Shown piece after piece: positions 1 to 64,000 of a stretch of 64,000 bases of DNA. The stretch lies in the NCBI RefSeq assembly GCF_004912275.1, contig NZ_STGY01000021.1, forward strand, positions 62,001 through 126,000, read 5' to 3'. The DNA is from Glycomyces buryatensis. GTDB taxonomy: Bacteria > Actinomycetota > Actinomycetes > Mycobacteriales > Micromonosporaceae. The translations under genes and the position numbers were made by a program. Each line of letters starts with the position of its first letter. The first letter of the stretch is position 1. The notes beneath the pieces are model-generated. The model searched no databases. It had not been told where the DNA came from and saw nothing but the letters and a program-made list of their open reading frames with translations.

Positions 1-404
1 TGGAGGTCCCTTCCGCCGTTGAGGGCGGTCACCTTGCGGTTGACCCAGGGTCCGACCGCCATGAGGAGGGTCGCCCCCAGCACCAGGAACGGCACGATGT
101 TCTCGAAGACCTCGTGCGAGGTATTGAGCAGCAGCAGCGCACCGCACACGGAGGAGACCAGGGCGGTGGGAATGAGCTGGAGGGCCCGGCGTCTCTGGCC
201 GCGCAGGCCCTCGCGGGAGCCGACTGCCGCGGCGGCGTAGGCGGGGGCGACCGCGATGCCGTTGGTGGCGTTGGCCTGAAGCGGCGGGACGCCGACGGCG
301 ATCAGGGTCGGATACGTGATGAGCGATCCGCCGCCGGCGACGGCGTTGAGCCCGCCGCCGGCGAGCCCGGCGAGCAGCAAGGAGGAGACCTGGAGCAGAT
401 TCAT
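1..404 (-). CDS. TauE/SafE family permease, N-terminal part (runs off window)
   Basis: This is the first 134 codons of an integral membrane protein whose 3' end lies outside the window. The N-terminus begins MNLLQVSSLLLAGLAGGGLN and carries the glycine-rich AVAGGGS motif near residues 21-27, which is characteristic of the sulfite/sulfonate exporter (TauE/SafE, DUF81) family. Several hydrophobic segments follow. The ATG is at 404, close to the start of rnpB, so the two divergent promoters must share the short gap. The substrate cannot be read from the sequence; members export or import organic or sulfur anions. The family call is firm and the specificity is open. Confidence 0.85.
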   Translation of the reverse strand, partial: MNLLQVSSLLLAGLAGGGLNAVAGGGSLITYPTLIAVGVPPLQANATNGIAVAPAYAAAAVGSREGLRGQRRRALQLIPTALVSSVCGALLLLNTSHEVFENIVPFLVLGATLLMAVGPWVNRKVTALNGGRDL

Positions 405-432
405 GGCCGGGACAGCGTACGCTTGGCCGCTG

Positions 433-822
433 GGACGAGACGGCTAGGCGGTCGCGTCAGTGACAGAGTTCTGTCGCTGCCGAGGAACGTCCGGGCTCCT
501 CAGGGCAGGGTGGTTGCTAACGGCAACCCGAGGTGACTCGCGGGACAGTGCCACAGAAAACAGACCGCCGGTCTTCGGATCGGTAAGGGTGAAACGGTGG
601 TGTAAGAGACCACCAGCGCCGCAGGTGACTGCGGCGGCTAGGTAAACCCCACCCGGAGCAAGGTCAAGAGGAGCCGCAAGGCTCTGCGCGAAGGTTCGAG
701 GGCGGCCCGCCCGAACCCCTCGGGGTGCCTTCGCGGGTAGACCGCTCGAGCGCGTCGGCAACGGCGCGCCTAGATGGATGGCCGTCCACGACAGGACCCG
801 GCGTACCGGCCGTCTCGTCTCC
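433..822 (+). ncRNA. rnpB: RNase P RNA, bacterial class A
   Basis: Catalytic RNA of ribonuclease P, which removes the 5' leader of pre-tRNAs. Hallmarks are in the right order: the 'gaggaacgtccgggctcc...gggcagggtg' block near 480-511, 'acagaaaacagaccgccgg' near 553-572, 'ggtaagggtgaaacggtg' near 582-600, 'ggtaaaccccacccggagcaagg' near 640-663, and the closing 'gtccacgacaggaccc' near 784-799. Bases 434-443 (gacgagacgg) are the exact complement of bases around 810-819, forming the terminal P1 helix that sets both ends. The approximately 390-nt length is normal for an actinomycete. Protein-like readings across this stretch are not genes. Confidence 0.97.
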
Positions 823-895
823 CAGTTCGAACGATGGGTACCGTACAGCGGTGGCTCCATCTGTTCAGAAACGCAAGGCCCCCTTGGTTCGCCGA

Positions 896-1456
896 ATGGT
901 GGGTCTGGTCTTCTACTCACTCCCCCATCCGATGCGGCGGCGCATCGTGCGGATCGCCACGCCGACGTACACGCTCGGTTCGGTGGTCCTGGTGATGGAC
1001 CCTGACCGCGAGCAGCTGCTGATGCTGCGTCAGCCTCCAGGGAAGCGCTGGTCGCTCCCCGCCGGGCTGTTGAACCGGCGGGAGCAGCCGATCGAGGGAT
1101 GTCGGCGGGAGCTCGAGGAGGAGACCGGGATCGTGGCCTCGGTCGAGGAGCTGGTTCCGGCCGATCCCTGCGCGGTGGTCCACACCGACGGCCGCTGGGT
1201 CGACAATGTGTTCCGGCTGGAGCGCGATCCGGCGACGACGCAGATCATCGTGGACGGCCACGAGGTGTGGGACGCGGCCTGGCATCCGGTCGGCGCGCTT
1301 CCCGAGATGACGCGGGCGACGGCGAAGCTCTTGTCGAACTACGGCCTCGGCCCGCTGGCATTAGGTGGCGAACGAAAAGGCCCGACGCTTACGAAGCGTC
1401 GGGCCTTTTCGGTAATGCTTGGTTACTGCGGGCCGAGTTTGCGCGTGCCCGTGTAG
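896..1456 (+). CDS. Nudix hydrolase
   Basis: Predicted to hydrolyse a nucleoside diphosphate linked to another moiety. The Nudix box is exact: from residue about 63, G-x5-E-x7-REL-x-EE-x-G-I. The reading frame is open further upstream, but that part lies inside rnpB, so the start is placed at the ATG at 896 just after the RNA; a GTG at 899 is an alternative, and neither has a strong Shine-Dalgarno. The last ~27 codons run through a perfect transcription terminator (1374-1410) and over the 3' end of ctaF. A TAG in another frame near 1361 suggests the ancestral protein ended there and a small indel extended it. Substrate unknown. Confidence 0.8.
   Translation: MVGLVFYSLPHPMRRRIVRIATPTYTLGSVVLVMDPDREQLLMLRQPPGKRWSLPAGLLNRREQPIEGCRRELEEETGIVASVEELVPADPCAVVHTDGRWVDNVFRLERDPATTQIIVDGHEVWDAAWHPVGALPEMTRATAKLLSNYGLGPLALGGERKGPTLTKRRAFSVMLGYCGPSLRVPV
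1374..1410. terminator. Bidirectional rho-independent terminator
   Basis: Perfect 17-bp inverted repeat, gaaaaggcccgacgctt and its complement, around a 3-base loop. The outer bases give an A-run on one side and a T-run on the other, so it can end transcription of both convergent units (the Nudix gene and ctaC-ctaF). It lies inside the formal 3' end of the Nudix reading frame. Confidence 0.85.
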
Positions 1457-1869
1457 TACTCGAAGGTCAGCCCGCCGACCGCGAAGAGCAGTGCGGCGCC
1501 GCCGGCGACCAGGAGCCAGGGCAGCCAGAACACGACGCCGATGCCCGAGAGCACGGCGGTCACGGCCAGACCCAGGGGCCAGTAGGAGCCGGGGCTGAAG
1601 AAGCCGACCTCACCGGAGACGTCGGATATCTCGCCGTCGGGGCGGTCCTCCGGTCGCGGGTCGATACGGCGCGAGATCAGCCAGAACACGAACCAGATCA
1701 TGCCGGTCAGCAGCCCGGAGAAGACCAGGGCCAGCGTCCCGACCATCTCGACCTGGTTCGGCGCCCCGTAGGCGGGGTTCTCGTTGTAGTACGTGATCGG
1801 CGCGTAGATGCCCGCGAAGATGAACATCGACACCATGACGATGAAAAAGAGGCGGTTCTCAGTCTTCAT
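1423..1869 (-). CDS. ctaF: Cytochrome c oxidase subunit 4 (actinobacterial type)
   Basis: A 148-residue integral membrane protein with four hydrophobic segments (about residues 7-27, 42-65, 98-115 and 118-135). It begins MKTENRLFFIVMVSMFIFAG and matches the small actinobacterial subunit IV of aa3-type cytochrome c oxidase. It is a structural, non-catalytic subunit in the membrane-embedded oxidase of the aerobic respiratory chain. It lies 13 bp behind ctaC on the same strand, so the two are surely co-transcribed; the transcript ends at the 1374-1410 hairpin. ctaD, ctaE and the bc1 complex are not in the window. Confidence 0.9.
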   Translation of the reverse strand: MKTENRLFFIVMVSMFIFAGIYAPITYYNENPAYGAPNQVEMVGTLALVFSGLLTGMIWFVFWLISRRIDPRPEDRPDGEISDVSGEVGFFSPGSYWPLGLAVTAVLSGIGVVFWLPWLLVAGGAALLFAVGGLTFEYYTGTRKLGPQ

Positions 1870-1882
1870 GAGTCAGCTCCCC

Positions 1883-2845
1883 CTAGCTCGCTTCGCCCGA
1901 AGCCGGGTCGGTGTTGTAGACGTCGGTGGTCGTGGCGAACGGGTCCTGCCCGATGGCCTCGAGCGCCTCCGGCGTGCTGGCGCCGTCGACTCGAGCGTCG
2001 ATGAAGGTCTGGTAGTCGTCCGGCGAGACCACGCGCATTTCGAAGTTCATGAACGCGTGGTAGGCGCCGCACAGTTCGGCGCAGCGGCCGACGAAGGTGC
2101 CCTCGGTGTTGAAGTCGACCTCGAAGCGGGTCGTCTGCGCCTCGCCGCCGGGGATCACGTCGCGCTTGAAGAGCAGGTCCGGCACCCAGAAGGAGTGGAT
2201 GACGTCCTCGGAGTTCGCCACGAAGCGGACGTCCTCCTCGTTGGGCACCACGATGATCGGGATGTAGTCGGAGTCGCCGGTCTCCAGCACGGGTTCGCCG
2301 TCGGCGCCTTCGAGCGAGACACACTCCGCTTCGGCGGCGTCCCACTCGGAGTAGGTGAACTGCCAGTTCCACTTGAACGCGGTCACCTGGGTGCACGAGT
2401 TCGGGGTCTCGCTCATGTGCGTGACCTCGTCCTGCACGACGACCGTGAAGTAGAAGAGGACGCCGATGAGGATGAACGGGAGGCCGGTGAAGGTCAGCTC
2501 GGCCGGCAGGTTGTACTTCGTCTGCCTCGGCAGGGCCTCCTCGTCGAGGCGGTCCTGCGCGGGGAGGTTGGATCCGCGCTTCTTGTATGCGACGACGCAC
2601 CAGAAGATCAGGGCCCACACGATGACGCCGACCGCGAGGGCGGCGACCGTGGAGCCGATCCACATGTCCATCATCATTTCGGACTGGTCGGTCGGCTTGG
2701 TGCGGGGCCAGCCGAAGTAGAAGGCGTCCTCAAGGCTGCAACCTGTGAGCACCAAGGGGGTCAACGCGGCGATGCCGGCGAGACCTATGGCGCGGCGGGC
2801 TCGGCCGCGACGTTCCCGGGACGGTTTTCCGACCACTTGTCCCAT
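1883..2845 (-). CDS. ctaC: Cytochrome c oxidase subunit II
   Basis: Subunit II accepts electrons from cytochrome c at its CuA centre and passes them to the heme a/a3 subunit. The CuA motif C-x3-C-x3-H-x2-M is present in CAELCGAYHAFM near residue 255, and the earlier CuA histidine in VIHSFWVPDL. The start at 2845 gives 320 residues with a basic N-terminus, a hydrophobic stretch and a lipobox LTGC near residue 35, so it is probably a lipoprotein; two transmembrane helices follow (about residues 61-84 and 120-140). The frame stays open far upstream, but that part is antisense to the cysteine desulfurase and is not gene. Confidence 0.95.
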   Translation of the reverse strand: MGQVVGKPSRERRGRARRAIGLAGIAALTPLVLTGCSLEDAFYFGWPRTKPTDQSEMMMDMWIGSTVAALAVGVIVWALIFWCVVAYKKRGSNLPAQDRLDEEALPRQTKYNLPAELTFTGLPFILIGVLFYFTVVVQDEVTHMSETPNSCTQVTAFKWNWQFTYSEWDAAEAECVSLEGADGEPVLETGDSDYIPIIVVPNEEDVRFVANSEDVIHSFWVPDLLFKRDVIPGGEAQTTRFEVDFNTEGTFVGRCAELCGAYHAFMNFEMRVVSPDDYQTFIDARVDGASTPEALEAIGQDPFATTTDVYNTDPASGEAS

Positions 2846-2986
2846 GCCTTTCTCAGCGCTTCGGCTGCGCCCCTGCCGCCGGGCAGGCGACTGACGCAGT
2901 TCTAACGGACCAGAGCCTACTGCCCCAGACCGGGGGCCGGGCGCAAGGGGTTGGGTTCGGGGCGCGGAGTCTTCTACATTGGGTAG

Positions 2987-4102
2987 GTGAACGAGACGTA
3001 CTTCGACGGCGCCACCGCGCAGCCGCCCCACCCGGCGGCCCGCGATGCCTATGCTGCGGCTTTGTCGGAAGGCTGGGCCGGTCCCGGTCGTCTGTACACA
3101 TTGGGCCGTCGGTCGCGGATGCTGCTGGACGCGGCCCGCCAGTCCGCGGCCGCTTCGCTCGGCGTGAGCCCCGATGAGGTCACTTTCACATCGAGCGGTA
3201 CACAGGCGGTGCAGGCGGGAGTACTGGGCGTGATCGCGGCCCGCAGTGAACCGGGTCCGCTCGTCTACAGTGCCGTCGAGCATTCCGCCGTGCTGCACGC
3301 CGCCGACTGGCACTCCAGGAACGGCGGGACCTCGGTCTCCGTCGGCGTCGACCGGCTCGGCCGCATCGATGAGGACCCGCTCGCCGGGATCGAGGGCGCC
3401 TCCGTCCTGGCCGTGCAGAGCGCGAACCACGAGGTCGGCACCCGCCAGCCGATCGCGGCGATCGCCTCGCACCTGGACGGCGTGCCGCTGGTGTGCGACG
3501 CGGCCGCGAGCCTCCCCTGGGAGCCCGTACCGGCCGGCTGGTCGGTCCTGGCGGCCAGCGCCCGTAAGTGGGGCGGTTTGGCCGGGAGCGGCCTTCTGGT
3601 GGTGCGCAAGGGCACGCGCTGGCGCAATCCCTACCCCGGGGAGGACTCCTCGATCCGGGAGGCGATCGGCGAGATCGACGTCCCGGCGGCGGTCGCCGCG
3701 GCGGCGTCGCTGCGCGCGGTGGTGGCCGAGCGCGCCGAGCTCTCGAAGCGGATGTTCGCGTCGACCGAGCGGATCCGCGAGCACATCGCCGAGACGATCC
3801 CGGAGGTCGAGCTGCCGGGCGACCCGGTGGACCGGCTCCCCAATATCGTCACGTTCTCCTGCCTCGGGGTCGACGGCGAGGTGCTGCTGACGGAGCTGAA
3901 CAAGCGGGGCTTCGCGGTCTCGTCGGGTTCGGCCTGCGCCTCGACGCGCTTGCGGCCCTCCCATGTGCTCCAGGCGATGGGCGTGCTCAGCCACGGCAAT
4001 GTCCGGATCTCGCTCCACCGTGAGACCACCGAGGAAGAGGTCGACCGCTTCCTAGCGGTCCTCCCCGGCATCGTCGAGGGCATTCGCCGCCTCGCCCGCT
4101 GA
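2987..4102 (+). CDS. Cysteine desulfurase (class V aminotransferase fold)
   Basis: PLP enzyme expected to take sulfur from cysteine to give alanine and an enzyme-bound persulfide for Fe-S cluster or thio-tRNA synthesis. Starts at a GTG. Key residues are visible: the PLP lysine in SARKWGG near residue 193, the HS motif in VEHSAVLHA, and the catalytic cysteine in SSGSACAST near residue 311. At 371 residues it is of normal IscS/NifS length, though the N-terminus is short. It is divergent from ctaC with a 141-bp gap holding both promoters. Its 3' end overlaps the convergent membrane-protein gene by 51 bp. Its sulfur acceptor cannot be assigned. Confidence 0.88.
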   Translation: MNETYFDGATAQPPHPAARDAYAAALSEGWAGPGRLYTLGRRSRMLLDAARQSAAASLGVSPDEVTFTSSGTQAVQAGVLGVIAARSEPGPLVYSAVEHSAVLHAADWHSRNGGTSVSVGVDRLGRIDEDPLAGIEGASVLAVQSANHEVGTRQPIAAIASHLDGVPLVCDAAASLPWEPVPAGWSVLAASARKWGGLAGSGLLVVRKGTRWRNPYPGEDSSIREAIGEIDVPAAVAAAASLRAVVAERAELSKRMFASTERIREHIAETIPEVELPGDPVDRLPNIVTFSCLGVDGEVLLTELNKRGFAVSSGSACASTRLRPSHVLQAMGVLSHGNVRISLHRETTEEEVDRFLAVLPGIVEGIRRLAR

Positions 4103-5722
4103 CTCGGGGTCCTGGTTCACCTGGGTGGTGCCGTGGCTGTCGGTGCCGACGGCGCCGATGTTCGCGTGGGCGTCGTCGCCGATGACGCCGATCGAGAAGT
4201 CGATGTCGCCGCCCGAGGTGTCGATCTCGAACCTGGTGGCGACCCTGCAGATGTGGTCTTCAAGCCCGGTGATGTCGACCTTGTCCCGCAGGTAGCCCTT
4301 GACGGCCTCCATGCAGCGGTGGGCCAAGACCGCCGCGATCCGCTGTGATTCCTCCTCTTCGTCCGGGTGCGGTTGCTGCAGGTCGGTTCCGAGTTCGCGG
4401 ATCGAGATGGAGGGGCCGCAGTTCCCGGCGGTCGGCTTCGCGCCGCTGGTCAGGCTTCGCCAGAGTCGGGCGCCCTGGTGCCAGGCGGTCAGGGCGAGGC
4501 TGACCGGGATCTGCATGAGTTCCAACGGCGGGTTGACGAATCCGTTGACCGCCGACCAGGTCAGGATCGCGGTCTTCCGGGCCTTGCCTCCAGGGAACTG
4601 GTGGTATTCGGACCGGGTCGGGGGCAGGCAGAAACCGTAGAAGTCGAGCCAGAGCGTGTCCGCCTGGATCACGCACTTGGCGAGCAGGTTCGTGACCAGC
4701 TCGCCGTTGCGGCGCACCACCTGCATCCGCAGCATGGGCTGTGCGGCCAGGCTCGGATCGGCTCGGATCTGGGCGACCGACTCGAACGAGCGGCCTTCGA
4801 GTACGAGGTCCGCCAGGCGGTAGACGGGCTCGTCCCTGTCCGCGACGAAGACCGGTTCGGAGAACTCCAGCCTGCCCGGGCACGAGCTGTGGCCGGAGGC
4901 GAGGGTGAGTCCCTCGATCCCGGCCCTGATGTGTTTGATCAATTCCTCCAGTTCGACGGGGTCCGGTCGTACCCTGCCTTTCGCGGCGACCAGTGGCAGT
5001 TTCGTGTTCATCTGCAGCACCGATTTCCCGAAACCGGTGAACGGCCCTCGGGCGCGATGGGAAATGATCTCCGCGTATTGGACCTCTTCGAACTGCTCCA
5101 CCCGGGCGCTGGGAAGCGAGGGCGGGTTCCGCTGCTCCGGGATGGTGATCAGGCGCCACGCCCTGCAGCAGTGCCCCAGCGAGCCGACCACGCCGAGGGC
5201 GAGGACGGAGCCGACCAGCGGCCCCCAGGCGACCCTGGACTCGGTCGCCCGCTGGACCACCAGGACGACCAGGACGGCACCCACGAGGCCCATGATCAAC
5301 AGCACGGGGCCGGTGGCGAGCGCCTGGCTGACCGTGTGGTGATCGAAGAAGAGGTTCCCCTTGGCCAGTGTCAACTGGGCGAGGCAGGCCACGAAGAGCC
5401 ACACGACCAGTGCCGCGGTGAGGACCATGCTCTGCATCTGAGGCGAGGCGAAGAAGCAGACGACCATGAAAGCCAGCGCGGACATCCTGAGCGCGTTGAT
5501 CGCGCGCGCCTGGCGAGCGTGCCTGACGATCGGCCCGACGTCGATCCCGGGGCTTGGAGCCAGCGCGCGGTCGGTTCGGTCGAGGATGTCGTCGAGCACG
5601 GCATCGCGCAGCTCCGGGTCCAGATAGACGGCGGCGCAGAGGTGAGCGGTGGCGTCGGCGATGCGGTTCGCTTCGCGCGCATCGATATTCAACGCCGGGG
5701 CGGAATTGGGGTCCGTGGTCAT
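4052..5722 (-). CDS. Membrane protein of unknown function
   Basis: A 556-residue protein that I do not recognise. It has a soluble, charged N-terminus (1-80), four hydrophobic segments between about 81 and 195 arranged as two hairpins, and a long cytosol- or exterior-facing domain (200-500). That domain includes a conserved-looking FYGFCLPPTRSEYHQFPGGK stretch near residues 354-373. The C-terminus is Asp/Gly/Ser-rich and low in complexity. It overlaps the convergent cysteine desulfurase gene by 51 bp. The upstream 330 bp are noticeably AT-richer than the surroundings and probably hold its promoter. No enzymatic motif is visible. Confidence 0.7.
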   Translation of the reverse strand: MTTDPNSAPALNIDAREANRIADATAHLCAAVYLDPELRDAVLDDILDRTDRALAPSPGIDVGPIVRHARQARAINALRMSALAFMVVCFFASPQMQSMVLTAALVVWLFVACLAQLTLAKGNLFFDHHTVSQALATGPVLLIMGLVGAVLVVLVVQRATESRVAWGPLVGSVLALGVVGSLGHCCRAWRLITIPEQRNPPSLPSARVEQFEEVQYAEIISHRARGPFTGFGKSVLQMNTKLPLVAAKGRVRPDPVELEELIKHIRAGIEGLTLASGHSSCPGRLEFSEPVFVADRDEPVYRLADLVLEGRSFESVAQIRADPSLAAQPMLRMQVVRRNGELVTNLLAKCVIQADTLWLDFYGFCLPPTRSEYHQFPGGKARKTAILTWSAVNGFVNPPLELMQIPVSLALTAWHQGARLWRSLTSGAKPTAGNCGPSISIRELGTDLQQPHPDEEEESQRIAAVLAHRCMEAVKGYLRDKVDITGLEDHICRVATRFEIDTSGGDIDFSIGVIGDDAHANIGAVGTDSHGTTQVNQDPESAGEAANALDDAGEDR

Positions 5723-6057
5723 TTCGAAAGAGTCCGCTTACTATCCGTGGTCAGAGGTGGGAAATAGGTGCATGAATGATCCCCTTGGATCTGGTTCGAA
5801 TCCGCCCTCGCTTGCGGCCGTTGGGGATCAAGGACGGGCACGGCTGGGGAGTCGTCATCTGAATACATATTGTCTGAGGGACAAGAACTGATTCACCATA
5901 AATGCCACCAGAAGCCAGTGTCAAGTCTCCCAATAGCAGGGGCACCCTCAGTAGCGTGACGAACTCGATTCACTCCCGACGCCTTGGCCGGTTCGGGAAT
6001 CACTTGTCGCAGTGCGCCTTTGTGAGCCAGATTGTATGCCGATAGTCGACACGGCAT
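5723..6057. other. Intergenic region without a gene
   Basis: About 335 bp between two minus-strand units. It is lower in GC than the flanks and contains no convincing coding frame; the short open frames here lack ribosome sites. It most likely carries the promoter of the unknown membrane protein. A 'ggttcgaatcc' string near 5793 resembles a tRNA T-arm but has no matching stems. Confidence 0.5.
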
Positions 6058-6085
6058 GGGCCCCATCACGAAAGCGATGGGGCCC
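6058..6085 (-). terminator. Hairpin terminator behind oppF
   Basis: Perfect 10-bp stem gggccccatc / gatggggccc with an 8-base loop, 34 bp beyond the oppF stop. There is no clear U-tract, so its strength as a terminator is uncertain. Confidence 0.6.
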
Positions 6086-6118
6086 TGTTCAGAGGGGTAG
6101 CGCAGTGAAGTGTGCCGG

Positions 6119-7207
6119 TTACTTCACGGCGTGCGTGACGTCGCGTTCCTCCGCGTAGAAGCACGCGGCGGGATGGCTAGAGCCTTCAGTCCGGTCCGGG
6201 TGGTGGGGGGAGACGGGCGGGCGCTTGCCCTTGTCCCCCACTTCGAGCGTCGGGACCTCCTCGGCGCACTTGTCGGTCGCCTTCCAGCACCTGGTGCGGA
6301 AGCGGCAACCGGAGGGCGGGTTGATCGGGGACGGGACGTCGCCGTGGAGGATGATCTCGTCGCGTTGGCCGCGCAGGTCCGGGTCGGGAACGGGAACGGC
6401 CGACAGCAGCGCCTGCGTGTACGGGTGCCGCGGGTGGTCGTAGATCTGGCTGCTGGTCCCGCGCTCGACGACCTTGCCCAGGTACATGACCGCGACCTCG
6501 TCGGCGATGTGGCGCACCACCGACAGGTCGTGGGCGATGAACACGTACGCCAGCCCCAGCTCGTCCTGGAGCCGTTCGAGCAGGTTGATGACCTGCCCCT
6601 GGATCGACACGTCCAGGGCGCTGACCGGCTCGTCGCACACCAGGACCTTGGGGCGCAGCGCGAGCGCCCGGGCGATGCCGATGCGCTGGCGCTGCCCGCC
6701 GGAGAACTGGTGCGGGTAGCGGTTGATGTGGTCGGGGCTGAGGCCGACCATGTCGAGCAGTTCCTTGACGGCGGCGGCGCGCCCGCCCTTGGCCACCACC
6801 TGCGGATGGATCTCGAAGGGCTCGCCGATGATGTCGCCGACGGTCATGCGCGGGTTGAGCGAGGTGTACGGGTCCTGGAAGACCAGCTGGATGTCGCGCC
6901 GCACCGGCCGGATGCGCCGGGAGGAGAGATTGCCGATCTCCTTGCCCTGCACCTTGATCGACCCAGAGGTCGGCGGTTCGAGGCCGACCAGGAGCTTCGC
7001 CAGGGTCGACTTGCCGCAGCCGGACTCGCCGACGACGCCGAGGGTCTTGCCCGGGTACAGCTTCAGGTCGACGCCGTCGACGGCCTGCACGTGGCCCACG
7101 GTCCGCTTCAGGACGATGCCGCGCTGGATCGGGAAGTGCTTGACGACGTCCTTCGCCTCGAGGATCGGCTCGGGTTCGGGATCGCCGTGCCCCAGTTCAG
7201 CGTTCAT
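6119..7207 (-). CDS. Oligopeptide/dipeptide ABC importer, ATPase (OppF/DppF type)
   Basis: One of two ATPases energising peptide import. In 362 residues it has Walker A GESGCGKST (about residues 59-67), Q-loop VFQDPYTSLNP, signature FSGGQRQR, Walker B VLVCDEP and the switch histidine in IAHDLSVV. The C-terminal oligopeptide/dipeptide domain has four cysteines (GCRFRTRCWKATDKC and a later ACF), the pattern that binds an Fe-S cluster in DppD/OppD relatives. It overlaps oppD by 11 bp, so it is translationally coupled, and it is the last gene of the five-gene operon. Which peptides are imported cannot be told. Confidence 0.93.
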   Translation of the reverse strand: MNAELGHGDPEPEPILEAKDVVKHFPIQRGIVLKRTVGHVQAVDGVDLKLYPGKTLGVVGESGCGKSTLAKLLVGLEPPTSGSIKVQGKEIGNLSSRRIRPVRRDIQLVFQDPYTSLNPRMTVGDIIGEPFEIHPQVVAKGGRAAAVKELLDMVGLSPDHINRYPHQFSGGQRQRIGIARALALRPKVLVCDEPVSALDVSIQGQVINLLERLQDELGLAYVFIAHDLSVVRHIADEVAVMYLGKVVERGTSSQIYDHPRHPYTQALLSAVPVPDPDLRGQRDEIILHGDVPSPINPPSGCRFRTRCWKATDKCAEEVPTLEVGDKGKRPPVSPHHPDRTEGSSHPAACFYAEERDVTHAVK

Positions 7208-8234
7208 TGGTGTAGACCTCCGTGGCGAAGTGGCAGCGGCTGCGGTGCTCGGGGGCCGCCTCGATCATCGGCGGGACCTCCGTCGAGCACTTGTCCTCGG
7301 CGGCCCAGCAGCGCGGGTGGAAGGGGCACCCGCCGGGCAGCGACGCCGGGTTCGGCGGCAGGCCCCGGATGACCTCCAGTTCCTGCCCGACGGTGTCGAC
7401 ACGCGGGATCGCCCGCAGCAGCGCCTTGGTGTACGGGTGGGCGGGCTGTTTGAAGGTGTCGCGGATGGTCGCGCGCTCGACCACCTCGCCGGCGTACATG
7501 ACGGCGACCTCGTCGGCGACGTCCGCGACGACCCCGAGGTCGTGCGTGATGAGGATGAGCCCCATGTGGCGTTCGTCCTGGATCTGCTTGAGCAGCCGCA
7601 TGATCTGGGCCTGCACCGTGACGTCGAGCGCGGTGGTCGGCTCGTCGGCGATGAGCACCTCGGGGTCCAGGGCGAGGGCCATCGCGATCATGACCCTTTG
7701 GCGCATGCCGCCGGAGAACTGGTGCGGGTAGTGGCCCACCCGGTTCTTCGCGTCGGGGATGCCGACCTGGTCGAGCAGCTCGATCGCGCGCTTCTTGGCC
7801 TCGGCGCGGGTGGAGCCGCGGTGGACGCGGAACAGCTCCCCGATCTGGAAGCCGACCGACCACAGCGGGTTGAGCGCGGACAGGGCGTCCTGGAAGATGA
7901 CGGCGATGTGGTTGCCGCGCACCGTCCTTCGGGTCTCCTCGTCCTGTTTCAGCAGGTCGATGCCGTGCAGGCGCACCTCGCCGCCGGTGACGCGGCCGGG
8001 CGGGTCGTCCACGATGCCCATGATGGCCTGGCTGGTGACCGACTTGCCGGAGCCGGACTCGCCGACGACGGCGAGGGTGCGGCCCTGTTCGAGGGTGAAG
8101 GTCGCGCCGCGGACGGCGGGGACGGACTTGCCGCGGACTTTGAACTCGACCTGGAGGTTCTCCACTTCGAGCAGCGGGGCGTTCAGGTCGGCGCCCGGGA
8201 GGGTGTCGCCGATGACGCGCAGGGTCTCTGACAT
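7197..8234 (-). CDS. Oligopeptide/dipeptide ABC importer, ATPase (OppD/DppD type)
   Basis: The partner ATPase, 345 residues, with Walker [10 protein letters not shown] near residue 59, a Q-loop in [12 protein letters not shown], signature FSGGMRQR (a usual OppD variant), Walker [13 protein letters not shown] and the switch histidine in ITHDLGVV. The C-terminal region repeats the four-cysteine pattern ([15 protein letters not shown], then RCHF). It pairs with the OppF-type subunit on the cytoplasmic side of the two permeases. It sits 7 bp after oppC and overlaps oppF, consistent with one transcript. All catalytic motifs look intact. Confidence 0.93.
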
Positions 8235-8241
8235 CGCTCTG

Positions 8242-9165
8242 CTACCTCATCTTCGGGTCGAGGGCGTCGCGGAGCGCGTCGCCGAAGGTCGCGAAAGCGA
8301 ACACGGTCATGATCAGCAGCGCCAAGGGAATCCCGAACAGGTAGATGTAGCCGCCGCCGGCCCATTCGGTGCCCTTGGACAGCAGCACGCCCCAGCTGGT
8401 GGCCGGCGGCTGCACGCCGATGCCGAGGACGGCCAGGGCCGCCTCGGTGACGATGATGGCGCCGATGGAGGTCGGGACGACGGCCGTCACCGGCACGATC
8501 GCATTGGGCAGAATGTGGCGGAACATGATCCGCCGGTCCCTGGCGCCCAGGCATTTCGCGGCGACGACGTAGTCCAGGTTTTTCGTCTCCATGGTCGCGG
8601 CGCGCACGTAGCGGCAGAACTCCATCCACCCGAACAGGGACAGGGCGATGGCCGCCGGGGCGACCGTCTCTATGAGGTTCCCGCCCGAGCCCCGCTCGCG
8701 GAACAGGCTCAGCAGCAGGATCGCCCCGAGCAGCATCGGCACGACGATGAACACGTCCAGGGCCCGGGAGATGATCGTGTCGAGCCAGCCGCCGTAGTAC
8801 CCGGCCAGCAGCCCCAGCAGGAGCCCGATGATGACCGAGAAGATGATGACGCTGAGCGCCAGCACGATCGTGGGCCGGGTGCCGTGGACGATGGTGGACG
8901 CGAAGTCGCAGCCGAAGCCGTCGGTGCCGAGCGGGTGATCGCCGAAGAACCAGGTGTCGGGGCGCTGGCGGGCGTCGCGGCCGATGCAGCGGGCGGGGTC
9001 CTTGTCGGTGAACAGGGACGGGAACGCCGCCATCGTGAACACGAACAGCAGGATGACCGTGGCGATGATGACGTCGGGACGCTTGCGCATGGTGCGGAAG
9101 GCGTCCTTCCACAGCGAGGCCTGGGCGGCATCCGGCTCGGGGAGCGGGGCGGTCAGCTCACTCAT
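8242..9165 (-). CDS. Oligopeptide/dipeptide ABC importer, permease (OppC/DppC type)
   Basis: Integral membrane permease of 307 residues. The hydrophobic N-terminal helix (about 33-53), an exported loop with two cysteines (residues ~60-85), and five further helices follow the BPD_transp_1 plan. The EAA loop that contacts the ATPase reads AAKCLGARDRRIMFRHILPN near residue 196, with the conserved glycine in place. It forms the heterodimeric channel with OppB, which it overlaps by 8 bp. The C-terminus DALRDALDPKMR is the usual family ending. Confidence 0.93.
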   Translation of the reverse strand: MSELTAPLPEPDAAQASLWKDAFRTMRKRPDVIIATVILLFVFTMAAFPSLFTDKDPARCIGRDARQRPDTWFFGDHPLGTDGFGCDFASTIVHGTRPTIVLALSVIIFSVIIGLLLGLLAGYYGGWLDTIISRALDVFIVVPMLLGAILLLSLFRERGSGGNLIETVAPAAIALSLFGWMEFCRYVRAATMETKNLDYVVAAKCLGARDRRIMFRHILPNAIVPVTAVVPTSIGAIIVTEAALAVLGIGVQPPATSWGVLLSKGTEWAGGGYIYLFGIPLALLIMTVFAFATFGDALRDALDPKMR

Positions 9166-10168
9166 ATCGAATCCTCGGGTCGAGTGCGGCGTAGATGAGG
9201 TCGACCAGGAGGCTCACGACCACCACGACGATCGCGCTGATGGTGAGTCCGACGATGACCAGGTTCGTCTCCTGGCGCTGGACGGCGCCGAAGATCATGC
9301 GGCCCATGCCCGGGATGCCCATGACGCCCTCGGTGAGGACGGCGCCGGAGAGCATGAACGCGAACAGGTAGCCGACGCCGGTGACGATGGGGATCATCGA
9401 GTTGCGCACCACGTGCACGACCGTGATCCGCATCTGCTTGAGGCCCTTGGCCTTCGCGGTCTTGACGAAGTCGGAGCCGAGGTTCTCCAGCTGGCTCGCC
9501 CGGACCAGGCGGGTCAGGGTGGCGAGTCCGACCGAACCCAGGATGATGCCCGGGACGATGATCGTCGTCCATGGATAGTCGGGGTTGTAGTTCGGTCTGA
9601 ACACCTGGCCCATGAACGATTCGGTGTCCCAGATGCCCCTCGCCCACCTGGTGAGCGGGACCGCCACGATGTAGACGTAGGCCAGCAGGATCAAGAAGAC
9701 CGGGACCGAGTCGATGAGGATGGTCGTGCCGCGCACCGAGTGGTCGATCACCCGACCGTGGTGGCGGGCCGCCCAGGTGCCGAGGACCATCGCGAGGACG
9801 ACCAGGGTGATCGTGGAGAACACGAACAGCCGCAGGGTGTTGGGGATGTAGACGCCCAGCAGCTCGCCGACGTCGCGGTTGCCGTTGAGGGTCGTTCCGA
9901 AGTCGCCGGCGGCGTAGTTCTGGAGCCGTTCGATGAACGGCCGCACGCACGGATCTCCGGTGCGCTCATAGCAGGGGTTGTCGAGGTTGTACAGACGCTC
10001 GACCTGGGCCAGCATCGCCGGGTCGGGAGTGCGCTCCCCGCCGAAGAACAGCAACGCGGGATTCCCGCGGACCTGGACCGACAGGGCCATCAGGTAGTGC
10101 AGCAGGAACAGCACGATCCCCAGCGTGAGCAGGGCCTGGAGCAAGCGTCGAATGACATAGCGTCCCAT
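9158..10168 (-). CDS. Oligopeptide/dipeptide ABC importer, permease (OppB/DppB type)
   Basis: First permease of the importer, 336 residues, beginning MGRYVIRRLLQALLTLGIVL, the typical OppB opening. Six membrane segments are evident, with a large exported loop between the first and second (residues ~30-110) as in OppB. The EAA-type loop is near residue 225 (FVKTAKAKGLKQMRITVVHV). It begins 100 bp downstream of oppA; the gap carries a strong hairpin that may lower permease expression relative to the binding protein. It ends DLIYAALDPRIRYE, a family hallmark. Confidence 0.93.
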   Translation of the reverse strand: MGRYVIRRLLQALLTLGIVLFLLHYLMALSVQVRGNPALLFFGGERTPDPAMLAQVERLYNLDNPCYERTGDPCVRPFIERLQNYAAGDFGTTLNGNRDVGELLGVYIPNTLRLFVFSTITLVVLAMVLGTWAARHHGRVIDHSVRGTTILIDSVPVFLILLAYVYIVAVPLTRWARGIWDTESFMGQVFRPNYNPDYPWTTIIVPGIILGSVGLATLTRLVRASQLENLGSDFVKTAKAKGLKQMRITVVHVVRNSMIPIVTGVGYLFAFMLSGAVLTEGVMGIPGMGRMIFGAVQRQETNLVIVGLTISAIVVVVVSLLVDLIYAALDPRIRYE

Positions 10169-10203
10169 GAATATTCCGTTCTAGAGGACAGGTCGTTCAA
10201 GGC

Positions 10204-10249
10204 CCGCGGGCGGCTTAGGGGTGTTCAAGAACCCCTAGCCCGCCCGCGG
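10204..10249 (-). promoter_or_regulatory. Intercistronic hairpin between oppA and oppB
   Basis: Inverted repeat with two 19-base arms (10204-10222 and 10231-10249), 17 of 19 positions pairing, around an 8-base loop. It lies 20 bp after the oppA stop. In binding-protein operons such a hairpin often stabilises the upstream message or partially terminates transcription, giving more binding protein than permease. That role is inferred from position. Confidence 0.6.
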
Positions 10250-10268
10250 TACCCGTCTTCAGTTCGGG

Positions 10269-11939
10269 TTATTCGACGATTTCGATGTCGCGCAGTTCGG
10301 CGTCACCGCCCGGTCCGGCGTAGATCGGGTTGATGATCACGTTGTCGACGCGCTCGGTGTAGAAGAAGTTGATCGTCTCACCGAAGATCGGGATGCTCGG
10401 CATGTCCTCCGCGAGGATCATCTCGGCCTCCTGGTAGAGCGTCACGGCCTCGTCGATCGTCGCGGCCGCACCGGCCTCGGCGATCTTCGCGTCGTACTCC
10501 TCGTTCTCCCAGCCCTGGTCGTTGGTGGCGGCGCCGCCGCCGTAGATCGGCTCCAGGTAGTTCTCGTTCAGGTTGTAGTCCGGGCTCCAGCCGGAGCGGA
10601 ACGGACCGGTCACCGTGTGGTTTTCGCGGGCGCCGAGGAAGTCGGTCCACTCCATCGACACCAGCTCGTACTCGACGCCGATCGACTCGGTGATGGAGTC
10701 ACCGATCGCGCGGAAGATGTCGAGGTTGTCGCTCGCGTCGTTGACGACGATCTCCAGCTTCTCGCCCTCGGGCCAGCCGCCGGCCTCCTCGAGCAGCGCC
10801 GCGGCCGCATCGGGGTCATACGTGCAGTACTCGCCGCAGGCACCCTGGCCGCCACCGAGGATCGAGTCGGGGACCCAGGTGTCGAGCGGGTAGAAGCGGT
10901 CGGGACCGACGACGGTGCGAACGCCCTCGCGGTCGATCGCCATCGAGAGCGCGCGGCGCAGGTCGACGTCCTGGTACGTGTCCACGTACAGCGGGAAGCC
11001 CAGCATCAGCACCGACGGGTCGGGCTGCTGGATCCGGCGCTCGGCCAGTTCCTCGTCGTTGACGGCGGCCTCGTAGTCGGCCGCGGTGGGGCGGCAGACG
11101 TCGATGTCACCGGTCAGGAAGTCGGCCCAGCAGTCGCTGCCTTCGAGGTAGACCTTCCAGTTCACCCCGTCGATGGACGGCTTCTTGTCGCCGGCGTAGT
11201 CCGCCCAGGTGACGGCGGTGCCGCCGCTCTCGACGTTGTACTCCTCTTCGAACATGAAGGGGCCGTTACCGATCGGCTTCTTCTCACACGCCTCGGTGTC
11301 GGCCAGGCACTCCTCGGCGACCGGGTAGAACGCCTCGTAGCCGAGCATGGTCGGGAAGCCGATGAACGGCGCCGTCAGCTCGACCTGGAGGGTCAGGTCG
11401 TCGACGGCGGTCAGGCCGGACAGCTCGGTGACGTCGACGTCGGCGTACTCGGGAACCTCCGGGTCGGCCCACTCCTCAGCCGGGAGCGGTTCGGGGTTCA
11501 TCTCCTCGTAGCCCGCGATGGTCGCGAAGAAGTAGTTGAGCGGCAGCACGTTCGGGGCGTACGCGGTGCGGTTCCAGGAGCGGATGAACGCGTTGGCGTC
11601 CACTGCCTCGCCATTGTGGAAGGTCAGGCCGCTCTTGATCTTGATCGTCCAGGTCTGGTTGTCCTCGGACGTGATCTCCTCGGCTACGAGGTTCTCGGCC
11701 TCGCCGGTCTCGTTGTTGTAGTAGACGAGTCCGTCGTAGATGTTCTTCATGACGCGGTAGCCCTCGGACTCGCCAGATCCGCCGGGAATGAAGCTCCGCA
11801 CCTCGCCGATCTGCATATTGAGCATGCCGCCACCGCCGCCTTCGCCGTCGACGTCGCCTTCGTCGCCCGCGCATGCGGACGCCGTGAGGGCGAGCGTCGC
11901 GGCGGCCGCGGCGGCCACCGTCATTCGAATTCGTCTCAA
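10269..11939 (-). CDS. Peptide-binding lipoprotein of the ABC importer (OppA/DppA type)
   Basis: Extracytoplasmic substrate-binding protein (SBP_bac_5 family), 556 residues. I place the start at the TTG at 11939 because a GGAG lies 6 bases before it. This gives RRIRMTVAAAAAATLALTASAC, an ideal lipoprotein signal with the acceptor cysteine near residue 23. A gly-rich linker follows, then the family's LTFHNGEAVDANAFIRSWNR block near residues 116-135. It captures peptides and delivers them to OppBC. It leads the five-gene operon. An inverted repeat sits directly upstream of the ribosome site. Ligand range unknown. Confidence 0.92.
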   Translation of the reverse strand: MRRIRMTVAAAAAATLALTASACAGDEGDVDGEGGGGGMLNMQIGEVRSFIPGGSGESEGYRVMKNIYDGLVYYNNETGEAENLVAEEITSEDNQTWTIKIKSGLTFHNGEAVDANAFIRSWNRTAYAPNVLPLNYFFATIAGYEEMNPEPLPAEEWADPEVPEYADVDVTELSGLTAVDDLTLQVELTAPFIGFPTMLGYEAFYPVAEECLADTEACEKKPIGNGPFMFEEEYNVESGGTAVTWADYAGDKKPSIDGVNWKVYLEGSDCWADFLTGDIDVCRPTAADYEAAVNDEELAERRIQQPDPSVLMLGFPLYVDTYQDVDLRRALSMAIDREGVRTVVGPDRFYPLDTWVPDSILGGGQGACGEYCTYDPDAAAALLEEAGGWPEGEKLEIVVNDASDNLDIFRAIGDSITESIGVEYELVSMEWTDFLGARENHTVTGPFRSGWSPDYNLNENYLEPIYGGGAATNDQGWENEEYDAKIAEAGAAATIDEAVTLYQEAEMILAEDMPSIPIFGETINFFYTERVDNVIINPIYAGPGGDAELRDIEIVE

Positions 11940-11952
11940 GGGTCGCTCCAGA

Positions 11953-11986
11953 GGTGTGAGTTGAGGGTCGTGGGTTAACTCACACC
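11953..11986 (-). promoter_or_regulatory. Inverted repeat in the oppA leader
   Basis: Perfect 10-bp arms ggtgtgagtt (11953-11962) and aactcacacc (11977-11986), 14 bases apart, ending a few bases before the oppA Shine-Dalgarno. It could be a regulator's operator or an RNA hairpin controlling translation or stability. The sequence does not decide between them. Confidence 0.6.
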
Positions 11987-12096
11987 ATGGCGCACGGCAC
12001 ATCGAAAAGAAAGAGTGCGTTGTGAAATCGTTACTACAAGGACGACCACTGGAGACATTGCAGCGCCAATGTTAAGTTTGCATTGCCGTCCCAATC

Positions 12097-12113
12097 CCAA
12101 TCAGTGAGATTGG
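12097..12113. promoter_or_regulatory. Short inverted repeat upstream of oppA
   Basis: Arms ccaatc and gattgg, 5 bases apart, in the 207-bp gap between the PfkB-like gene and oppA. It may be an operator near the oppA promoter; it lacks a U-tract and is a poor terminator. Chance occurrence is possible at this length. Confidence 0.3.
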
Positions 12114-12146
12114 TGTTGCGGTAGTGAAAACCTGAGACTCCCGAGT

Positions 12147-12845
12147 TCATTCGGGCAACAGGTATGCCGATGCCTCCGCCGCCGCAGCGGCACCGTACGA
12201 CTCCTCCAGGCGACGCATGAAATCCACGGGATTGACCGTATATCCCTGCGGTCCAACCGATTCGAGTGCTATGACCGCCATCTGTCCGGCCACCTCGGCG
12301 GCCCGGCGCAATCCCATGCCCCACCCGATCGCGGCGAGCAGTCCCGCGGTCGCCGCCTCGGGCGCACCGGCGGGATCGATGACCCCGCGCAAGCGCGCGG
12401 CTCCTACGTGGACGCGATCGATGTCGTGGCCGACCACCTCGATGCCGTCGGCGTCGTCGGTGGTGATGCGAACCCGGACCTTGGCCAGGATCTGGTCGTC
12501 GGTGAGTCCCGTGGCGGCCTGGAGGAACTGGTAGCGCTCGCGGCTGCCCACCAGGAACTTCGCGCCCTCGATGAAGTCGACCGCCTCCGTCCCCTCCAGC
12601 CGACCGGGGTCGGCGCTGAAGTCGAGCCCCAGCTCGCGGGCCTGGTCGGCGTAGGCGAGCATGGCCTTCGGGTCGTCGGGGCCGATGTGCAGCAGCCCGA
12701 AGGTCCCGGTGCGCTCCATGACGTCGATGAGGTCGTAGTCGGCCCGGTCGGGTTCGAGGATGACCGGCGGCACGCCGAGCTGGGCGAGACCGTGGGCGAT
12801 GTACGCCGCGGTCTGGCCGGCGACGGCGGTGTTCAAGCTGTTCAC
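12147..12845 (-). CDS. Degenerate PfkB/ribokinase-fold protein, probably catalytically dead
   Basis: A 232-residue protein resembling actinobacterial adenosine/carbohydrate kinases of the PfkB family, normally ~320 residues. Recognisable parts are the helix equivalent to GGVAANIAxGLAQLG (here AVAGQTAAYIAHGLAQLG), FSADPGRLEG, a FLVGSRERYQFLQAATGL block and the C-terminal LESVGPQGYTVNP. The first ~50 residues of the family and much of the substrate-lid region are missing. The anion-hole/catalytic GxGD motif is replaced by DPAGAPEAATAG, with no aspartate base. Start: GTG at 12845 behind AAAGGTCC. It stands next to erpA, as intact kinases do in related actinomycetes. Confidence 0.65.
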   Translation of the reverse strand: MNSLNTAVAGQTAAYIAHGLAQLGVPPVILEPDRADYDLIDVMERTGTFGLLHIGPDDPKAMLAYADQARELGLDFSADPGRLEGTEAVDFIEGAKFLVGSRERYQFLQAATGLTDDQILAKVRVRITTDDADGIEVVGHDIDRVHVGAARLRGVIDPAGAPEAATAGLLAAIGWGMGLRRAAEVAGQMAVIALESVGPQGYTVNPVDFMRRLEESYGAAAAAEASAYLLPE

Positions 12846-12985
12846 GGTGAATGGACCTTTTCGGTCGGTGACGGCGGTGTGCCGGCGGAGGCCGGACACG
12901 GCACAGCCCGGCCGAGCGCACTCGCTATGGGGCGGCTTCGGCCGGGCCGGCGTTGATTCGGGGACTGCTTCCTTCGGCGAGAGGC

Positions 12986-13351
12986 CTAGTGGAAGGAGTC
13001 TCCGCAGGCGCAGCTGCCCTGCGCGTTGGGGTTGTCGATGGTGAAGCCCTGGGCGTCGATGCGGTCGGCGAAGTCGATGCTCGCGCCGATCAGGTACGGA
13101 AGGCTCATCTTGTCCACGATGACCTCGAAGCCGTCGTAGGACTGGATCACGTCGGCCTCGCGCTTGTCGGTGTCGAAGAACAGGCCGTAGCGCAGACCGG
13201 AACAACCACCGGGGCTGACCTCGACACGCAGGCGCAGGTTCTCCTCGCCCTCCTGCTCGATCAGGGTTTTGACTTTGCTGGCGGCCTGGTCAGTAAGCAC
13301 CACGCCGGTGGCGGTGTCCTTGACGTCCTCGGCCTGCTGGGTAGCGCTCAC
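12986..13351 (-). CDS. erpA: A-type iron-sulfur carrier/insertion protein
   Basis: A 121-residue HesB/IscA-family protein that carries a nascent Fe-S cluster to apo-enzymes. The three ligand cysteines are visible: one in SPGGCSGLRYG near residue 50 and two in GSCACGDSF at the C-terminus. It lies between the PfkB-like gene and the glycerate kinase gene on the minus strand, with a 119-bp gap upstream that should hold its own promoter. The nearby nadA product needs a [4Fe-4S] cluster and is a plausible client. ErpA is the likeliest subgroup. Confidence 0.92.
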   Translation of the reverse strand: MSATQQAEDVKDTATGVVLTDQAASKVKTLIEQEGEENLRLRVEVSPGGCSGLRYGLFFDTDKREADVIQSYDGFEVIVDKMSLPYLIGASIDFADRIDAQGFTIDNPNAQGSCACGDSFH

Positions 13352-13470
13352 AGTGCTAGCTCCCTTTGCTTGTGATCAACGGCGTCGATCGGGTCTCTTC
13401 GACCTGACAACAGTACCCAACGGGACTGAGCTCGTCTCTATTCCCGAGCGCTTGCGTGAGGGATCTGTGT

Positions 13471-14583
13471 TCAAGCCCGGTTGGCTATCCATTGGCGGGC
13501 GACTTGCTCTGCCAGCGCGCTCAGGCCCTGGGCCGGGGCTTTCATCGCCTTTGCGGCGCTGCCGAGCAGGTCGGTGACGGAATAGACACCGGCGAGGTCG
13601 GGGTGGGAGTCGACTTCCGAGCGTCCGGCGAGGACGAGGCAGGGCTTGCCGTGGGCGGCCGCGCCGGAGGCGACCTCGGCGGCGAGCTTGCCGCGCAGGC
13701 TCTGGGAGTCGAAGGAGCCTTCACCGGAGATGACCAGGTCGGCTGCGGCGATGGCGGCGTCGAGTCCGACGGCGTCGCAGGTGAGTCGGGCGCCGGATTC
13801 TCGGCGTCCGTCGAGCAGGTTGAAGGCGTAGCCGAGGCCGCCCGCGGCGCCGGCTCCCGGTTGTTCGGCGGCGTGGAGGTAGCCGATGTCCCGTTCGCAG
13901 ATCGAGGTGAAGACCATCAAGGCGTGCTCGAGCTGCTTCTGGTCTTCGGGTCGCAGGCCCTTTTGGGGTCCGAAGACGGCGGTGGCGCCGACCGGTCCGT
14001 GCAGGGGCGAGTCGACGTCGGTGGCGGCGATGAACCGGACGTCCCTGGTGCGGAGGTGGCCGTCGACGCTGGTGGCGGCGGCGAGGGCGGCTCCGCCGTA
14101 GCCGATGGGTTCGCCTGCTGCGTCGCGGAAGGTGTAGCCGAGGGCGGTGAGCATGCCGGCGCCGGCGTCGTTGGTGGCGGAGCCGCCGAGTCCGACGACG
14201 ATCTGCTTGGCGCCGGTCTCGATGGCGGCGGCGATGATGAGGCCGAGGCCGTAGGTGGTGGTGCGGCGGGGGTCGCGCTCGGCGGGGGTGAGGAGGTGGA
14301 GTCCGCAGGCGGCGGCGGATTCGATGTAGGCGGTGTCGCCGTCGCGGAGGTAGTCGGCCTTGACGGCGCGTCCGAGGGGGTCGAGGGTGTCTACGGTTCG
14401 CCTGGTGGCGGTGGGGATGGCCGCTTCGAGGACGTCGATGAAGCCGGGGCCGCCGTCGGCGAGGGGGAGCTCGGTGGCGGTGTCGTCGGGCCTTGAACGC
14501 AGCCAGCCTTCCGCGATGGAGGCGGCGGCCTCGGCGGCCGTGAGCGTTCCGGCGAACTTGTCGGGAGCTATGAGGATGCGCAC
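13471..14583 (-). CDS. Glycerate kinase (GK-I/GlxK family)
   Basis: Phosphorylates D-glycerate with ATP to a phosphoglycerate, feeding glycolysis. The family's N-terminal signature PDKFAGTLTAAEAA is at residues 7-20, ELPLADGGPGFID near 42, and the nucleotide-binding GLGGSATNDAGAGM near 137. Length (370 residues) is normal. The GTG at 14583 gives the canonical VRILIAPDKF start; the frame stays open upstream, but that region borders the insertion element. The TnpB element's right end is ~80 bp upstream, so the native promoter may have been altered by the insertion. Confidence 0.9.
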   Translation of the reverse strand: MRILIAPDKFAGTLTAAEAAASIAEGWLRSRPDDTATELPLADGGPGFIDVLEAAIPTATRRTVDTLDPLGRAVKADYLRDGDTAYIESAAACGLHLLTPAERDPRRTTTYGLGLIIAAAIETGAKQIVVGLGGSATNDAGAGMLTALGYTFRDAAGEPIGYGGAALAAATSVDGHLRTRDVRFIAATDVDSPLHGPVGATAVFGPQKGLRPEDQKQLEHALMVFTSICERDIGYLHAAEQPGAGAAGGLGYAFNLLDGRRESGARLTCDAVGLDAAIAAADLVISGEGSFDSQSLRGKLAAEVASGAAAHGKPCLVLAGRSEVDSHPDLAGVYSVTDLLGSAAKAMKAPAQGLSALAEQVARQWIANRA

Positions 14584-14664
14584 ACGAAAAGGGTAGTCGA
14601 TGCCCCGGAACTGCGTGTAATCGCTTGCCATCCCCAGGTGCACCTGCCGCCCGGACGTGCAACT

Positions 14665-14830
14665 TTGACCTCCTCCCCTCCGCGAACGGAGAGGATTTCA
14701 CATCTACCGGTAGGTCTCTCGACTGTCCGGTTCTGCACGGGTTCCTGCTTCTTCCCCATGACTGGGGGTTTCGACCACTGCCGACACTGAGCCGGTCTTT
14801 GATACACGGTCTCCACAGGCGTTTTCACTC
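14665..14830 (-). ncRNA. Candidate omega-RNA of the TnpB element
   Basis: In characterised TnpB elements the guide RNA covers the 3' end of tnpB and the right end, and its guide is the host sequence just past the element. Here the matching interval is about 14830 to 14665 on the minus strand, including the hairpin around 14671-14697, and the guide would start at 14664 (agttgcacgtccgg...). The assignment is purely positional; the 5' boundary is a guess. Confidence 0.35.
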
Positions 14831-16026
14831 TCCGCTCCCGGAAGCGTGTTCCGGGCCTTTCGGTGTCCAGCGGCGAGCTGTTCGACTTCAGCGATCAGGC
14901 GCAAGCCCTCCCGCAGGATATTGATTGCAGCGTTCACATCCCGGTCATGGACCGCACCGCATGCGGTGCACGTCCACTCCCGGATATGGAGTTCGTCCTT
15001 GCCCTTCGGCCCGGTCGTCGCCTCACACGCCGAGCAGATCTGCGTGGACGCGTAAAACCGGTCGACCGCGATCACGGTCCGCCCCGCTCTGGCGGCCTTC
15101 GCGGCCAGCACGCACAGGAACATGCCCAATGCTTGGTCGTGCACGCTCTTGCCGAGGTGCATTCCTTTGGTGGCCATGCCTTTGACATTCAACGTCTCCA
15201 CCGCGAGCACTTGGTTCTCGCGCACGAGGCGTGTCGTTTCCTGTTCGATGAAGTCGCGACGCTGCGCTGCGACCCTGGCATGGACCTTCGCCAACTTCAA
15301 GCTCGCCTTCCGGCGATTGTTCGAGTCCTGCTGTTTGCGGGACACTGCCCGCTGATATTTCTTGATCTTCCGCTCGGCCCGGCGCAGGAACTTCGGCGAC
15401 TCGATCCGCTTCCCACTACTCGTGACCGCGAACGCACTCAGGCCCAGATCGATCCCAACCACCGCGTCTTCCCCGAGACAGGGCAGCGGCGCGCCATCCA
15501 CGGCGACCACGAACGAGACGAAGTACTTCCCGTCGGCGGCCTTGATCACCGTCACACTCGACGGCCCTGACGGCAGTTCACGCGACCAGGCGACCTTGAC
15601 CTCACCGATCTTCGCCAGATACAGCTTCCCGTTCTCGCGCAACCGGAATCCATTTCGGGTGAACTCAGCCGACTGGCGCGCAGAACGCCGCTTGAATCGC
15701 GGCGGATTGACCCTCGGGCCCTGGCGTTTCCCTGACAAGAAGTCGAAGAAGTTTCCGAACGCGGCATACAGTTGCCGCATGGACTGCTGCAACGGCACAC
15801 ACGAAACCTCACCCAGCCACGACCGCTCCGGCCTCCGCTTCGCGGCCACCGTCACCGCAGTGGTCACCGCCCCGAACGCGGGCCGATCCTCACCCGCCTG
15901 GTAGGCGGCACGGAAGATCCGCAGCGCGTCGTTCCACACCGTGCGACAGCAACCGAACGTCCTGGCCAACATGATCCGCTGACCTGGTGTCGGATAGATC
16001 CGGTACTGATATCGGATGTGATTCAC
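14704..16026 (-). CDS. tnpB: RNA-guided endonuclease TnpB
   Basis: TnpB-family nuclease, ~440 residues. It opens HIRYQYRIYPTPGQRIMLAR, the OrfB helix-turn-helix block. The RuvC catalytic triad appears intact: Asp in VVGIDLGLSAF (~193), Glu in LAVETLNVKGM (~277) and Asp in HDRDVNAAINI (~362). The zinc ribbon between them has two cysteine pairs (CSAC and CTAC). TnpB nucleases cut DNA next to a TAM using an omega-RNA from the element's 3' end. The start is uncertain: GTG at 16026 fits the family, while the frame remains open to a GTG at 16062. It appears full length. Confidence 0.88.
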   Translation of the reverse strand: MNHIRYQYRIYPTPGQRIMLARTFGCCRTVWNDALRIFRAAYQAGEDRPAFGAVTTAVTVAAKRRPERSWLGEVSCVPLQQSMRQLYAAFGNFFDFLSGKRQGPRVNPPRFKRRSARQSAEFTRNGFRLRENGKLYLAKIGEVKVAWSRELPSGPSSVTVIKAADGKYFVSFVVAVDGAPLPCLGEDAVVGIDLGLSAFAVTSSGKRIESPKFLRRAERKIKKYQRAVSRKQQDSNNRRKASLKLAKVHARVAAQRRDFIEQETTRLVRENQVLAVETLNVKGMATKGMHLGKSVHDQALGMFLCVLAAKAARAGRTVIAVDRFYASTQICSACEATTGPKGKDELHIREWTCTACGAVHDRDVNAAINILREGLRLIAEVEQLAAGHRKARNTLPGAESENACGDRVSKTGSVSAVVETPSHGEEAGTRAEPDSRETYR

Positions 16027-16174
16027 TGTCACGCTCACGATAATAAAAACCGGGTGTGACACTTTCTGCGGCTAACGTGTCGAACAGACCAGTTGACACG
16101 GGACAGTCGAGCGAGCAATCAACTATGATTTCCTCCCCCAGTTTGAACACCGGGGTATCCATCAGGAGAAACAG

Positions 16175-17341
16175 ATGACGGGCTTCAACGAACCTGCTCC
16201 CACTCAGACCGCGCTCCTGCTGCTCGGGCGGGGCACCGACTCCGGCTCCGAGCGCGGTGTCGACTGCCCCGGCGAGCTGCCCGCGCCCAGCGACCCCGAC
16301 CTGGTCGCACGCGCGAAGGCGGCCAAGGAGGCCTTGGGCGGCAACGTCTTCGTCCTCGGCCACCACTACCAGCGCGACGAGGTGATCCAGTTCGCCGACG
16401 TCACCGGCGACTCGTTCAAGCTCGCGCAGCAGGCCGCGGCCCGCCCCGACGCCGAGTACATCCTCTTCTGCGGCGTGCACTTCATGGCCGAGAGCGCCGA
16501 CATCCTCACCGGCGACCACCAGCAGATCATCCTGCCCGACCTGGCCGCTGGCTGCTCCATGGCCGACATGGCCACCGCCTCCCAGGTCGAACAGTGCTGG
16601 GAGGACCTCCAGCGGGCCGGGATCGCCGAGGCGACCGTCCCGGTCACCTACATGAACTCCACCGCCGCGATCAAGGGCTTCGTGGGCCGCGAAGGCGGCG
16701 TGGTCTGCACCTCCTCGAACGCCGAGCGGGCCCTGAAGTGGGCCTATGAGCGAGGCGAGAAGGTCCTGTTCCTGCCCGACCAGCACCTGGGCCGCAACAC
16801 GATGGTCCGCGAACTGGGCTTCTCGCTCGAGGACTGCGTGCTCTACAACCCGCACAAGCCGAACGGCGGGCTCACCGAGCGGGAACTGCGGGACGCCAAG
16901 ATCATCCTGTGGAAGGGCCACTGCTCGGTGCACGGGCGGTTCACGCTCGAATCCGTCGAGGAGATGCGCCGCCTCGACCCCGAGGTCAATGTCCTGGTCC
17001 ACCCCGAATGCACGCACGAGGTCGTCTCGGCCGCGGACTACGTGGGGTCGACCGAGTACATCATCAAGGCCCTGGACGCGGCCGAGCCCGGCTCCTCGTG
17101 GGCGCTGGGGACCGAGCTGAACCTGGTGCGGCGCTTGGCGAACGCGCACCCGGACAAGAAGATCTCGTTCCTGGACAAGACGGTCTGCTACTGCTCCACG
17201 ATGAACCGCATCGACCTGCCCCACCTGGTGTGGGCGCTCGAAGAACTCGTCGCCGGCCGAGTCCCCAACCCGATCACGGTGGACGTCGAGACGGCCAAAT
17301 ACGCCCGGGCCGCCCTGGACCGGATGCTCGCCCTGCCGTAG
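16175..17341 (+). CDS. nadA: Quinolinate synthase A
   Basis: Condenses iminoaspartate with dihydroxyacetone phosphate to quinolinate in de novo NAD synthesis, using a [4Fe-4S] cluster. The 388-residue length matches the long actinobacterial type. Cluster cysteines are visible in ILFCGVHFMAE (~111), CTSSNAERALKWA with KGHCSVHGRF (~250), and KTVCYCSTMNRID (~340). It starts at ATG 16175 behind AGGAG. nadB and nadC are not in the window. A strong terminator follows. The TnpB element ends ~55 bp upstream, close to the presumed promoter. Confidence 0.95.
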   Translation: MTGFNEPAPTQTALLLLGRGTDSGSERGVDCPGELPAPSDPDLVARAKAAKEALGGNVFVLGHHYQRDEVIQFADVTGDSFKLAQQAAARPDAEYILFCGVHFMAESADILTGDHQQIILPDLAAGCSMADMATASQVEQCWEDLQRAGIAEATVPVTYMNSTAAIKGFVGREGGVVCTSSNAERALKWAYERGEKVLFLPDQHLGRNTMVRELGFSLEDCVLYNPHKPNGGLTERELRDAKIILWKGHCSVHGRFTLESVEEMRRLDPEVNVLVHPECTHEVVSAADYVGSTEYIIKALDAAEPGSSWALGTELNLVRRLANAHPDKKISFLDKTVCYCSTMNRIDLPHLVWALEELVAGRVPNPITVDVETAKYARAALDRMLALP

Positions 17342-17351
17342 CGATCTTTCC

Positions 17352-17392
17352 GGCGCCCGGTCACGCGGGAGAATCCCGCGTGACCGGGCGCC
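17352..17392 (+). terminator. Terminator of nadA
   Basis: Perfect 19-bp stem (17352-17370 with 17374-17392) around a 3-base loop, 10 bp after the nadA stop, followed by gtcctttg. The long uninterrupted stem makes this one of the strongest hairpins in the window. Confidence 0.85.
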
Positions 17393-17622
17393 GTCCTTTG
17401 TGGCTCACAAAGAGGAGATACACGAGTTGCGGCCACCCCGGGTTGCATGCCCGCGGGGTGCGGATGATCACCGTGGGTTAGGTCGCTACCTGGGGGTATT
17501 CGCGGTGGCTGTTCCGTTATCGTTGGGCGACGATTCGTCGAACGTCCGGGCCTGGCGGAGCCGCCAGCGGACCGTGACGCCTCCCGGCTCTTGCACCTGA
17601 ACTCCATCCCAGAGGAGACCTG

Positions 17623-18996
17623 TTGAGCAGCACCGACGCCCCCCCTCAAGAAGACATGCTGATCATCCATGGCGGCACCCCCCTCGAAGGCGAGGTCCAC
17701 GTCCGCGGCGCCAAGAACCTTGTCTCCAAGGCGATGGTCGCGGCGCTACTCGGCAACTCCCCGTCGGTGCTCAAGAGCGTCCCGGCCATCCGGGACGTCG
17801 AGGTCGTCACCGGACTGCTGCGCGTCCACGGCGTCGATGTCGCGCTCGACGGCGACACGCTCTACATGGACCCCACCTCCGTCGAATCCGCCGGCGTCGA
17901 GGAGATCAACGTCCACGCCGGCACCAGCCGCATCCCGATCCTGCTGTGCGGCCCGTTGCTGCACCGTCTCGGCCGCGCCTTCATCCCCGACCTCGGCGGC
18001 TGCAATATCGGCGGCCGCCCCATCGACTTCCACCTCGACGCGCTCCGCAAGTTCGGCGCTCACGTCGAGAAGAGCGTCGACGGCACCCACCTGTCGGCCC
18101 CCGACGGCCTCCACGGCATCCGCTATGAGCTGGAGTTCCCCTCCGTCGGCGCCACCGAACAGGTCCTGCTCACCGCCGTCATGGCCCAGGGCACCACCGA
18201 GCTGCGCAATGCCGCCATCGAACCGGAGATCATCGACCTCATCTGCATCCTGCAGAAGATGGGCGCGATCATCAAGGTCCACACCAACCGCGTCATCGAG
18301 ATCGTCGGCGTCGAGGAGCTCAAGGGCTACACCCACCGGGCCCTCCCCGACCGCATCGAGGCCGCCTCCTGGGCATCGGCCGCGCTGGCCACCGAGGGAA
18401 GCGTGAACGTGCGGGGCGCCAACCAGGCCAGCATGATGACCTTCCTCAACGTCTTCCGCTCCATCGGCGGCGCCTACGAGGTCGACGACGATCCCGTCGA
18501 CGGCGGCATCCGCTTCTGGCACCCCGGCACGCCGCTCAAGCCGGTCGCGCTGGAGACCGACGTGCACCCCGGGCTCATGACCGACTGGCAGCAGCCGATC
18601 GTGGTGGCGCTGACCCAGGCCGACGGCCTGTCGATCATGCACGAGACGGTCTATGAGAACCGTCTCGGCTACACCCGCGAGCTGCGTCAGATGGGCGCGA
18701 ACATCGAGCTGTACTCCGACTGCCTGGGGGGCACGCCGTGCCGCTGGGGCCGCCGCAACTTCCTGCACTCGGCCGTCATCGCCGGGCCCTCGAAGCTGCA
18801 CGCCGCCGACCTCCAGATCCCCGACCTGCGGGCCGGCTTCAGCCACCTCATCGCCGCCTTGGCGGCCGAGGGCACCAGCCGCGTCTACGGCGTGGACCGC
18901 TACATCACCCGCGGCTACGAGAACTTCGAGGCGAAGCTCGAGGGCCTGGGCGCCAAGATCGAGCGCCCCGCGCCGGTCGCGGCCGCCGCGAACTAG
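17623..18996 (+). CDS. murA: UDP-N-acetylglucosamine 1-carboxyvinyltransferase
   Basis: First committed enzyme of peptidoglycan synthesis; transfers enolpyruvate from PEP to UDP-GlcNAc in the cytoplasm. It has the EPT fold, 457 residues, beginning at TTG 17623 behind AGAGGAG. The N-terminal lysine lies in VRGAKNLVSKAM (~30), and the PEP-binding cysteine is present in DLGGCNIGGRPIDFH (~127), so classical fosfomycin sensitivity is expected (inference). The sequence belongs to the actinobacterial MurA variant whose loop reads GAKNLVSKAM rather than GAKNAALP. Many actinomycetes have two murA copies; whether this is the only one cannot be told. Confidence 0.92.
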   Translation: MSSTDAPPQEDMLIIHGGTPLEGEVHVRGAKNLVSKAMVAALLGNSPSVLKSVPAIRDVEVVTGLLRVHGVDVALDGDTLYMDPTSVESAGVEEINVHAGTSRIPILLCGPLLHRLGRAFIPDLGGCNIGGRPIDFHLDALRKFGAHVEKSVDGTHLSAPDGLHGIRYELEFPSVGATEQVLLTAVMAQGTTELRNAAIEPEIIDLICILQKMGAIIKVHTNRVIEIVGVEELKGYTHRALPDRIEAASWASAALATEGSVNVRGANQASMMTFLNVFRSIGGAYEVDDDPVDGGIRFWHPGTPLKPVALETDVHPGLMTDWQQPIVVALTQADGLSIMHETVYENRLGYTRELRQMGANIELYSDCLGGTPCRWGRRNFLHSAVIAGPSKLHAADLQIPDLRAGFSHLIAALAAEGTSRVYGVDRYITRGYENFEAKLEGLGAKIERPAPVAAAAN

Positions 18997-19037
18997 ACGA
19001 CGGGCATCACCCGCGAAAAGCGGGCGACCACCCGTCT
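18996..19037 (+). terminator. Possible terminator behind murA
   Basis: An imperfect hairpin directly at the murA stop: outer arms agacg.../...cccgtct and a perfect inner cccgc-gaaaa-gcggg. There is no U-tract, so it is only a possible terminator. Confidence 0.4.
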
Positions 19038-19188
19038 AACCGTCGACACAGGTCGGGCCGTCATCGGCCCGGCCTGCGCCATCGCTACCGGAGGCCCGAG
19101 CCGGAGCCGCTGGCATCGACGTCGCCGTGACCCTGGGTATGCTGGAAAGACAGCATGCCGTCCCGAATGTAGGAAGGGCGATCGTCCC

Positions 19189-19836
19189 GTGGGGAAGAAG
19201 TCCGCCGAAGCCACCCCGGCCGTCGAAGAGAGCAAGCCCGTCTCCGCGACCGACAAGAAGGGGAAGGCCACGCCCAAGCGGCCCACCCAGTCCAAGGCTC
19301 GCCCGCCGGTGAACCCCCCGCTGACCTCGAAGGAAAAGCGCGCGCAGCAGAAGTCCGCGCCGCTCTCGAAGGAGCAGAAGTCGCAGGCCAAGGCCGATAT
19401 CCGGGCCGAGCGCGCCCGCATCGCCGAGGGCCAGTGGAAGGGCGACCCGCTCTTCGACAAGTACCACCTGCCCCGCGACCGCGGCCCCGAGCGCCTGCTC
19501 GTGCGCGACCTGGTCGACTCGCGGCGCACCGTGGCCCAGTACTTCTTCGCCCTGACGATGGCGCTCCTGTTGGCCACCAACGTCTTCCCCGCCTACGTCA
19601 ACATCCTCATGCTGGTGTGGGCCGCCATGATGCTCGGCTTCGCCGTCGACTCGTACTTCCTGTGCCGCAAGGTGTGGCGCCTGGTCATGAAGCGGTTCCC
19701 CAAGACCACGCAGCGCAAGCCCGGCCTGTACTGGTACGCCATCCAGCGCTCCATCATGTTCCGCTCCATGCGGAACCCGCGCCCGCGCATGAGCTACAAG
19801 GCCACCGAGGACGACCTCGGGCAAGTCGTCAAGTAG
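19189..19836 (+). CDS. DUF3043 membrane protein
   Basis: A 215-residue actinobacterial protein of unknown function, starting at GTG 19189. The first ~100 residues are Lys/Ala/Glu-rich, hydrophilic and probably disordered. The conserved part follows: DPLFDKYHLPRDRGPERLLVRDLVDSRR (about 85-112), then two membrane helices (~117-136 and 139-156) and a basic tail. The topology places both charged ends in the cytoplasm. It stands alone between murA and the WG-repeat gene. Nothing suggests an enzymatic role. Confidence 0.8.
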   Translation: MGKKSAEATPAVEESKPVSATDKKGKATPKRPTQSKARPPVNPPLTSKEKRAQQKSAPLSKEQKSQAKADIRAERARIAEGQWKGDPLFDKYHLPRDRGPERLLVRDLVDSRRTVAQYFFALTMALLLATNVFPAYVNILMLVWAAMMLGFAVDSYFLCRKVWRLVMKRFPKTTQRKPGLYWYAIQRSIMFRSMRNPRPRMSYKATEDDLGQVVK

Positions 19837-20046
19837 GCAGAGCGTCGAATAGGCACGGGGTCAAGTAGTACCGGTGGAACACCGGCGCCCCGCCCGCCGA
19901 CCCGGACCGGGCAGGGGTCCGGATCGGCCCCGACTCGACGTGCCAGGCGAACCGTCCCGATCCCAGCCCACTCACCCCTCCCGAGACGGACCCCGATGCC
20001 TTAATCTGTATGTCGTAACCCTCCGTTACCCCGGAAAGTAGTCAAC

Positions 20047-21129
20047 GTGGTCGATGTCGCGGCGGACTTGCGGACCGGGCTGGTCCGCGCCCTCGGACCG
20101 CTCGATCGGGCCACCATGCGCCACTCGATCGCCGACGCCGCGGCCCTCGCGCAGCTCCGCGAGGAGGCCACCGTGCGGCTCGCCCGCCACGCGTCCGAGG
20201 CCGACCAGTCCCGGCTGCTCGGCGTCCGCGCCGTCATCCTGCGAGTCCTCGGGGACTTCGACGGCGCCGAGATCGATGCGGCCGCCGCCGTCAAATACGC
20301 CGAGGCCATCGGCGCCGACCTCCTCCTCGCCCCCGCCAGGGCCCGGCTCGCCCAGGTCAAGCGCGTCCAGCGCCACTTCGAGGAGGCCGACGGCCTGTTC
20401 GCCCTGGCCGAGGCCGGCGAACTCCCCCGCACCCTCACCGGCGCCGCCCGCGCCTACGCGGCGCTGTCCTGCCTGGCCCAGGGCCGCGTCACCGAGGCGC
20501 TCATCCACCTGCAACGCGCCAGCGAGTACAACCCGCACAACTTCGTCATGCAGATCGTGGAGACCGGCCTCGACCTCGCCGAGGAGCGCGCCGCCAAGGG
20601 CGGCTTCGGGCCTCCCCCGCGCGGCTGGGCCGAACGGGCCGGGCACCCCGCGCCCGACCTGTTCAAGGATCAGCCCTCCGGCCGCTACGGCTATCTCGGG
20701 CCCGAGGGGCGCCCGGTCGTCAAGGCCGCGTTCACGCAGGCGGGTGACTTCCGCGGCGGCGTCGCGGCGGTCCGCCAGAGCGACTGGGGCGCGATCGACA
20801 AGCACGGCACCGTGGTCGTCCCGATGCTCTACGACTCGCTGGAGACGCCGACCGTGGACGGGCGCAATGTGCTCGGCTTCGTCGGCGGCGTCGCCGTGGC
20901 CGGGCAGCGGGGCCGCTACGGCGTCGTCCACAAGTCCGGACGCATCGTCATCCCGCCCCGCTACCAGCACATCGCCGTCCATCCCGCCGGGTTCCTCGTC
21001 TCGATGGACGGCTACTCCTGGGGCACCGCCGGACTCGACGGCGCCGAAATACGTCCACCCAGAATGGACAGAGCCGAGGCGGCCCGGACGCTCGACGCGG
21101 CGGTCTCCATCGACGACGGTCCGCTCTAG
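20047..21129 (+). CDS. TPR-like / WG-repeat protein
   Basis: A 360-residue soluble protein with no signal peptide. Residues ~1-180 are Ala-rich amphipathic helices like tetratricopeptide repeats. Residues ~205-345 contain three or four WG (KWG) repeats: GRYGYLGPEGRPVVKAAF, WGAIDKHGTVVVPMLYDS and GRYGVVHKSGRIVIPPRYQ, each ~45 residues apart. WG repeats form beta-propeller-like units, and such proteins are usually scaffolds or sensors. It starts at GTG 20047. There is an AKR gene 63 bp downstream on the same strand, perhaps co-transcribed. Partner unknown. Confidence 0.75.
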   Translation: MVDVAADLRTGLVRALGPLDRATMRHSIADAAALAQLREEATVRLARHASEADQSRLLGVRAVILRVLGDFDGAEIDAAAAVKYAEAIGADLLLAPARARLAQVKRVQRHFEEADGLFALAEAGELPRTLTGAARAYAALSCLAQGRVTEALIHLQRASEYNPHNFVMQIVETGLDLAEERAAKGGFGPPPRGWAERAGHPAPDLFKDQPSGRYGYLGPEGRPVVKAAFTQAGDFRGGVAAVRQSDWGAIDKHGTVVVPMLYDSLETPTVDGRNVLGFVGGVAVAGQRGRYGVVHKSGRIVIPPRYQHIAVHPAGFLVSMDGYSWGTAGLDGAEIRPPRMDRAEAARTLDAAVSIDDGPL

Positions 21130-21192
21130 GAGTTCAGCTCTTGTGACGTTGGTTTCGTTGACGCTAGCCGTGCGGCAGGTAATCTCTTCAGC

Positions 21193-22188
21193 ATGGAGTT
21201 TCGTCATCTCGGCCGTTCCGGCCTCGTCATTTCCGAACTGACCTACGGCAACTGGATCACCCACGGCGGACAGGTCGAAGAGGACGCCGCCGTCGCGTGC
21301 GTCCAGGCCGCGCTCGATGAGGGCATCACCACCTTCGACACCGCCGACGTCTACGCGCACGGCGCCGCTGAAGAGGTCCTGGGCCGCGCGCTCAAGGACG
21401 AACGCCGCGACGGCCTGGAGATCTTCACCAAGGTCTACTGGCCCATGGGCGAGGGCAAGAACGACCGCGGCCTGTCGACCAAGCACATCAAGGAGTCGAT
21501 CAACAACTCCCTGCGCCGCCTCCAGACCGACCGCGTCGAGCTGCTGCAGGCCCACCGCTTCGACGTCGAGACCCCGCTCGACGAGACCATGCAGGCGTTC
21601 GCCGACGTCGTGCGAGCCGGCAAGGCCCACTACATCGGCGTCTCCGAGTGGACCGCCGACCAGATCCGCCGCGCCCACGCGCTCGCGCAGGACCTGAACA
21701 TCCAGCTCGTCTCCAGCCAGCCCCAGTACTCGGCCCTATGGCGGGTCATCGAGGCCGAGGTCATCCCGGCCTCCGAGGAGCTGGGCATAGGCCAGATCGT
21801 CTGGTCGCCGCTGGCGCAGGGCGTCCTCACCGGCAAGTACAAGCCGGGCCAGGCCGCCCCCGCGGGATCGCGCGGCGCCGACCCCAAGTACGGCCGCTTC
21901 GTCGAGGGCTTCCTCGGCGACGAGACCCTCGAACGCGTCCAGCAGCTGGCCCCGATCGCCGAGGGCCTGGACCTGAGCATCGCCCAGCTGAGCCTGGCGT
22001 GGGTCCTGCACCACCCGAACGTCTCCGCCGCCATCATCGGCGCGACCCGCCCCGAGCAGGTCAAGGAGAACGTCAAGGCCTCCGGCGTCAAGCTCGACGC
22101 CGAGACCTACGCGAAGATCAACGAGCTCCTGGAGCCGGTCGCCAAGACCGACCCCAACCTCACGACGGCGCCGAGACCGCGCGCGTAA
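21193..22188 (+). CDS. Aldo/keto reductase, potassium-channel beta-subunit-like
   Basis: NADPH-dependent oxidoreductase with a TIM barrel, 331 residues. The catalytic tetrad is visible: Asp and Tyr in FDTADVYAHGAAE (~50/55), Lys in IFTKVYWPMG (~82) and His in LLQAHRFDVE (~117). The C-terminal IIGATRPEQVKENVKAS is the NADP-phosphate-binding segment. The layout and GEGKNDRGLSTKHI loop place it with the AKR6/YghZ-like group, which reduces aldehydes such as methylglyoxal. Its 3' end overlaps the convergent miaA by 29 bp. Substrate unproven. Confidence 0.88.
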   Translation: MEFRHLGRSGLVISELTYGNWITHGGQVEEDAAVACVQAALDEGITTFDTADVYAHGAAEEVLGRALKDERRDGLEIFTKVYWPMGEGKNDRGLSTKHIKESINNSLRRLQTDRVELLQAHRFDVETPLDETMQAFADVVRAGKAHYIGVSEWTADQIRRAHALAQDLNIQLVSSQPQYSALWRVIEAEVIPASEELGIGQIVWSPLAQGVLTGKYKPGQAAPAGSRGADPKYGRFVEGFLGDETLERVQQLAPIAEGLDLSIAQLSLAWVLHHPNVSAAIIGATRPEQVKENVKASGVKLDAETYAKINELLEPVAKTDPNLTTAPRPRA

Positions 22189-23095
22189 TCGCCTTCGAGA
22201 CAAGCTCCGGGTCGGCCGCATCGAACCATTCGATGCGGCCGTCCCTTTTGAACCAGGAGCGCTGGCGCCGCACGAAGCGGCGGGTGCCGCGAACGGTCCG
22301 CTCGAAAGCCTCGTCCTCGTCGTACTCCCCCGCGAAGTGGGCCAGGACCTGCTGGTAGCCGAGCGCGCGCGAGGCGGTCCGGCCTTCGCGCAGGCCCTGC
22401 GCCTCCAGCTCGCGGACCTCGTCCAGCAGCCCGGCCTCCCACATCGTGCGGACGCGGCGCTCGATGCGCTCGTCCAGGACGGTGGTGTCGAGGTCGACGC
22501 CGATGCGGACCGCCTCGATGTGGGCCTTGGGTTCGGGCAGGCTCGCGGTGAACGAACCGGTCAGCTCCACCACCTCGAGCGCGCGCACCACGCGGCGCCC
22601 GTTGGAGGGGAGGATCACCTTCGCGGCCGCGGGGTCGACCTCCCGCAAGCGGTGCCACAGCGCGTCGGAGCCGATCCGTTCGAGATCGGCTTCGAGCCGG
22701 GCCCGGATCTCGGGGTCGGTGCCGGGGAAGTCCATCTCGTCGAGGGCGGCCTGGACGTAGAGGCCGGAGCCGCCGACCAGCACCGGCCGCTTGCCGCGGG
22801 AGCGGATGTCGGCGATGGCCTCCCTGGCCAGGGCCTGGTAGCGGGCCACATCGGCGGCCTCGGTGACGTCGAGGACGTCGAAGACGTGGTGGGGAATCCC
22901 GTGGCGCTCGGCCTCGGTGATCTTCGCGGTGCCGATGTCCATGCCCCGATAGAGCTGCATCGAGTCGGCATTGACGACCTCCCCGTCGCACGCTTCGGCG
23001 AGCGCGACGGACAGCGCCGTCTTGCCGGCCGCGGTGGGGCCTACGACCGCGATCACCGGCGGCGGTAGGGTGGGGGAGCTGCCTCCACTTGCCAA
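22160..23095 (-). CDS. miaA: tRNA dimethylallyltransferase
   Basis: Adds a dimethylallyl group to N6 of adenosine 37 in tRNAs reading UNN codons. P-loop GPTAAGKTALS near residue 19, DSMQLYRGMDIGTAKI near 43, and the tRNA-binding SNGRRVVRALEV near 166 are all present. The frame is open far upstream; I chose the TTG at 23095 because AAGGGG stands 7 bases before it and the resulting 311 residues fit the family. Its product is the substrate of MiaB, also encoded here (30569-32119). It is divergent from the DUF349 gene. Confidence 0.92.
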   Translation of the reverse strand: MASGGSSPTLPPPVIAVVGPTAAGKTALSVALAEACDGEVVNADSMQLYRGMDIGTAKITEAERHGIPHHVFDVLDVTEAADVARYQALAREAIADIRSRGKRPVLVGGSGLYVQAALDEMDFPGTDPEIRARLEADLERIGSDALWHRLREVDPAAAKVILPSNGRRVVRALEVVELTGSFTASLPEPKAHIEAVRIGVDLDTTVLDERIERRVRTMWEAGLLDEVRELEAQGLREGRTASRALGYQQVLAHFAGEYDEDEAFERTVRGTRRFVRRQRSWFKRDGRIEWFDAADPELVSKAITRAVSAPS

Positions 23096-23276
23096 CTGAA
23101 TACCCCTTCGGTTCGCTCGGGCAGGCAGGCGCGCCTGGCCCTGGAATTCTGGATCGCGTAGATTCGCGCGTTTCATCCGTCGAGGTAGACGGACCCGGCT
23201 GGCAGCGACCCGGCAACCACCGTAAGGTACGGGAAATACGTCCCTTAGTTCGTGTGAAGGATTTGAGATTACCGCG

Positions 23277-24494
23277 ATGAGTGACCTCGGAGACTGGACC
23301 AGCTTCGGCCGCATCGACGCCGAAGGCACGGTCTACGTGAAAACCTCCTCCGGCGAGCGCGCGGTCGGCTCGTGGCAGGCCGGCTCCACCGACGAGGGGC
23401 TGGCGCACTTCGCGCGCAAATACGCCGACCTGGTGGTCGAAGTCGATCTCATCGCCGCCCGCCTGAACTCGGACTCGGCCGACGTGGAGCAGGCGGCCTC
23501 GCAGCTGCGCAAGCTCCGCGAGAGCCTGGAGACCGCGGCGGTCGTCGGCGATGTCGACGCACTCGGCGCCCGCCTGGACACGCTGTCCAAGCACGCCGAG
23601 GACAAGGTCGGCGAGTTCAAGGCCGCCAAGGACGCCGAGCGCACCGAGGCCATCGCGGCCAAGGAGGCCCTGGTCGCCGAGGCCGAGGAGCTGGCCTCCC
23701 GCGACAGCCACTGGAAGGCCTCCGGGCAGCGCTTCAGCGAGATGATCGACCAGTGGAAGGCCATCCACGGCGTCGACCGCAAGACCGACCAGAAGCTGTG
23801 GCGCAAGTTCTCCACCGCCCGCGACACCTTCACCCGCCACCGCGGCGCCTACTTCTCCCAGCTCGACTCCGAGCGCAAGGTCATCGCGTCCAAGAAGGAA
23901 GAGCTCATCGCCGCCGCCGAGGAGCTGTCGACCTCCACCGACTGGGGCCCCACCGCCGACCGGCTCAAGGCCCTCATGGCCGAGTGGAAGGACGCCGGAC
24001 GCCTCGCTCCCGATGCCGAGCAGAAAGCCTGGAAGCGGTTCCGGGCCGCGCAGGACGTGTTCTTCAACGCCCGCTCCGAGGTCTTCTCCGCCCGCGACGC
24101 GGAGCTGGAGGCCAACCAGGCCGCCAAGGAAGAGCTGCTGAAGAAGGCCGAGGCGCTCGACGTCGCGGCCGACCCCAAGGCCGCGCAGGCCGCCATGCGG
24201 GAGATCCAGGCCGGCTGGCACGACGCCGGCGCCGTCCCGCGCAAGAACCAGGCCAAGCTCCAGCGGCGGCTGCGCAATGTCGAGGACAAGCTCCGCGACG
24301 CGCTCGACACCGCCTGGCGCAAGGTCCCGGTCGACGAGAACCCGCTGCTGCTCCAGATGCGCCAGCAGGTCACCGAGGCCGAGGAGAAGCTCGAGCGGGC
24401 CAAGGCCGACGGCAACGCCGGCCGGATCAAGAAGGCCGAGTCGGACCTGACGAGCAAGAGGCAGTTCCTGGAGCTTGCGGAGGGAACCAAGTGA
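23277..24494 (+). CDS. DUF349 domain protein
   Basis: A 405-residue, highly charged, almost entirely helical soluble protein built of three or four DUF349 repeats. Each has the pattern W...G..F...i..WK.ihgv.rk.d..LW.kF..ar..F..., clearest at residues ~140-200, ~215-275 and ~295-350. Most of the chain should be coiled coil. DUF349 proteins are widespread in actinomycetes; eukaryotic-like and E. coli relatives have been tied to tRNA or nucleic-acid functions, but no activity can be inferred here. It shares a 181-bp divergent promoter region with miaA. Confidence 0.8.
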   Translation: MSDLGDWTSFGRIDAEGTVYVKTSSGERAVGSWQAGSTDEGLAHFARKYADLVVEVDLIAARLNSDSADVEQAASQLRKLRESLETAAVVGDVDALGARLDTLSKHAEDKVGEFKAAKDAERTEAIAAKEALVAEAEELASRDSHWKASGQRFSEMIDQWKAIHGVDRKTDQKLWRKFSTARDTFTRHRGAYFSQLDSERKVIASKKEELIAAAEELSTSTDWGPTADRLKALMAEWKDAGRLAPDAEQKAWKRFRAAQDVFFNARSEVFSARDAELEANQAAKEELLKKAEALDVAADPKAAQAAMREIQAGWHDAGAVPRKNQAKLQRRLRNVEDKLRDALDTAWRKVPVDENPLLLQMRQQVTEAEEKLERAKADGNAGRIKKAESDLTSKRQFLELAEGTK

Positions 24495-24534
24495 CACGGT
24501 TGCAAATCGCCGAGGGGGCGAAGTAGGAGACCGC

Positions 24535-25278
24535 ATGTCCCCCGACTTCCTCCCCCCGCAGTTCATTCCCACCGAGCAGATCTTCAACCTCCGCGACGTC
24601 GGCGGCTGGAACGGCGCCGACGGCGCGAAGGTGAAGAGCGGCATCGTCTTCCGCTCCGACAACTTCGGCAGCGCCACCGCGGCCGATCTCGACCGCGTCG
24701 TCAATGAGCTGGGCATCCGCCACGTCATCGACCTGCGCCGCCACGAAGAGCTCGAGGCGACGGGCCGCTTCCCCGAGATCGACTCCGTCACGTTCCACCA
24801 CCTCGAACTGCTCCACATCAAGTGGGAGCTGATCGGCGTGGACTACCCGTCCGGCTCCGCTGAGTCCGAGATCGTGCGGTTCCTGCGCCACCGCTACTCG
24901 GGGATGCTGGAGGCCGGCTACCAGTCGATAAGCGACTCGCTCGACGTCATCGCCCGGGGCGAGCCGGTGGTCTTCCACTGCATGGCCGGCAAGGACCGCA
25001 CCGGGATCCTCGCGGCCGTGCTGCTGTCGATCCTGGGCGTGAGCGACGACGACATCGCCGCCGACTACGAGCTGTCGAACGTGGGCATCGCCCGGTGGCG
25101 GGCCTACCGCGACGCGACCTGGGGCAAGCCCGAGATCGACGGCGGCCTGAGCACCCCCGCCGAGGCGATGCGCCAGACCATCGCGGAGATGAACGACCGC
25201 TTCGGTTCCCTGGAGAACTACGCCATCGCGGCCGGGTTCAACAAGGCCGACCTGCTGCGGGAGCGCCTGCTCGAATAG
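24535..25278 (+). CDS. Tyrosine-protein phosphatase (Y_phosphatase3 family)
   Basis: A 247-residue phosphatase whose P-loop HCMAGKDRTGILAA (~144) satisfies the CX5R(T/S) signature, so it should hydrolyse phosphotyrosine or a phospholipid head group through a cysteinyl-phosphate. NLRDVGGWN near residue 14 is the conserved N-terminal block of the PtpB/Y_phosphatase3 group. No signal peptide or membrane helix is seen, although M. tuberculosis PtpB of this family is secreted. It starts at ATG 24535 behind AGGAGA, 40 bp after the DUF349 gene, probably in one operon with it. Confidence 0.87.
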   Translation: MSPDFLPPQFIPTEQIFNLRDVGGWNGADGAKVKSGIVFRSDNFGSATAADLDRVVNELGIRHVIDLRRHEELEATGRFPEIDSVTFHHLELLHIKWELIGVDYPSGSAESEIVRFLRHRYSGMLEAGYQSISDSLDVIARGEPVVFHCMAGKDRTGILAAVLLSILGVSDDDIAADYELSNVGIARWRAYRDATWGKPEIDGGLSTPAEAMRQTIAEMNDRFGSLENYAIAAGFNKADLLRERLLE

Positions 25279-25317
25279 CAAGCGCCCCAACGCCATCCGA
25301 AACCCGTACAAATTCTC

Positions 25318-25333
25318 CTAGCCGCGCGGCTAG
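25318..25333. promoter_or_regulatory. Perfect 16-bp palindrome upstream of the ABC exporter
   Basis: CTAGCCGCGCGGCTAG, followed by AAAA, 97 bp before the exporter start codon. The phosphatase stop is 40 bp upstream, so it could be part of a terminator or, more likely given the exact symmetry, an operator for a dimeric repressor of the exporter operon. A second hairpin (cccaccg/cggtggg, 25388-25413) lies just before the Shine-Dalgarno. Confidence 0.45.
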
Positions 25334-25430
25334 AAAATCAGTTGCACCCGACCACAGAAACCGCTTACGGTCATTGGTTGGAACCTGCCCACCGCGAAAC
25401 CGACGGCGGTGGGCGACAGGAGGGTGCACA

Positions 25431-27239
25431 GTGCGGGCAAAGACGAAACGAAAATCCACCGGCACTTCAGACTCAGACGATCCCTCTACCGAGCCCACCG
25501 CCCTGACGAACCTGTGGCGGATCAAGAAGTACCTGCGTCCCTACCGGGTCCGCCTCGGAATCCTGTGGACCCTGGTGCTCCTCAACATCATCTCCGGGCT
25601 CGCGATCCCGCCGCTGGTCGGCCGGGCGATCGACGGGCCCATCGACGACGGCGACTTCTCGCGGCTGTGGCCCCTCGTCGCCGTCATCGGCTGCCTGGGC
25701 GCCGCCGACGCCCTGATCAACCTGGTCAGGCGCTACTTCCAGACGACCACCGCGATGGCCATCGAGGCCGACCTTCGGGCGGCCCTCTACGAGCACCTGC
25801 AGAAGCTCCACACCGGATTCCACGACCGCTGGCAGACCGGCCAGCTGCTCTCGCGCGTGACCACCGACCTGGGCATGATCCGCCGCTTCTTCGCCGGCGG
25901 CCTGGTCTTCGCCATCACCTCGATCGGGATGATCACGATCATCCTGGCGCAGCTGCTGTGGATCGAATGGCGGCTGGCGCTCATCGCCATCGCCTCCGCG
26001 ATCCCGCTGTTCCTCATCGGACGGGCCTTCTTCCGCGACTTCCTGCCGGCCGCCCGGGCCGAGCAGGACCAGTCCGGCGAGGTCTCCAGTGCCGCAGAGG
26101 AATCGGCGCTCGGCATCCGGGCCATCAAGGCACTGGGACGGGGCCCGCTCATGGCCTCGCGCTTCGACGTCGAGGCCAAGGAACTGCGCGAGCGGGGCAT
26201 CCGCAAGAGCGTCATCGCCTCCCGCTCCTGGTCGGCCTTCGGCGCCATCGCCTCGGCCGCGCTCGGCGCGGTCCTGGTGTTCGGCGCGATCCTGGTCGCG
26301 AACGGCCAGATGACGATCGGCAACCTGACCGCGTTCATCATGCTGCAGCTCGCCCTGCTGTGGCCGATCGAGGCATCGGGCTGGGTCATGGCCCACGGCA
26401 ACGAGGCCATGACGGCCGCCGACCGCGTCTACGAGGTCTTCGACACCGAACCGGCCATCCAGGACCGGCCCGGCGCCCGCGCCGTCGAACGGTCCGACGT
26501 GAACGGCGAGCTCGTCTTCGAGAACGTCCGCTTCGCCTTCGACGACGACCCCCGGGAGATCCTGGCGGGCGTCGACCTGACCGTCAGACCCGGTGAGACC
26601 GTGGCCATCGCGGGCAAGACCGGCTCCGGAAAGTCCACACTCGTGTCCCTGCCGTCCCGACTCAACGACCCGACCGGCGGCCGGATCACCCTGGACGGCA
26701 CCGACATTCGCGACCTGCAACTCGCGAGCCTGCGCCACGTCGTGACCACCGCGTTCGAAGAGGCCACGCTGTTCTCGATGAGCGTGCGCGAGAACCTGGC
26801 GCTCGGCCGTCCCGGCGCCGACGAGCACGACCTCGAAGAGGCCGTACGGGTCGCGCAGGCTGAGTTCGTCTACGACCTGCCTTACGGGCTCGACACCCGC
26901 ATCGGCGAGCAGGGGCTCTCGCTCTCCGGCGGGCAGCGCCAGCGCCTGGCCCTGGCGCGCGCGGTCGTCGTGAAGCCGGCGGTGCTGGTCCTCGACGACC
27001 CGCTGTCGGCGCTCGACGTGCACACCGAGGAACTGGTGGAGCGCGCCTTGGCGCAGGTCCTCCAGGGGACCACCGCCTTGATCGTGGTGCACCGTCCCTC
27101 GACGGTGGCACTGGCCGACCGGGTCGCGCTGCTGCACGAGGGCCGGATCGCGGCGGTGGGTCGGCACTCGGAGCTGATGGAGTCCAGTCCCGCCTATGTC
27201 GACGTGCTGTCGGCGGAATCTGAGGAGGTGGCCGCGTAA
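25431..27239 (+). CDS. ABC exporter half-transporter with degenerate ATP site (subunit 1)
   Basis: Type IV (ABCB-like) exporter half, 602 residues: six membrane helices (about 30-320) and an NBD (~365-590). Walker A GKTGSGKST and signature LSGGQRQR are intact. The catalytic glutamate after Walker B is replaced by aspartate (VLVLDDPLSALD), and the Q-loop position reads AFEEATLF instead of Q. The switch histidine is present (VVHRPST). Such changes mark the non-hydrolysing partner of heterodimeric exporters. It starts at GTG 25431 behind AGGAGG and overlaps the next gene by one base (TAATG). Substrate unknown, often drugs or lipids. Confidence 0.9.
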   Translation: MRAKTKRKSTGTSDSDDPSTEPTALTNLWRIKKYLRPYRVRLGILWTLVLLNIISGLAIPPLVGRAIDGPIDDGDFSRLWPLVAVIGCLGAADALINLVRRYFQTTTAMAIEADLRAALYEHLQKLHTGFHDRWQTGQLLSRVTTDLGMIRRFFAGGLVFAITSIGMITIILAQLLWIEWRLALIAIASAIPLFLIGRAFFRDFLPAARAEQDQSGEVSSAAEESALGIRAIKALGRGPLMASRFDVEAKELRERGIRKSVIASRSWSAFGAIASAALGAVLVFGAILVANGQMTIGNLTAFIMLQLALLWPIEASGWVMAHGNEAMTAADRVYEVFDTEPAIQDRPGARAVERSDVNGELVFENVRFAFDDDPREILAGVDLTVRPGETVAIAGKTGSGKSTLVSLPSRLNDPTGGRITLDGTDIRDLQLASLRHVVTTAFEEATLFSMSVRENLALGRPGADEHDLEEAVRVAQAEFVYDLPYGLDTRIGEQGLSLSGGQRQRLALARAVVVKPAVLVLDDPLSALDVHTEELVERALAQVLQGTTALIVVHRPSTVALADRVALLHEGRIAAVGRHSELMESSPAYVDVLSAESEEVAA

Positions 27240-29089
27240 TGGTGGTGCAGAACGACAAGCACGCGTCCTGGCGCGGCCGCTCCGAGTCCGCCGAGGCGGA
27301 CCGGACCAGCGCCGAGCTCGAGGACGAGGAGTCCATCCGGCAGCTGCGCACGGCCAGCCGGAAGCTGCTGGGGTCGATGATGCGGCCCCACAAGCGCTCG
27401 ATCTGGTTCCTGGTCGGCATTCTGACCGTCCAGGTCCTGGGCAGCATGTCCACGCCGATCCTGGTCATGTTCGGGATCGACCACGGCATTCCGGCGATCG
27501 CCGACCACGGCGACTACTCGGTCATGATCGGCGTCGGCATCGCCTTCGCGGCGGCGTCGATCATCGAGTACGTCTGCGTGCGGCTCTACATCGTCCAGTC
27601 GTCCAAGGTCGGCAACACGATGCTCTACGAGCTGCGCAAGCGCATCTTCTGGAAGTTCCAGCGGCTGTCGGTGGCCTTCCACGAGCGCTTCACGTCCGGC
27701 CGGGTGACGGCGCGCCAGAGCGCCGACATGGAGTCGATCCGGGAACTGACCGAGAACGGCGTGGACGACCTGGTCATGGCGGCGATGAACGTCGTCACGA
27801 TCACCGTGGTGATGCTGGTGATCGACCCGCTGCTGGCCGCCGTCACGCTGCTGACGTTCCCGCTGATGCTCATGCTGGGCCGCTGGTTCTCGAAGGTCTC
27901 GGCGATCGCGTACCGCAAGGCGCGCGAGACCGTCGCGGTCCTCATCGTCTACTTCGTGGAGTCGATGGGCGGGGTGCGGGCCGTGCAGGCCTACCGGCGC
28001 GAGGACCGGGACCGGGAGCTGTTCTCCGGTCTCAATACCGACAACCGATTCGCGCAGGCCAAGGGGCACCAGCAGAACGCGTTCATGTCCGGCGGTATGC
28101 GCGGCATCGGCCACCTGGCGACCGTGGTGCTGCTGCTGTTCGGCGGCTGGCAGGTCATGCAGGGCAATACCGAGGTCGGTGTCCTGGCGGCGTTCCTGCT
28201 GTACATGAAGCGATTCTTCGACCCGCTCAATGAACTGGTGCAGTTCTACAACGTGCTCCAGTCGGCGACCTCGGCGCTGGAGAAGCTCTCCGGTGTCCTG
28301 GACGAGGAGATCGACGTGCCCGAACCCGAGGCGCCGCAGAAGATCGCGTCGCCGCGGGGCGAGATCCGCTTCGACGGCGTCGGGTTCCACTACCGCGAGG
28401 ACCAGCAGGTCCTGCCGAATCTGAACCTCCGCATACCGGGAGGACAGACGGTCGCGCTGGTGGGCGCCACCGGCGCGGGCAAGACGACGATCGCGAAGCT
28501 GGTGAGCCGCTTCTACGACCCGCGGGAGGGCAGTGTCTCGCTCGACGGCGTGGACCTGCGCGATCTCTCCGAGGCCGACCTGCGCGCCAACGTCGTCATG
28601 ATCACCCAGGAGAACTTCCTGTTCAACGGCACGATCGCGGAGAACATCGAACTGGGCATGCCCGGGGTGAGCCGCGAGCGGATCGTGGAGGCGGCCAAGG
28701 TGGTCGGCGCCCACGAGTTCATCGAGGCGCTTCCCGACGGCTACGACACGCACGTGCGCAAGCGGGGCGGGCGGCTTTCGGCCGGCCAGCGCCAGCTGGT
28801 GGTCTTCGCGCGGGCGTTCCTGGCCGATCCGCGGGTCCTGATCCTGGACGAGGCGACGTCCTCGCTGGACATTCCCTCGGAGCGGCTGGTGCAGCGGGCG
28901 CTCCGCACGATCCTGGCCGACCGGACGGCGATCATCATCGCCCACCGCCTCTCGACGGTGGAGATCGCCGACCGGGTCCTGGTGCTGAGCCAGGGCGTCA
29001 TCGAGGAGGACGGCACCCCGGATTCGCTGATCGAATCTGGAGGCGAGTACGCGACGCTCCACCGCCAGTGGGCGGACAGTCTGGTGTGA
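27239..29089 (+). CDS. ABC exporter half-transporter, catalytic partner (subunit 2)
   Basis: Second half-transporter, 616 residues, six membrane helices and an NBD. Walker A GATGAGKTT, Q-loop MITQENFLF, Walker B VLILDEATSSLD with its glutamate, and the switch histidine in IIAHRLST are canonical. The signature is altered to LSAGQ. Together with subunit 1 this predicts one consensus ATP site (Walker motifs here plus LSGGQ of subunit 1) and one degenerate site, as in TM287/288 or BmrCD. The TAATG overlap means translational coupling and a fixed 1:1 ratio. A terminator follows. Confidence 0.92.
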   Translation: MVVQNDKHASWRGRSESAEADRTSAELEDEESIRQLRTASRKLLGSMMRPHKRSIWFLVGILTVQVLGSMSTPILVMFGIDHGIPAIADHGDYSVMIGVGIAFAAASIIEYVCVRLYIVQSSKVGNTMLYELRKRIFWKFQRLSVAFHERFTSGRVTARQSADMESIRELTENGVDDLVMAAMNVVTITVVMLVIDPLLAAVTLLTFPLMLMLGRWFSKVSAIAYRKARETVAVLIVYFVESMGGVRAVQAYRREDRDRELFSGLNTDNRFAQAKGHQQNAFMSGGMRGIGHLATVVLLLFGGWQVMQGNTEVGVLAAFLLYMKRFFDPLNELVQFYNVLQSATSALEKLSGVLDEEIDVPEPEAPQKIASPRGEIRFDGVGFHYREDQQVLPNLNLRIPGGQTVALVGATGAGKTTIAKLVSRFYDPREGSVSLDGVDLRDLSEADLRANVVMITQENFLFNGTIAENIELGMPGVSRERIVEAAKVVGAHEFIEALPDGYDTHVRKRGGRLSAGQRQLVVFARAFLADPRVLILDEATSSLDIPSERLVQRALRTILADRTAIIIAHRLSTVEIADRVLVLSQGVIEEDGTPDSLIESGGEYATLHRQWADSLV

Positions 29090-29106
29090 TGCCCGATTGG
29101 CCGGGT

Positions 29107-29130
29107 CGGCCCCCGCGTTTGCGGGGGCTG
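29107..29130. terminator. Terminator between convergent exporter and methyltransferase genes
   Basis: Perfect 8-bp GC stem gcccccgc/gcgggggc with loop gttt, 18 bp behind the exporter operon and 20 bp behind the convergent methyltransferase gene. The flanks lack a clear U-tract. Confidence 0.6.
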
Positions 29131-29149
29131 CTCTGGTGTTGGCACCCGC

Positions 29150-29953
29150 TCAGCGGCGGGCGGTGACGAGGTAGTAGTCGATCCATCCGTTTTCGTAGCA
29201 GCGCAACCAGTTACGGCCCCAGGTGTCGGCGAATTCGGTCTGGGACAGCCAGCGGTCCATGTACGGCCACACGTGTTCGCCGATCGAGGTGACCTCGACG
29301 TCCGTCAATCCTGCGGCCTCGAGGTCCCCAACGAACTCCCCCACCGGGCGGATCAGGTCGATGCCGGATTCGACGGTTTCGAGCAGGTCCGCCAGCGGCG
29401 CTTCTTGCGCCTGGGGGGCGAAGAAGGTGGCGGTGGCGAAGCGGCCCCCGGGCTTCAGGACGCGGTGGATCTCGCGGGCGGTGGCGGCCAGGTCGTCCAC
29501 GTGCTGGAGCATTTCGATGGCGTACACGCCGTCGAAGGAGCCACCGGGCCAAGGGATGTCGGTGACCGATCCCTTGTGGAACGAGAGGCGTGCGTCGGGC
29601 TCTGCCAGCGCGGCGGCGTTCGTCTCGGCGGCGCGCGCGAGCTGGTCGTCCGAGCGGTCCAGGCCCGCGACGGTCGCGCCGATCTCGCGGGCGACCAGGG
29701 CCGCACCGACGCCGAGGCCGCTGCCGAGTTCGAGCAGGCGGTTCCCCGGCCCCGGTTCGAGCCGGGCGGTGATCTGCCGGTACATCTCGGCCTGGCTCTC
29801 GGTGCGTTCGGCGAGGGTGATCGGCCGGTCGGGATCGGCGCCGAACCAGTACCCGTAGTTGATGAATGAACCGGAGAAGATCGCCAGCGAGCTGAGATCG
29901 TGCTCGCCGTACATCAGGTCGCGCCGCTCCTGCGGGCTCAGTTCCGCTGCCAT
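29150..29953 (-). CDS. Class I SAM-dependent methyltransferase
   Basis: A 267-residue methyltransferase with the Rossmann motifs in order: motif I LLELGSGLGVGAALVA (~73-88), acidic end of strand 2 in VAGLDRSDDQ (~98), and the DGVYAIEMLQHVDD block (~140) followed by RVLKPGGRFATATFF (~163). The N-terminus (ALFSGSFINYGYW-like region, ~25-37) resembles UbiE/phosphoethanolamine-type small-molecule methyltransferases. No membrane segment. The start at ATG 29953 is chosen by homology; the ribosome site is weak. The methyl acceptor is unknown. It is divergent from the DUF1707 gene. Confidence 0.85.
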   Translation of the reverse strand: MAAELSPQERRDLMYGEHDLSSLAIFSGSFINYGYWFGADPDRPITLAERTESQAEMYRQITARLEPGPGNRLLELGSGLGVGAALVAREIGATVAGLDRSDDQLARAAETNAAALAEPDARLSFHKGSVTDIPWPGGSFDGVYAIEMLQHVDDLAATAREIHRVLKPGGRFATATFFAPQAQEAPLADLLETVESGIDLIRPVGEFVGDLEAAGLTDVEVTSIGEHVWPYMDRWLSQTEFADTWGRNWLRCYENGWIDYYLVTARR

Positions 29954-30070
29954 AGCCACACATTCTGGCACGAATGGGAGCACCAGGGATACCCGTACAC
30001 TGAGGGGAAAGCTCCCGGAGGGCCTCCGGCCCCTCGGGCACACCCCCTTTGCACCCGTAGGAATGCCGCC

Positions 30071-30571
30071 ATGTCCCAGCCGGATCCCTCCTCGCTTCGC
30101 GTCTCCAACGACGAGCGTGAGGCGGTCGTCGCCCAATTGCAGAGCTCGCTCGACTCAGGCCGGATCAACTTGGGCGAGTTCGACGAGCGCACTCGCGCGG
30201 TCTACGAGGCCATCACCTATGACGATCTCAACCGGTTGCTGGAGGACTTGCCCGGTGCGGCCCTCGCCGTGCCGGAAGCCGCTGAGCCGCAATCGTCGCC
30301 CCCGGCTCCAGTGCCGCCCGCGGTGCAGCCTCTCGAACAGCCGTATTCGAACGGCTATGGGACCGGGGCGCTGGTGTGCGGGCTGCTGTCGGTGGTGAAT
30401 TTCTTCCCGTTCTCGATCATTGCGATCGTCCTGGGCGCCATCGGGATCGACAAGGTCAACAAGGGTCAGGCCGACAATAGGTCGAGCGCGTTGGCCGGGA
30501 TAATCCTCGGTTCGATCAGCATTCCGGTGTGGATCACGCTCATCGTGATCAGCTCGATCTTCTGGTGGTTA
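30071..30571 (+). CDS. DUF1707/DUF4190 membrane protein lacking its own stop codon
   Basis: Starts at ATG 30071. Residues ~8-60 (LRVSNDEREAVVAQLQSSLD...DDLNRLLEDLP) are a DUF1707 (SHOCT-like) domain. A Pro-rich linker (75-95) and two membrane helices (~97-125 and 140-165) forming a DUF4190 domain follow. Related proteins end just after the second helix. Here the frame does not stop: it passes through the miaB stop as ...TTCTGGTGGTTAGCC and continues antisense to all of miaB until 32251. A single-base shift would create GGT TAG at 30570-30572. I end the feature where homology ends; the true 3' end is unresolved. Confidence 0.6.
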
Positions 30572-32119
30572 GCCGCAGGCGCAGCCGGGGGCCTCGGTCG
30601 TCGCTTCGGCCTTCGGCTCGGCCTTGCGTCCGATCGACGGCATGCCGAGGCTGACGCCGGGGAGCTTGGTGGCCTTGCCGGCCTGCCAGGCGTCGCCGGC
30701 CTTGGTCTTGCGGTGGGTCAGGACCCGCTCATCGGCGACCAGGTGGTGCGGGGCGCCGTAGGTGACCTTGGTGGTGATGACGTCGCCGGGGCGGATGCCC
30801 TCGGCATTGCCGACGGCGTCCTTTTCGCTCGGCGTCACGGCGAAGTGGACCAGGCGGCCGTCGCGGGCGCGGCCCGAGAGGCGGCCGGTCGCGGCGTCCT
30901 TACGGCCGTCGCCGACGGTCACCAGGACTTCGACGTCGGTGCCTTCGAGCTTCCGGTTCTCCTCCCAGGAGACGCGCTCCTGGAGTTCGACCAGGCGCTC
31001 GTAGCGTTCCTGGACGACGGCCTTGGGGATCTGGTTCTCCATCGTCGCGGCGGGGGTGCCGGGGCGAATCGAGTACTGGAACGTAAAGGCGGAGGAGAAG
31101 CGGGAGGCCTCGACGACGTCGAGGGTGGCCTGGAAGTCCTCCTCGGTCTCGCCCGGGAAGCCGACGATGATGTCGGTGGTGATGGCCGCGTCGGGCATGG
31201 CCGCGCGGACCTTGTCGATGATCTCCAGATACGCCTTGGAGCGGTAGGAGCGGCGCATCTCCTTGAGCACCTTGTCGGATCCGGACTGGAGCGGCATGTG
31301 CAGCTGGTGGCAGACGTTCGGGGTCTCGGCCATGGCGGCGATGACGTCGTCGGTGAAGTTCTTGGGGTGGGGGCTGGTGAAGCGCACGCGCTCGAGGCCG
31401 TCGATCTCGCCGCAGGCGCGCAGGAGCTTGCCGAAGGCGAGCTTGTCGCCGAACTCGACGCCGTAGGTGTTGACGTTCTGGCCCAGCAGGGTCACCTCGG
31501 AGACGCCCTCGTCGACCAGGGCCTGGACCTCGGCGAGGATTTCGCCGGGGCGGCGGTCCTTCTCCTTGCCGCGCAGCGACGGGACGATGCAGAACGTGCA
31601 GGTGTTGTTGCAGCCCACGGAGATCGATACCCAGCCCGAATAGGTCGAGTCGCGCTTGGTCGGCAGGGCGGAGGGGAAGGTCTCGAGGGATTCGAGGATC
31701 TCGACCTCGGCGGCCTTATTGTGGCGGGCGCGGTCGAGCAGGACCGGGAGGGAGCCGATGTTGTGGGTGCCGAAGACGGCGTCGACCCAGGGCGCGCGCT
31801 TGGTGATCTCACCGCGGTCCTTCTGGGCGAGGCAGCCGCCGACGGCGATCTGCATGTCGGGGTTGGCGGCCTTGGCGGGGGCGAGGTGGCTGAGGTTGCC
31901 GTAGAGCTTATTGTCGGCGTTCTCGCGGACGGCACAGGTGTTGAACACGACGAGGTCGGGCGCGTCCGTCCCCTGAACGGGGATATAGCCGGCCTCCTCG
32001 AGGAGACCGCCGATCCGCTCGGAGTCGTGGACGTTCATCTGACATCCGTAGGTCTTGACCTGATACGTCTTCACACCTTGCTGAGCCACGCCTTCCAGGA
32101 TAGACGCGACCCCCGTCAC
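30569..32119 (-). CDS. miaB: tRNA-2-methylthio-N6-dimethylallyladenosine synthase
   Basis: Radical-SAM methylthiotransferase that thiomethylates C2 of i6A37 in tRNA. In 516 residues the UPF0004 domain has cysteines in TYGCQMN (~26), NTCAVRENA (~61) and VGGCLAQK (~95). The radical-SAM CxxxCxxC is CNNTCTFC (~169), and a TRAM domain lies at ~385-455. It acts on the product of MiaA, encoded 8 kb away. Start codon GTG 32119; a GTG further in is possible. Its 3' end faces the DUF1707/DUF4190 gene, whose reading frame runs over it. Confidence 0.95.
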
Positions 32120-32263
32120 CGTCGGACCCCGGGAATCGGCCCGTGGGCCGGCGGGGGCTGGGGACCGGGTTCGGCCCGCCCGCGAGGCGGGGGGCGGCCT
32201 GCCGATCGGCGCGGTTCGGGGCCGGTCCTATCGACGGACCGGCCCCGGTGAACACTCGCGCCG

Positions 32264-33310
32264 TTAGAGGCCGGAGGGGGTCAGCGGCGGGTTGAGGCGG
32301 TTGAAGCCCTCCTGGTTCTCGTAGGGGTAGTACGGGTACGGCGGGACCTTGCCGCTGGCCTTGTCCAGGGCCGCGACCTGTTCGGAGGTCAGGTTCCAGC
32401 CGACCGCTCCCAGGTTCTGCTTCAGCTGCTCCTCGTTCCTGGCCCCGATGATGACCGAGGCGACCGTGGGCCTTTGCAGGATCCAGTTCAGGGCGATCTG
32501 CGGCAGCGTCTTCCCGGTCTGTTCGGCGATCTCGTCCAGGGCGTCGACCACGTTGTACAGGCGCTCGTCCTCGACGGGCGGGCCCCACTGCGCGGTCTCG
32601 TGCAGGCGACTTCCTTCCGGGAGCGGCCGGCCGCGGCGGATCTTGCCGGTCAGGCGGCCCCAGCCCAGCGGGCTCCACACCACCGCCCCGACGCCTTGGT
32701 CGTGGCCCAGCGGCATGAGCTCCCACTCGTAGTCCCGGCCGACGAGCGAGTAGTAGACCTGGTTGGCCACGTAGCGGTTCCAGCCGTGCTCGTCCGCGGC
32801 GGCCAGCGACTTCATCAGCTGCCATCCGGCGAAGTTCGATACTCCGGTGTAGCGGATCTTGCCCGCCTTCACCAGGTCGTCCAGGGCCCGGACGGTCTCC
32901 TCCACCGGGGTTCCGGCGTCGAAGGCGTGCAGTTGGAACAGGTCGATGTAATCCGTGCCGAGCCGCCGCAGGGCATCGTCCACGGCGCCGATGAGATAGG
33001 CGCGGCCCGAGCCGGCCCGGTTCGGCCCCTCCCCCATCGGCAGGCTCGCCTTGGTGGAGATCAGGACTTCGTCCCGGCGGCCCTTGATCGCCTCGCCGAG
33101 CATTTCCTCGGAGGCTCCGTCGGAGTAGACGTCGGCCGAGTCGAACATGTTCACGCCCGCGTCGATGGCGATGTCGACCATGCGCCGGGCCTGCTCGACG
33201 CCGGTGTCGCCCCAGGCGCTGAACAGCGCGCCCTTGCCGCCGAAGGTGCCCGCTCCGAAGCTGAGGGCCGGGACGTGGAGGCCGGAGGAGCCGAGTCTGC
33301 GGTATTCCAT
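32264..33310 (-). CDS. Aldo/keto reductase
   Basis: NADPH-dependent AKR of 348 residues. The tetrad is present: Asp/Tyr in MFDSADVYSDGASEE (~58/63), Lys in ISTKASLPMG (~92) and His in LFQLHAFDAGT (~133). The cofactor-phosphate segment is IIGARNEEQLKQN. It is more typical of the AKR11/YajO-like group than the AKR at 21193, and the two share little beyond the fold. The divergent TetR gene 86 bp away is the natural candidate regulator, with an inverted repeat between them. Substrate unknown. Confidence 0.88.
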   Translation of the reverse strand: MEYRRLGSSGLHVPALSFGAGTFGGKGALFSAWGDTGVEQARRMVDIAIDAGVNMFDSADVYSDGASEEMLGEAIKGRRDEVLISTKASLPMGEGPNRAGSGRAYLIGAVDDALRRLGTDYIDLFQLHAFDAGTPVEETVRALDDLVKAGKIRYTGVSNFAGWQLMKSLAAADEHGWNRYVANQVYYSLVGRDYEWELMPLGHDQGVGAVVWSPLGWGRLTGKIRRGRPLPEGSRLHETAQWGPPVEDERLYNVVDALDEIAEQTGKTLPQIALNWILQRPTVASVIIGARNEEQLKQNLGAVGWNLTSEQVAALDKASGKVPPYPYYPYENQEGFNRLNPPLTPSGL

Positions 33311-33332
33311 GATGAACCCCTTAAAGGATCTA

Positions 33333-33386
33333 CAGTTCCGTTAATACGTGGATTACACTAACACCGGTCCATCGTTAACGCAACTG
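33333..33386. promoter_or_regulatory. Inverted repeat in the AKR-TetR divergent promoter
   Basis: Arms cagttccgttaa (33333-33344) and ttaacgcaactg (33375-33386) are complementary at 11 of 12 bases and 30 bases apart. They occupy the AT-rich intergenic region between the aldo/keto reductase and TetR genes. This is a likely pair of half-sites or two operators for the TetR-family protein, which would then repress both genes. Confidence 0.5.
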
Positions 33387-33396
33387 GAGTCCCGTT

Positions 33397-34008
33397 ATGA
33401 ATGAGTCGTCGTCCGAACCCGGCACCGTCCGCCCCGGTGGCCGGACCGCCCGCGTCCGCGAAGCGGTCCTGCGGGCCGCCGGGGACGCCCTTGCCGAGGA
33501 CGGCTTCGATCGGCTCGACCTGGCCGAGATCGCGCGTCGCGCCGAGGTCGGGAAGACGACCCTCTACCGCCGCTGGGGCACCGTCCCCGGACTGGTGGCC
33601 GACATGCTCGGCGAGATGGCCGCGGACTCCCTGCCGCGCACCGAGACCGGATCGCTGGACGGCGACCTCACCGCCTTCGCCCGCCTGGTTCTGGGGACCC
33701 TGACCGATACCCGGCAGGGGCCGCTGTTCAAGGCGCTCATCGCGGCCGCCACCTGCGACGAGCAGACCGCCACCGCACTGCACCGCTTCTACCGGGTCCG
33801 TCTGGACGAGTGGGCGCCGTGCGTGGAAGCCGCGGTCACACGCGGCGAGATCCCGGCCGGGACCGACCCGCACGAGGTGATCCGGGCCGTCTCCGCGCCC
33901 CTGTACTACCGCCTCCTGGCCAGCGGGGACCCGCTCGACGAGGCGGCGGCCGACCGCGCCGTACTGGTCGCGGTGGCCGCCGCGAAGGCGGGCGTCTTCG
34001 TCGCCTGA
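33397..34008 (+). CDS. TetR family transcriptional regulator
   Basis: A 203-residue repressor. The N-terminal helix-turn-helix is clear: VREAVLRAAGDALAEDGFDRLDLAEIARRAEVGKTTLYRRWG (about 15-57). The C-terminal ligand domain matches the TetR_C_11-type group (GPLFKALIAAATCDEQTATALHRFYRVR). It is divergent from the AKR gene, with shared promoter DNA carrying an inverted repeat; autoregulation and control of the AKR are inferred. The ligand cannot be predicted. It converges on the ATP-grasp gene with only 9 bp between stops. Confidence 0.92.
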   Translation: MNESSSEPGTVRPGGRTARVREAVLRAAGDALAEDGFDRLDLAEIARRAEVGKTTLYRRWGTVPGLVADMLGEMAADSLPRTETGSLDGDLTAFARLVLGTLTDTRQGPLFKALIAAATCDEQTATALHRFYRVRLDEWAPCVEAAVTRGEIPAGTDPHEVIRAVSAPLYYRLLASGDPLDEAAADRAVLVAVAAAKAGVFVA

Positions 34009-34017
34009 GTCCGGGTT

Positions 34018-35265
34018 TTAGCTTTCCGCCCCCTCGGGCGCGTAGTCGATCCGGATCGACTCGTCCAGGTGCCGGTGGAACTGCTCGGCCTCGGCCGTCG
34101 AGCGGTGCGTGGAGAGGACGAACGCCGGATAGCCGGTGAAGTCCGGGTACGGCCGAACCACGTCCCCGGGGTGGAGGATCTGCACGAGGTGGTCGACGGA
34201 CGGGTGGTCCCGCAGCTCATCAAGGCCGTGGATGGCCGTGATGCGCCCCGAACCCCCGCACGGCACGATGTAGTTCGCCGCCGCCCCGGCCGCCACCGTC
34301 GTGGTGCGCTCGGGCTCGCGGCCGACGGCGATGCGGAGCGCATCGGCCGCCAGGTCGGCGCCGACGGCGCCCGCGACGATGTGGTGGGAGACGCCCGAGC
34401 CTCCGACCCGTGCGCCCATCTCGAGCAGGAAGGGCCGCTTGCCTTCTCGAAGCCGCAGTTCGGTGTGGGCGGGCCCGTCGGTCAGCCCGATCGCGGCGTG
34501 GGCGGCGACGACCTCCCGCTCGATCGCGTCCACCGTGGCCTCGGGCAGCGCGGCGGGGGCGCGGTAGACGGTCTCCTCGAAGTAAGGACCGGTCGGCTCG
34601 CCCTTGTAGCCGATGCTGAGCACCCGGACCTCGCCGCGATAGGCGAGCGACTCGACGGCGTATTCGGGGCCGTCGAGGTACTCCTCCACGATCAGGTCCT
34701 CGGCGCGGCCGAGATTGGTGCGGCAGATCCGCCGCACCTCGGCCAGCGCGTCCGAAAGGTCGCCGGGACGATCGACCCGCACCACGCCGAGGCTGGAGAA
34801 GCCCCGCGCGGGTTTGACGACGACCGGGAATGTCAACGCGGACGCGTCGGTCTCGGAGTCCGGGCCATCGAGGCGCACAAAGCCGGGAACGTTGAGCCCG
34901 GCCGCGGCCAGCCGCTCGCGCATCACCCGCTTGTCCTGCGCCGCTTGCGCTGTCCCGCTGCCGATCCCCGGCAGGCCGAGCGCCTCGGCGACCTCCGCGA
35001 CGAACGGAACCTCCGGGTCGCAGAGCGTGGTGATGCCGTCGAACGGGGCCTCGCGGTGGCGGCGACGCAGCTCGGCGAGGGCGGCCGTCCGATCGCTCAG
35101 GTCGAGCCGCAGCACCTCGACCACCGCTTCGGGCAGCCGGGCGGGGTCGATCTCCTCGTCACGACGGGGAATGAGCACGATGTCGATGCCGGCGCGCCGC
35201 GCGCCCTCGAACACCCAAGGCAGCGAAAGCCGCTGGTACACCAGGACAATTGTGGGTCTGCTCAT
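34018..35265 (-). CDS. ATP-grasp ligase
   Basis: A 415-residue ATP-grasp enzyme, which would join a carboxylate to an amine or similar nucleophile with acyl-phosphate formation. The central domain has KPARGFSSLGVVRV (~150-163), VEEYLDGPEYAVESL (~195), and the metal-binding GPAHTELRLREGKRPFLLEMGARVGG (~260-285) with the Glu/Glu/Asn-like ligands. The N-terminal Rossmann-like domain starts IVLVYQRLSLPWVF. The nearest kinds are L-amino-acid ligases and BtrJ-like carboxylate-amine ligases. It lies 8 bp after vapC on the same strand but is unlikely to share its function. Confidence 0.82.
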   Translation of the reverse strand: MSRPTIVLVYQRLSLPWVFEGARRAGIDIVLIPRRDEEIDPARLPEAVVEVLRLDLSDRTAALAELRRRHREAPFDGITTLCDPEVPFVAEVAEALGLPGIGSGTAQAAQDKRVMRERLAAAGLNVPGFVRLDGPDSETDASALTFPVVVKPARGFSSLGVVRVDRPGDLSDALAEVRRICRTNLGRAEDLIVEEYLDGPEYAVESLAYRGEVRVLSIGYKGEPTGPYFEETVYRAPAALPEATVDAIEREVVAAHAAIGLTDGPAHTELRLREGKRPFLLEMGARVGGSGVSHHIVAGAVGADLAADALRIAVGREPERTTTVAAGAAANYIVPCGGSGRITAIHGLDELRDHPSVDHLVQILHPGDVVRPYPDFTGYPAFVLSTHRSTAEAEQFHRHLDESIRIDYAPEGAES

Positions 35266-35273
35266 GACGCTCC

Positions 35274-35699
35274 TTAGGCGTTCTCCGGCGACGGCCGCAG
35301 GACAGCGATGTTGGTGTGGACGAAGTCTTCACCAACGCACAGGATCGGCCGGTCGAGTTCGGCGGCGACACCGTAGACGATGCAGTCACCGAAGTCCAAT
35401 TTGGCTCGATGCCGTCCCTTGCCGAATCTGCGCCACCCTTCGAGAGCCCGTTCAGCGGCGCTGACGGTGACATCGACGATCTCGATTTCGGCGTCACGAA
35501 CGAACCGAGCAGCGGCTCCGGTTCCGGGCGGTCCGAAGCGGGATTCCAGGACCATGCCGAGTTCAAGGTAAGTCGCCGCGGGCATGACCGCCGCAGTCGC
35601 CTGCGCGAGCGTATCGGCCAGCCAGTCGGCACCGGGCTCGTCGCTCAGGATGGCGACAACCGCCGAAGTGTCCACGACGAAGTAGTCAGCGGCGGTCAC
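35274..35699 (-). CDS. vapC: PIN-domain toxin
   Basis: Predicted VapC ribonuclease, 141 residues. PIN-domain acidic residues are present: VVDTSAVVAIL (Asp ~10), TYLELGMVLE (Glu ~46), LDFGDCIVYGVA (Asp ~105), and a C-terminal VGEDF (Asp ~124). These coordinate the metal for RNA cleavage, so it should be active. The start overlaps the vapB stop by 4 bases (ATGA), the normal antitoxin-toxin arrangement. The Rv0623/Rv0624-type VapBC group is the best match. The RNA target is unknown. Confidence 0.92.
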   Translation of the reverse strand: MTAADYFVVDTSAVVAILSDEPGADWLADTLAQATAAVMPAATYLELGMVLESRFGPPGTGAAARFVRDAEIEIVDVTVSAAERALEGWRRFGKGRHRAKLDFGDCIVYGVAAELDRPILCVGEDFVHTNIAVLRPSPENA

Positions 35700-35950
35700 G
35701 CTGGCAGGCCGTCCTCGTCGTAGCCGATGATGTCATCGGCCGCGCGGGCGTCGACGACGGGCAAAGCCCGCAGCTCGGTGCGGAGCGCGTCCAGTCGGTG
35801 ATGGATGCGCCGAGAACGAACGCCATGAACTTGCCGATCCAACCGTTCCCGGATCGCCGTTTCCACGGCTTCTGTCAGGGACTCCCCGGTAGCCGCGACA
35901 AGCTCACGAGCGAGTTGATCGGCCGCCGGACTTTTGATACTCAGTGCCAT
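35696..35950 (-). CDS. vapB: Antitoxin of the VapBC module
   Basis: An 84-residue antitoxin of the Rv0623/PSK transcription-factor type. Residues 1-40 form the DNA-binding part (MALSIKSPAADQLARELVAA); the acidic C-terminus (ADDIIGYDEDGLPA) should wrap the toxin. I start it at the ATG at 35950: a -10-like TAGAAT ends exactly 7 bases before it, so the mRNA is probably leaderless. An in-frame ATG at 35959 would overlap that promoter box. A palindrome upstream is the likely autoregulatory operator. Confidence 0.87.
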   Translation of the reverse strand: MALSIKSPAADQLARELVAATGESLTEAVETAIRERLDRQVHGVRSRRIHHRLDALRTELRALPVVDARAADDIIGYDEDGLPA

Positions 35951-35965
35951 GGCTGCCATTCTACC

Positions 35966-35985
35966 TCTAGGTATAGAAATCTAGA
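35966..35985 (-). promoter_or_regulatory. Putative vapBC operator
   Basis: TCTAG and CTAGA half-sites, 10 bases apart, spanning the region expected between the -35 and -10 of the vapBC promoter (TAGAAT at 35962-35957). Autorepression by the VapBC complex at such palindromes is usual; binding here is inferred. Confidence 0.45.
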
Positions 35986-36035
35986 AGATGATCGCCACGC
36001 CGAGTTTCCGATCCAAGCCGCGACCGCCAACGTCG

Positions 36036-36068
36036 AAGGCCGGGAACCGCCGTGCAGTTCCCGGCCTT
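36036..36068 (-). terminator. Terminator of the ilvBNC operon
   Basis: Perfect 12-bp stem aaggccgggaac/gttcccggcctt with a 9-base loop, 18 bp beyond the ilvC stop. It separates ilvBNC from the vapBC promoter. Confidence 0.75.
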
Positions 36069-36086
36069 TGAGGCATTTATACCGAA

Positions 36087-37112
<1,026 letters not shown>

Positions 37113-37120
37113 TTACTTGG

Positions 37121-37639
37121 CTAGCTCGGTGTGACGTAGCGGGAGAGCGAGGCCATCGATTTGGCCCCGCGCCCGAGCGCGACGGTCCCCGACTGGACGA
37201 GCTCCTTGATGCCGAACGGTTCCAGCACTTCGAGGAACGACTCGATCTTGTCGGAGTTCCCGGTGACCTCGAAGGTGACCGTGTCGGGTGTGACGTCGAC
37301 CGACCGGGCCTTGAACAGCTCGGCGGCGGCGATCACCTGGCCGCGGGTGGCGGCTTCGGCGCGGACCTTCACCAGCAGCAGTTCGCGCTGCACGGAGGCG
37401 TCCGCTTCGAGTTCCACGATCTTGAGCACGTGGATGAGCTTGTTGAGCTGCTTGGTGACCTGCTCCAGGAAGCCGGTCTCGACGTCCACCACGATGGTGA
37501 TGCGGGAGACGCCGGGGTGCTCGGTCTCGCCGACGGCGAGGGAGTCGATATTGAAGCCGCGCCTGGAGAACAGGGCGGAGACGCGGGCGAGCACGCCCGG
37601 TTTGTTCTCGACGAGCACGGAGAGCGTATGTTTCGCCAT
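37121..37639 (-). CDS. ilvN: Acetolactate synthase small (regulatory) subunit
   Basis: Regulatory subunit that activates IlvB and confers valine feedback inhibition. The N-terminal ACT domain (TLSVLVENKPGVLARVSALF, ~4-23) includes the GVL loop where valine binds in homologues; the ACT-like C-terminal domain (ALS_ss_C) covers ~85-165. At 172 residues it is of usual length. It begins directly after the ilvB stop with no gap, so translation is coupled and stoichiometry fixed. Confidence 0.95.
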   Translation of the reverse strand: MAKHTLSVLVENKPGVLARVSALFSRRGFNIDSLAVGETEHPGVSRITIVVDVETGFLEQVTKQLNKLIHVLKIVELEADASVQRELLLVKVRAEAATRGQVIAAAELFKARSVDVTPDTVTFEVTGNSDKIESFLEVLEPFGIKELVQSGTVALGRGAKSMASLSRYVTPS

Positions 37640-39502
37640 TTAGATTTCCCCCTCGTCCTCGAAGCTCGGGCGCACGTCGCGTGCGTACAGGATTTCGTCG
37701 TTGGAGACGCCGGCGGGGACCATGGGCCACACCATCGCATCCTGGCCGACGGTGAAGTCGACCACCACGGGGCGATCGTTGATCGCGTTGGCCTGCTTGA
37801 TGATCTCGTCGACCTCTTCGGGGCGCTCGGCCCGCAGTCCGACGCAGCCCAGGGCCTCGGCCAGCTTGACGAAGTCGGGGACGCGCGGCGAGGCCTCGGA
37901 GTGGTGGGTCGACAGGTTGGTGTTGGAGTAGCGCTTGTCGTAGAACAGCGTCTGCCACTGCCGGACCATGCCGAGATTGCCGTTGTTGATGACGGCGACC
38001 TTGATCGGGATGCCCTCGATCGCGCAGGTGGCGAGCTCCTGGTTGGTCATCTGGAAGCAGCCGTCGCCGTCGATCGCCCACACCGGACGGTCCATGGCGC
38101 CGAGTTTGGCGCCCATCGCGGCAGGGACCGCGAAGCCCATCGTGCCGAGGCCGCCGGAGTTGAGGAACGTGCCCGGCTCGTCGTAGGTGATGAACTGGCT
38201 GGCCCACATCTGGTGCTGGCCGACGCCGGTCGTCCAGATGGTGCCCTCCTCGGCGAGCTCGCCGAGGCGCTGGATGACGTGCTGGGGCGCCAGCGGCTCG
38301 TCCGGCCCGTGGGCCTCGAAGCCCAGCGGGTAGCGCCCGCGCAGGTCGTCCAGGGTCTCCCACCAGGTCTTCAGGCGCTCCTTGCCGGGGTCGGCGTAGG
38401 CCTCGGTCATGGCTGAGATGGCGGCCTTGCAGTCACCGACGATCGGCACGTCGGCCTCGCGGTTCTTGCCGATCTCGGCCGGGTCGATGTCGACGTGGAC
38501 GACCTTGGCGTCGGGCGCGAAGCTGGAGAGCTTGCCGGTGACCCGGTCGTCGAAGCGGGCGCCCAGGGCCACCAGGAGATCGGACTTCTGCAGGGCGTGG
38601 ACGGCCGGCACGGTGCCGTGCATGCCGGGCATGCCCAGGTGCTGCGGGTGCGAGTCGGGGAAGGCCCCGCGCGCCATCAGGGTGGTGACCACGGGGGCGC
38701 CGGTCAGCTCGGCCAGTTCCATCAGCTCGGCGTGCGCGCCGGACTTGATGACGCCGCCGCCGACGTAGAGCACGGGGCGCTTGGCGTCGGCGATGAGCGC
38801 GGCGGCCTCGCGGATCTGCTTGCCGTGGGGCTGCGTCGTCGGCTTGTAGCCGGGCAGGTCCATGCGGGGGGGCCACACGAACGGGGCCGGGCCGGCGAGG
38901 ATGTCCTTGGGGATGTCGACCAGCACCGGGCCGGGGCGCCCGGACGCGGCCACGTAGAAGGCCTCGGCCAGCACGCGCGGGATGTCGGCGCCGTCGCGGA
39001 TCAGGTAGGAGTGCTTGGTGATCGGCATGGTGATGCCGCAGATGTCGGCCTCTTGGAAGGCGTCGGTGCCGATGGAGGCGCTGGCGACCTGGCCGGTGAT
39101 GGCGACCATCGGGACGGAGTCCATGTGGGCGTCGGCCAGGGGGGTGACCAGGTTGGTCGCGCCGGGGCCGGAGGTGGCCATGCAGACGCCGACCTTGCCG
39201 GTGGCGAGCGCGTAACCCTGGGCGGCGTGCCCCGCGCCCTGCTCGTGCCGGACGAGGATGTGGCGCACCTTGGTCGAGTCCAGGAGCGGGTCGTAGGCGG
39301 GGAGGATCGCGCCGCCCGGGATACCGAAGACCGCTTCGACCTCGAGCTCTTCGAGGGCCCTGACGACCGCTTGGGCGCCGGTGAGGACGGGGGCGGCCAC
39401 ATGGGTGCCGTGCGGCGGTGCCGGCTTGGGTGCCTTCGGCCTGGCGGGCTGAGCCTTGGCAGCCTGCGGCCCTGGCTTCGGTGCCTTCACTGGTGTGCTC
39501 AT
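37640..39502 (-). CDS. ilvB: Acetolactate synthase large (catalytic) subunit
   Basis: Thiamine-diphosphate enzyme making acetolactate from pyruvate, or acetohydroxybutyrate with 2-ketobutyrate. It has 620 residues, with a Pro/Lys-rich N-terminal extension of ~45. The catalytic glutamate is in [13 protein letters not shown] (~84). The ThDP/Mg motif [21 protein letters not shown]...INN is at ~470-500. FIP-like [12 protein letters not shown] is at ~58. The ATG has AAAGGAC upstream. A leader with a terminator hairpin and a small leader peptide precedes it. First gene of ilvBNC. Confidence 0.96.
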
Positions 39503-39560
39503 GTCCTTTGTCCAATAGGGTTGGCTGACGGTTCGACATGTGGCGTCGTTCCCCGGGCAG

Positions 39561-39622
39561 AAAAAATCGCCCGCGTGCTAGACGCACGGGGCGAGCGCAC
39601 CGTCAGGGAAACGACGGTGCGC
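39561..39622 (-). promoter_or_regulatory. ilv transcription attenuator (two hairpins and U-run)
   Basis: Read on the minus strand: hairpin 1 is a perfect 10-bp stem (39622-39613 with 39604-39595, loop 8). Hairpin 2 is a terminator with arms 39593-39584 and 39578-39568, one base unpaired, followed by UUUUUU at 39566-39561. It lies 59 bp before ilvB and just downstream of the leader-peptide stop, whose last base opens hairpin 1. This is the layout of an amino-acid attenuator: a ribosome stalled on scarce branched-chain codons would change folding. The exact antiterminator was not resolved. Confidence 0.8.
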
Positions 39623-39696
39623 TAAGTAAGTACTACAACGAGCGCCGGGGTCACGAGGACCTCGGTCGCGATGATGTCGTAGCTCTGCTTTGGCAC
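39622..39696 (-). CDS. ilv leader peptide, rich in Val, Leu and Ile
   Basis: Short frame of 24 codons starting at GTG 39696 (an ATG at 39708 would make 28). Ten of the 24 residues are branched-chain, with Ile-Ile in the middle and Leu-Val-Val-Val-Leu just before the end. The stop TAG touches the first attenuator hairpin. The GTG is 7 bases past a -10 box, so the mRNA is probably leaderless and the upstream ATG would not be transcribed. It should act as the sensor of charged Val/Leu/Ile tRNA for ilvBNC. Confidence 0.75.
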   Translation of the reverse strand: MPKQSYDIIATEVLVTPALVVVLT

Positions 39697-39703
39697 GTTC
39701 CCC

Positions 39704-39732
39704 AGCATGCACGATTTGAGCCCGCGAGTCAA
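39704..39732 (-). promoter_or_regulatory. Predicted ilvBNC promoter
   Basis: On the minus strand TTGACT (-35; 39732-39727), a 17-base spacer, and CATGCT (-10; 39709-39704). The start site expected ~7 bases on coincides with the GTG of the leader peptide. The -35 is near-consensus and the -10 is weaker. Confidence 0.6.
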
Positions 39733-39789
39733 CTTTTCTCACATGACGGGACGTGTTTCGGCGTGTCGCACAGAGACCTTAACGAGCCC

Positions 39790-42441
39790 TCAGGCTGCGG
39801 TTATGGCCTTCGGCGAGTCGCGCAGCCAGCGGGTGAGTTCATCAGGTGGCATGGGTTTGGCGAGCAGGTAGCCCTGCACCATCGGGGCCCCGGCCTCGAT
39901 CATCGCGTTCAGCTGGAGGTCGGTCTCGACGCCCTCGGCGATGACCTCCATGCCGAGGCGGCGGCCGAGCTCGATGGTGACGGAGGCGAGAGGGCCGACG
40001 CCGCCGTCGTCCTTGGCGATGAGGTCGCGGTCGATCTTGATGATGTCGACCGGGAGCCGGTCGAGTTGCCCCAGTGAGGAGTAGCCGGAGCCGAAGTCGT
40101 CCAGGGCGATGCGCACACCGGCGCCGCGCAGCGCCTTCAGCTGGGCGATGAGGGTGTTCATCTGGTGGGAGAAGTCGTGCTCGGTGACTTCGAGTACGAG
40201 CCGCGACGCGGAGACGCCGGCCGCGATGAGCGCGGTGTTGACCTCGGTGGCGAACAGGTGGGTGTGGAGCTCCTTGACCGAGACGTTGACGGAGATCCAG
40301 GTGCGGATGCCGTGGGAGTGCCACTCGGCGAGCTGCTCGGCGGCGCGATTGACCGCCCATACCGCGAGGTCCTGGGTGAGGCCCGATTCGGTTGCGGCCG
40401 GGATGAACTCGCCGGGGCTGACATTGCCGAGGCGGGGGTGCTTCCAGCGCAGCAGCGCCTCGGCCCCGATGATGGCGCGGTTCTTGAGGCAGAACACGGG
40501 CTGGTAGACCAGGCGCAGCTCGTCGCGGTCGATGGCGCCGCGCAGCTCCTGGGTGAGCTCGTTGCGGCGGCGGACCTTCCGGTCGAACTCGGCGTCATAG
40601 GTCTCGTAGCGGTTCTTGCCGGCCTGTTTGGCGGCCCGCAGGGCGAGGTCGGCATTGCGCAGCAGGATCTCGGGGTCGTCCAGTCCCTCGGTGGCGGTGG
40701 CGATGCCGACCGAGCCGGTGGTGAAGACGGTGGACTCGTCGTGGAACACGTACGGCTCGGCGAGCGTGTCGACCAGGTCCCGGGCGGTGGCGACGGCCTC
40801 GGAACGATTGGCTCGCAAGAGGATCGCGAACTCGTCGCCGCCGAGGCGCGCGCCCACGTCGGTGGGGGCCAGCAGGTCCTTGATGCGGCGGGAGACCTCC
40901 ACCAGGAGCTCGTCGCCGAAGTCGTGGCCGCGGGTGTCGTTGACGTTCTTGAACCCGTCGAGGTCGAGCAGCAGCAGCGCGGTCTGGTGCTCCTCGGCGG
41001 CGACGCCGTCCTCCAGGTTCTGCAGGAGCGCGCGGCGGTTGGCCAGGCCCGTGAGCGGGTCGGTGTAGGCCATGCGGGCCAGCTCGGTCTCCAGGGAGCG
41101 GCGGGCGCCGACGTCCTCGATGCGGGCGACCAGGCCGCGCACGTTGGGCTGGCCGCGCAGATCGGTCACGACGGTCTCGGTGTATCGCCAGCGACGGGCC
41201 GAATCGCGGATCCGCAGGTTGAGCGTGACCCTGCCGGTGGCGCGGGCGCCCTCGAGCAGGGAGCGCAGATCCTCTGCGGCGCCTCGCTTGTCATCGATGT
41301 AGAGGAGGTCGATGAAGGAGGCGCCGATGCAGTGGCCGGCGTCGGTGACGGGCCGCCAGGCCGAGTCCTCGGGATACCAGGTGACCTTGAGGTCGGGGTC
41401 GAGGACCAGCAGAGTGTCGGAGGCGACGCCTACGATTGCGGCCAGCTTGCGGTGGCGGTCGGCGGCATCGCCGGTGACGCGGCGGACGTCGTAGTAGGTG
41501 AGCACGAGGCGCCCGCCGAGCGTCGAGGCGGCGGCCAGCGCGATGAGGGCGGCGTCGAGCGGGAGGGACCCGACGGTGGCGCCATTGTGGAGGAGCGCGG
41601 CGGCGGCGAGGGCGGCGGCCCCGCCCATGACGGTGTAGTGAACGGAGGGGTAGTTGGGTTTGGCGACCGAAGGCTGCTGGCTGCGCGCCAGGTAGGTGAC
41701 GCCGATGAGGGCTGCGCAGGCGGCGATCCAGGCGACTCCGAACCACAGGACGCGGACCTCGGTGGGGTGCCACTGCCAGGAACTGAGCGTGGCGAGTCCG
41801 GTGGCGTGGACGACCAGGACGGCGAGGTAGGCGAAGGCGTGGCGGCGGCGCCAGCGATGGAGGCGGAAGGTGGTGGTCATTCCGACGCCGGCCAGGACGA
41901 TGGCGAGCGACCAGGGGGCGAGGATCCACAGGTCGACCGAGTCGACGTGGGGCTGGTTGGCCCTGATCCAGGGTCGGGAGAACTCGAGCCAGACGGCGAA
42001 GAGGAGGCACAGGCCGACAAAGCCGCCGTCGACCAGGCGCCGCTGCACGGCGAGGCGGTCCCAGCGCTCGTCGGGCAGCCGCAGCAACGCGAGTCCATAC
42101 AGGACCATGGCGATGGTGAAGCCGATGCCCGCCAGGATGGCGCCGGTGGGGTTCGGCACCCAGCAGGCGGTGGCGACGCCGCAGGCGGTGACCTGGATTC
42201 CGGCGGCGATGATCCGGTAGGAGGTCCGCCGGCCGGCCCTGACGCGGGCGGCGATGCGCCACATGAGGAGTCCGGCGCAGGCGGCGCCGAGGCTGCCGAG
42301 GGCCGCGGCGGTGTCGGGGTCGAGGATGCCCGGTTCGGAGCGGACGCTGACGGCGATTCCCGCCGCGAATACGGAACACCACACCGCTGTGGCCGCGGTC
42401 CACGCCGTCCAGCGGCGGGCGCGACGGAGTGTCGGCGTCAT
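39790..42441 (-). CDS. Membrane-bound GGDEF-EAL cyclic-di-GMP enzyme
   Basis: An 883-residue signalling protein. N-terminal ~310 residues hold eight or more membrane helices (an uncharacterised sensor). A PAS-like domain (~330-430) follows, then GGDEF (~440-600) with an intact ARLGGDEFAIL, then EAL (~620-870) with EALLRWKHP, DDFGSGYSSL and EGVETDLQL all conserved. Both cyclase and phosphodiesterase active sites look intact, so the net direction cannot be predicted. In actinomycetes such proteins influence development. It stands alone between ilv leader and the next gene, with its own 176-bp upstream gap. Confidence 0.92.
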   Translation of the reverse strand: MTPTLRRARRWTAWTAATAVWCSVFAAGIAVSVRSEPGILDPDTAAALGSLGAACAGLLMWRIAARVRAGRRTSYRIIAAGIQVTACGVATACWVPNPTGAILAGIGFTIAMVLYGLALLRLPDERWDRLAVQRRLVDGGFVGLCLLFAVWLEFSRPWIRANQPHVDSVDLWILAPWSLAIVLAGVGMTTTFRLHRWRRRHAFAYLAVLVVHATGLATLSSWQWHPTEVRVLWFGVAWIAACAALIGVTYLARSQQPSVAKPNYPSVHYTVMGGAAALAAAALLHNGATVGSLPLDAALIALAAASTLGGRLVLTYYDVRRVTGDAADRHRKLAAIVGVASDTLLVLDPDLKVTWYPEDSAWRPVTDAGHCIGASFIDLLYIDDKRGAAEDLRSLLEGARATGRVTLNLRIRDSARRWRYTETVVTDLRGQPNVRGLVARIEDVGARRSLETELARMAYTDPLTGLANRRALLQNLEDGVAAEEHQTALLLLDLDGFKNVNDTRGHDFGDELLVEVSRRIKDLLAPTDVGARLGGDEFAILLRANRSEAVATARDLVDTLAEPYVFHDESTVFTTGSVGIATATEGLDDPEILLRNADLALRAAKQAGKNRYETYDAEFDRKVRRRNELTQELRGAIDRDELRLVYQPVFCLKNRAIIGAEALLRWKHPRLGNVSPGEFIPAATESGLTQDLAVWAVNRAAEQLAEWHSHGIRTWISVNVSVKELHTHLFATEVNTALIAAGVSASRLVLEVTEHDFSHQMNTLIAQLKALRGAGVRIALDDFGSGYSSLGQLDRLPVDIIKIDRDLIAKDDGGVGPLASVTIELGRRLGMEVIAEGVETDLQLNAMIEAGAPMVQGYLLAKPMPPDELTRWLRDSPKAITAA

Positions 42442-42617
42442 GTATGCAGCCCCAATCCTCGGAAGCTTCGTGCCCTACAGGATGCCCCATGGCACAGCGA
42501 TTCCCAACCGCGGCCTCCGACGGAGGCGAGCATTATGCACCTTCTTTGGCTGCGGTGCCTCGGATTTTGAGGCCACCGGCTGACGATGTGTGATAAATGG
42601 TTCGAGCTGTGCCGAGG

Positions 42618-44216
42618 TCAGAATCGGGATCTCTCGGGCAGTGCCTCCAGCAGCTCCCGCAGGGCGTCGCGTTCGGCGCTCATCTGCTCGTCGCGCGCCC
42701 GCTCGTCGGCTTGTACCTGCTTACGGGCCCGCACGATCTCGGCGCGGACCTCCGCGATCTTCTCCTCGCAGAGCTTGTCGCGGCCGGCGTGCTTGGCCAG
42801 GGCATTGCGGTAGACCACGATCGGGGCGACGACGCCGATGGCGAGGAGCACGGCCAGGAACCAGATTTGTCCGATGAGCGACAGCAGCGTGAGTGCGCCG
42901 AAGATCCCGGCCAGGACGAGGGTGAATTGCTTCGTCGGCCCCTCGTAGGCGAAGCCGTCGGTGATGCGGGCGGCGACGACTTCGAGTTCCTTCTCATCGT
43001 GGCCGCCCGAGTCGACGGTGACGGTGCGGCCGCGGCGCTTGACGGAGCGGGTGATTCGCTCAGAGTCGGCCGGGGCGGCGGCCAGCAGTTCGACGCGCTC
43101 GCGCACGATCGAGCCGGCCAGCCGCAATGCCAAGCGGCGCAAGGCGATCGGCGCCTCCGGATCGAACAGGTCGCGGCGCACCAGTTCGGCGACGGTCCCC
43201 TCGGACTCGGACCAGGTGGGCTTGCTGCGCTGCATCTCGTCCTCGGGCAGGTGCAGGTCCTCCATCGCCTGCACCACCGGCAGCTCGGCGGGGCTGGGTT
43301 CCTCGATGAGCTCCTGGAGATAGCGGCGCCAGCGCGGATCGACCGCGGTGTCGGCGTCCACGGCGACCGGTTCCGGGACCGCGGCGGCCTCGGCCAGGTG
43401 CGCGCGGAGCGCGGTGAAGGCCTCGGTCCGGTCCCGTTCCCGACCCTCCTCGGCGCCGAAGCGCTCGATCGACCGGTCCCAGTCGGCCAGGTCCTGATCG
43501 CGCATCGACTCCTCGAAGCGCGGCCGGAGCTGATCGGCCAGTTGCTCCTCGGCGGCGAGGCCGAAGCGCCCGAGGGCGATCTCCTCCCACAGGGTCCGCC
43601 AACCGGCGGCGACCTGGCCGCTCTTGGCGAGTCCGAGTTCGACGGGCTCGCCGACCAGGCGCAGCACGGCCGCGTCGATGAACGCCGGCTGTTCGAAGCA
43701 CAGCCCGACGGTGAGGTTGAACAGTTCGGAGCGGATCGGGTCGCGCTCGCGCGCGCTCTCAAGGGCCGCGGTCAGGTCGGTGAAGGAACCGGCGGGCGGC
43801 CGGTAGGCGGGTGCCTGGCCGCGCGCGGCGGCGTCGTCGCGAACGATCAGCCGCAGCACCGCCATGGCAGCGGGCGGCATCCAGTACCCGAGGACATCGT
43901 CCACATCGGGCATGGAGGTGGGGCGGCCCTCCACGAGCGCGCGGAAGGCCTTGCGGATCTCCTTGCGCGCCATGTACTCCTCGAATTCGAGCAGCTGGAA
44001 GCGCAGTTCGGTCCATTCGAGGACGGTGTCGATCCGGTCGTTGACGGTGGACTGGACCCGGTTGAGGCCGCTCTGGAGCTCGGACTTGGTCTGGTCGAGT
44101 CGGCGGCTCTGCTTGCGGGCGTGCGCGGACAGCTCCGCGTCCAGCTCATTGATGGCATTGATCTGGGACCGCTCGCGGCCCCCTTCGCTCCAATACCACT
44201 CGTTGACACGGGTCAT
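42618..44216 (-). CDS. Coiled-coil membrane protein of unknown function
   Basis: A 532-residue protein I cannot assign. Residues ~1-85 are a charged coiled coil (NAINELDAELSAHARKQSRR...), ~85-400 a helical, acidic domain, ~415-460 two closely spaced membrane helices forming a hairpin, and ~465-530 another coiled coil. Both coiled coils would be on the same side of the membrane. The start is taken at the ATG at 44216; the frame also offers a GTG at 44228. There is no P-loop, which argues against a dynamin-like protein despite the overall layout. It is followed closely by nothing on its strand. Confidence 0.65.
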   Translation of the reverse strand: MTRVNEWYWSEGGRERSQINAINELDAELSAHARKQSRRLDQTKSELQSGLNRVQSTVNDRIDTVLEWTELRFQLLEFEEYMARKEIRKAFRALVEGRPTSMPDVDDVLGYWMPPAAMAVLRLIVRDDAAARGQAPAYRPPAGSFTDLTAALESARERDPIRSELFNLTVGLCFEQPAFIDAAVLRLVGEPVELGLAKSGQVAAGWRTLWEEIALGRFGLAAEEQLADQLRPRFEESMRDQDLADWDRSIERFGAEEGRERDRTEAFTALRAHLAEAAAVPEPVAVDADTAVDPRWRRYLQELIEEPSPAELPVVQAMEDLHLPEDEMQRSKPTWSESEGTVAELVRRDLFDPEAPIALRRLALRLAGSIVRERVELLAAAPADSERITRSVKRRGRTVTVDSGGHDEKELEVVAARITDGFAYEGPTKQFTLVLAGIFGALTLLSLIGQIWFLAVLLAIGVVAPIVVYRNALAKHAGRDKLCEEKIAEVRAEIVRARKQVQADERARDEQMSAERDALRELLEALPERSRF

Positions 44217-44279
44217 CGCGATGCACACTCCGAAGGCAAGGGGATACGGGCCCGTTCATTGTGCCTTGAAGAGGCAAGT

Positions 44280-44307
44280 GGCCGGGTCCCCCACAGGGGT
44301 CCCGGCC
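44280..44307 (-). terminator. Possible terminator behind ilvD
   Basis: Stem ggccggg-t-cccc/gggg-t-cccggcc with a single T:T mismatch and a 4-base loop, ~20 bp past the ilvD stop. It lacks a U-run. Confidence 0.55.
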
Positions 44308-44327
44308 GCTTGACCTTGCGGCGCTTG

Positions 44328-46172
44328 TTAATCGACCTTGCGGATGGCTCCGTCGCTGGCCGGGGTGGCCATGGAGGCGTAGGCCTGGAGGGCCCGCGAG
44401 ACCACGCGGTCGCGGCTCACCGGGGTGAACGGCCGCTCGCGCTTCTCCTGGGCGACACGGCGTTCGGCCAGGGTGGCCTCGTCCACCTTGAGTTCCATCC
44501 TGCGGGCCGGGATGTCGATCTCGATGATGTCGCCGTCCTCGACCAGCCCGATGACGCCGCCGCCGGCGGCCTCGGGGCTGACGTGGCCGATGGAGAGACC
44601 GGAGGTGCCGCCGGAGAAGCGCCCGTCGGTGATGAGCGCGCACTTGCGGCCCAGGCCGCGGCCCTTCAGGAACGAGGTCGGGTACAGCATCTCCTGCATG
44701 CCGGGACCGCCCTTGGGGCCTTCGTAGCGGATGACGACGACCTCGCCCTCCTTGACGGACTTGTCGAGGATGCCCTGCACGGCGTCGTCCTGCGACTCGA
44801 AGACGTGCGCCGGGCCGGTGAAGGTCCAGTTCTCCTCGGGGACGCCGGCGGTCTTGACGACGCTGCCGTCCTCGGCGAGGTTGCCGAACAGGACCGCCAG
44901 GCCGCCGTCGACGGTGTAGGCGTGCTCGACCGAGTGGATGCACCCGTCCTTCGCATCGGTGTCCAGGCTCGCCCACCGGTTCGAGGTCGAGAACGCCTCG
45001 GTGGTGCGGACATTGCCGGGCGCGGCGTGGAACAGCTCGATCGCCTCGGGCGACGGGCTCTCGCCCCGGATGTCCCACTTGGCGAGGTGCTCGCCGAGCG
45101 AGGCCGAGTGAACCGAGTGGACGTCGTCGTTGAGGAGGCCGCCCCGGTGGAGCTCACCGAGGATGGCGGGGATCCCGCCGGCGCGGTGCACGTCCTCCAT
45201 GTGGAACTTCTCGGAGTTCGGGGCGACCTTGGAGATGCAGGGGACGCGGCGCGAGACCGCGTCGATGTCCGAGACGGAGAATTCGAGGCCCGCCTCGCGG
45301 GCGGCCGCGAGCAGGTGCAGGACGGTGTTGGTGGAGCCGCCCATCGCCACGTCCAGGGCCATCGCGTTCTCGAAGGCGTCGTGCGTGGCGATCGAGCGCG
45401 GCAGGACCGAGGAGTCGTCTTCGTCGTAGTAGCGGCGGGCCAGGTCCATGACCACGCGCCCGGCCTCGGTGAAGAGGTCCCGGCGGGCGGAGTGGGTGGC
45501 GAGGGTGGAACCGTTGCCCGGCAGCGCGAGCCCGAGGGCCTCGGTGAGGCAGTTCATCGAGTTGGCGGTGAACATGCCCGAACAGGAACCGCAAGTGGGG
45601 CAGGCGGCCTCTTCCATCTTGAGCAGCTGCGCGTCCGAGACGTCGTCGTTCGCGGCGGCGATCATCGGGTTGATGAGGTCGAGCTTCTGCGTCACCACGC
45701 CGTTGTCGTCGATGGTCTTGCCGGCCTCCATGGGGCCGCCGGAGACGAAGACGACGGGGATGTTCAGGCGCAGGGCGGCCATGAGCATGCCCGGGGTGAT
45801 CTTGTCGCAGTTGGAGATGCACACGAGCGCGTCGGCGCAGTGCGCATTGACCATGTACTCGACCGAGTCGGCGATGATCTCGCGGCTGGGGAGGGAGTAG
45901 AGCATCCCCCCGTGGCCCATCGCGATGCCGTCGTCGACGGCGATCGTGTGGAACTCCTTGGAGACGCCGCCGGCCTCGGCGATCGCGCCGGCGACGATGT
46001 CGCCCATGTCCTTGAGGTGCACGTGTCCGGGAACGAACTGCGTGTACGAGTTGGCGATGGCCACGATCGGCTTGCCGAAATCAGAGTCGGTCATACCGGT
46101 GGCGCGCCACAGCGCGCGAGCGCCGGCCATCTGCCGACCGTGGGTTGAAGTACGTGAACGTAGCGCTGGCAT
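44328..46172 (-). CDS. ilvD: Dihydroxy-acid dehydratase
   Basis: Fe-S enzyme dehydrating the dihydroxy acids made by IlvC to the keto acids of valine and isoleucine. At 614 residues the start at ATG 46172 gives the usual length. IlvD/Edd signatures are [20 protein letters not shown] (~118) and [18 protein letters not shown] (~190); the C-terminal [16 protein letters not shown] is conserved. The cysteines fit cluster binding. It is not in the ilvBNC operon but lies ~65 bp downstream of the S26 peptidase gene on the same strand. Completes the four ilv genes visible here. Confidence 0.96.
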
Positions 46173-46237
46173 GGATCCAGTCTGCCACGTTCCAGATCGC
46201 GGGAACAACTGCCCGCTCCTTAGGATTGACTCAGGTT

Positions 46238-46663
46238 TTAGAACTTGCGGAGCATGGTTCCGGCGATCAGGGCGGCCGGGACAGGGCCGTGGCGGCGCGA
46301 GTCCTCCCCCGCCGGATTGTCGCTGAGCAGGAAGTAGTGATCGAGCGGGACGAGGTCGCCGGTGCCGGGCATCGCCTCGCCCGGACCGGCGGCGACGCGC
46401 TTGATCCACCAGGGCGCGCGGGCCTTGCGGACTTCGGCCCAGCCGAGGTCCGGATCGGGGGCGGCGACCACCACGACGTCGCCGGTGGCGAACCGGCGGG
46501 TGCGCTTGGCGAGGACTTCATCGCCGTCGCGCAGCGCCGGTTCCATCGAGACGCCCTCGACCCTGACGAGGAGCCAGCGCCGCCGCAGCTGCCGCACCGA
46601 CTCTGCCATCAGCAGCACGCCGACGATCAGCGCCAGCGCGGCCAGCCACTCAGAAGAAGTCAT
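46238..46663 (-). CDS. S26 family signal peptidase-like protease
   Basis: A 141-residue membrane-anchored serine protease. One N-terminal helix (~7-25) is followed by the catalytic Ser in [14 protein letters not shown] (~40) and Lys in [13 protein letters not shown] (~87), and the [17 protein letters not shown] box (~113-129). It is shorter than typical type I signal peptidases; the small size fits the proteases that process nickel superoxide dismutase precursors in actinomycetes, but no sodN is in view. It is 13 bp after chdC in the heme cluster, probably co-transcribed. Confidence 0.83.
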
Positions 46664-46675
46664 CGGCGTCGGTCG

Positions 46676-47389
46676 CTACGGCAGGTCGTTGATGATGCTG
46701 GTGATGGAGCGGCGGCGGCCGGTGTAGAACGGGATCTCTTCGCGCACATGCCTTCTGGCCCGCGAGGCGCGCAGCTCGCGCATCAGGTCCACGATGCGGT
46801 GCAGCTCGTCGGCCTCGAACGCCAGGATCCACTCGTAGTCGCCCAGGCCGAACGACGGCACCGTGTTGGCCCGCACGTCCGGGTAGTCCCGCGCCTGCAT
46901 CCCGTGCTCGCGCAGCATGTCGCGGCGCTCCTCGTCGGGCAGCAGATACCACTCGTAGGACCGCACGAACGGGTAGACGCACAGGTAGTCGCGCACCCGC
47001 TCATCGGCCAGGAACGCCGGGATGTGGCTGCGGTTGAACTCGGCGGGACGGTGCACGGCCATGTTCGACCAGACCGGGGCGAGATGCTTCCCGAAGGCGC
47101 TGCGACGGAAGTCGGAGTAGGCCTTCTGGAGCCGGTCGGAAGATTCGGCGTGCCACCACACCATGAGGTCGGCGTCGGCCCGCATCCCGGTGAGGTCGTA
47201 GGTGCCTCGTACGGTCACGTCCAGGTCTTTGCAGTGCTTCTCGAAGAACCACTCGGTGTCGCTGGCGAGGTCCTGGCGAATCGAGGGCAGCGCCTCACTC
47301 GCGCGAAACACCGACCACAGGGTGTAGCGGATGGTGTCGTTCAGTTCCTTGATGCGCTGCGCGTTCGGATTGTTCGAGTGGTCTGCCAC
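46676..47389 (-). CDS. chdC: Coproheme decarboxylase (chlorite-dismutase family)
   Basis: HemQ/ChdC oxidatively decarboxylates coproheme to heme b, the last step of the coproporphyrin-dependent route of monoderm bacteria. The 237-residue protein has the family core: [25 protein letters not shown] (~135-160) including the reactive tyrosine and the proximal histidine region, followed by [13 protein letters not shown]. It is the third gene of hemE-cgoX-chdC, 14 bp after cgoX. Ferrochelatase (cpfC) is not within the window. Length and motifs are complete. Confidence 0.93.
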
Positions 47390-47403
47390 GGTGCGGCCCT
47401 TCG

Positions 47404-48804
47404 TTATTCGGACTTCAATTGTGCGGAGATCTCGTCGGCGGCGGCCTGGCCGGAGGCGATGCAGGCGGCGATGCCGACCCCGTCGACGGCGGCACCGGCG
47501 ATCGCGATGGCGCGCTTGCCCAGCGCCTCACGGGCGGCGGCCACGCGGGTCAGGTGCCCCGGCGAGTACTGCGGCAGAGCGCCGCCCCAGCGGTCGATGC
47601 GCCATTCGATCGGCTCGGGCACGGCGATGCCCAGGTGCTCGCCGAGTTCGCGCAGGGCGGTCTTGGCCAGGGTGGCGTCGTCGTACTGGAGCAGCGCCTC
47701 CTCGCCGAGGCGGCCCATCGAGACGCGGACAATCTGGCGGCGCCGGCCCAGGTGCGGCCACTTCTGGCTGGCGAAGGTCGCGGCCTTCACCGTCTTACCG
47801 CCCGACGCGGGGGTCAGGAAGCCCGAGCGCTCGGGCAGGTCGATGTGGTCGAACGCGAAGGCCGCCAAGGCCACCGAGGCGTACGGGACGCCCGAGAGGG
47901 TGGCGGCGGCGTGGGGTTCGACGCCGCGCAGCAGGTCGGCGGCCGGGCGGGCGGGGACGGCCAGAATGACCGCGTCGGCCTTGAGCCGCATCGGGTCCGG
48001 GACGGGACCGGCGACGGCCTCCCAGCCGTAGGGGGTCTGGCGCAGTTCCCGCACCGTCATGCCGAGCCGGACATCGGCGCGGGCCGCGGCGGAGGTCGCG
48101 TAGACCAGACGGGTCAACCCGCCATCCACAGTGGCGAACACCGGTTTGGCCGGTCCGGTACCCGCGGGCCGCTTGATCTCGGTGACGGCATCGGTGAGCC
48201 TGGAGTGACGTTCCAGCGCGGTCGCCAGCTGCGGCATGACCGCCCGGAGCGACAGCCGGTCGACGTCGCCGGCGTACACGCCGGACAGCATCGGCGCGAC
48301 CAGCCGGTCGAGGACTTCGGCGCCCAGTCGCGAGCGCACCAGTTCGCCCACGGACATGTCCGCGCCGGGCCTCAGGATCGGCATGCCGTCGTCGGGCAGC
48401 TCCTTCGCATCGGCGATCGCCGCCACGTCGGCCGGGTCGCCGGGGATGCCCATCATGTGCCCGGCCGGGAAGTCGACCAGTTCACCGCCGAGACTCAGGC
48501 CCGGCTTGAGACCGGCCGGATAGACCAGGTCGCCGCCGAGCCCGACGGCGCGGGCCAGCTCGATCGCTTCGGGGCGGGCGGCCAGCAGCGACTCGGCCCC
48601 GGTCTCCACGGCCCGTCCGGCGAAGTCGACCGTGCGGATCTTGCCGCCCAGTCGCGAGGACTGCTCGGCCACGACGATGGTCGCGTCCTCGCCGAGGTGG
48701 TCGCGGAGCCGGTGCGCCGCGGCCAGACCGGTGATGCCGGCGCCGACGACGAGGACCCGCGCCGGGCCGCCGTCCGCCCGATCCGGAGTGATCGCCCAGC
48801 TCAT
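47404..48804 (-). CDS. cgoX: Coproporphyrinogen III oxidase (HemY/CgoX type)
   Basis: FAD enzyme oxidising coproporphyrinogen III to coproporphyrin III. In 466 residues, the dinucleotide-binding [13 protein letters not shown] is at ~21-33 with the [13 protein letters not shown] motif after it, and the substrate-binding and C-terminal FAD contacts ([16 protein letters not shown]) are at ~440. The ATG overlaps the hemE stop (ATGA), so the two are translationally coupled. It has been called protoporphyrinogen oxidase in older annotation; presence of chdC supports the coproporphyrin reading. Confidence 0.92.
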
Positions 48805-49859
48805 CGCCGTGAGGCTTCGCGGCTGGACTGCTCGTGAACCCGGTCGACGACCAGTTTCAGCTTGGCGGGGTCGGAGTCGGGCAGGACGCCGTGACCCAGG
48901 TTGAAGATGTGGCCCTTCGCGGCTCGACCGGCGCGCAGCACCTCGTCGGTCTCGGCGAGCAGCGGCTCGTCGTCGGAGAGGATCGCGGCCGGATCGAGGT
49001 TGCCCTGGAGGGTCTTGCCCGGCAGCCGCGCGGCGGCCTCGTCGAGCGGAATGCGGAAGTCGACGCCCATGACCTCGGCGCCGGTCTCGCTCATGGCCTC
49101 GAGCAGGTGCCCGGTGCCCACCCCGAAGTGGATGCGCGGCACCGACTTCGCCACGCCGGCCAGCGCGGCGGTCGAGTGCGGCAGCGCGAACCTGCGGTAG
49201 TCGGCCTCCGAGAGGGCCCCGGCCCAGGAGTCGAACAGCTGGACCGCCTGCGCGCCGGCCTCGACCTGGACGCGGAGGAACTCGCCGCAGATCGCGGCCA
49301 GGCGCGAGGCGATGGAGTGCCACACGTCGGGGTGGGAGCGCATGAGCGCCTTGGTCTTGGCGTGGTCGCGGCTGGGCCCGCCCTCGATGAGGTAGGAGGC
49401 GAGGGTGAACGGGGCGCCGGCGAAGCCGATGAGCGGAATATTGCCGAGTTCCTTGGTGAGCAGGCCGATCGCCTCGGTCACGTAGCCGACGTCGCAGGGG
49501 TCGAGGTTGCGCAGCCGCTTCGCGTCGGCGTCGGAGCGGAAGGGCTCGGCGACGACGGGGCCGACTCCGGGGACGATCTCGATGTCGACGCCGATTGCCG
49601 CGATGGGCACCACGATGTCGGAGAAGAAGATGGCCGCGTCGGTGCTGTAGCGGCGGACCGGCTGCATCGTTATCTCGGCGACGAGCTCGGGGGTGCGGCA
49701 GGCCTCCAGCATGGTGGTGCCGGCCCGCGCCTCCTTGTATTCGGGGAGGGAGCGCCCGGCCTGGCGCATGAACCAGACGGGGGTGTGCTCGGGTTCCTCA
49801 CCGCGGCAGGCCGCTAGGAACGGGGACGAGGTCGATGTTGCCGTTGCAGCGCTAGACAC
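48801..49859 (-). CDS. hemE: Uroporphyrinogen III decarboxylase
   Basis: Decarboxylates uroporphyrinogen III to coproporphyrinogen III, feeding CgoX. 352 residues starting at GTG 49859. The signature TPVWFMRQAGRSLPEYKE (~26-43) has the catalytic Arg and neighbours, FSDIVVPIAAIGVD (~79) has the catalytic aspartate, and GFAGAPFTLASYLIEGG (~145) is the second PROSITE block. It leads the heme cluster and is divergent from the RNase D gene, with 199 bp between start codons. Confidence 0.95.
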   Translation of the reverse strand: MSSAATATSTSSPFLAACRGEEPEHTPVWFMRQAGRSLPEYKEARAGTTMLEACRTPELVAEITMQPVRRYSTDAAIFFSDIVVPIAAIGVDIEIVPGVGPVVAEPFRSDADAKRLRNLDPCDVGYVTEAIGLLTKELGNIPLIGFAGAPFTLASYLIEGGPSRDHAKTKALMRSHPDVWHSIASRLAAICGEFLRVQVEAGAQAVQLFDSWAGALSEADYRRFALPHSTAALAGVAKSVPRIHFGVGTGHLLEAMSETGAEVMGVDFRIPLDEAAARLPGKTLQGNLDPAAILSDDEPLLAETDEVLRAGRAAKGHIFNLGHGVLPDSDPAKLKLVVDRVHEQSSREASRR

Positions 49860-50058
49860 GACTCAATCTTGGCACGCCCATTCGACCGTCGCCCGCAGCG
49901 GCGAGTGCGATGTGGCGCGCACGGTCGGAACGGGTGTGGCGCGCGCGGCGTCGATGCGCTTTCCTGAAACAGGCGATTGGATCACTATCGGGTGGATATC
50001 GGTCGCCGGACGGGCGGGGCAGTGGCGCGAGCTGGGCGCCTGGCCGTACCGTGAACAG

Positions 50059-51273
50059 GTGACCGATCCCCAACCCGACGAGCCCGCGTCCGAACTCCTC
50101 ACCGAGCCACGCGAAGGCATGCCCCCGCTGATCCAGACCTCGGCCGAGTTGGCCGAGGCCGCCGAACGCCTTGAGGCCGGATCGGGCCCCATCGCGATCG
50201 ATACCGAGCGGGCCTCGGGTTTCCGCTATTCGGGGCGGGCCTATCTCATTCAGCTGCGCCGCGCCGGCGCCGGATCGGTCCTGGTCGACCCCATCCCGAT
50301 CGACGATCTGGAACCGCTGCGCCACGCCCTGACGGGTCCTGAGTGGATCCTGCACGCGGCCAGCCAGGACCTGCCGTGCCTGGAGGAGTTGGAGCTGCGC
50401 CCGACCCGCCTGTTCGACACCGAACTGGCGGCGCGGCTGTGCAACTTCGAGAAGGTCGGGCTGGCCTCGATCACCGAGCAGCTGCTGGGTTTCCGGCTGG
50501 AGAAGCAGCATTCGGCGGCCGACTGGTCCTCGCGACCGCTGCCGCACGACTGGCTGGTCTACGCCGCGCTCGACGTCGAGCTGTTGATCGAGATGCGCGG
50601 AAAGCTCGCGGCCGAGCTGGCGAAGCAGGGCAAGACCGAATGGGCCGAGGCCGAGTTCGAGCACGTCCGGGGTGCCGGTCCGCCGAAGCCCCGCAAGGAG
50701 CCGTGGCGGCGCACGTCGGGCATCCACAAGGTCCGCGGGCCGAAGGCACTGGGCCGGGTCCGCGCGGTGTGGGAGGCCCGGGACGGCTTGGCGCGCAAGC
50801 TGGACCGCGCGCCGGGGAAGGTCCTTCCCGACGCGGCGATCGTGGAGGCGGCGACGAACGACCCCACCGACTTCGCCGAGCTGATGAGCCTGCCGGGATT
50901 CCGGCGGCGCGGCGGACGGACGAACGCGCGGCTGTGGCTGGCGGCGCTGTCCGAGGCCCGCGACGTGCCGGGCACGGAGCTGCCCTCGACGACCCCGCCG
51001 CAGGACGGTCCGCCGGCGACGCACCGCTGGGCCGACCGGGACCCGGTCGCGGCCGAGCGGCTGTCGGTCGCCCGCGAGCTGGTGGCCAAGGTGGCCGAGC
51101 AGCACAATCTCCCGGCGGAGAACCTGATCACCCCCGCGATCGTGCGGGGGCTGGCGTGGGAGCCGCCGAAGAAGGCCTCGGAGAAGCACATCCGGGCCAC
51201 GCTTTCGGAGGCCGGGGCCCGGCAATGGCAGATCGACCTGCTGGCCGAGGGCCTGGCCGAAGCCCTCGGCTGA
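50059..51273 (+). CDS. Ribonuclease D-like 3'-5' exonuclease
   Basis: DEDD-family exonuclease of 404 residues, starting at GTG 50059. Catalytic acids: IAIDTERASGF (Asp/Glu, ~43-45), ASQDLPCLEEL (Asp ~100) and YAALDVELLIEM (Asp ~168, with the Tyr of a DEDDy type). An HRDC domain follows (~205-290), and a C-terminal HRDC-like region (~330-400). It probably trims tRNA or rRNA 3' ends. The gene order next to hemE is common in actinomycetes. No sign of truncation. Confidence 0.87.
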   Translation: MTDPQPDEPASELLTEPREGMPPLIQTSAELAEAAERLEAGSGPIAIDTERASGFRYSGRAYLIQLRRAGAGSVLVDPIPIDDLEPLRHALTGPEWILHAASQDLPCLEELELRPTRLFDTELAARLCNFEKVGLASITEQLLGFRLEKQHSAADWSSRPLPHDWLVYAALDVELLIEMRGKLAAELAKQGKTEWAEAEFEHVRGAGPPKPRKEPWRRTSGIHKVRGPKALGRVRAVWEARDGLARKLDRAPGKVLPDAAIVEAATNDPTDFAELMSLPGFRRRGGRTNARLWLAALSEARDVPGTELPSTTPPQDGPPATHRWADRDPVAAERLSVARELVAKVAEQHNLPAENLITPAIVRGLAWEPPKKASEKHIRATLSEAGARQWQIDLLAEGLAEALG

Positions 51274-51292
51274 GGCTCTATCACCGGAAGCG

Positions 51293-52351
51293 CTATTCGG
51301 TGAGGCGGATCCCCAGGAGGGTTTCGGAGGCCTCGGCAATGTACTCGGGAGTGCCGCCCGCGCCGTCGATCCATTCGCCGTAGGAGCAGATCACGGTGTC
51401 GGCGTCGCCGCGTTCGATCGCGATGAATCCCCAGACCTCGACCCAGTCGACGTCGATTTGCTCGCCGGTGGTGCCGTCGAGTCCCTTGGTCCACTCGTTC
51501 ACGACTTCGGCGGTCAATGCGGCGTGCCCGTCGATGAGGTAGTGCTCGAACGCCGTCGCGCCGTTGGCCTCGTACTCGGCCTCCTCGCCGCGGATGTCGC
51601 GCAGGGAACCGTCGACCGCGTCGAAGACGCCCTGGTCGTCGGTGAAGTCGGCGATCTCGATATTGCGGTCGGAGGCGGTGTAACAGCTGACGCCGGCGAC
51701 GCGTTCCTCGCCGTCCCACGTCTGGTACCCGAGCCTCGCGCCGCTCAGGTCCGCCTCGGAGACCTCGACCCAGGGCTCGGGATAGACCGGCAGCCAGGCG
51801 TCCTCCTCGTCGGTGAGCGACACGTAGTCGTCGGTGGGCTCGAACGGATCGAGGCCCTCGGTGAGGTCGACGGCGTCGGCGGCGGCGAGCGGGTTGGCCT
51901 GCTCCTCCGTGCCGGCTTCGTCCTCCGATTCGGCCTCGTCGGCAGACGGACTGGGTTCGACGCAGGCATAGACACCGCTTTCGGTGCCCACGGCGCAGTC
52001 CGCCTGTTCCTCCTGCCCGAGCAGGACGAATGCCGCGGCGCCCCCACCGCCGAGGAGGACCACGAGCGCGATCACGATGCCGGCGATCAGTCCGATCTTG
52101 TTCTGGTTCCCCGGCTGAGGCAACACCGGCCCGCCGTAGGGACCAGGCGTCTGCGGCGGACCGCCGTACTGCGGCGGCATCGGGGCGCCATACTGCTGCG
52201 GAGGCTGCTGACCGTAGGGGCCGGGCTGCGGTTGGTATTGCTGCGGCGGTTGGCCATAGGGGTCCGGCTGCTGCTGGTACTGCTGTGCCGGGGGCTGGCC
52301 GTAGGGATCGGGCTGGGGGTTCGAGCCGTACGGGCCTGGGGGGAAGCTCAT
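51293..52351 (-). CDS. Pro/Gln/Tyr-rich single-pass membrane protein with a secreted domain
   Basis: A 352-residue protein. The first ~80 residues are repeats of PQPDPYGQPPQQYQ type, cytoplasmic and probably disordered. One hydrophobic helix (~88-110) is followed by an acidic Ser/Glu linker and an extracytoplasmic domain (~160-352). A cysteine pair (~118 and ~127) and others at ~216 and ~322 may form disulfides. Related actinobacterial proteins are annotated only as hypothetical membrane proteins. It converges on RNase D with a 19-bp gap. I cannot give a function. Confidence 0.72.
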   Translation of the reverse strand: MSFPPGPYGSNPQPDPYGQPPAQQYQQQPDPYGQPPQQYQPQPGPYGQQPPQQYGAPMPPQYGGPPQTPGPYGGPVLPQPGNQNKIGLIAGIVIALVVLLGGGGAAAFVLLGQEEQADCAVGTESGVYACVEPSPSADEAESEDEAGTEEQANPLAAADAVDLTEGLDPFEPTDDYVSLTDEEDAWLPVYPEPWVEVSEADLSGARLGYQTWDGEERVAGVSCYTASDRNIEIADFTDDQGVFDAVDGSLRDIRGEEAEYEANGATAFEHYLIDGHAALTAEVVNEWTKGLDGTTGEQIDVDWVEVWGFIAIERGDADTVICSYGEWIDGAGGTPEYIAEASETLLGIRLTE

Positions 52352-52487
52352 GTCCACAGCGTATCGATCGGCCCGAATCGGGCGGGTCCCGCGTTCGATT
52401 GCGACATGCTCGGGGCGGCTCGTGACATCGGAGCTACTTGCGAGTAACATCTGCTGTGACGCCGCATACCCAAAGGAGGGCCAAAGC

Positions 52488-53678
52488 GTGAGTAACACCA
52501 TTCGTGATGTCGTCTTCGTTGACGGAGTGCGAACTCCGTTCGGCAAGGCGGGGAAACTCTTTGAAGAGACCCGGGCCGACGACATGATCATCCGCTGCAT
52601 CAGGACGCTACTGCGCCGCAATCCGGAGCTGCCGCCTGAGCGAGTCGACGAGGTGGCGCTGGCTGCGACCACCCAGATCGGCGACCAGGGACTCACGCTG
52701 GGCCGCTCGGCCGCATTGCTGGCCGGGCTCCCGCGCTCGGTCCCCGGTTTCTCCATCGACCGCATGTGCGCGGGCGCGATGACCGCGGTGACCAGTGTGT
52801 CCTCCGCGATCGCCGCCCGCCAGTACGACATCGCCATCGCCGGAGGCGTGGAGTCGATGTCGAACCACCCCATGGGCGAAGGCGTCGACCCCAACCCCCG
52901 CATCATCGCGGAGAAGCTGGTCGACCCCGACGCGCTCGTCATGGGCAACACCGCCGAGAACCTGCACGACCTGTTCCCGGCCATCACCAAGGACCGCGCC
53001 GACGCCTACGCCGTGGGCAGCCAGCAGCGCTACGCGGCCCACATCGAGCAGCTCAGCGGGGACATCACCACTATGGCCGCGCGGTCCACCGAGGACGGAT
53101 GGACGGTCGCCTCGGCGGACCAGCTCCCCCGCCCCGAGACCACGGTCGAGGGCCTCGCGAACCTGCGGACGCCGTTCCGCCCGCACGGCAAGGTCACCGC
53201 CGGCACCGCCGCGCCGCTGACCGACGGCGCCACCGCCTGCCTGCTCACCGACTCCGAGACCGCCACCGAGCTGGGACTGTCGGTAGGCATGACCATGGTC
53301 GGCTTCGCGTTCGCCGGCGTCGACCCCGAGACGATGGGCGTCGGGCCCATCCCCTCCACCGAGAAGGCCCTGGCGCGCGCCGGGCTCTCGATCGAGGACA
53401 TCGGGCTGTTCGAGATCAACGAGGCCTTCGCCGTCCAGGTCCTGGCCTTCCTCGACCACTTCAAGATCGCCGACGACGACCCGCGCGTCAACCCGTGGGG
53501 CGGCGCGATCGCAATGGGCCACCCGCTGGCCTCCTCGGGGGTGCGGCTGATGAACCAGCTGTCCCGCGAGTTCGCCGAGCACCCCGAGGTGCGCTACGGC
53601 ATCACGACCATGTGCGTCGGCCTCGGCCAGGGCGGCACGGTCATCTGGGAGAACCCGAACTTCGAGGGGGCCAAGTAA
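52488..53678 (+). CDS. fadA: Acetyl-CoA acyltransferase (3-ketoacyl-CoA thiolase)
   Basis: Thiolysis of 3-ketoacyl-CoA, the last step of beta-oxidation. 396 residues. The acylated cysteine is in SIDRMCAGAMTAV (~89), the general-acid histidine and second cysteine in GGAIAMGHPLASSG (~350) and TMCVGLGQGG (~381), and the NEAFA motif at ~320. The GTG at 52488 follows a perfect AAAGGAGG by 9 bases. It overlaps fadB by one base (TAATG), as expected for the trifunctional complex. Promoter is in the gap after the proline-rich gene. Confidence 0.95.
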   Translation: MSNTIRDVVFVDGVRTPFGKAGKLFEETRADDMIIRCIRTLLRRNPELPPERVDEVALAATTQIGDQGLTLGRSAALLAGLPRSVPGFSIDRMCAGAMTAVTSVSSAIAARQYDIAIAGGVESMSNHPMGEGVDPNPRIIAEKLVDPDALVMGNTAENLHDLFPAITKDRADAYAVGSQQRYAAHIEQLSGDITTMAARSTEDGWTVASADQLPRPETTVEGLANLRTPFRPHGKVTAGTAAPLTDGATACLLTDSETATELGLSVGMTMVGFAFAGVDPETMGVGPIPSTEKALARAGLSIEDIGLFEINEAFAVQVLAFLDHFKIADDDPRVNPWGGAIAMGHPLASSGVRLMNQLSREFAEHPEVRYGITTMCVGLGQGGTVIWENPNFEGAK

Positions 53679-55762
53679 TGAGCAGCTTTCCCGTTGAACT
53701 TCCCGACTTCGACGAAGAGGTCGTCACCGAGTCCAAGGTCCAGTTCTTGGACGTACCGGGCCTGAGCGGCAAGGCCGCGCTCATCTCGCTCGACAACGGC
53801 TACGACCACACCAAGCCCAACTCGTTCGGACCCCGCGGACTCAAGAGCCTGTGGGCGGCCCTGGACGAGGTCGAGGCCGCCGAGGGCGTCGGGCTCATCG
53901 CCGTCACCGGCAAGCCGTTCATCTTCCTGGCCGGCGCCGACATCAAGATGATGCCGCTGCTGGAGACCCGCGAGCAGGGCCTGGCCATGGCCCGCGCCGG
54001 ACACGTCGTCTACAAGCGGCTCAAGGACTCCACGGTCCCGACGTTCGCGTTCGTCAACGGCACCGCGCTCGGCGGCGGCATGGAGCTGGCGCTCCACTGC
54101 CACTACCGGACCATCTCCACCAGCGCCGTCGGCCTGGGCCTGCCGGAGGTCTCCATCGGGCTCATCCCCGGCTGGGGCGGCTCGCAGATCCTGCCGAACC
54201 TCATCGGACCGGAGAAGGCCGCGCAGGTCATCATCGGCAACCCGCTGAACCAGAACAAGATGATGCGCGGGACCGACCTGGTGCCCATGGGCATCGCCGA
54301 CGTCGAGTTCGAGGCCGCCGACTTCATCGAGGAGTCCCTGGCCTGGGCCGTCGGCGTCGTCAATGACGAGATCGGCGTGGACCGCGCCGCCATCGACCGC
54401 GACAGCTGGCCGATGGTCATCGCCGGGGCCAGGAAGCTCGTGGACGAGAAGATCCACAACGCCTCCCCCGCCGCGATGAAGGCGCTCGACCTGTTGGAGC
54501 TGGCGCGGACCGCGTCGTTCGAGGACGGCTCGCTCGCCGAGGACGAGGCCCTGGCTGACTGCGAGATGGCTCCGGAGTTCAAGACGAGCCTCTACGCGTT
54601 CGACCTGGTGCGCAGGCTGGGCAAGCGCCCGGCCGGTGCGCCGAGTCCCGGGCTGGCGAAGGAGATCGGCAAGGTCGGCGTGGTCGGGGCCGGACTCATG
54701 GCCGGGCAGATCGCGCTCATGTTCGCGCGCCGGCTCGAAGTCCCGGTCGTCATGACCGACCTCGACGCCGACCGGGCCGCCAAGGGCCTCGCTTACGTGC
54801 GCGCCGAGATCGACAAGCTGGAGGCGAAGGGCCGGGCCTCGAAGCTCAAGGCCGCGAAGCTGCGGGCACTCGTGTCGGCCAGCGCCGACAAGTCGGTGTA
54901 CGCGGACTGCGACCTCGTCATCGAGGCCGTGTTCGAGGAGCTGCAGGTCAAGCAGGCGGTGTTCGGGGAGATCGAGCCGATCGTCTCGGACGAGTGCCTG
55001 CTGGTCACCAACACCTCCGGGTTGAGCATCACCGCCATGGCGTCGAAGCTGGCGCATCCGGAGCGGCTGGTCGGGATGCACTTCTTCAATCCGGTGGCGG
55101 TCATGCCGCTGGTGGAGATCATCGCGACCTCCTCGACCGACGAGGAGACGCTCGCGACGGCGTATGCGGTCGCGAAGAAGCTGAGGAAGACCGCGGTGGG
55201 TTCGGCCGACCGGCCGGCGTTCATCGTGAACCGCCTGCTGGGGCGGATGCTCGCCGAGGTCACCGGCGCGGTCGACGCGGGCACTCCGGTGGACGTGGCG
55301 GACGTGTCGCTCGACAAGCTGGGCCTGCCGATGCGGCCGTTCGCGCTGCTGGAGCTGGTGGGTCTGCAGGTCGCCTCGCACCTGACGACGCACCTGAACG
55401 AGGACCTGGGTCCGCGGTTCCCGATCTCGGAGAACCTGCGGCGCCTGGCCGAGTCGGATGTCCCCGTGTTCGATGCGGAGAAGCAGGGCAAGGGGCGCCT
55501 GACGGAGGCCGGCCGGGCGCTGCTGGAGTTCGGGGACAAGGTCTTGACGTCCGAGGAGGTCGAGCACCGGGTGCTGTCGGGCCTGTCCGAGGAGGTCGCG
55601 CTGATGCTGGAGGAGGGCGTCGTGCCCGGTCCGCAGCAGATCGACCTGGCGATGATCCTGGGTGCGGGCTTCCCGTTCTGGCTCGGTGGCCTGACGCCGT
55701 ACCTCGACCGGGTGGGCATTTCGACCGAGGTGTCCGGTAAGCCGTTCGCGGCGATGGGCTGA
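53678..55762 (+). CDS. fadB: Fatty acid oxidation complex alpha subunit (enoyl-CoA hydratase / 3-hydroxyacyl-CoA dehydrogenase)
   Basis: Bifunctional enzyme, 694 residues. Hydratase part (~1-300) with GADIKMMPLLE (~90) and ALGGGMELALHCHYR (~130) for the oxyanion hole and EVSIGLIPGWGGSQ with the catalytic Glu (~155). NAD-binding GAGLMAGQIALMFARR begins ~338, and the dehydrogenase contacts include GMHFFNPVAVMPLVEII (~466). Starts at ATG 53678 behind GAGGGGG, coupled to fadA by TAATG. The glycine-rich NAD motif reads GAGLMAG rather than GAGTMGAGI, an ordinary variant. A strong terminator follows. Confidence 0.95.
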   Translation: MSSFPVELPDFDEEVVTESKVQFLDVPGLSGKAALISLDNGYDHTKPNSFGPRGLKSLWAALDEVEAAEGVGLIAVTGKPFIFLAGADIKMMPLLETREQGLAMARAGHVVYKRLKDSTVPTFAFVNGTALGGGMELALHCHYRTISTSAVGLGLPEVSIGLIPGWGGSQILPNLIGPEKAAQVIIGNPLNQNKMMRGTDLVPMGIADVEFEAADFIEESLAWAVGVVNDEIGVDRAAIDRDSWPMVIAGARKLVDEKIHNASPAAMKALDLLELARTASFEDGSLAEDEALADCEMAPEFKTSLYAFDLVRRLGKRPAGAPSPGLAKEIGKVGVVGAGLMAGQIALMFARRLEVPVVMTDLDADRAAKGLAYVRAEIDKLEAKGRASKLKAAKLRALVSASADKSVYADCDLVIEAVFEELQVKQAVFGEIEPIVSDECLLVTNTSGLSITAMASKLAHPERLVGMHFFNPVAVMPLVEIIATSSTDEETLATAYAVAKKLRKTAVGSADRPAFIVNRLLGRMLAEVTGAVDAGTPVDVADVSLDKLGLPMRPFALLELVGLQVASHLTTHLNEDLGPRFPISENLRRLAESDVPVFDAEKQGKGRLTEAGRALLEFGDKVLTSEEVEHRVLSGLSEEVALMLEEGVVPGPQQIDLAMILGAGFPFWLGGLTPYLDRVGISTEVSGKPFAAMG

Positions 55763-55821
55763 CCGAGGCTCGGCCCAGGCGTAAAGCCTGGTCTGTGCCA
55801 GCAGTCACGATATCTTTACGC

Positions 55822-55859
55822 CGAGCCCGGACTCGTCCGAAAGGCTGAGTCCGGGCTCG
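55822..55859 (+). terminator. Terminator of fadA-fadB
   Basis: Perfect 13-bp stem cgagcccggactc/gagtccgggctcg with a 12-base loop, 60 bp after the fadB stop. A weak T-rich flank follows. Confidence 0.75.
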
Positions 55860-56037
55860 TCCCGTGTCCGGAGCCCGACTGTAGTGAACTGGGGAGTAAC
55901 CGGACTCATCGCTCGGAAGCGGAGCTATCCGGGAAACCTCGCGCGCCGTCCACAGTTATATGTTATCGCGTCCACTCCTTGGAATCCTTTGATGAGCACG
56001 GCTTTCACCTGCGGTTCTTCGCTCTTACGGTTGCCCG

Positions 56038-56880
56038 GTGCTTAGCAAGATCATTGAAGGCGCGACCGGCACCGTCCGGAACGCCGCATCGGCCGTCGCG
56101 ACCCGCCTGAACGGGGTGCGCGTCGCCGCCGTCGAGCGACTGTCCGGGGAACACCGCGGCCGTCGCCGCATCGCCGTCATCGCTCTCGCCGCCGCGGTCT
56201 TCGTCGGCTCCGGCGCCACCGCCGCGTGGGCGCTGACGACGAATGAGGAGACCTACGGCGAGCCGGAGGCCGTCGCCGTAGACGCCACCACCGAGGAGGC
56301 CACGGAGGAGGCGACCACCGAGGCGCCGACGGAGGAAGTTACCGAGGAAGCGACCGAGGAGGCCCCTGCGGAGCCCGCCCCCGAGGAGACGACCGAGGAG
56401 GAGACCACCGAGGCGCCCGATCCCGGGCCCGTCGACATCGACGTCTCGGACCTCGACGACGAGCAGGAGGCCAACGCCGTCACGATTATCGAGACCGGCG
56501 CGGAGCTCGGCTTCGACGACCAGGGCTGGGCCGTCGCGCTCGCCACGGCCATGCAGGAGGCGAAGATGTACAACGCCGCCTCCGAGGCCGTCCCGGAGAG
56601 CTTCGAGTACTCCGACTCCTCGGTCAGCTACTCCGACCACGACTCGGTCGGCATCTTCCAGCAGCGTCCGTCGATGGGCTGGGGCAGCGTCGAAGAGCTG
56701 ATGGACGTCTCGACGTCGGCCAGCAAGTTCTACAACACCCTTTCGGACGTCTCGGGCTGGGAGTCCATGTCGATCGCCTCGGCCGCGCAGGCCGTGCAGA
56801 TCTCGGCCTACCCCGACTACTACGCCCAGTGGGAAGGCCTCGCCTGGGACGTCATCGACGCCTACAACGCGGCCAAGTAA
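56038..56880 (+). CDS. Membrane-anchored lysozyme-like protein A
   Basis: A 280-residue protein. One membrane helix (~44-65), with a basic cytoplasmic end, is followed by a long Glu/Thr-Ala repeat region (TEEATEEATTEAPTEE..., ~75-135), then a folded domain (~140-280) containing GWAVALATAMQEAKMYNAAS and SVGIFQQRPSMGWG. The latter are hallmarks of a lysozyme-fold domain widespread in secreted actinobacterial wall proteins, with the Glu in AMQE as candidate catalytic acid. It starts at GTG 56038 with a poor ribosome site. It has a paralogue next door (57218-58063). Confidence 0.78.
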   Translation: MLSKIIEGATGTVRNAASAVATRLNGVRVAAVERLSGEHRGRRRIAVIALAAAVFVGSGATAAWALTTNEETYGEPEAVAVDATTEEATEEATTEAPTEEVTEEATEEAPAEPAPEETTEEETTEAPDPGPVDIDVSDLDDEQEANAVTIIETGAELGFDDQGWAVALATAMQEAKMYNAASEAVPESFEYSDSSVSYSDHDSVGIFQQRPSMGWGSVEELMDVSTSASKFYNTLSDVSGWESMSIASAAQAVQISAYPDYYAQWEGLAWDVIDAYNAAK

Positions 56881-56908
56881 GCACGGAAGACCTTTCTCGC
56901 CTCCCGCG

Positions 56909-56943
56909 GAACGGGCCCCGCACTCAGGTGCGGGGCCCGTTCC
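56909..56943 (+). terminator. Terminator behind lysozyme-like gene A
   Basis: Perfect 15-bp stem (56909-56923 with 56929-56943) and a 5-base loop, followed by cctttaca. It isolates the gene from its downstream paralogue. Confidence 0.8.
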
Positions 56944-57182
56944 CTTTACATTGCGGAGTCGAATTGCGACTCCGTGCACATGACGGCGATCACACGACAC
57001 CAACGGCGCTTTCCGCGCCGCCCGCCGGTCAGGGGCCGCTCATCCGTTCGGCCGGGGCATCTCTCCCGAGTCCGGCCGCCGCGCCCACCCGCAGCGATAG
57101 CGCCCCTACCGGATGAAACGGCCACTCACTCTGTCGGGTGAGAACCGGGCCGTGACTTTGTGGAGTCGCCCTCCTTGTCCGT

Positions 57183-57210
57183 CTGACCTGCGCCGATTCC
57201 CCTCTAGCCT
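57183..57210 (+). promoter_or_regulatory. Predicted promoter of lysozyme-like gene B
   Basis: CTGACC (-35, 57183-57188), 16-base spacer, and TAGCCT (-10, 57205-57210), with the ATG at 57218 exactly 7 bases downstream. This arrangement predicts a leaderless mRNA and supports that start. Confidence 0.45.
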
Positions 57211-57217
57211 TACGCGA

Positions 57218-58063
57218 ATGCGCGAGCAGACTTCCCCCGACGAGCCGCAGGCGGACCCGGACAGCGAGTTGGCCCTATACGAGGCGCGCCGCCGCGCCCG
57301 CGAGAACGCACCGGACTCAGGCAGACGCGGCCACCATCGGCGCCGATCCAAGGTGCTGCGCCGCCTCGCCGCCGCCTCGGCCGCCGCCGTCGTCGCCACC
57401 GGCACGGCGGGCGCCGCCGGAGCCACCCTCTCCGACGCCGACGACCCCACGGTCGAGGAGCGCGTGGCGCGGACCATCGTCGCCGAGGCCATCGGCGCCG
57501 ACTACGACTGGGACAACGTCGAGGCCATGCCGAGCATCATGCCGATGAAGGAGGCCGCGGGGACCGTCGCGCCGGCCGCCGCGAAGTCCGAGGCGAACGA
57601 GATCCCGCCGACCGTGAACGCTGACGCCGCCCCCGTCGGAGGCCTGGACGAGACCCAGATGGGCAATGCCGCCGCGATCATCCAGGCCGGCATGGATCGC
57701 GGGCTCGGCGAGCGGGCCTGGGCGGTGGCCCTGGCGACCGCCATGCAGGAGTCCAAGTTCTACAACTCGGCCAACCCGGTCGTGCCCGCGTCGTACGACT
57801 ACGACTGGGACATCGAGTACTCCGACCACGACTCGATCGGGCTGTTCCAGCAGCGCCCGTCGATGGGCTGGGGCACCGTCGCCGAGCTCATGGACCCTCG
57901 GGCGTCGGCGGCCAAGTTCTACGGCACCCTCGAAGACGTCTCCGGGTGGGAGGACATGTCGATCGCCTCGGCCGCGCAGGCCGTGCAGATCTCGGCCTAC
58001 CCCGACTACTACGCCCAGTGGGAGGACCTCGCCTGGGACATCATCGACGCCCAGGTCGGTTGA
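57218..58063 (+). CDS. Membrane-anchored lysozyme-like protein B
   Basis: A 281-residue paralogue of the protein at 56038. A basic N-terminus with RRGHHRRRS is followed by an Ala-rich hydrophobic segment (~48-70), either a signal-anchor or a cleaved signal peptide. A linker follows, then the same domain (~150-281) with AWAVALATAMQESKFYNSAN, SIGLFQQRPSMGWG and a C-terminal AAQAVQISAYPDYYAQWE that is identical in the two proteins. Outside the domain they differ. The frame is open to 57113, but the leaderless promoter favours ATG 57218. Probable cell-wall hydrolase; activity unproven. Confidence 0.78.
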   Translation: MREQTSPDEPQADPDSELALYEARRRARENAPDSGRRGHHRRRSKVLRRLAAASAAAVVATGTAGAAGATLSDADDPTVEERVARTIVAEAIGADYDWDNVEAMPSIMPMKEAAGTVAPAAAKSEANEIPPTVNADAAPVGGLDETQMGNAAAIIQAGMDRGLGERAWAVALATAMQESKFYNSANPVVPASYDYDWDIEYSDHDSIGLFQQRPSMGWGTVAELMDPRASAAKFYGTLEDVSGWEDMSIASAAQAVQISAYPDYYAQWEDLAWDIIDAQVG

Positions 58064-58199
58064 GTCCGAACCGTTTAGAGGATTCTTACAAACTTTTCCG
58101 TGGAAATGCCCAGGCGGGGGCCCGTGGGTTGTGGACGCCCCACAACAGTTGTCCGTTTCGCCCGTTCATCCGCTTGACAGGTGCGAACAGACTGACGAC

Positions 58200-60857
58200 A
58201 TGACCAATTACAACTGCCCCCGATGCGGCGCGCAGAGTCCGCCCGAGCGGTGCGATGCGTGCGGACGCGGGCCGGTGCCCCTGCTCGCTAAGCTCTCCGA
58301 GCTCGACGCGACCCTCGCCGTCATGCCCCCCACCCTGAGCAGCCGAGCCGCCGTCGAGACCGAGCGACTCCGGGTCCTCGAAGAGCTCAAGAAGGTCGCG
58401 GTCGCCTACCGCGCCGAGGCCGAGCAGGCCGCGAAGCACGCCGCCGCCTCGGCTCCGCCCGCAATGCCCGCGCCACAATCGCGACCACAGCCGCAGTTCG
58501 CGCCCGGGCAGACTCTCCAGGCGCCGGCGCAGACCCCGAACGCGGCACCGCCTTCGCAGTCCGCGCCGCCCCAGACCCCCTCGGCGGGCATCGCCGGCCC
58601 GCTCGGGAGCGCCGCACCTCCGCCCCCGACACTGCCCCCACCGGTCCAGGCCCGGCCCGAGCGCGGCGAGGTCGCCGCCAAGACCGTCCAGACGACCCTG
58701 CTCAGCCTCGGCGGGATCCTCGTCGCCGCCGCGATCATCATCTTCACCGCCGTCGCCTGGCAGAGCATGGGCGACGCGGGGCGACTGGTGGTCCTGGGCG
58801 GATTCACCACGCTCCTGTTGGCCGTTCCGGCGGTCCTCATCCGCTTCCGACTGTGGGCCACCGCCGAGACCTTCGCCTCGCTCGCGGCGCTCGCCCTGTG
58901 GTGCTCGGCCCTGGCCGGTTACTACCTCTATCTGCCGGGCGGCAGCTCGCTCAGCTCCGAGGCCGTCGGCACCTGGTCGGCCCTGGTGCTGGCCGCCCTC
59001 ACCGCGTACCGCGCCGGCGTCAGGACCGCCGCCCCCGCCTGGGCGCTCCTGCCGCTGGCCGCCGTCGGCTCCGCCTTCGCCGCCTCCGGCCCGGTCCGCT
59101 TCGCCGCCCCGCTCATGCTCGCCACCGCCGCGGTCCTGGCCGCCGCCTCCTGGGTCGTCTCCCGCCGCGGCAGCCACTACCCGCGCAGCGACCAGTGGAT
59201 CGCCCGACTGCTGCTGTGCACCGCCGTCATCGAGGCCTTCCTCGCCGGACTTCGCGTGGCCTTCGGACTCAGCGGCGCGATCATCCCGATCGTCGCCGCC
59301 GCCATCGCGTTCATGGCCGCCGGAAACCTCCTGGCCATCCTCTACGTCCGGCGGGGCGGCGCCACGTTCGCGACCCTCCTGATCGGCACCGCCACCACCG
59401 GCGCGCTCCTGGTGTGCGCGTGGGTGCTGGCCATCCGCTCCGGCTCCGTCGAGCTGGCCATCCCCTCGCTCGCCCTGCTCGCCGCCGTCATCGTGGCGCT
59501 GGTGAACCTCGAAGACAAGTCCGACGACGACCACTCGATCGTGGTCGCGGCCGCCGCCGGGATCACCGCACTGGCCGGGTTCGCCATCGTCACCTTCGAC
59601 GCGCCGGACCTGACCGCCTACCTCGTCGCGACTCTCGCCATCGGACTGTCGTCGCTGTTGCTGCCCGATCCGCTGCGGACCGCCGTGCGGCGCGCCGGCT
59701 ATGTCGGCGGGGTCGGCGTCGGCATTGCCGCGACGCTCATCTCCCTGACCGCACTGCCCTTGATCTGGTGGGGCGACGATGCCGGGGCCCTCGACTGGGA
59801 GATCCCGATCGTCCTGGGCGTCCTGGCCTTCGGCGCCGCGCTCCTGCCGCGCCGATTCCGGTTCGACTTCCTGGCGCTGGCACTGACCTCCGCCGTCCTC
59901 GCCGCCGGCGGCATGCTGAACTCCGGACCCGAGGGCCACCTGCTCGCGACGCTCGGGCTCGGGCTGTGCGCCGCCATCGCCCTCGCCGCCGCCCTCCTCT
60001 CGGAGAATCTCAGCGGACGCTGCACCGGCTGGGTGCTGCTGGCAGCGTGGATCGCGTCCACCGCCGGCGCCGCCCTCCACCTCGACCTGCCCGAGGACAC
60101 GATCGAGCTGGCCGTGGTCGTCGCGGCCGCGTTCATGCTCGTGCTCGCCGCCGGGGCACCCCGGCGCAGCCGCCCCGACCGGGTGCTCGGCGTGGTGCTC
60201 TCGCACATCCTGGCCGGATCCATGCTCGGCCTCTGGCTGGTGATCGAGGGGTTCGAAACGGCCTGGAACGGCGAGCCGATGACCATGATGCTCCCGCTGG
60301 GGTTCGGCATCTACACCCTCGCCCTGGCCGGCGTCGCGCTCATCGTGCCGGTCAAGAAGGGTGCGTATGCGATCGCCGCGCTGTGCACCGGCACCGTCGG
60401 CTGGTGGACGCTGCTCTCCTCGCAAGACATCGACACCCTCGAATTCTTCACCGTCCCGCCCGCGGCGGTGCTGTTCCTGCTCGGACTGTGGCGCCTGGAG
60501 CGGCGGCCCCAGACCGGTTCATGGGCGGCACTGGCGCTGCCGATCGGCATCGGAATCGGGCCGAGCCTGCTGCTGGCCCTCGGCGACGACGATCCGGTCC
60601 GCCGGGCCGGGGTCGCCGCCGCCGGTGTGGCAGTCGTGATCGCGGGCGTGCACCGGCGCTGGCAGGCGCCCCTGGTGCTCGGCGCGATCGTCCTGCTGGC
60701 CATCACGGCCAATGAACTGTCGCTGGTGTGGACGCTGATCCCGAAGTGGATTCCGCTCGCCATCGGCGGCGCCGTCCTGATCGGTGCGGGCGCGACGCTG
60801 GAGCAGCGCCGCAAGGACGTGGCACGAATCGGACAAGCGGTGAAATCGATGCGATAG
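58200..60857 (+). CDS. Polytopic membrane protein with N-terminal zinc ribbon (SCO7613-like)
   Basis: An 885-residue protein. A four-cysteine zinc ribbon (CPRCGAQSPPERCDACG) occupies residues ~5-22. A short coiled coil (~50-75) and a Pro/Gln/Ala-rich linker (~80-160) follow, then 20 or more hydrophobic helices fill the remaining ~700 residues. The helices are Ala/Leu/Val-rich with few charged residues. The Streptomyces family (SCO7613 C-terminal type) has no known function. It begins at ATG 58200; the frame upstream is antisense or noncoding. It is transcribed after lysozyme-like gene B. Confidence 0.75.
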   Translation: MTNYNCPRCGAQSPPERCDACGRGPVPLLAKLSELDATLAVMPPTLSSRAAVETERLRVLEELKKVAVAYRAEAEQAAKHAAASAPPAMPAPQSRPQPQFAPGQTLQAPAQTPNAAPPSQSAPPQTPSAGIAGPLGSAAPPPPTLPPPVQARPERGEVAAKTVQTTLLSLGGILVAAAIIIFTAVAWQSMGDAGRLVVLGGFTTLLLAVPAVLIRFRLWATAETFASLAALALWCSALAGYYLYLPGGSSLSSEAVGTWSALVLAALTAYRAGVRTAAPAWALLPLAAVGSAFAASGPVRFAAPLMLATAAVLAAASWVVSRRGSHYPRSDQWIARLLLCTAVIEAFLAGLRVAFGLSGAIIPIVAAAIAFMAAGNLLAILYVRRGGATFATLLIGTATTGALLVCAWVLAIRSGSVELAIPSLALLAAVIVALVNLEDKSDDDHSIVVAAAAGITALAGFAIVTFDAPDLTAYLVATLAIGLSSLLLPDPLRTAVRRAGYVGGVGVGIAATLISLTALPLIWWGDDAGALDWEIPIVLGVLAFGAALLPRRFRFDFLALALTSAVLAAGGMLNSGPEGHLLATLGLGLCAAIALAAALLSENLSGRCTGWVLLAAWIASTAGAALHLDLPEDTIELAVVVAAAFMLVLAAGAPRRSRPDRVLGVVLSHILAGSMLGLWLVIEGFETAWNGEPMTMMLPLGFGIYTLALAGVALIVPVKKGAYAIAALCTGTVGWWTLLSSQDIDTLEFFTVPPAAVLFLLGLWRLERRPQTGSWAALALPIGIGIGPSLLLALGDDDPVRRAGVAAAGVAVVIAGVHRRWQAPLVLGAIVLLAITANELSLVWTLIPKWIPLAIGGAVLIGAGATLEQRRKDVARIGQAVKSMR

Positions 60858-60950
60858 CGTCGCAAGGACCTTGAACACCGACGATCCAAAAGAGACGCCG
60901 CAGGAATGCAACCATCCGGCTGCCTGCGGCGTCTGTCCATTGCACCGGTT

Positions 60951-60985
60951 AAACGGCGGGCCCCGCGCAGGGTCCGCCGTTTTTT
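60951..60985 (+). terminator. Strong terminator behind the polytopic membrane protein
   Basis: Stem aaacggcgggccc/gggtccgccgttt (one G:T pair) followed by TTTTTT. A second perfect 11-bp inverted repeat (gacgccgcagg 60894-60904 with cctgcggcgtc 60923-60933) stands just upstream, so the transcript end carries two tandem hairpins. Confidence 0.88.
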
Positions 60986-61262
60986 CGGCTCTTCTCTCGT
61001 GGCCGTGGGTGGGTTTCCATGGGACTCTGCCGCGCCGTTCGGGTCGGTGTTCAGGCGGCAGCGACGGAGGAGCGGGGGAAGGGCGCCCGGGCGACACGCC
61101 CGACCGCAGGGTACGAGGCACTTGAGCAGGGAAAACACTGCCAGTGTTCACCCGTTTGAGTGATGCGGTCAGGCCGTCCATATGGCACCATTGAGTCATA
61201 GAACAGGAGCATCAGAACAGTCGAACTGTTCGAGATACAGACTCTACGAGGAGGTGAGATAG
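60986..61262. other. Intergenic region upstream of the DUF222-HNH gene
   Basis: Noncoding stretch of ~277 bp. It holds overlapping symmetric sites near the gene: GAACAGTCGAACTGTTC (61215-61231), and a smaller aacact-gcc-agtgtt (~61134-61148). The ribosome site GAGGAGGTGAG precedes the ATG. No protein-coding frame is credible. Confidence 0.5.
61215..61231. promoter_or_regulatory. 17-bp palindrome upstream of the DUF222-HNH gene
   Basis: GAACAGT and ACTGTTC around CGA, a perfect 7-bp inverted repeat 31 bp before the start codon. It resembles no operator I can name: spacing rules out the standard actinobacterial SOS box (CGAAC-N4-GTTCG). It could bind a regulator of this gene. Confidence 0.4.
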
Positions 61263-62819
61263 ATGGCTACCAGTAACACCAGTACCGCACCGGCCGGTTC
61301 TGACCGGCGGGGCAAGTCCGAGGCCATCCACGCCCTCCTCGATGCGCAGGCGGCTCTGATCAATGCCGCTCACGCTCAGGTGCTGGCTTCGGTGATCGAT
61401 GCGAAGGCGGCGAACATTCACCGGGATTTCGACGGGTTCTCCGCAGTGCGGGAATGGCTGGTGTCGACGTTCGACTTCCATCAGCAGGTAGCCTCCGATC
61501 TGGCCGCGATCGCCCGCCGCGCAAGGAAGTTCGCCCTCCTCGCCACTGCCGCCACGTCTCGGGAGGCCAGGATCGATCCGGTCGCCTACGCGGTGCGCCA
61601 ACTCGACAAGACCCCTGCGATGCGCCTGTACGCCCGCACTCCCTACCGCGAGGCCGTGACCTCCCCCTTCGACGCTGCGGTGTCCTGTGCGACTCCTGAA
61701 GCCCTGGTCGTCCAGTACTGCGCCCACGCACCGTTCAAGGACTTGAAAGCGCACCTGGCCGAGATCGAAGCGTCCCTCGCCGAGAGCGCGGAACTGTTCG
61801 AAGGGCTCGGGGAGCAGTCCCTGCAATACCTCGAACTGTCCGAGAACCCCAACGGCATGTGGACCCTCGCCGGGCAGTTGTCGGCCGACACCGGTGTCCT
61901 GTTCGCCAAGATGCTCACCACATCGGTACCCCCACCCCGCCAGGACGAGACGGATGCCGACGGGGACCTGCCCGCGGTAGCGAACCGGAACGCCGAAGCC
62001 CTCCACCAGATGCTCGCCTCCTACGGGGCCAGCACCGACGCCCCCACCCGGCACGGGCACACCGCGACCCTCTCGCTCCTGTGCGACCTGGAGACCCTGC
62101 AAGGCAAAGACACCGGCCGCACCCCCACCCTCGAAGGCCAGCCGATCTCCCTCGCCAAGGCCCGCCTCCTCGCCTGCGAGGGCAACGTCATCCCCATGGT
62201 CTACGACTACGCCACCGGTGAAGTAGTCGACCTCGGACGAGCCGAACGCCTCCCCAACACCGCCCTGCGCCGCAAGCTCGAAGCCGAACAGCCCGGCGGG
62301 TGCGCCTGGCACGACTGCGACCGGCCCATCGCATGGTGCGAGGCCCACCACATTGCACACTGGGCCGACGGTGGAAAGACGGACGCGGACAACCTGATCC
62401 TGCTGTGCCGCTTCCACCACGGCCGCATCCACACCCCCGGCTGGACGGTCACGAAGACCGGCCCCGGCCAGGCCTTGATCGTCCACCACGACGGCCACGA
62501 GACCGCCCCGGCCGACATGCACGAATACTCGGGCGGCCAGGGCTGCGGGTACGGCTGCGAAGACCACCGCACCGATGCGGACCTCGATGAGGACTTCACC
62601 GCAGGGCCCGACGACGCCTTCCCCACCGGCCTCTACCCCGAAGAACACGCACAAGTCCCAGACCGGGAACTCAAAGACCTCCTCGACTCCTACACCCTCC
62701 ACCGCATCGGCATCGACCTCAAACGGGCCAAAGCCCGTGCACGAGAACGCTTCCGCACACCAGCTCCTCCGGAAGCCGAACCGGCCGACCGGTTACCATG
62801 CCCCGCCGCCAGGCAGTGA
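61263..62819 (+). CDS. DUF222 and HNH endonuclease (REP13E12-like)
   Basis: A 518-residue protein of the family repeated in mycobacterial REP13E12 elements. DUF222 covers ~15-330; the HNH nuclease is at ~345-400, with CAWHDCDRPIAWCEAHHIAHW, then DADNLILLCRFHHGRIH. Cysteines and histidines fit a zinc site and the ββα-metal active site. The C-terminal ~100 residues are Asp/Glu-rich, then basic. The gene has an excellent ribosome site. Such genes are often multicopy and spread with repeats; the DNA target and biological role are unknown. Confidence 0.88.
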   Translation: MATSNTSTAPAGSDRRGKSEAIHALLDAQAALINAAHAQVLASVIDAKAANIHRDFDGFSAVREWLVSTFDFHQQVASDLAAIARRARKFALLATAATSREARIDPVAYAVRQLDKTPAMRLYARTPYREAVTSPFDAAVSCATPEALVVQYCAHAPFKDLKAHLAEIEASLAESAELFEGLGEQSLQYLELSENPNGMWTLAGQLSADTGVLFAKMLTTSVPPPRQDETDADGDLPAVANRNAEALHQMLASYGASTDAPTRHGHTATLSLLCDLETLQGKDTGRTPTLEGQPISLAKARLLACEGNVIPMVYDYATGEVVDLGRAERLPNTALRRKLEAEQPGGCAWHDCDRPIAWCEAHHIAHWADGGKTDADNLILLCRFHHGRIHTPGWTVTKTGPGQALIVHHDGHETAPADMHEYSGGQGCGYGCEDHRTDADLDEDFTAGPDDAFPTGLYPEEHAQVPDRELKDLLDSYTLHRIGIDLKRAKARARERFRTPAPPEAEPADRLPCPAARQ

Positions 62820-63460
62820 TGGCGGCGGGGGAAAGCACACCCATACCAGGATGTGCAGCCCGAACCCCAAGGGAAACCAACGGAGATCGGGCCCCTCGTC
62901 ATGCCCACCATGCTCACAGGCGGCATCCGGACCTCAATGGACTCCCCACCGCCCGCACCGGCCCACCGAAGACCCCACCCCGGCAACGAACAGCAGCCAC
63001 CCTCCACCTCTTCATCGCTGATCCGCCTGAACCTCAATCCACGCGCACCCCGAACGCCAGCCGACCGGCACCAGGCCAGGCAGACCTCCGCTGTCGCTGC
63101 CGGCCCTGACCACAACCACCACCGAACCCGAAGGCCAGCAGCCGACCCGAAGGGAAACCCACCCCTCCATCGCCGATCCGCCTGAAGCTCGGCCCCCACA
63201 CGCCCCGACCGCCGGCCGGCCACCCTCAGCCCGGGCAGACCCCCGCTGTCGCTGATCGGTTTGACGCCCACCGAACCGCCGACCGGGACCGGCGTGTCCT
63301 CCAACCCGAGGAGACGCCCGAATCCGCTACTCAAGGACACACCGTCTTCTTCCACCAGATTCGCACGGCCCAGCCACCCCGAAACCTATGCAGCCGACAG
63401 CATGTCCCTTCTATACCCCCAGCTCAGCCGCCCACGGAAACTAGAGAAGAGCCGTTTCTT
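62820..63460. other. Noncoding region with decayed repeats between the HNH gene and dxs
   Basis: About 640 bp of C-rich, stop-scattered sequence without a credible gene. It contains recurring motifs: AAGGGAAACC near 62869 and 63149, and a pair of ~100-bp related blocks. It looks like the eroded tail of the DUF222-HNH element. Only the last ~100 bp are near the dxs stop, and no clear terminator was found. Confidence 0.6.
63001..63262 (+). repeat. Two imperfect direct repeats (about 100 bp each)
   Basis: Block A (63001-63105) and block B (63164-63262) share 'gatccgcctgaa' and 'cgctgtcgctg' in the same order and spacing with partial identity between. Both follow closely a aagggaaacc-type motif in B (63149), and in A at greater distance. 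The period is about 160 bp. Divergence is high, so the duplication is old. Confidence 0.5.
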
Positions 63461-64000
63461 CTATCGCAGGCGGCGCGCGGCCTCGGCGTGCAGCTTCTCG
63501 GCGATGGCCGCGGGGGTCAGGCCGAGGTCGGCGAGCAGCTGAGCCCGGGTGCCGTGCGGGTGCCAGTCGCGGGCGACGGCGAAGTCGATCAGCGGGACGT
63601 CCTCGCCCGCGTCGCGCAGCGACTGCGCGAGCGCGTCACCGAAACCGCCGGTGCGGATGCCGTCCTCGACGGTCGCGATCAGGCGGTACTGCCCGGCGAG
63701 TTTGACGAGCGCGTCCGGCACCGGGGCGATCCATCTCGGGTCGACCACAGTGGACCTGACGCCCTGCTCGGCCAGGAGCGTCGCGGCCGCGACGGCGGTG
63801 CCCGCCAGGGCGCCGCAGGCCACGATGAGCAGCTCGGCGTCGTCGTTCTCGACCAGGAAGTCCAGGCCCTCGCGGGAGTCGACCGGCGACAGGTTCTCGG
63901 CGGGGATCGCGCCGGTCGGAAAGCGCAGCATGGTGGGGCCGTCGTCCACGGCGACGGCCTCGGCGAACTCCTCGCGCAGGGTCACCTCGTCGCGCGGGGC
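63461..64000 (-). CDS. dxs: 1-deoxy-D-xylulose-5-phosphate synthase, C-terminal part
   Basis: The last 180 residues of a transketolase-like enzyme that makes DXP from pyruvate and glyceraldehyde-3-phosphate for the MEP isoprenoid pathway. The frame is open to the window edge, so the start is outside. The segment begins APRDEVTLREEF and contains GPTMLRFPTGAI, then the C-terminal transketolase domain with VDPRWIAPVPDALVKLAG and TVEDGIRTGGFGDALAQ. MiaA's dimethylallyl donor comes from this pathway. It stops at TAG 63461. Confidence 0.9.
   Translation of the reverse strand, partial: APRDEVTLREEFAEAVAVDDGPTMLRFPTGAIPAENLSPVDSREGLDFLVENDDAELLIVACGALAGTAVAAATLLAEQGVRSTVVDPRWIAPVPDALVKLAGQYRLIATVEDGIRTGGFGDALAQSLRDAGEDVPLIDFAVARDWHPHGTRAQLLADLGLTPAAIAEKLHAEAARRLR

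Follow-up and report, generated by a model that had tools for sequence, protein, structure and literature searches.

Leaderless messages have been described for leader peptides of actinobacterial ilv operons. A leaderless transcript is defined as one that begins 0-3 nt from the start codon, and the IlvL peptide of Streptomyces lividans is described as transcribed in this way (PMC8079986). In Corynebacterium glutamicum, the ilvBNC transcript is described as starting one nucleotide from the leader start codon (PMC11857589), and Morbach et al. 2000, also on this operon, name leader-peptide formation without a ribosome-binding site in their title, as given in the reference list of PMC10272879. Here we analysed a 64,000-nt stretch of Glycomyces buryatensis DNA (the window; contig NZ_STGY01000021.1), in which the original prediction had placed a complete ilv attenuator with a leaderless leader peptide. 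Judged from the sequence and its relatives, the locus very probably is a leaderless ilv attenuator. As such it is a further example of the leaderless actinobacterial ilvB attenuators, an arrangement already known, and the novelty implied for the leaderless sensor falls away, with C. glutamicum ilvBNC and S. lividans ilvL preceding it (PMC10272879, PMC11857589, PMC8079986).

Attenuator anatomy and conservation in Glycomyces

Both strands were read, and the whole attenuator was located on the minus strand in front of ilvBNC. The elements listed in the original prediction, which had not named the strand, were each found where it had put them: a -35/-10 promoter, a 24-codon frame with ten Val/Leu/Ile codons, two hairpins, and six U. 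The promoter (39704-39732) consisted of TTGACT at -35 (39732-39727), a 17-nt spacer, and CATGCT at -10 (39709-39704), the last being a poor match to TATAAT that agrees with nAnnnT. Seven nucleotides past the -10, GTG (39696-39694) opened the leader peptide frame (39622-39696; MPKQSYDIIATEVLVTPALVVVLT), which ran through the control codons CTC GTT GTA GTA CTT (39628-39642) to TAG (39624-39622). The 5' arm of hairpin A (39594-39623; 12-bp stem, 6-nt loop), the proposed on-state hairpin identified by folding and by covariation across relatives, started within this stop codon. Hairpin A had one U in common with hairpin B (39567-39594), the terminator stem-loop identified by folding and a terminator scan, and the U6 tract followed at 39561-39566. 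Downstream, on the same strand, lay ilvB (acetolactate synthase large subunit, 37640-39502, ATG at 39502; NF005860.0, 1090.6 bits, cut-off 881), ilvN (acetolactate synthase small subunit, 37121-37639; NF008864.0, 227.1 bits, cut-off 119), and ilvC (ketol-acid reductoisomerase, 36087-37097; NF004017.0, 547.3 bits, cut-off 336). A GGDEF/EAL (cyclic-di-GMP) gene (39790-42441, minus strand) preceded the attenuator and ended 57 nt before the -35, and ilvD (dihydroxy-acid dehydratase, 44328-46409) lay farther upstream on the same strand.

A generic sigma-70 scan called no promoter in the attenuator stretch; the same scan called the terminator, with two overlapping sites versus 0.4 expected. Compared to dinucleotide shuffles, the two-hairpin pieces folded with z scores of -7.0 and -7.2, and the two-hairpin fold therefore exceeds chance. 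Rfam returned three hits of 16.4-17.5 bits against gathering thresholds of 36-112, so that no family matched the leader, and a search of the plasmid collection gave no match.

Leader-like DNA was detected in 22 of 22 Glycomyces genomes, and the alignment had TTGACT, the 17-nt spacer, an nAnnnT -10 (A at position 2, T at position 6), and GTG 6 or 7 nt further on in every one of them. The leader frame was open throughout, encoding peptides of 21, 23, 24, 25 or 35 residues; its length differences were all multiples of three, among them an in-frame 36-nt insertion close to the frame start in L022, and the adjacent loops and spacers varied by single bases. In all 22 genomes the frame ended with GTA GTA CTT, one further codon, and TAG. 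Both codons were rare: across 42 ORFs of the window, picked mechanically by length and third-position GC, GTA accounted for 3.1% of the Val codons and CTT for 2.6% of the Leu codons. Hairpins A and B and the U6 tract were likewise retained in 22/22. The 5' arm of A started within the stop codon in 21 of these genomes; in the remaining one, L020, it followed a doubled TAG. Aligning relatives, a check that the original prediction had proposed, thus found the leader codons and both hairpins across the genus. A further helix, H1, between early codons and control codons had 7/7 pairs in 15 of the 22 genomes, 6/7 in two, and 5/7 in five; since its pairing was incomplete in 7/22, H1 was not relied on.

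Conservation was also seen outside these elements. The promoter stretch 39704-39741 (at the same place in L002-L022) was conserved beyond the -35 and -10, spacer included, with GAGAAAAGTTGACTCACGGGCCGGAAT in most rows, and Streptomyces leaders had a CTCACATAATGAGAC-like repeat ahead of the -35. The conserved promoter-stretch sequence may be a regulator site. About 15 bases 3' of the U tract (39544-39560; CTGCCCGGGGAACGACG) were near-invariant across the 22 genomes and could pair with the terminator 3' arm once read through.

Placement of the sensor peptide in Glycomyces and its relatives

Relatives beyond the genus came from an IlvB protein scan of named genomes, from which the best 80 of 585 were used. 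Three had too little upstream DNA and one lacked a T5 run in the examined stretch, leaving 76 usable leaders. All 76 (best 80 of 585) carried TTGAC, nAnnnT, and an in-frame ATG or GTG with branched-chain codons 6-8 nt after the -10; spacings of 3-12 nt had been allowed, and the hits outside 6-8 nt were extra ones in L038 and L072. By title count this panel, drawn from the best 80 of 585, spanned 30 named genera, with 22/76 leaders from Streptomyces, some of them encoding the same 13-aa peptide that is described as leaderless in S. lividans, with its start 7 nt after the -10. In a separate phylum sample, IlvB was matched in 115 of 119 genomes and 40 upstream stretches were taken. Of the same-class stretches, 8/9 followed the spacing rule; the exception, L127, from the same order, had both hairpins and branched-chain codons but, by eye, lacked a start codon (ATG or GTG) in the expected position. 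Fifteen stretches came from other classes whose IlvB was closer (L109-L123); 14/15 carried a short frame containing three or more consecutive branched-chain codons, but the spacing rule held in 4/15 only (4-10 nt searched; hits at 7 or 9 nt). The whole set was found in none of the 16 most diverged stretches (L129-L144), one of which, L139, had short branched-chain frames and a weak terminator. Since 76/76 panel leaders (best 80 of 585) and 8/9 same-class stretches fit, leaderless placement appears to be general among the class members sampled.

The start position is predicted, and its spacing from the promoter fits a leaderless start in all 22 genus members and in 76/76 panel leaders (best 80 of 585), a comparison that strongly supports the proposed ilv attenuator with a leaderless peptide. 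Judged from the homologous leaders of S. lividans and C. glutamicum, the exact transcript start would be at or next to the GTG. Were the leader instead transcribed from farther upstream, the peptide would have a 5' leader, perhaps with a Shine-Dalgarno; the absence of a promoter call from the generic scan would suit this, as would the preceding gene on the same strand, which could read through. We consider it quite unlikely, given that the -35, the -10, and the start spacing are kept across the genus and the spacing across the panel. It is very improbable that the peptide is read from an internal GTG at codon 15, behind GAGG. The string GAGG-TCCTC-GTG does occur in the window, but the codon-15 GTG is present in 1/22 genus members, the window only, which ruled out an internal start as a conserved mechanism, and the first 14 codons are in frame in all 22.

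Ribosome position, hairpin A, and the terminator

To model where the ribosome sits, we omitted the RNA to a point 12 nt beyond the A site, and footprints of 9 and 15 nt were also run. With the 12-nt footprint, a ribosome placed on the first control codon left hairpin A formed in 99 of the 101 distinct leaders, compared to 1/101 for one placed on the stop codon; the corresponding numbers were 98 and 3 at 9 nt, and 86 and 2 at 15 nt. The shift in hairpin formation with ribosome position, which the original prediction had asked to be checked, was thus found. In Glycomyces, this dependence arises because the A 5' arm starts in the stop codon (21/22). Hairpin A also varied as a helix should: over 34 distinct arm pairs, its own arms were 93.8% paired, versus a mean of 76.5% and a maximum of 83.5% in 1000 swaps. 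GCGC formed the base of A in 33/34 arm pairs, a figure partly built in by anchoring the arms on one of four four-base words (116/119 leaders anchored, 3 not).

The gap between A and B was counted from the nearest helix before B, the control-codon match being chosen by the hairpin start nearest 5 nt downstream. Among 119 leaders the gap was 0 nt in 83, 1 in 29, 2 in 5, and 3 in 2, and the inside of this helix varied from 3 to 56 nt. The helix was shorter than 5 bp in 5/119 (L071, L111, L112, L117, and L127), and the A/B finder used for part of the anatomy misplaced the A 5' arm in L029, L046, and L096 compared to the gap count. A gap of at most 3 nt alone was frequent in shuffles (67%), but the combination of such a gap with a helix 7 bp or longer was found in 102/110 distinct leaders versus 4.7% of shuffles (68 of 3300 were dropped for want of a scorable terminator).

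Stalling in a trp-type attenuator leads upstream RNA to pair with the terminator 5' arm while the 3' arm is yet to be transcribed. Two hairpins edge to edge are a poor fit to this textbook mechanism. We cut the RNA just before the terminator 3' arm and folded it by ribosome position, with the thr, trp, his, leu, ilv, and ivb attenuators of E. coli as controls. On stalling, the terminator 5' arm was captured in 6/6 controls (mean capture 0.81), and capture was absent at the stop codon in 5/6, with his as the exception. Compared to these, at least half of the 5' arm was captured on stalling in 2/101 actinobacterial leaders by partition function and 4/101 by minimum energy, with a mean of 0.14; no bases were captured in 25/101, 0-2 in 85/101, and three or more in 16/101. 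The truncated RNA therefore did not bear out the description of the hairpin pair as a complete attenuator of the classical type. At the stop codon, capture rose to a mean of 0.40, with at least half of the arm in 24/101 leaders, and this greater capture runs opposite to classical logic. The window leader followed the classical direction at a 9-nt footprint, capture of the arm being 45% in the stalled state and 29% with the ribosome on the stop codon; with footprints of 12 and 15 nt, capture was 8% when stalled and about 50% when the ribosome had reached the stop codon. Complementarity between the terminator arms and upstream RNA was no better than in shuffles (median z 0.10 and 0.66), and an alternative pairing outdid B in 8/110 (3' arm) and 2/110 (5' arm) only. 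Capture of the terminator arms by upstream RNA, being not above base shuffles, was rejected. Folding of full-length leaders was likewise rejected as a test of exclusivity: B was present in 98/98 leaders in each state, but the E. coli controls also kept B in every state, and such folding therefore says nothing on mechanism.

How, then, might A defeat B? Transcription would start at or next to the GTG, and the sensor peptide would be translated from a leaderless message. With ample charged Val and Leu tRNA, the ribosome would reach TAG and cover the A 5' arm, and B with U6 would end transcription. A stall at CTC-GTT-GTA-GTA-CTT would leave the A 5' arm free, A would fold flush against B, and the polymerase would read on. 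The direction of control is inferred from work on C. glutamicum and Mycobacterium tuberculosis; together with the ribosome positions it suggests that A is the on-state. If so, A captures little of B and must act on it otherwise. The base of a terminator such as B has to close within the polymerase, next to the RNA-DNA hybrid. Since it closes there, a helix joined to the first base of B would be unable to follow unless A melts. The least certain step is that A would sterically stop the base of B from closing there. We propose, tentatively and as a possibility that may well prove wrong, an Actinomycetes-wide antitermination by flush hairpins, in which a GC-clamped A, edge to edge with B, would block the terminator base sterically without sequestering an arm. 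Such steric action would explain the fixed adjacency of A and B and the GC-rich base of A. Against it, A also folded without a ribosome in 89/98 leaders in full-length folding, so that a steric A predicts the reverse of a C. glutamicum result in which a start-codon change cut expression by 80% (PMC11857589).

A classical trp-type attenuator, in which stalling lets upstream RNA sequester a terminator arm, is possible but doubtful. For C. glutamicum, C. ulcerans, and M. tuberculosis, the models described in PMC11857589, PMC10272879, and PMC13236596 treat terminator and antiterminator as exclusive, and the 16/101 leaders that take up at least three bases of the 5' arm on stalling agree with them; the rarity of half-arm capture compared to the E. 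coli controls, the shuffle-level complementarity, and the few alternatives that beat B speak against it. It is unlikely that the control codons do not set expression and that another signal acts on A, B, or the promoter. Codon changes in S. coelicolor ilvB were without effect, as told in PMC1262725, and the Glycomyces promoter region is conserved past the -35 and -10, but the rare GTA-GTA-CTT is kept in 22/22, control-codon changes are described as abolishing the response in C. glutamicum (PMC11857589) and M. tuberculosis (PMC13236596), and no Rfam family matches. In a C. ulcerans leader assayed in B. subtilis, one Val-codon change is described as without effect (PMC10272879). As for the flush-hairpin proposal, no statement of such a class-wide arrangement was found in titles and abstract starts among the open-licence papers listed by the searches; the nearest published idea is the 'fast' attenuator of C. 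glutamicum, whose antiterminator and terminator are described as sharing one trinucleotide (PMC11857589). Should control be exerted through the edge-to-edge position of A and B, attenuation would gain a second physical mode, and this position might bear on the puzzling S. coelicolor codon-mutant results.

Comparison with known attenuators

As in the thr, trp, his, leu, ilv, and ivb attenuators of E. coli, a ribosome on control codons would decide an intrinsic terminator in the window, and a ribosome at the stop codon prevented A in all but one of 101 leaders, a trait of classical attenuators; unlike the E. coli attenuators, the leaders did not share the sequestering of the 5' arm on stalling (2/101 versus 6/6). 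M. tuberculosis ilvB1 resembles the window in its short branched-chain frame, LVVI control codons, and terminator before ilvB1NC, but its authors model a mutually exclusive terminator and antiterminator, and the frame is not called leaderless in the parts of the account drawn on here (PMC13236596). S. lividans ilvL, described as leaderless, likewise precedes its operon, ilvBHC, and starts 7 nt after the -10, with hairpins and a U-rich tract (PMC8079986), but its peptide has 13 aa and its frame runs through the A 5' arm, compared to 24 aa ending at the first base of A in the window. C. glutamicum ilvBNC shares with the window a branched-chain leader peptide, whose transcript start, one nucleotide off in C. 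glutamicum, is predicted to lie similarly in the window, a hairpin before the terminator, ilvBNC downstream, and touching bases of antiterminator and terminator (PMC11857589). It differs, by its published description, in a GCC trinucleotide overlap, compared to one shared base in the window, and in a competing H1 hairpin (three-hairpin model, PMC11857589; ilvB-II motif, PMC10272879). Two features of actinobacterial ilvB attenuators were found in Glycomyces, namely a short frame with a Val/Leu/Ile run directly before ilvB in 22/22 genus members, and a hairpin followed by a terminator hairpin with its U tract. The leaderless sensor peptide would thus extend a known arrangement to Glycomyces, one that appears to be kept widely in the class.
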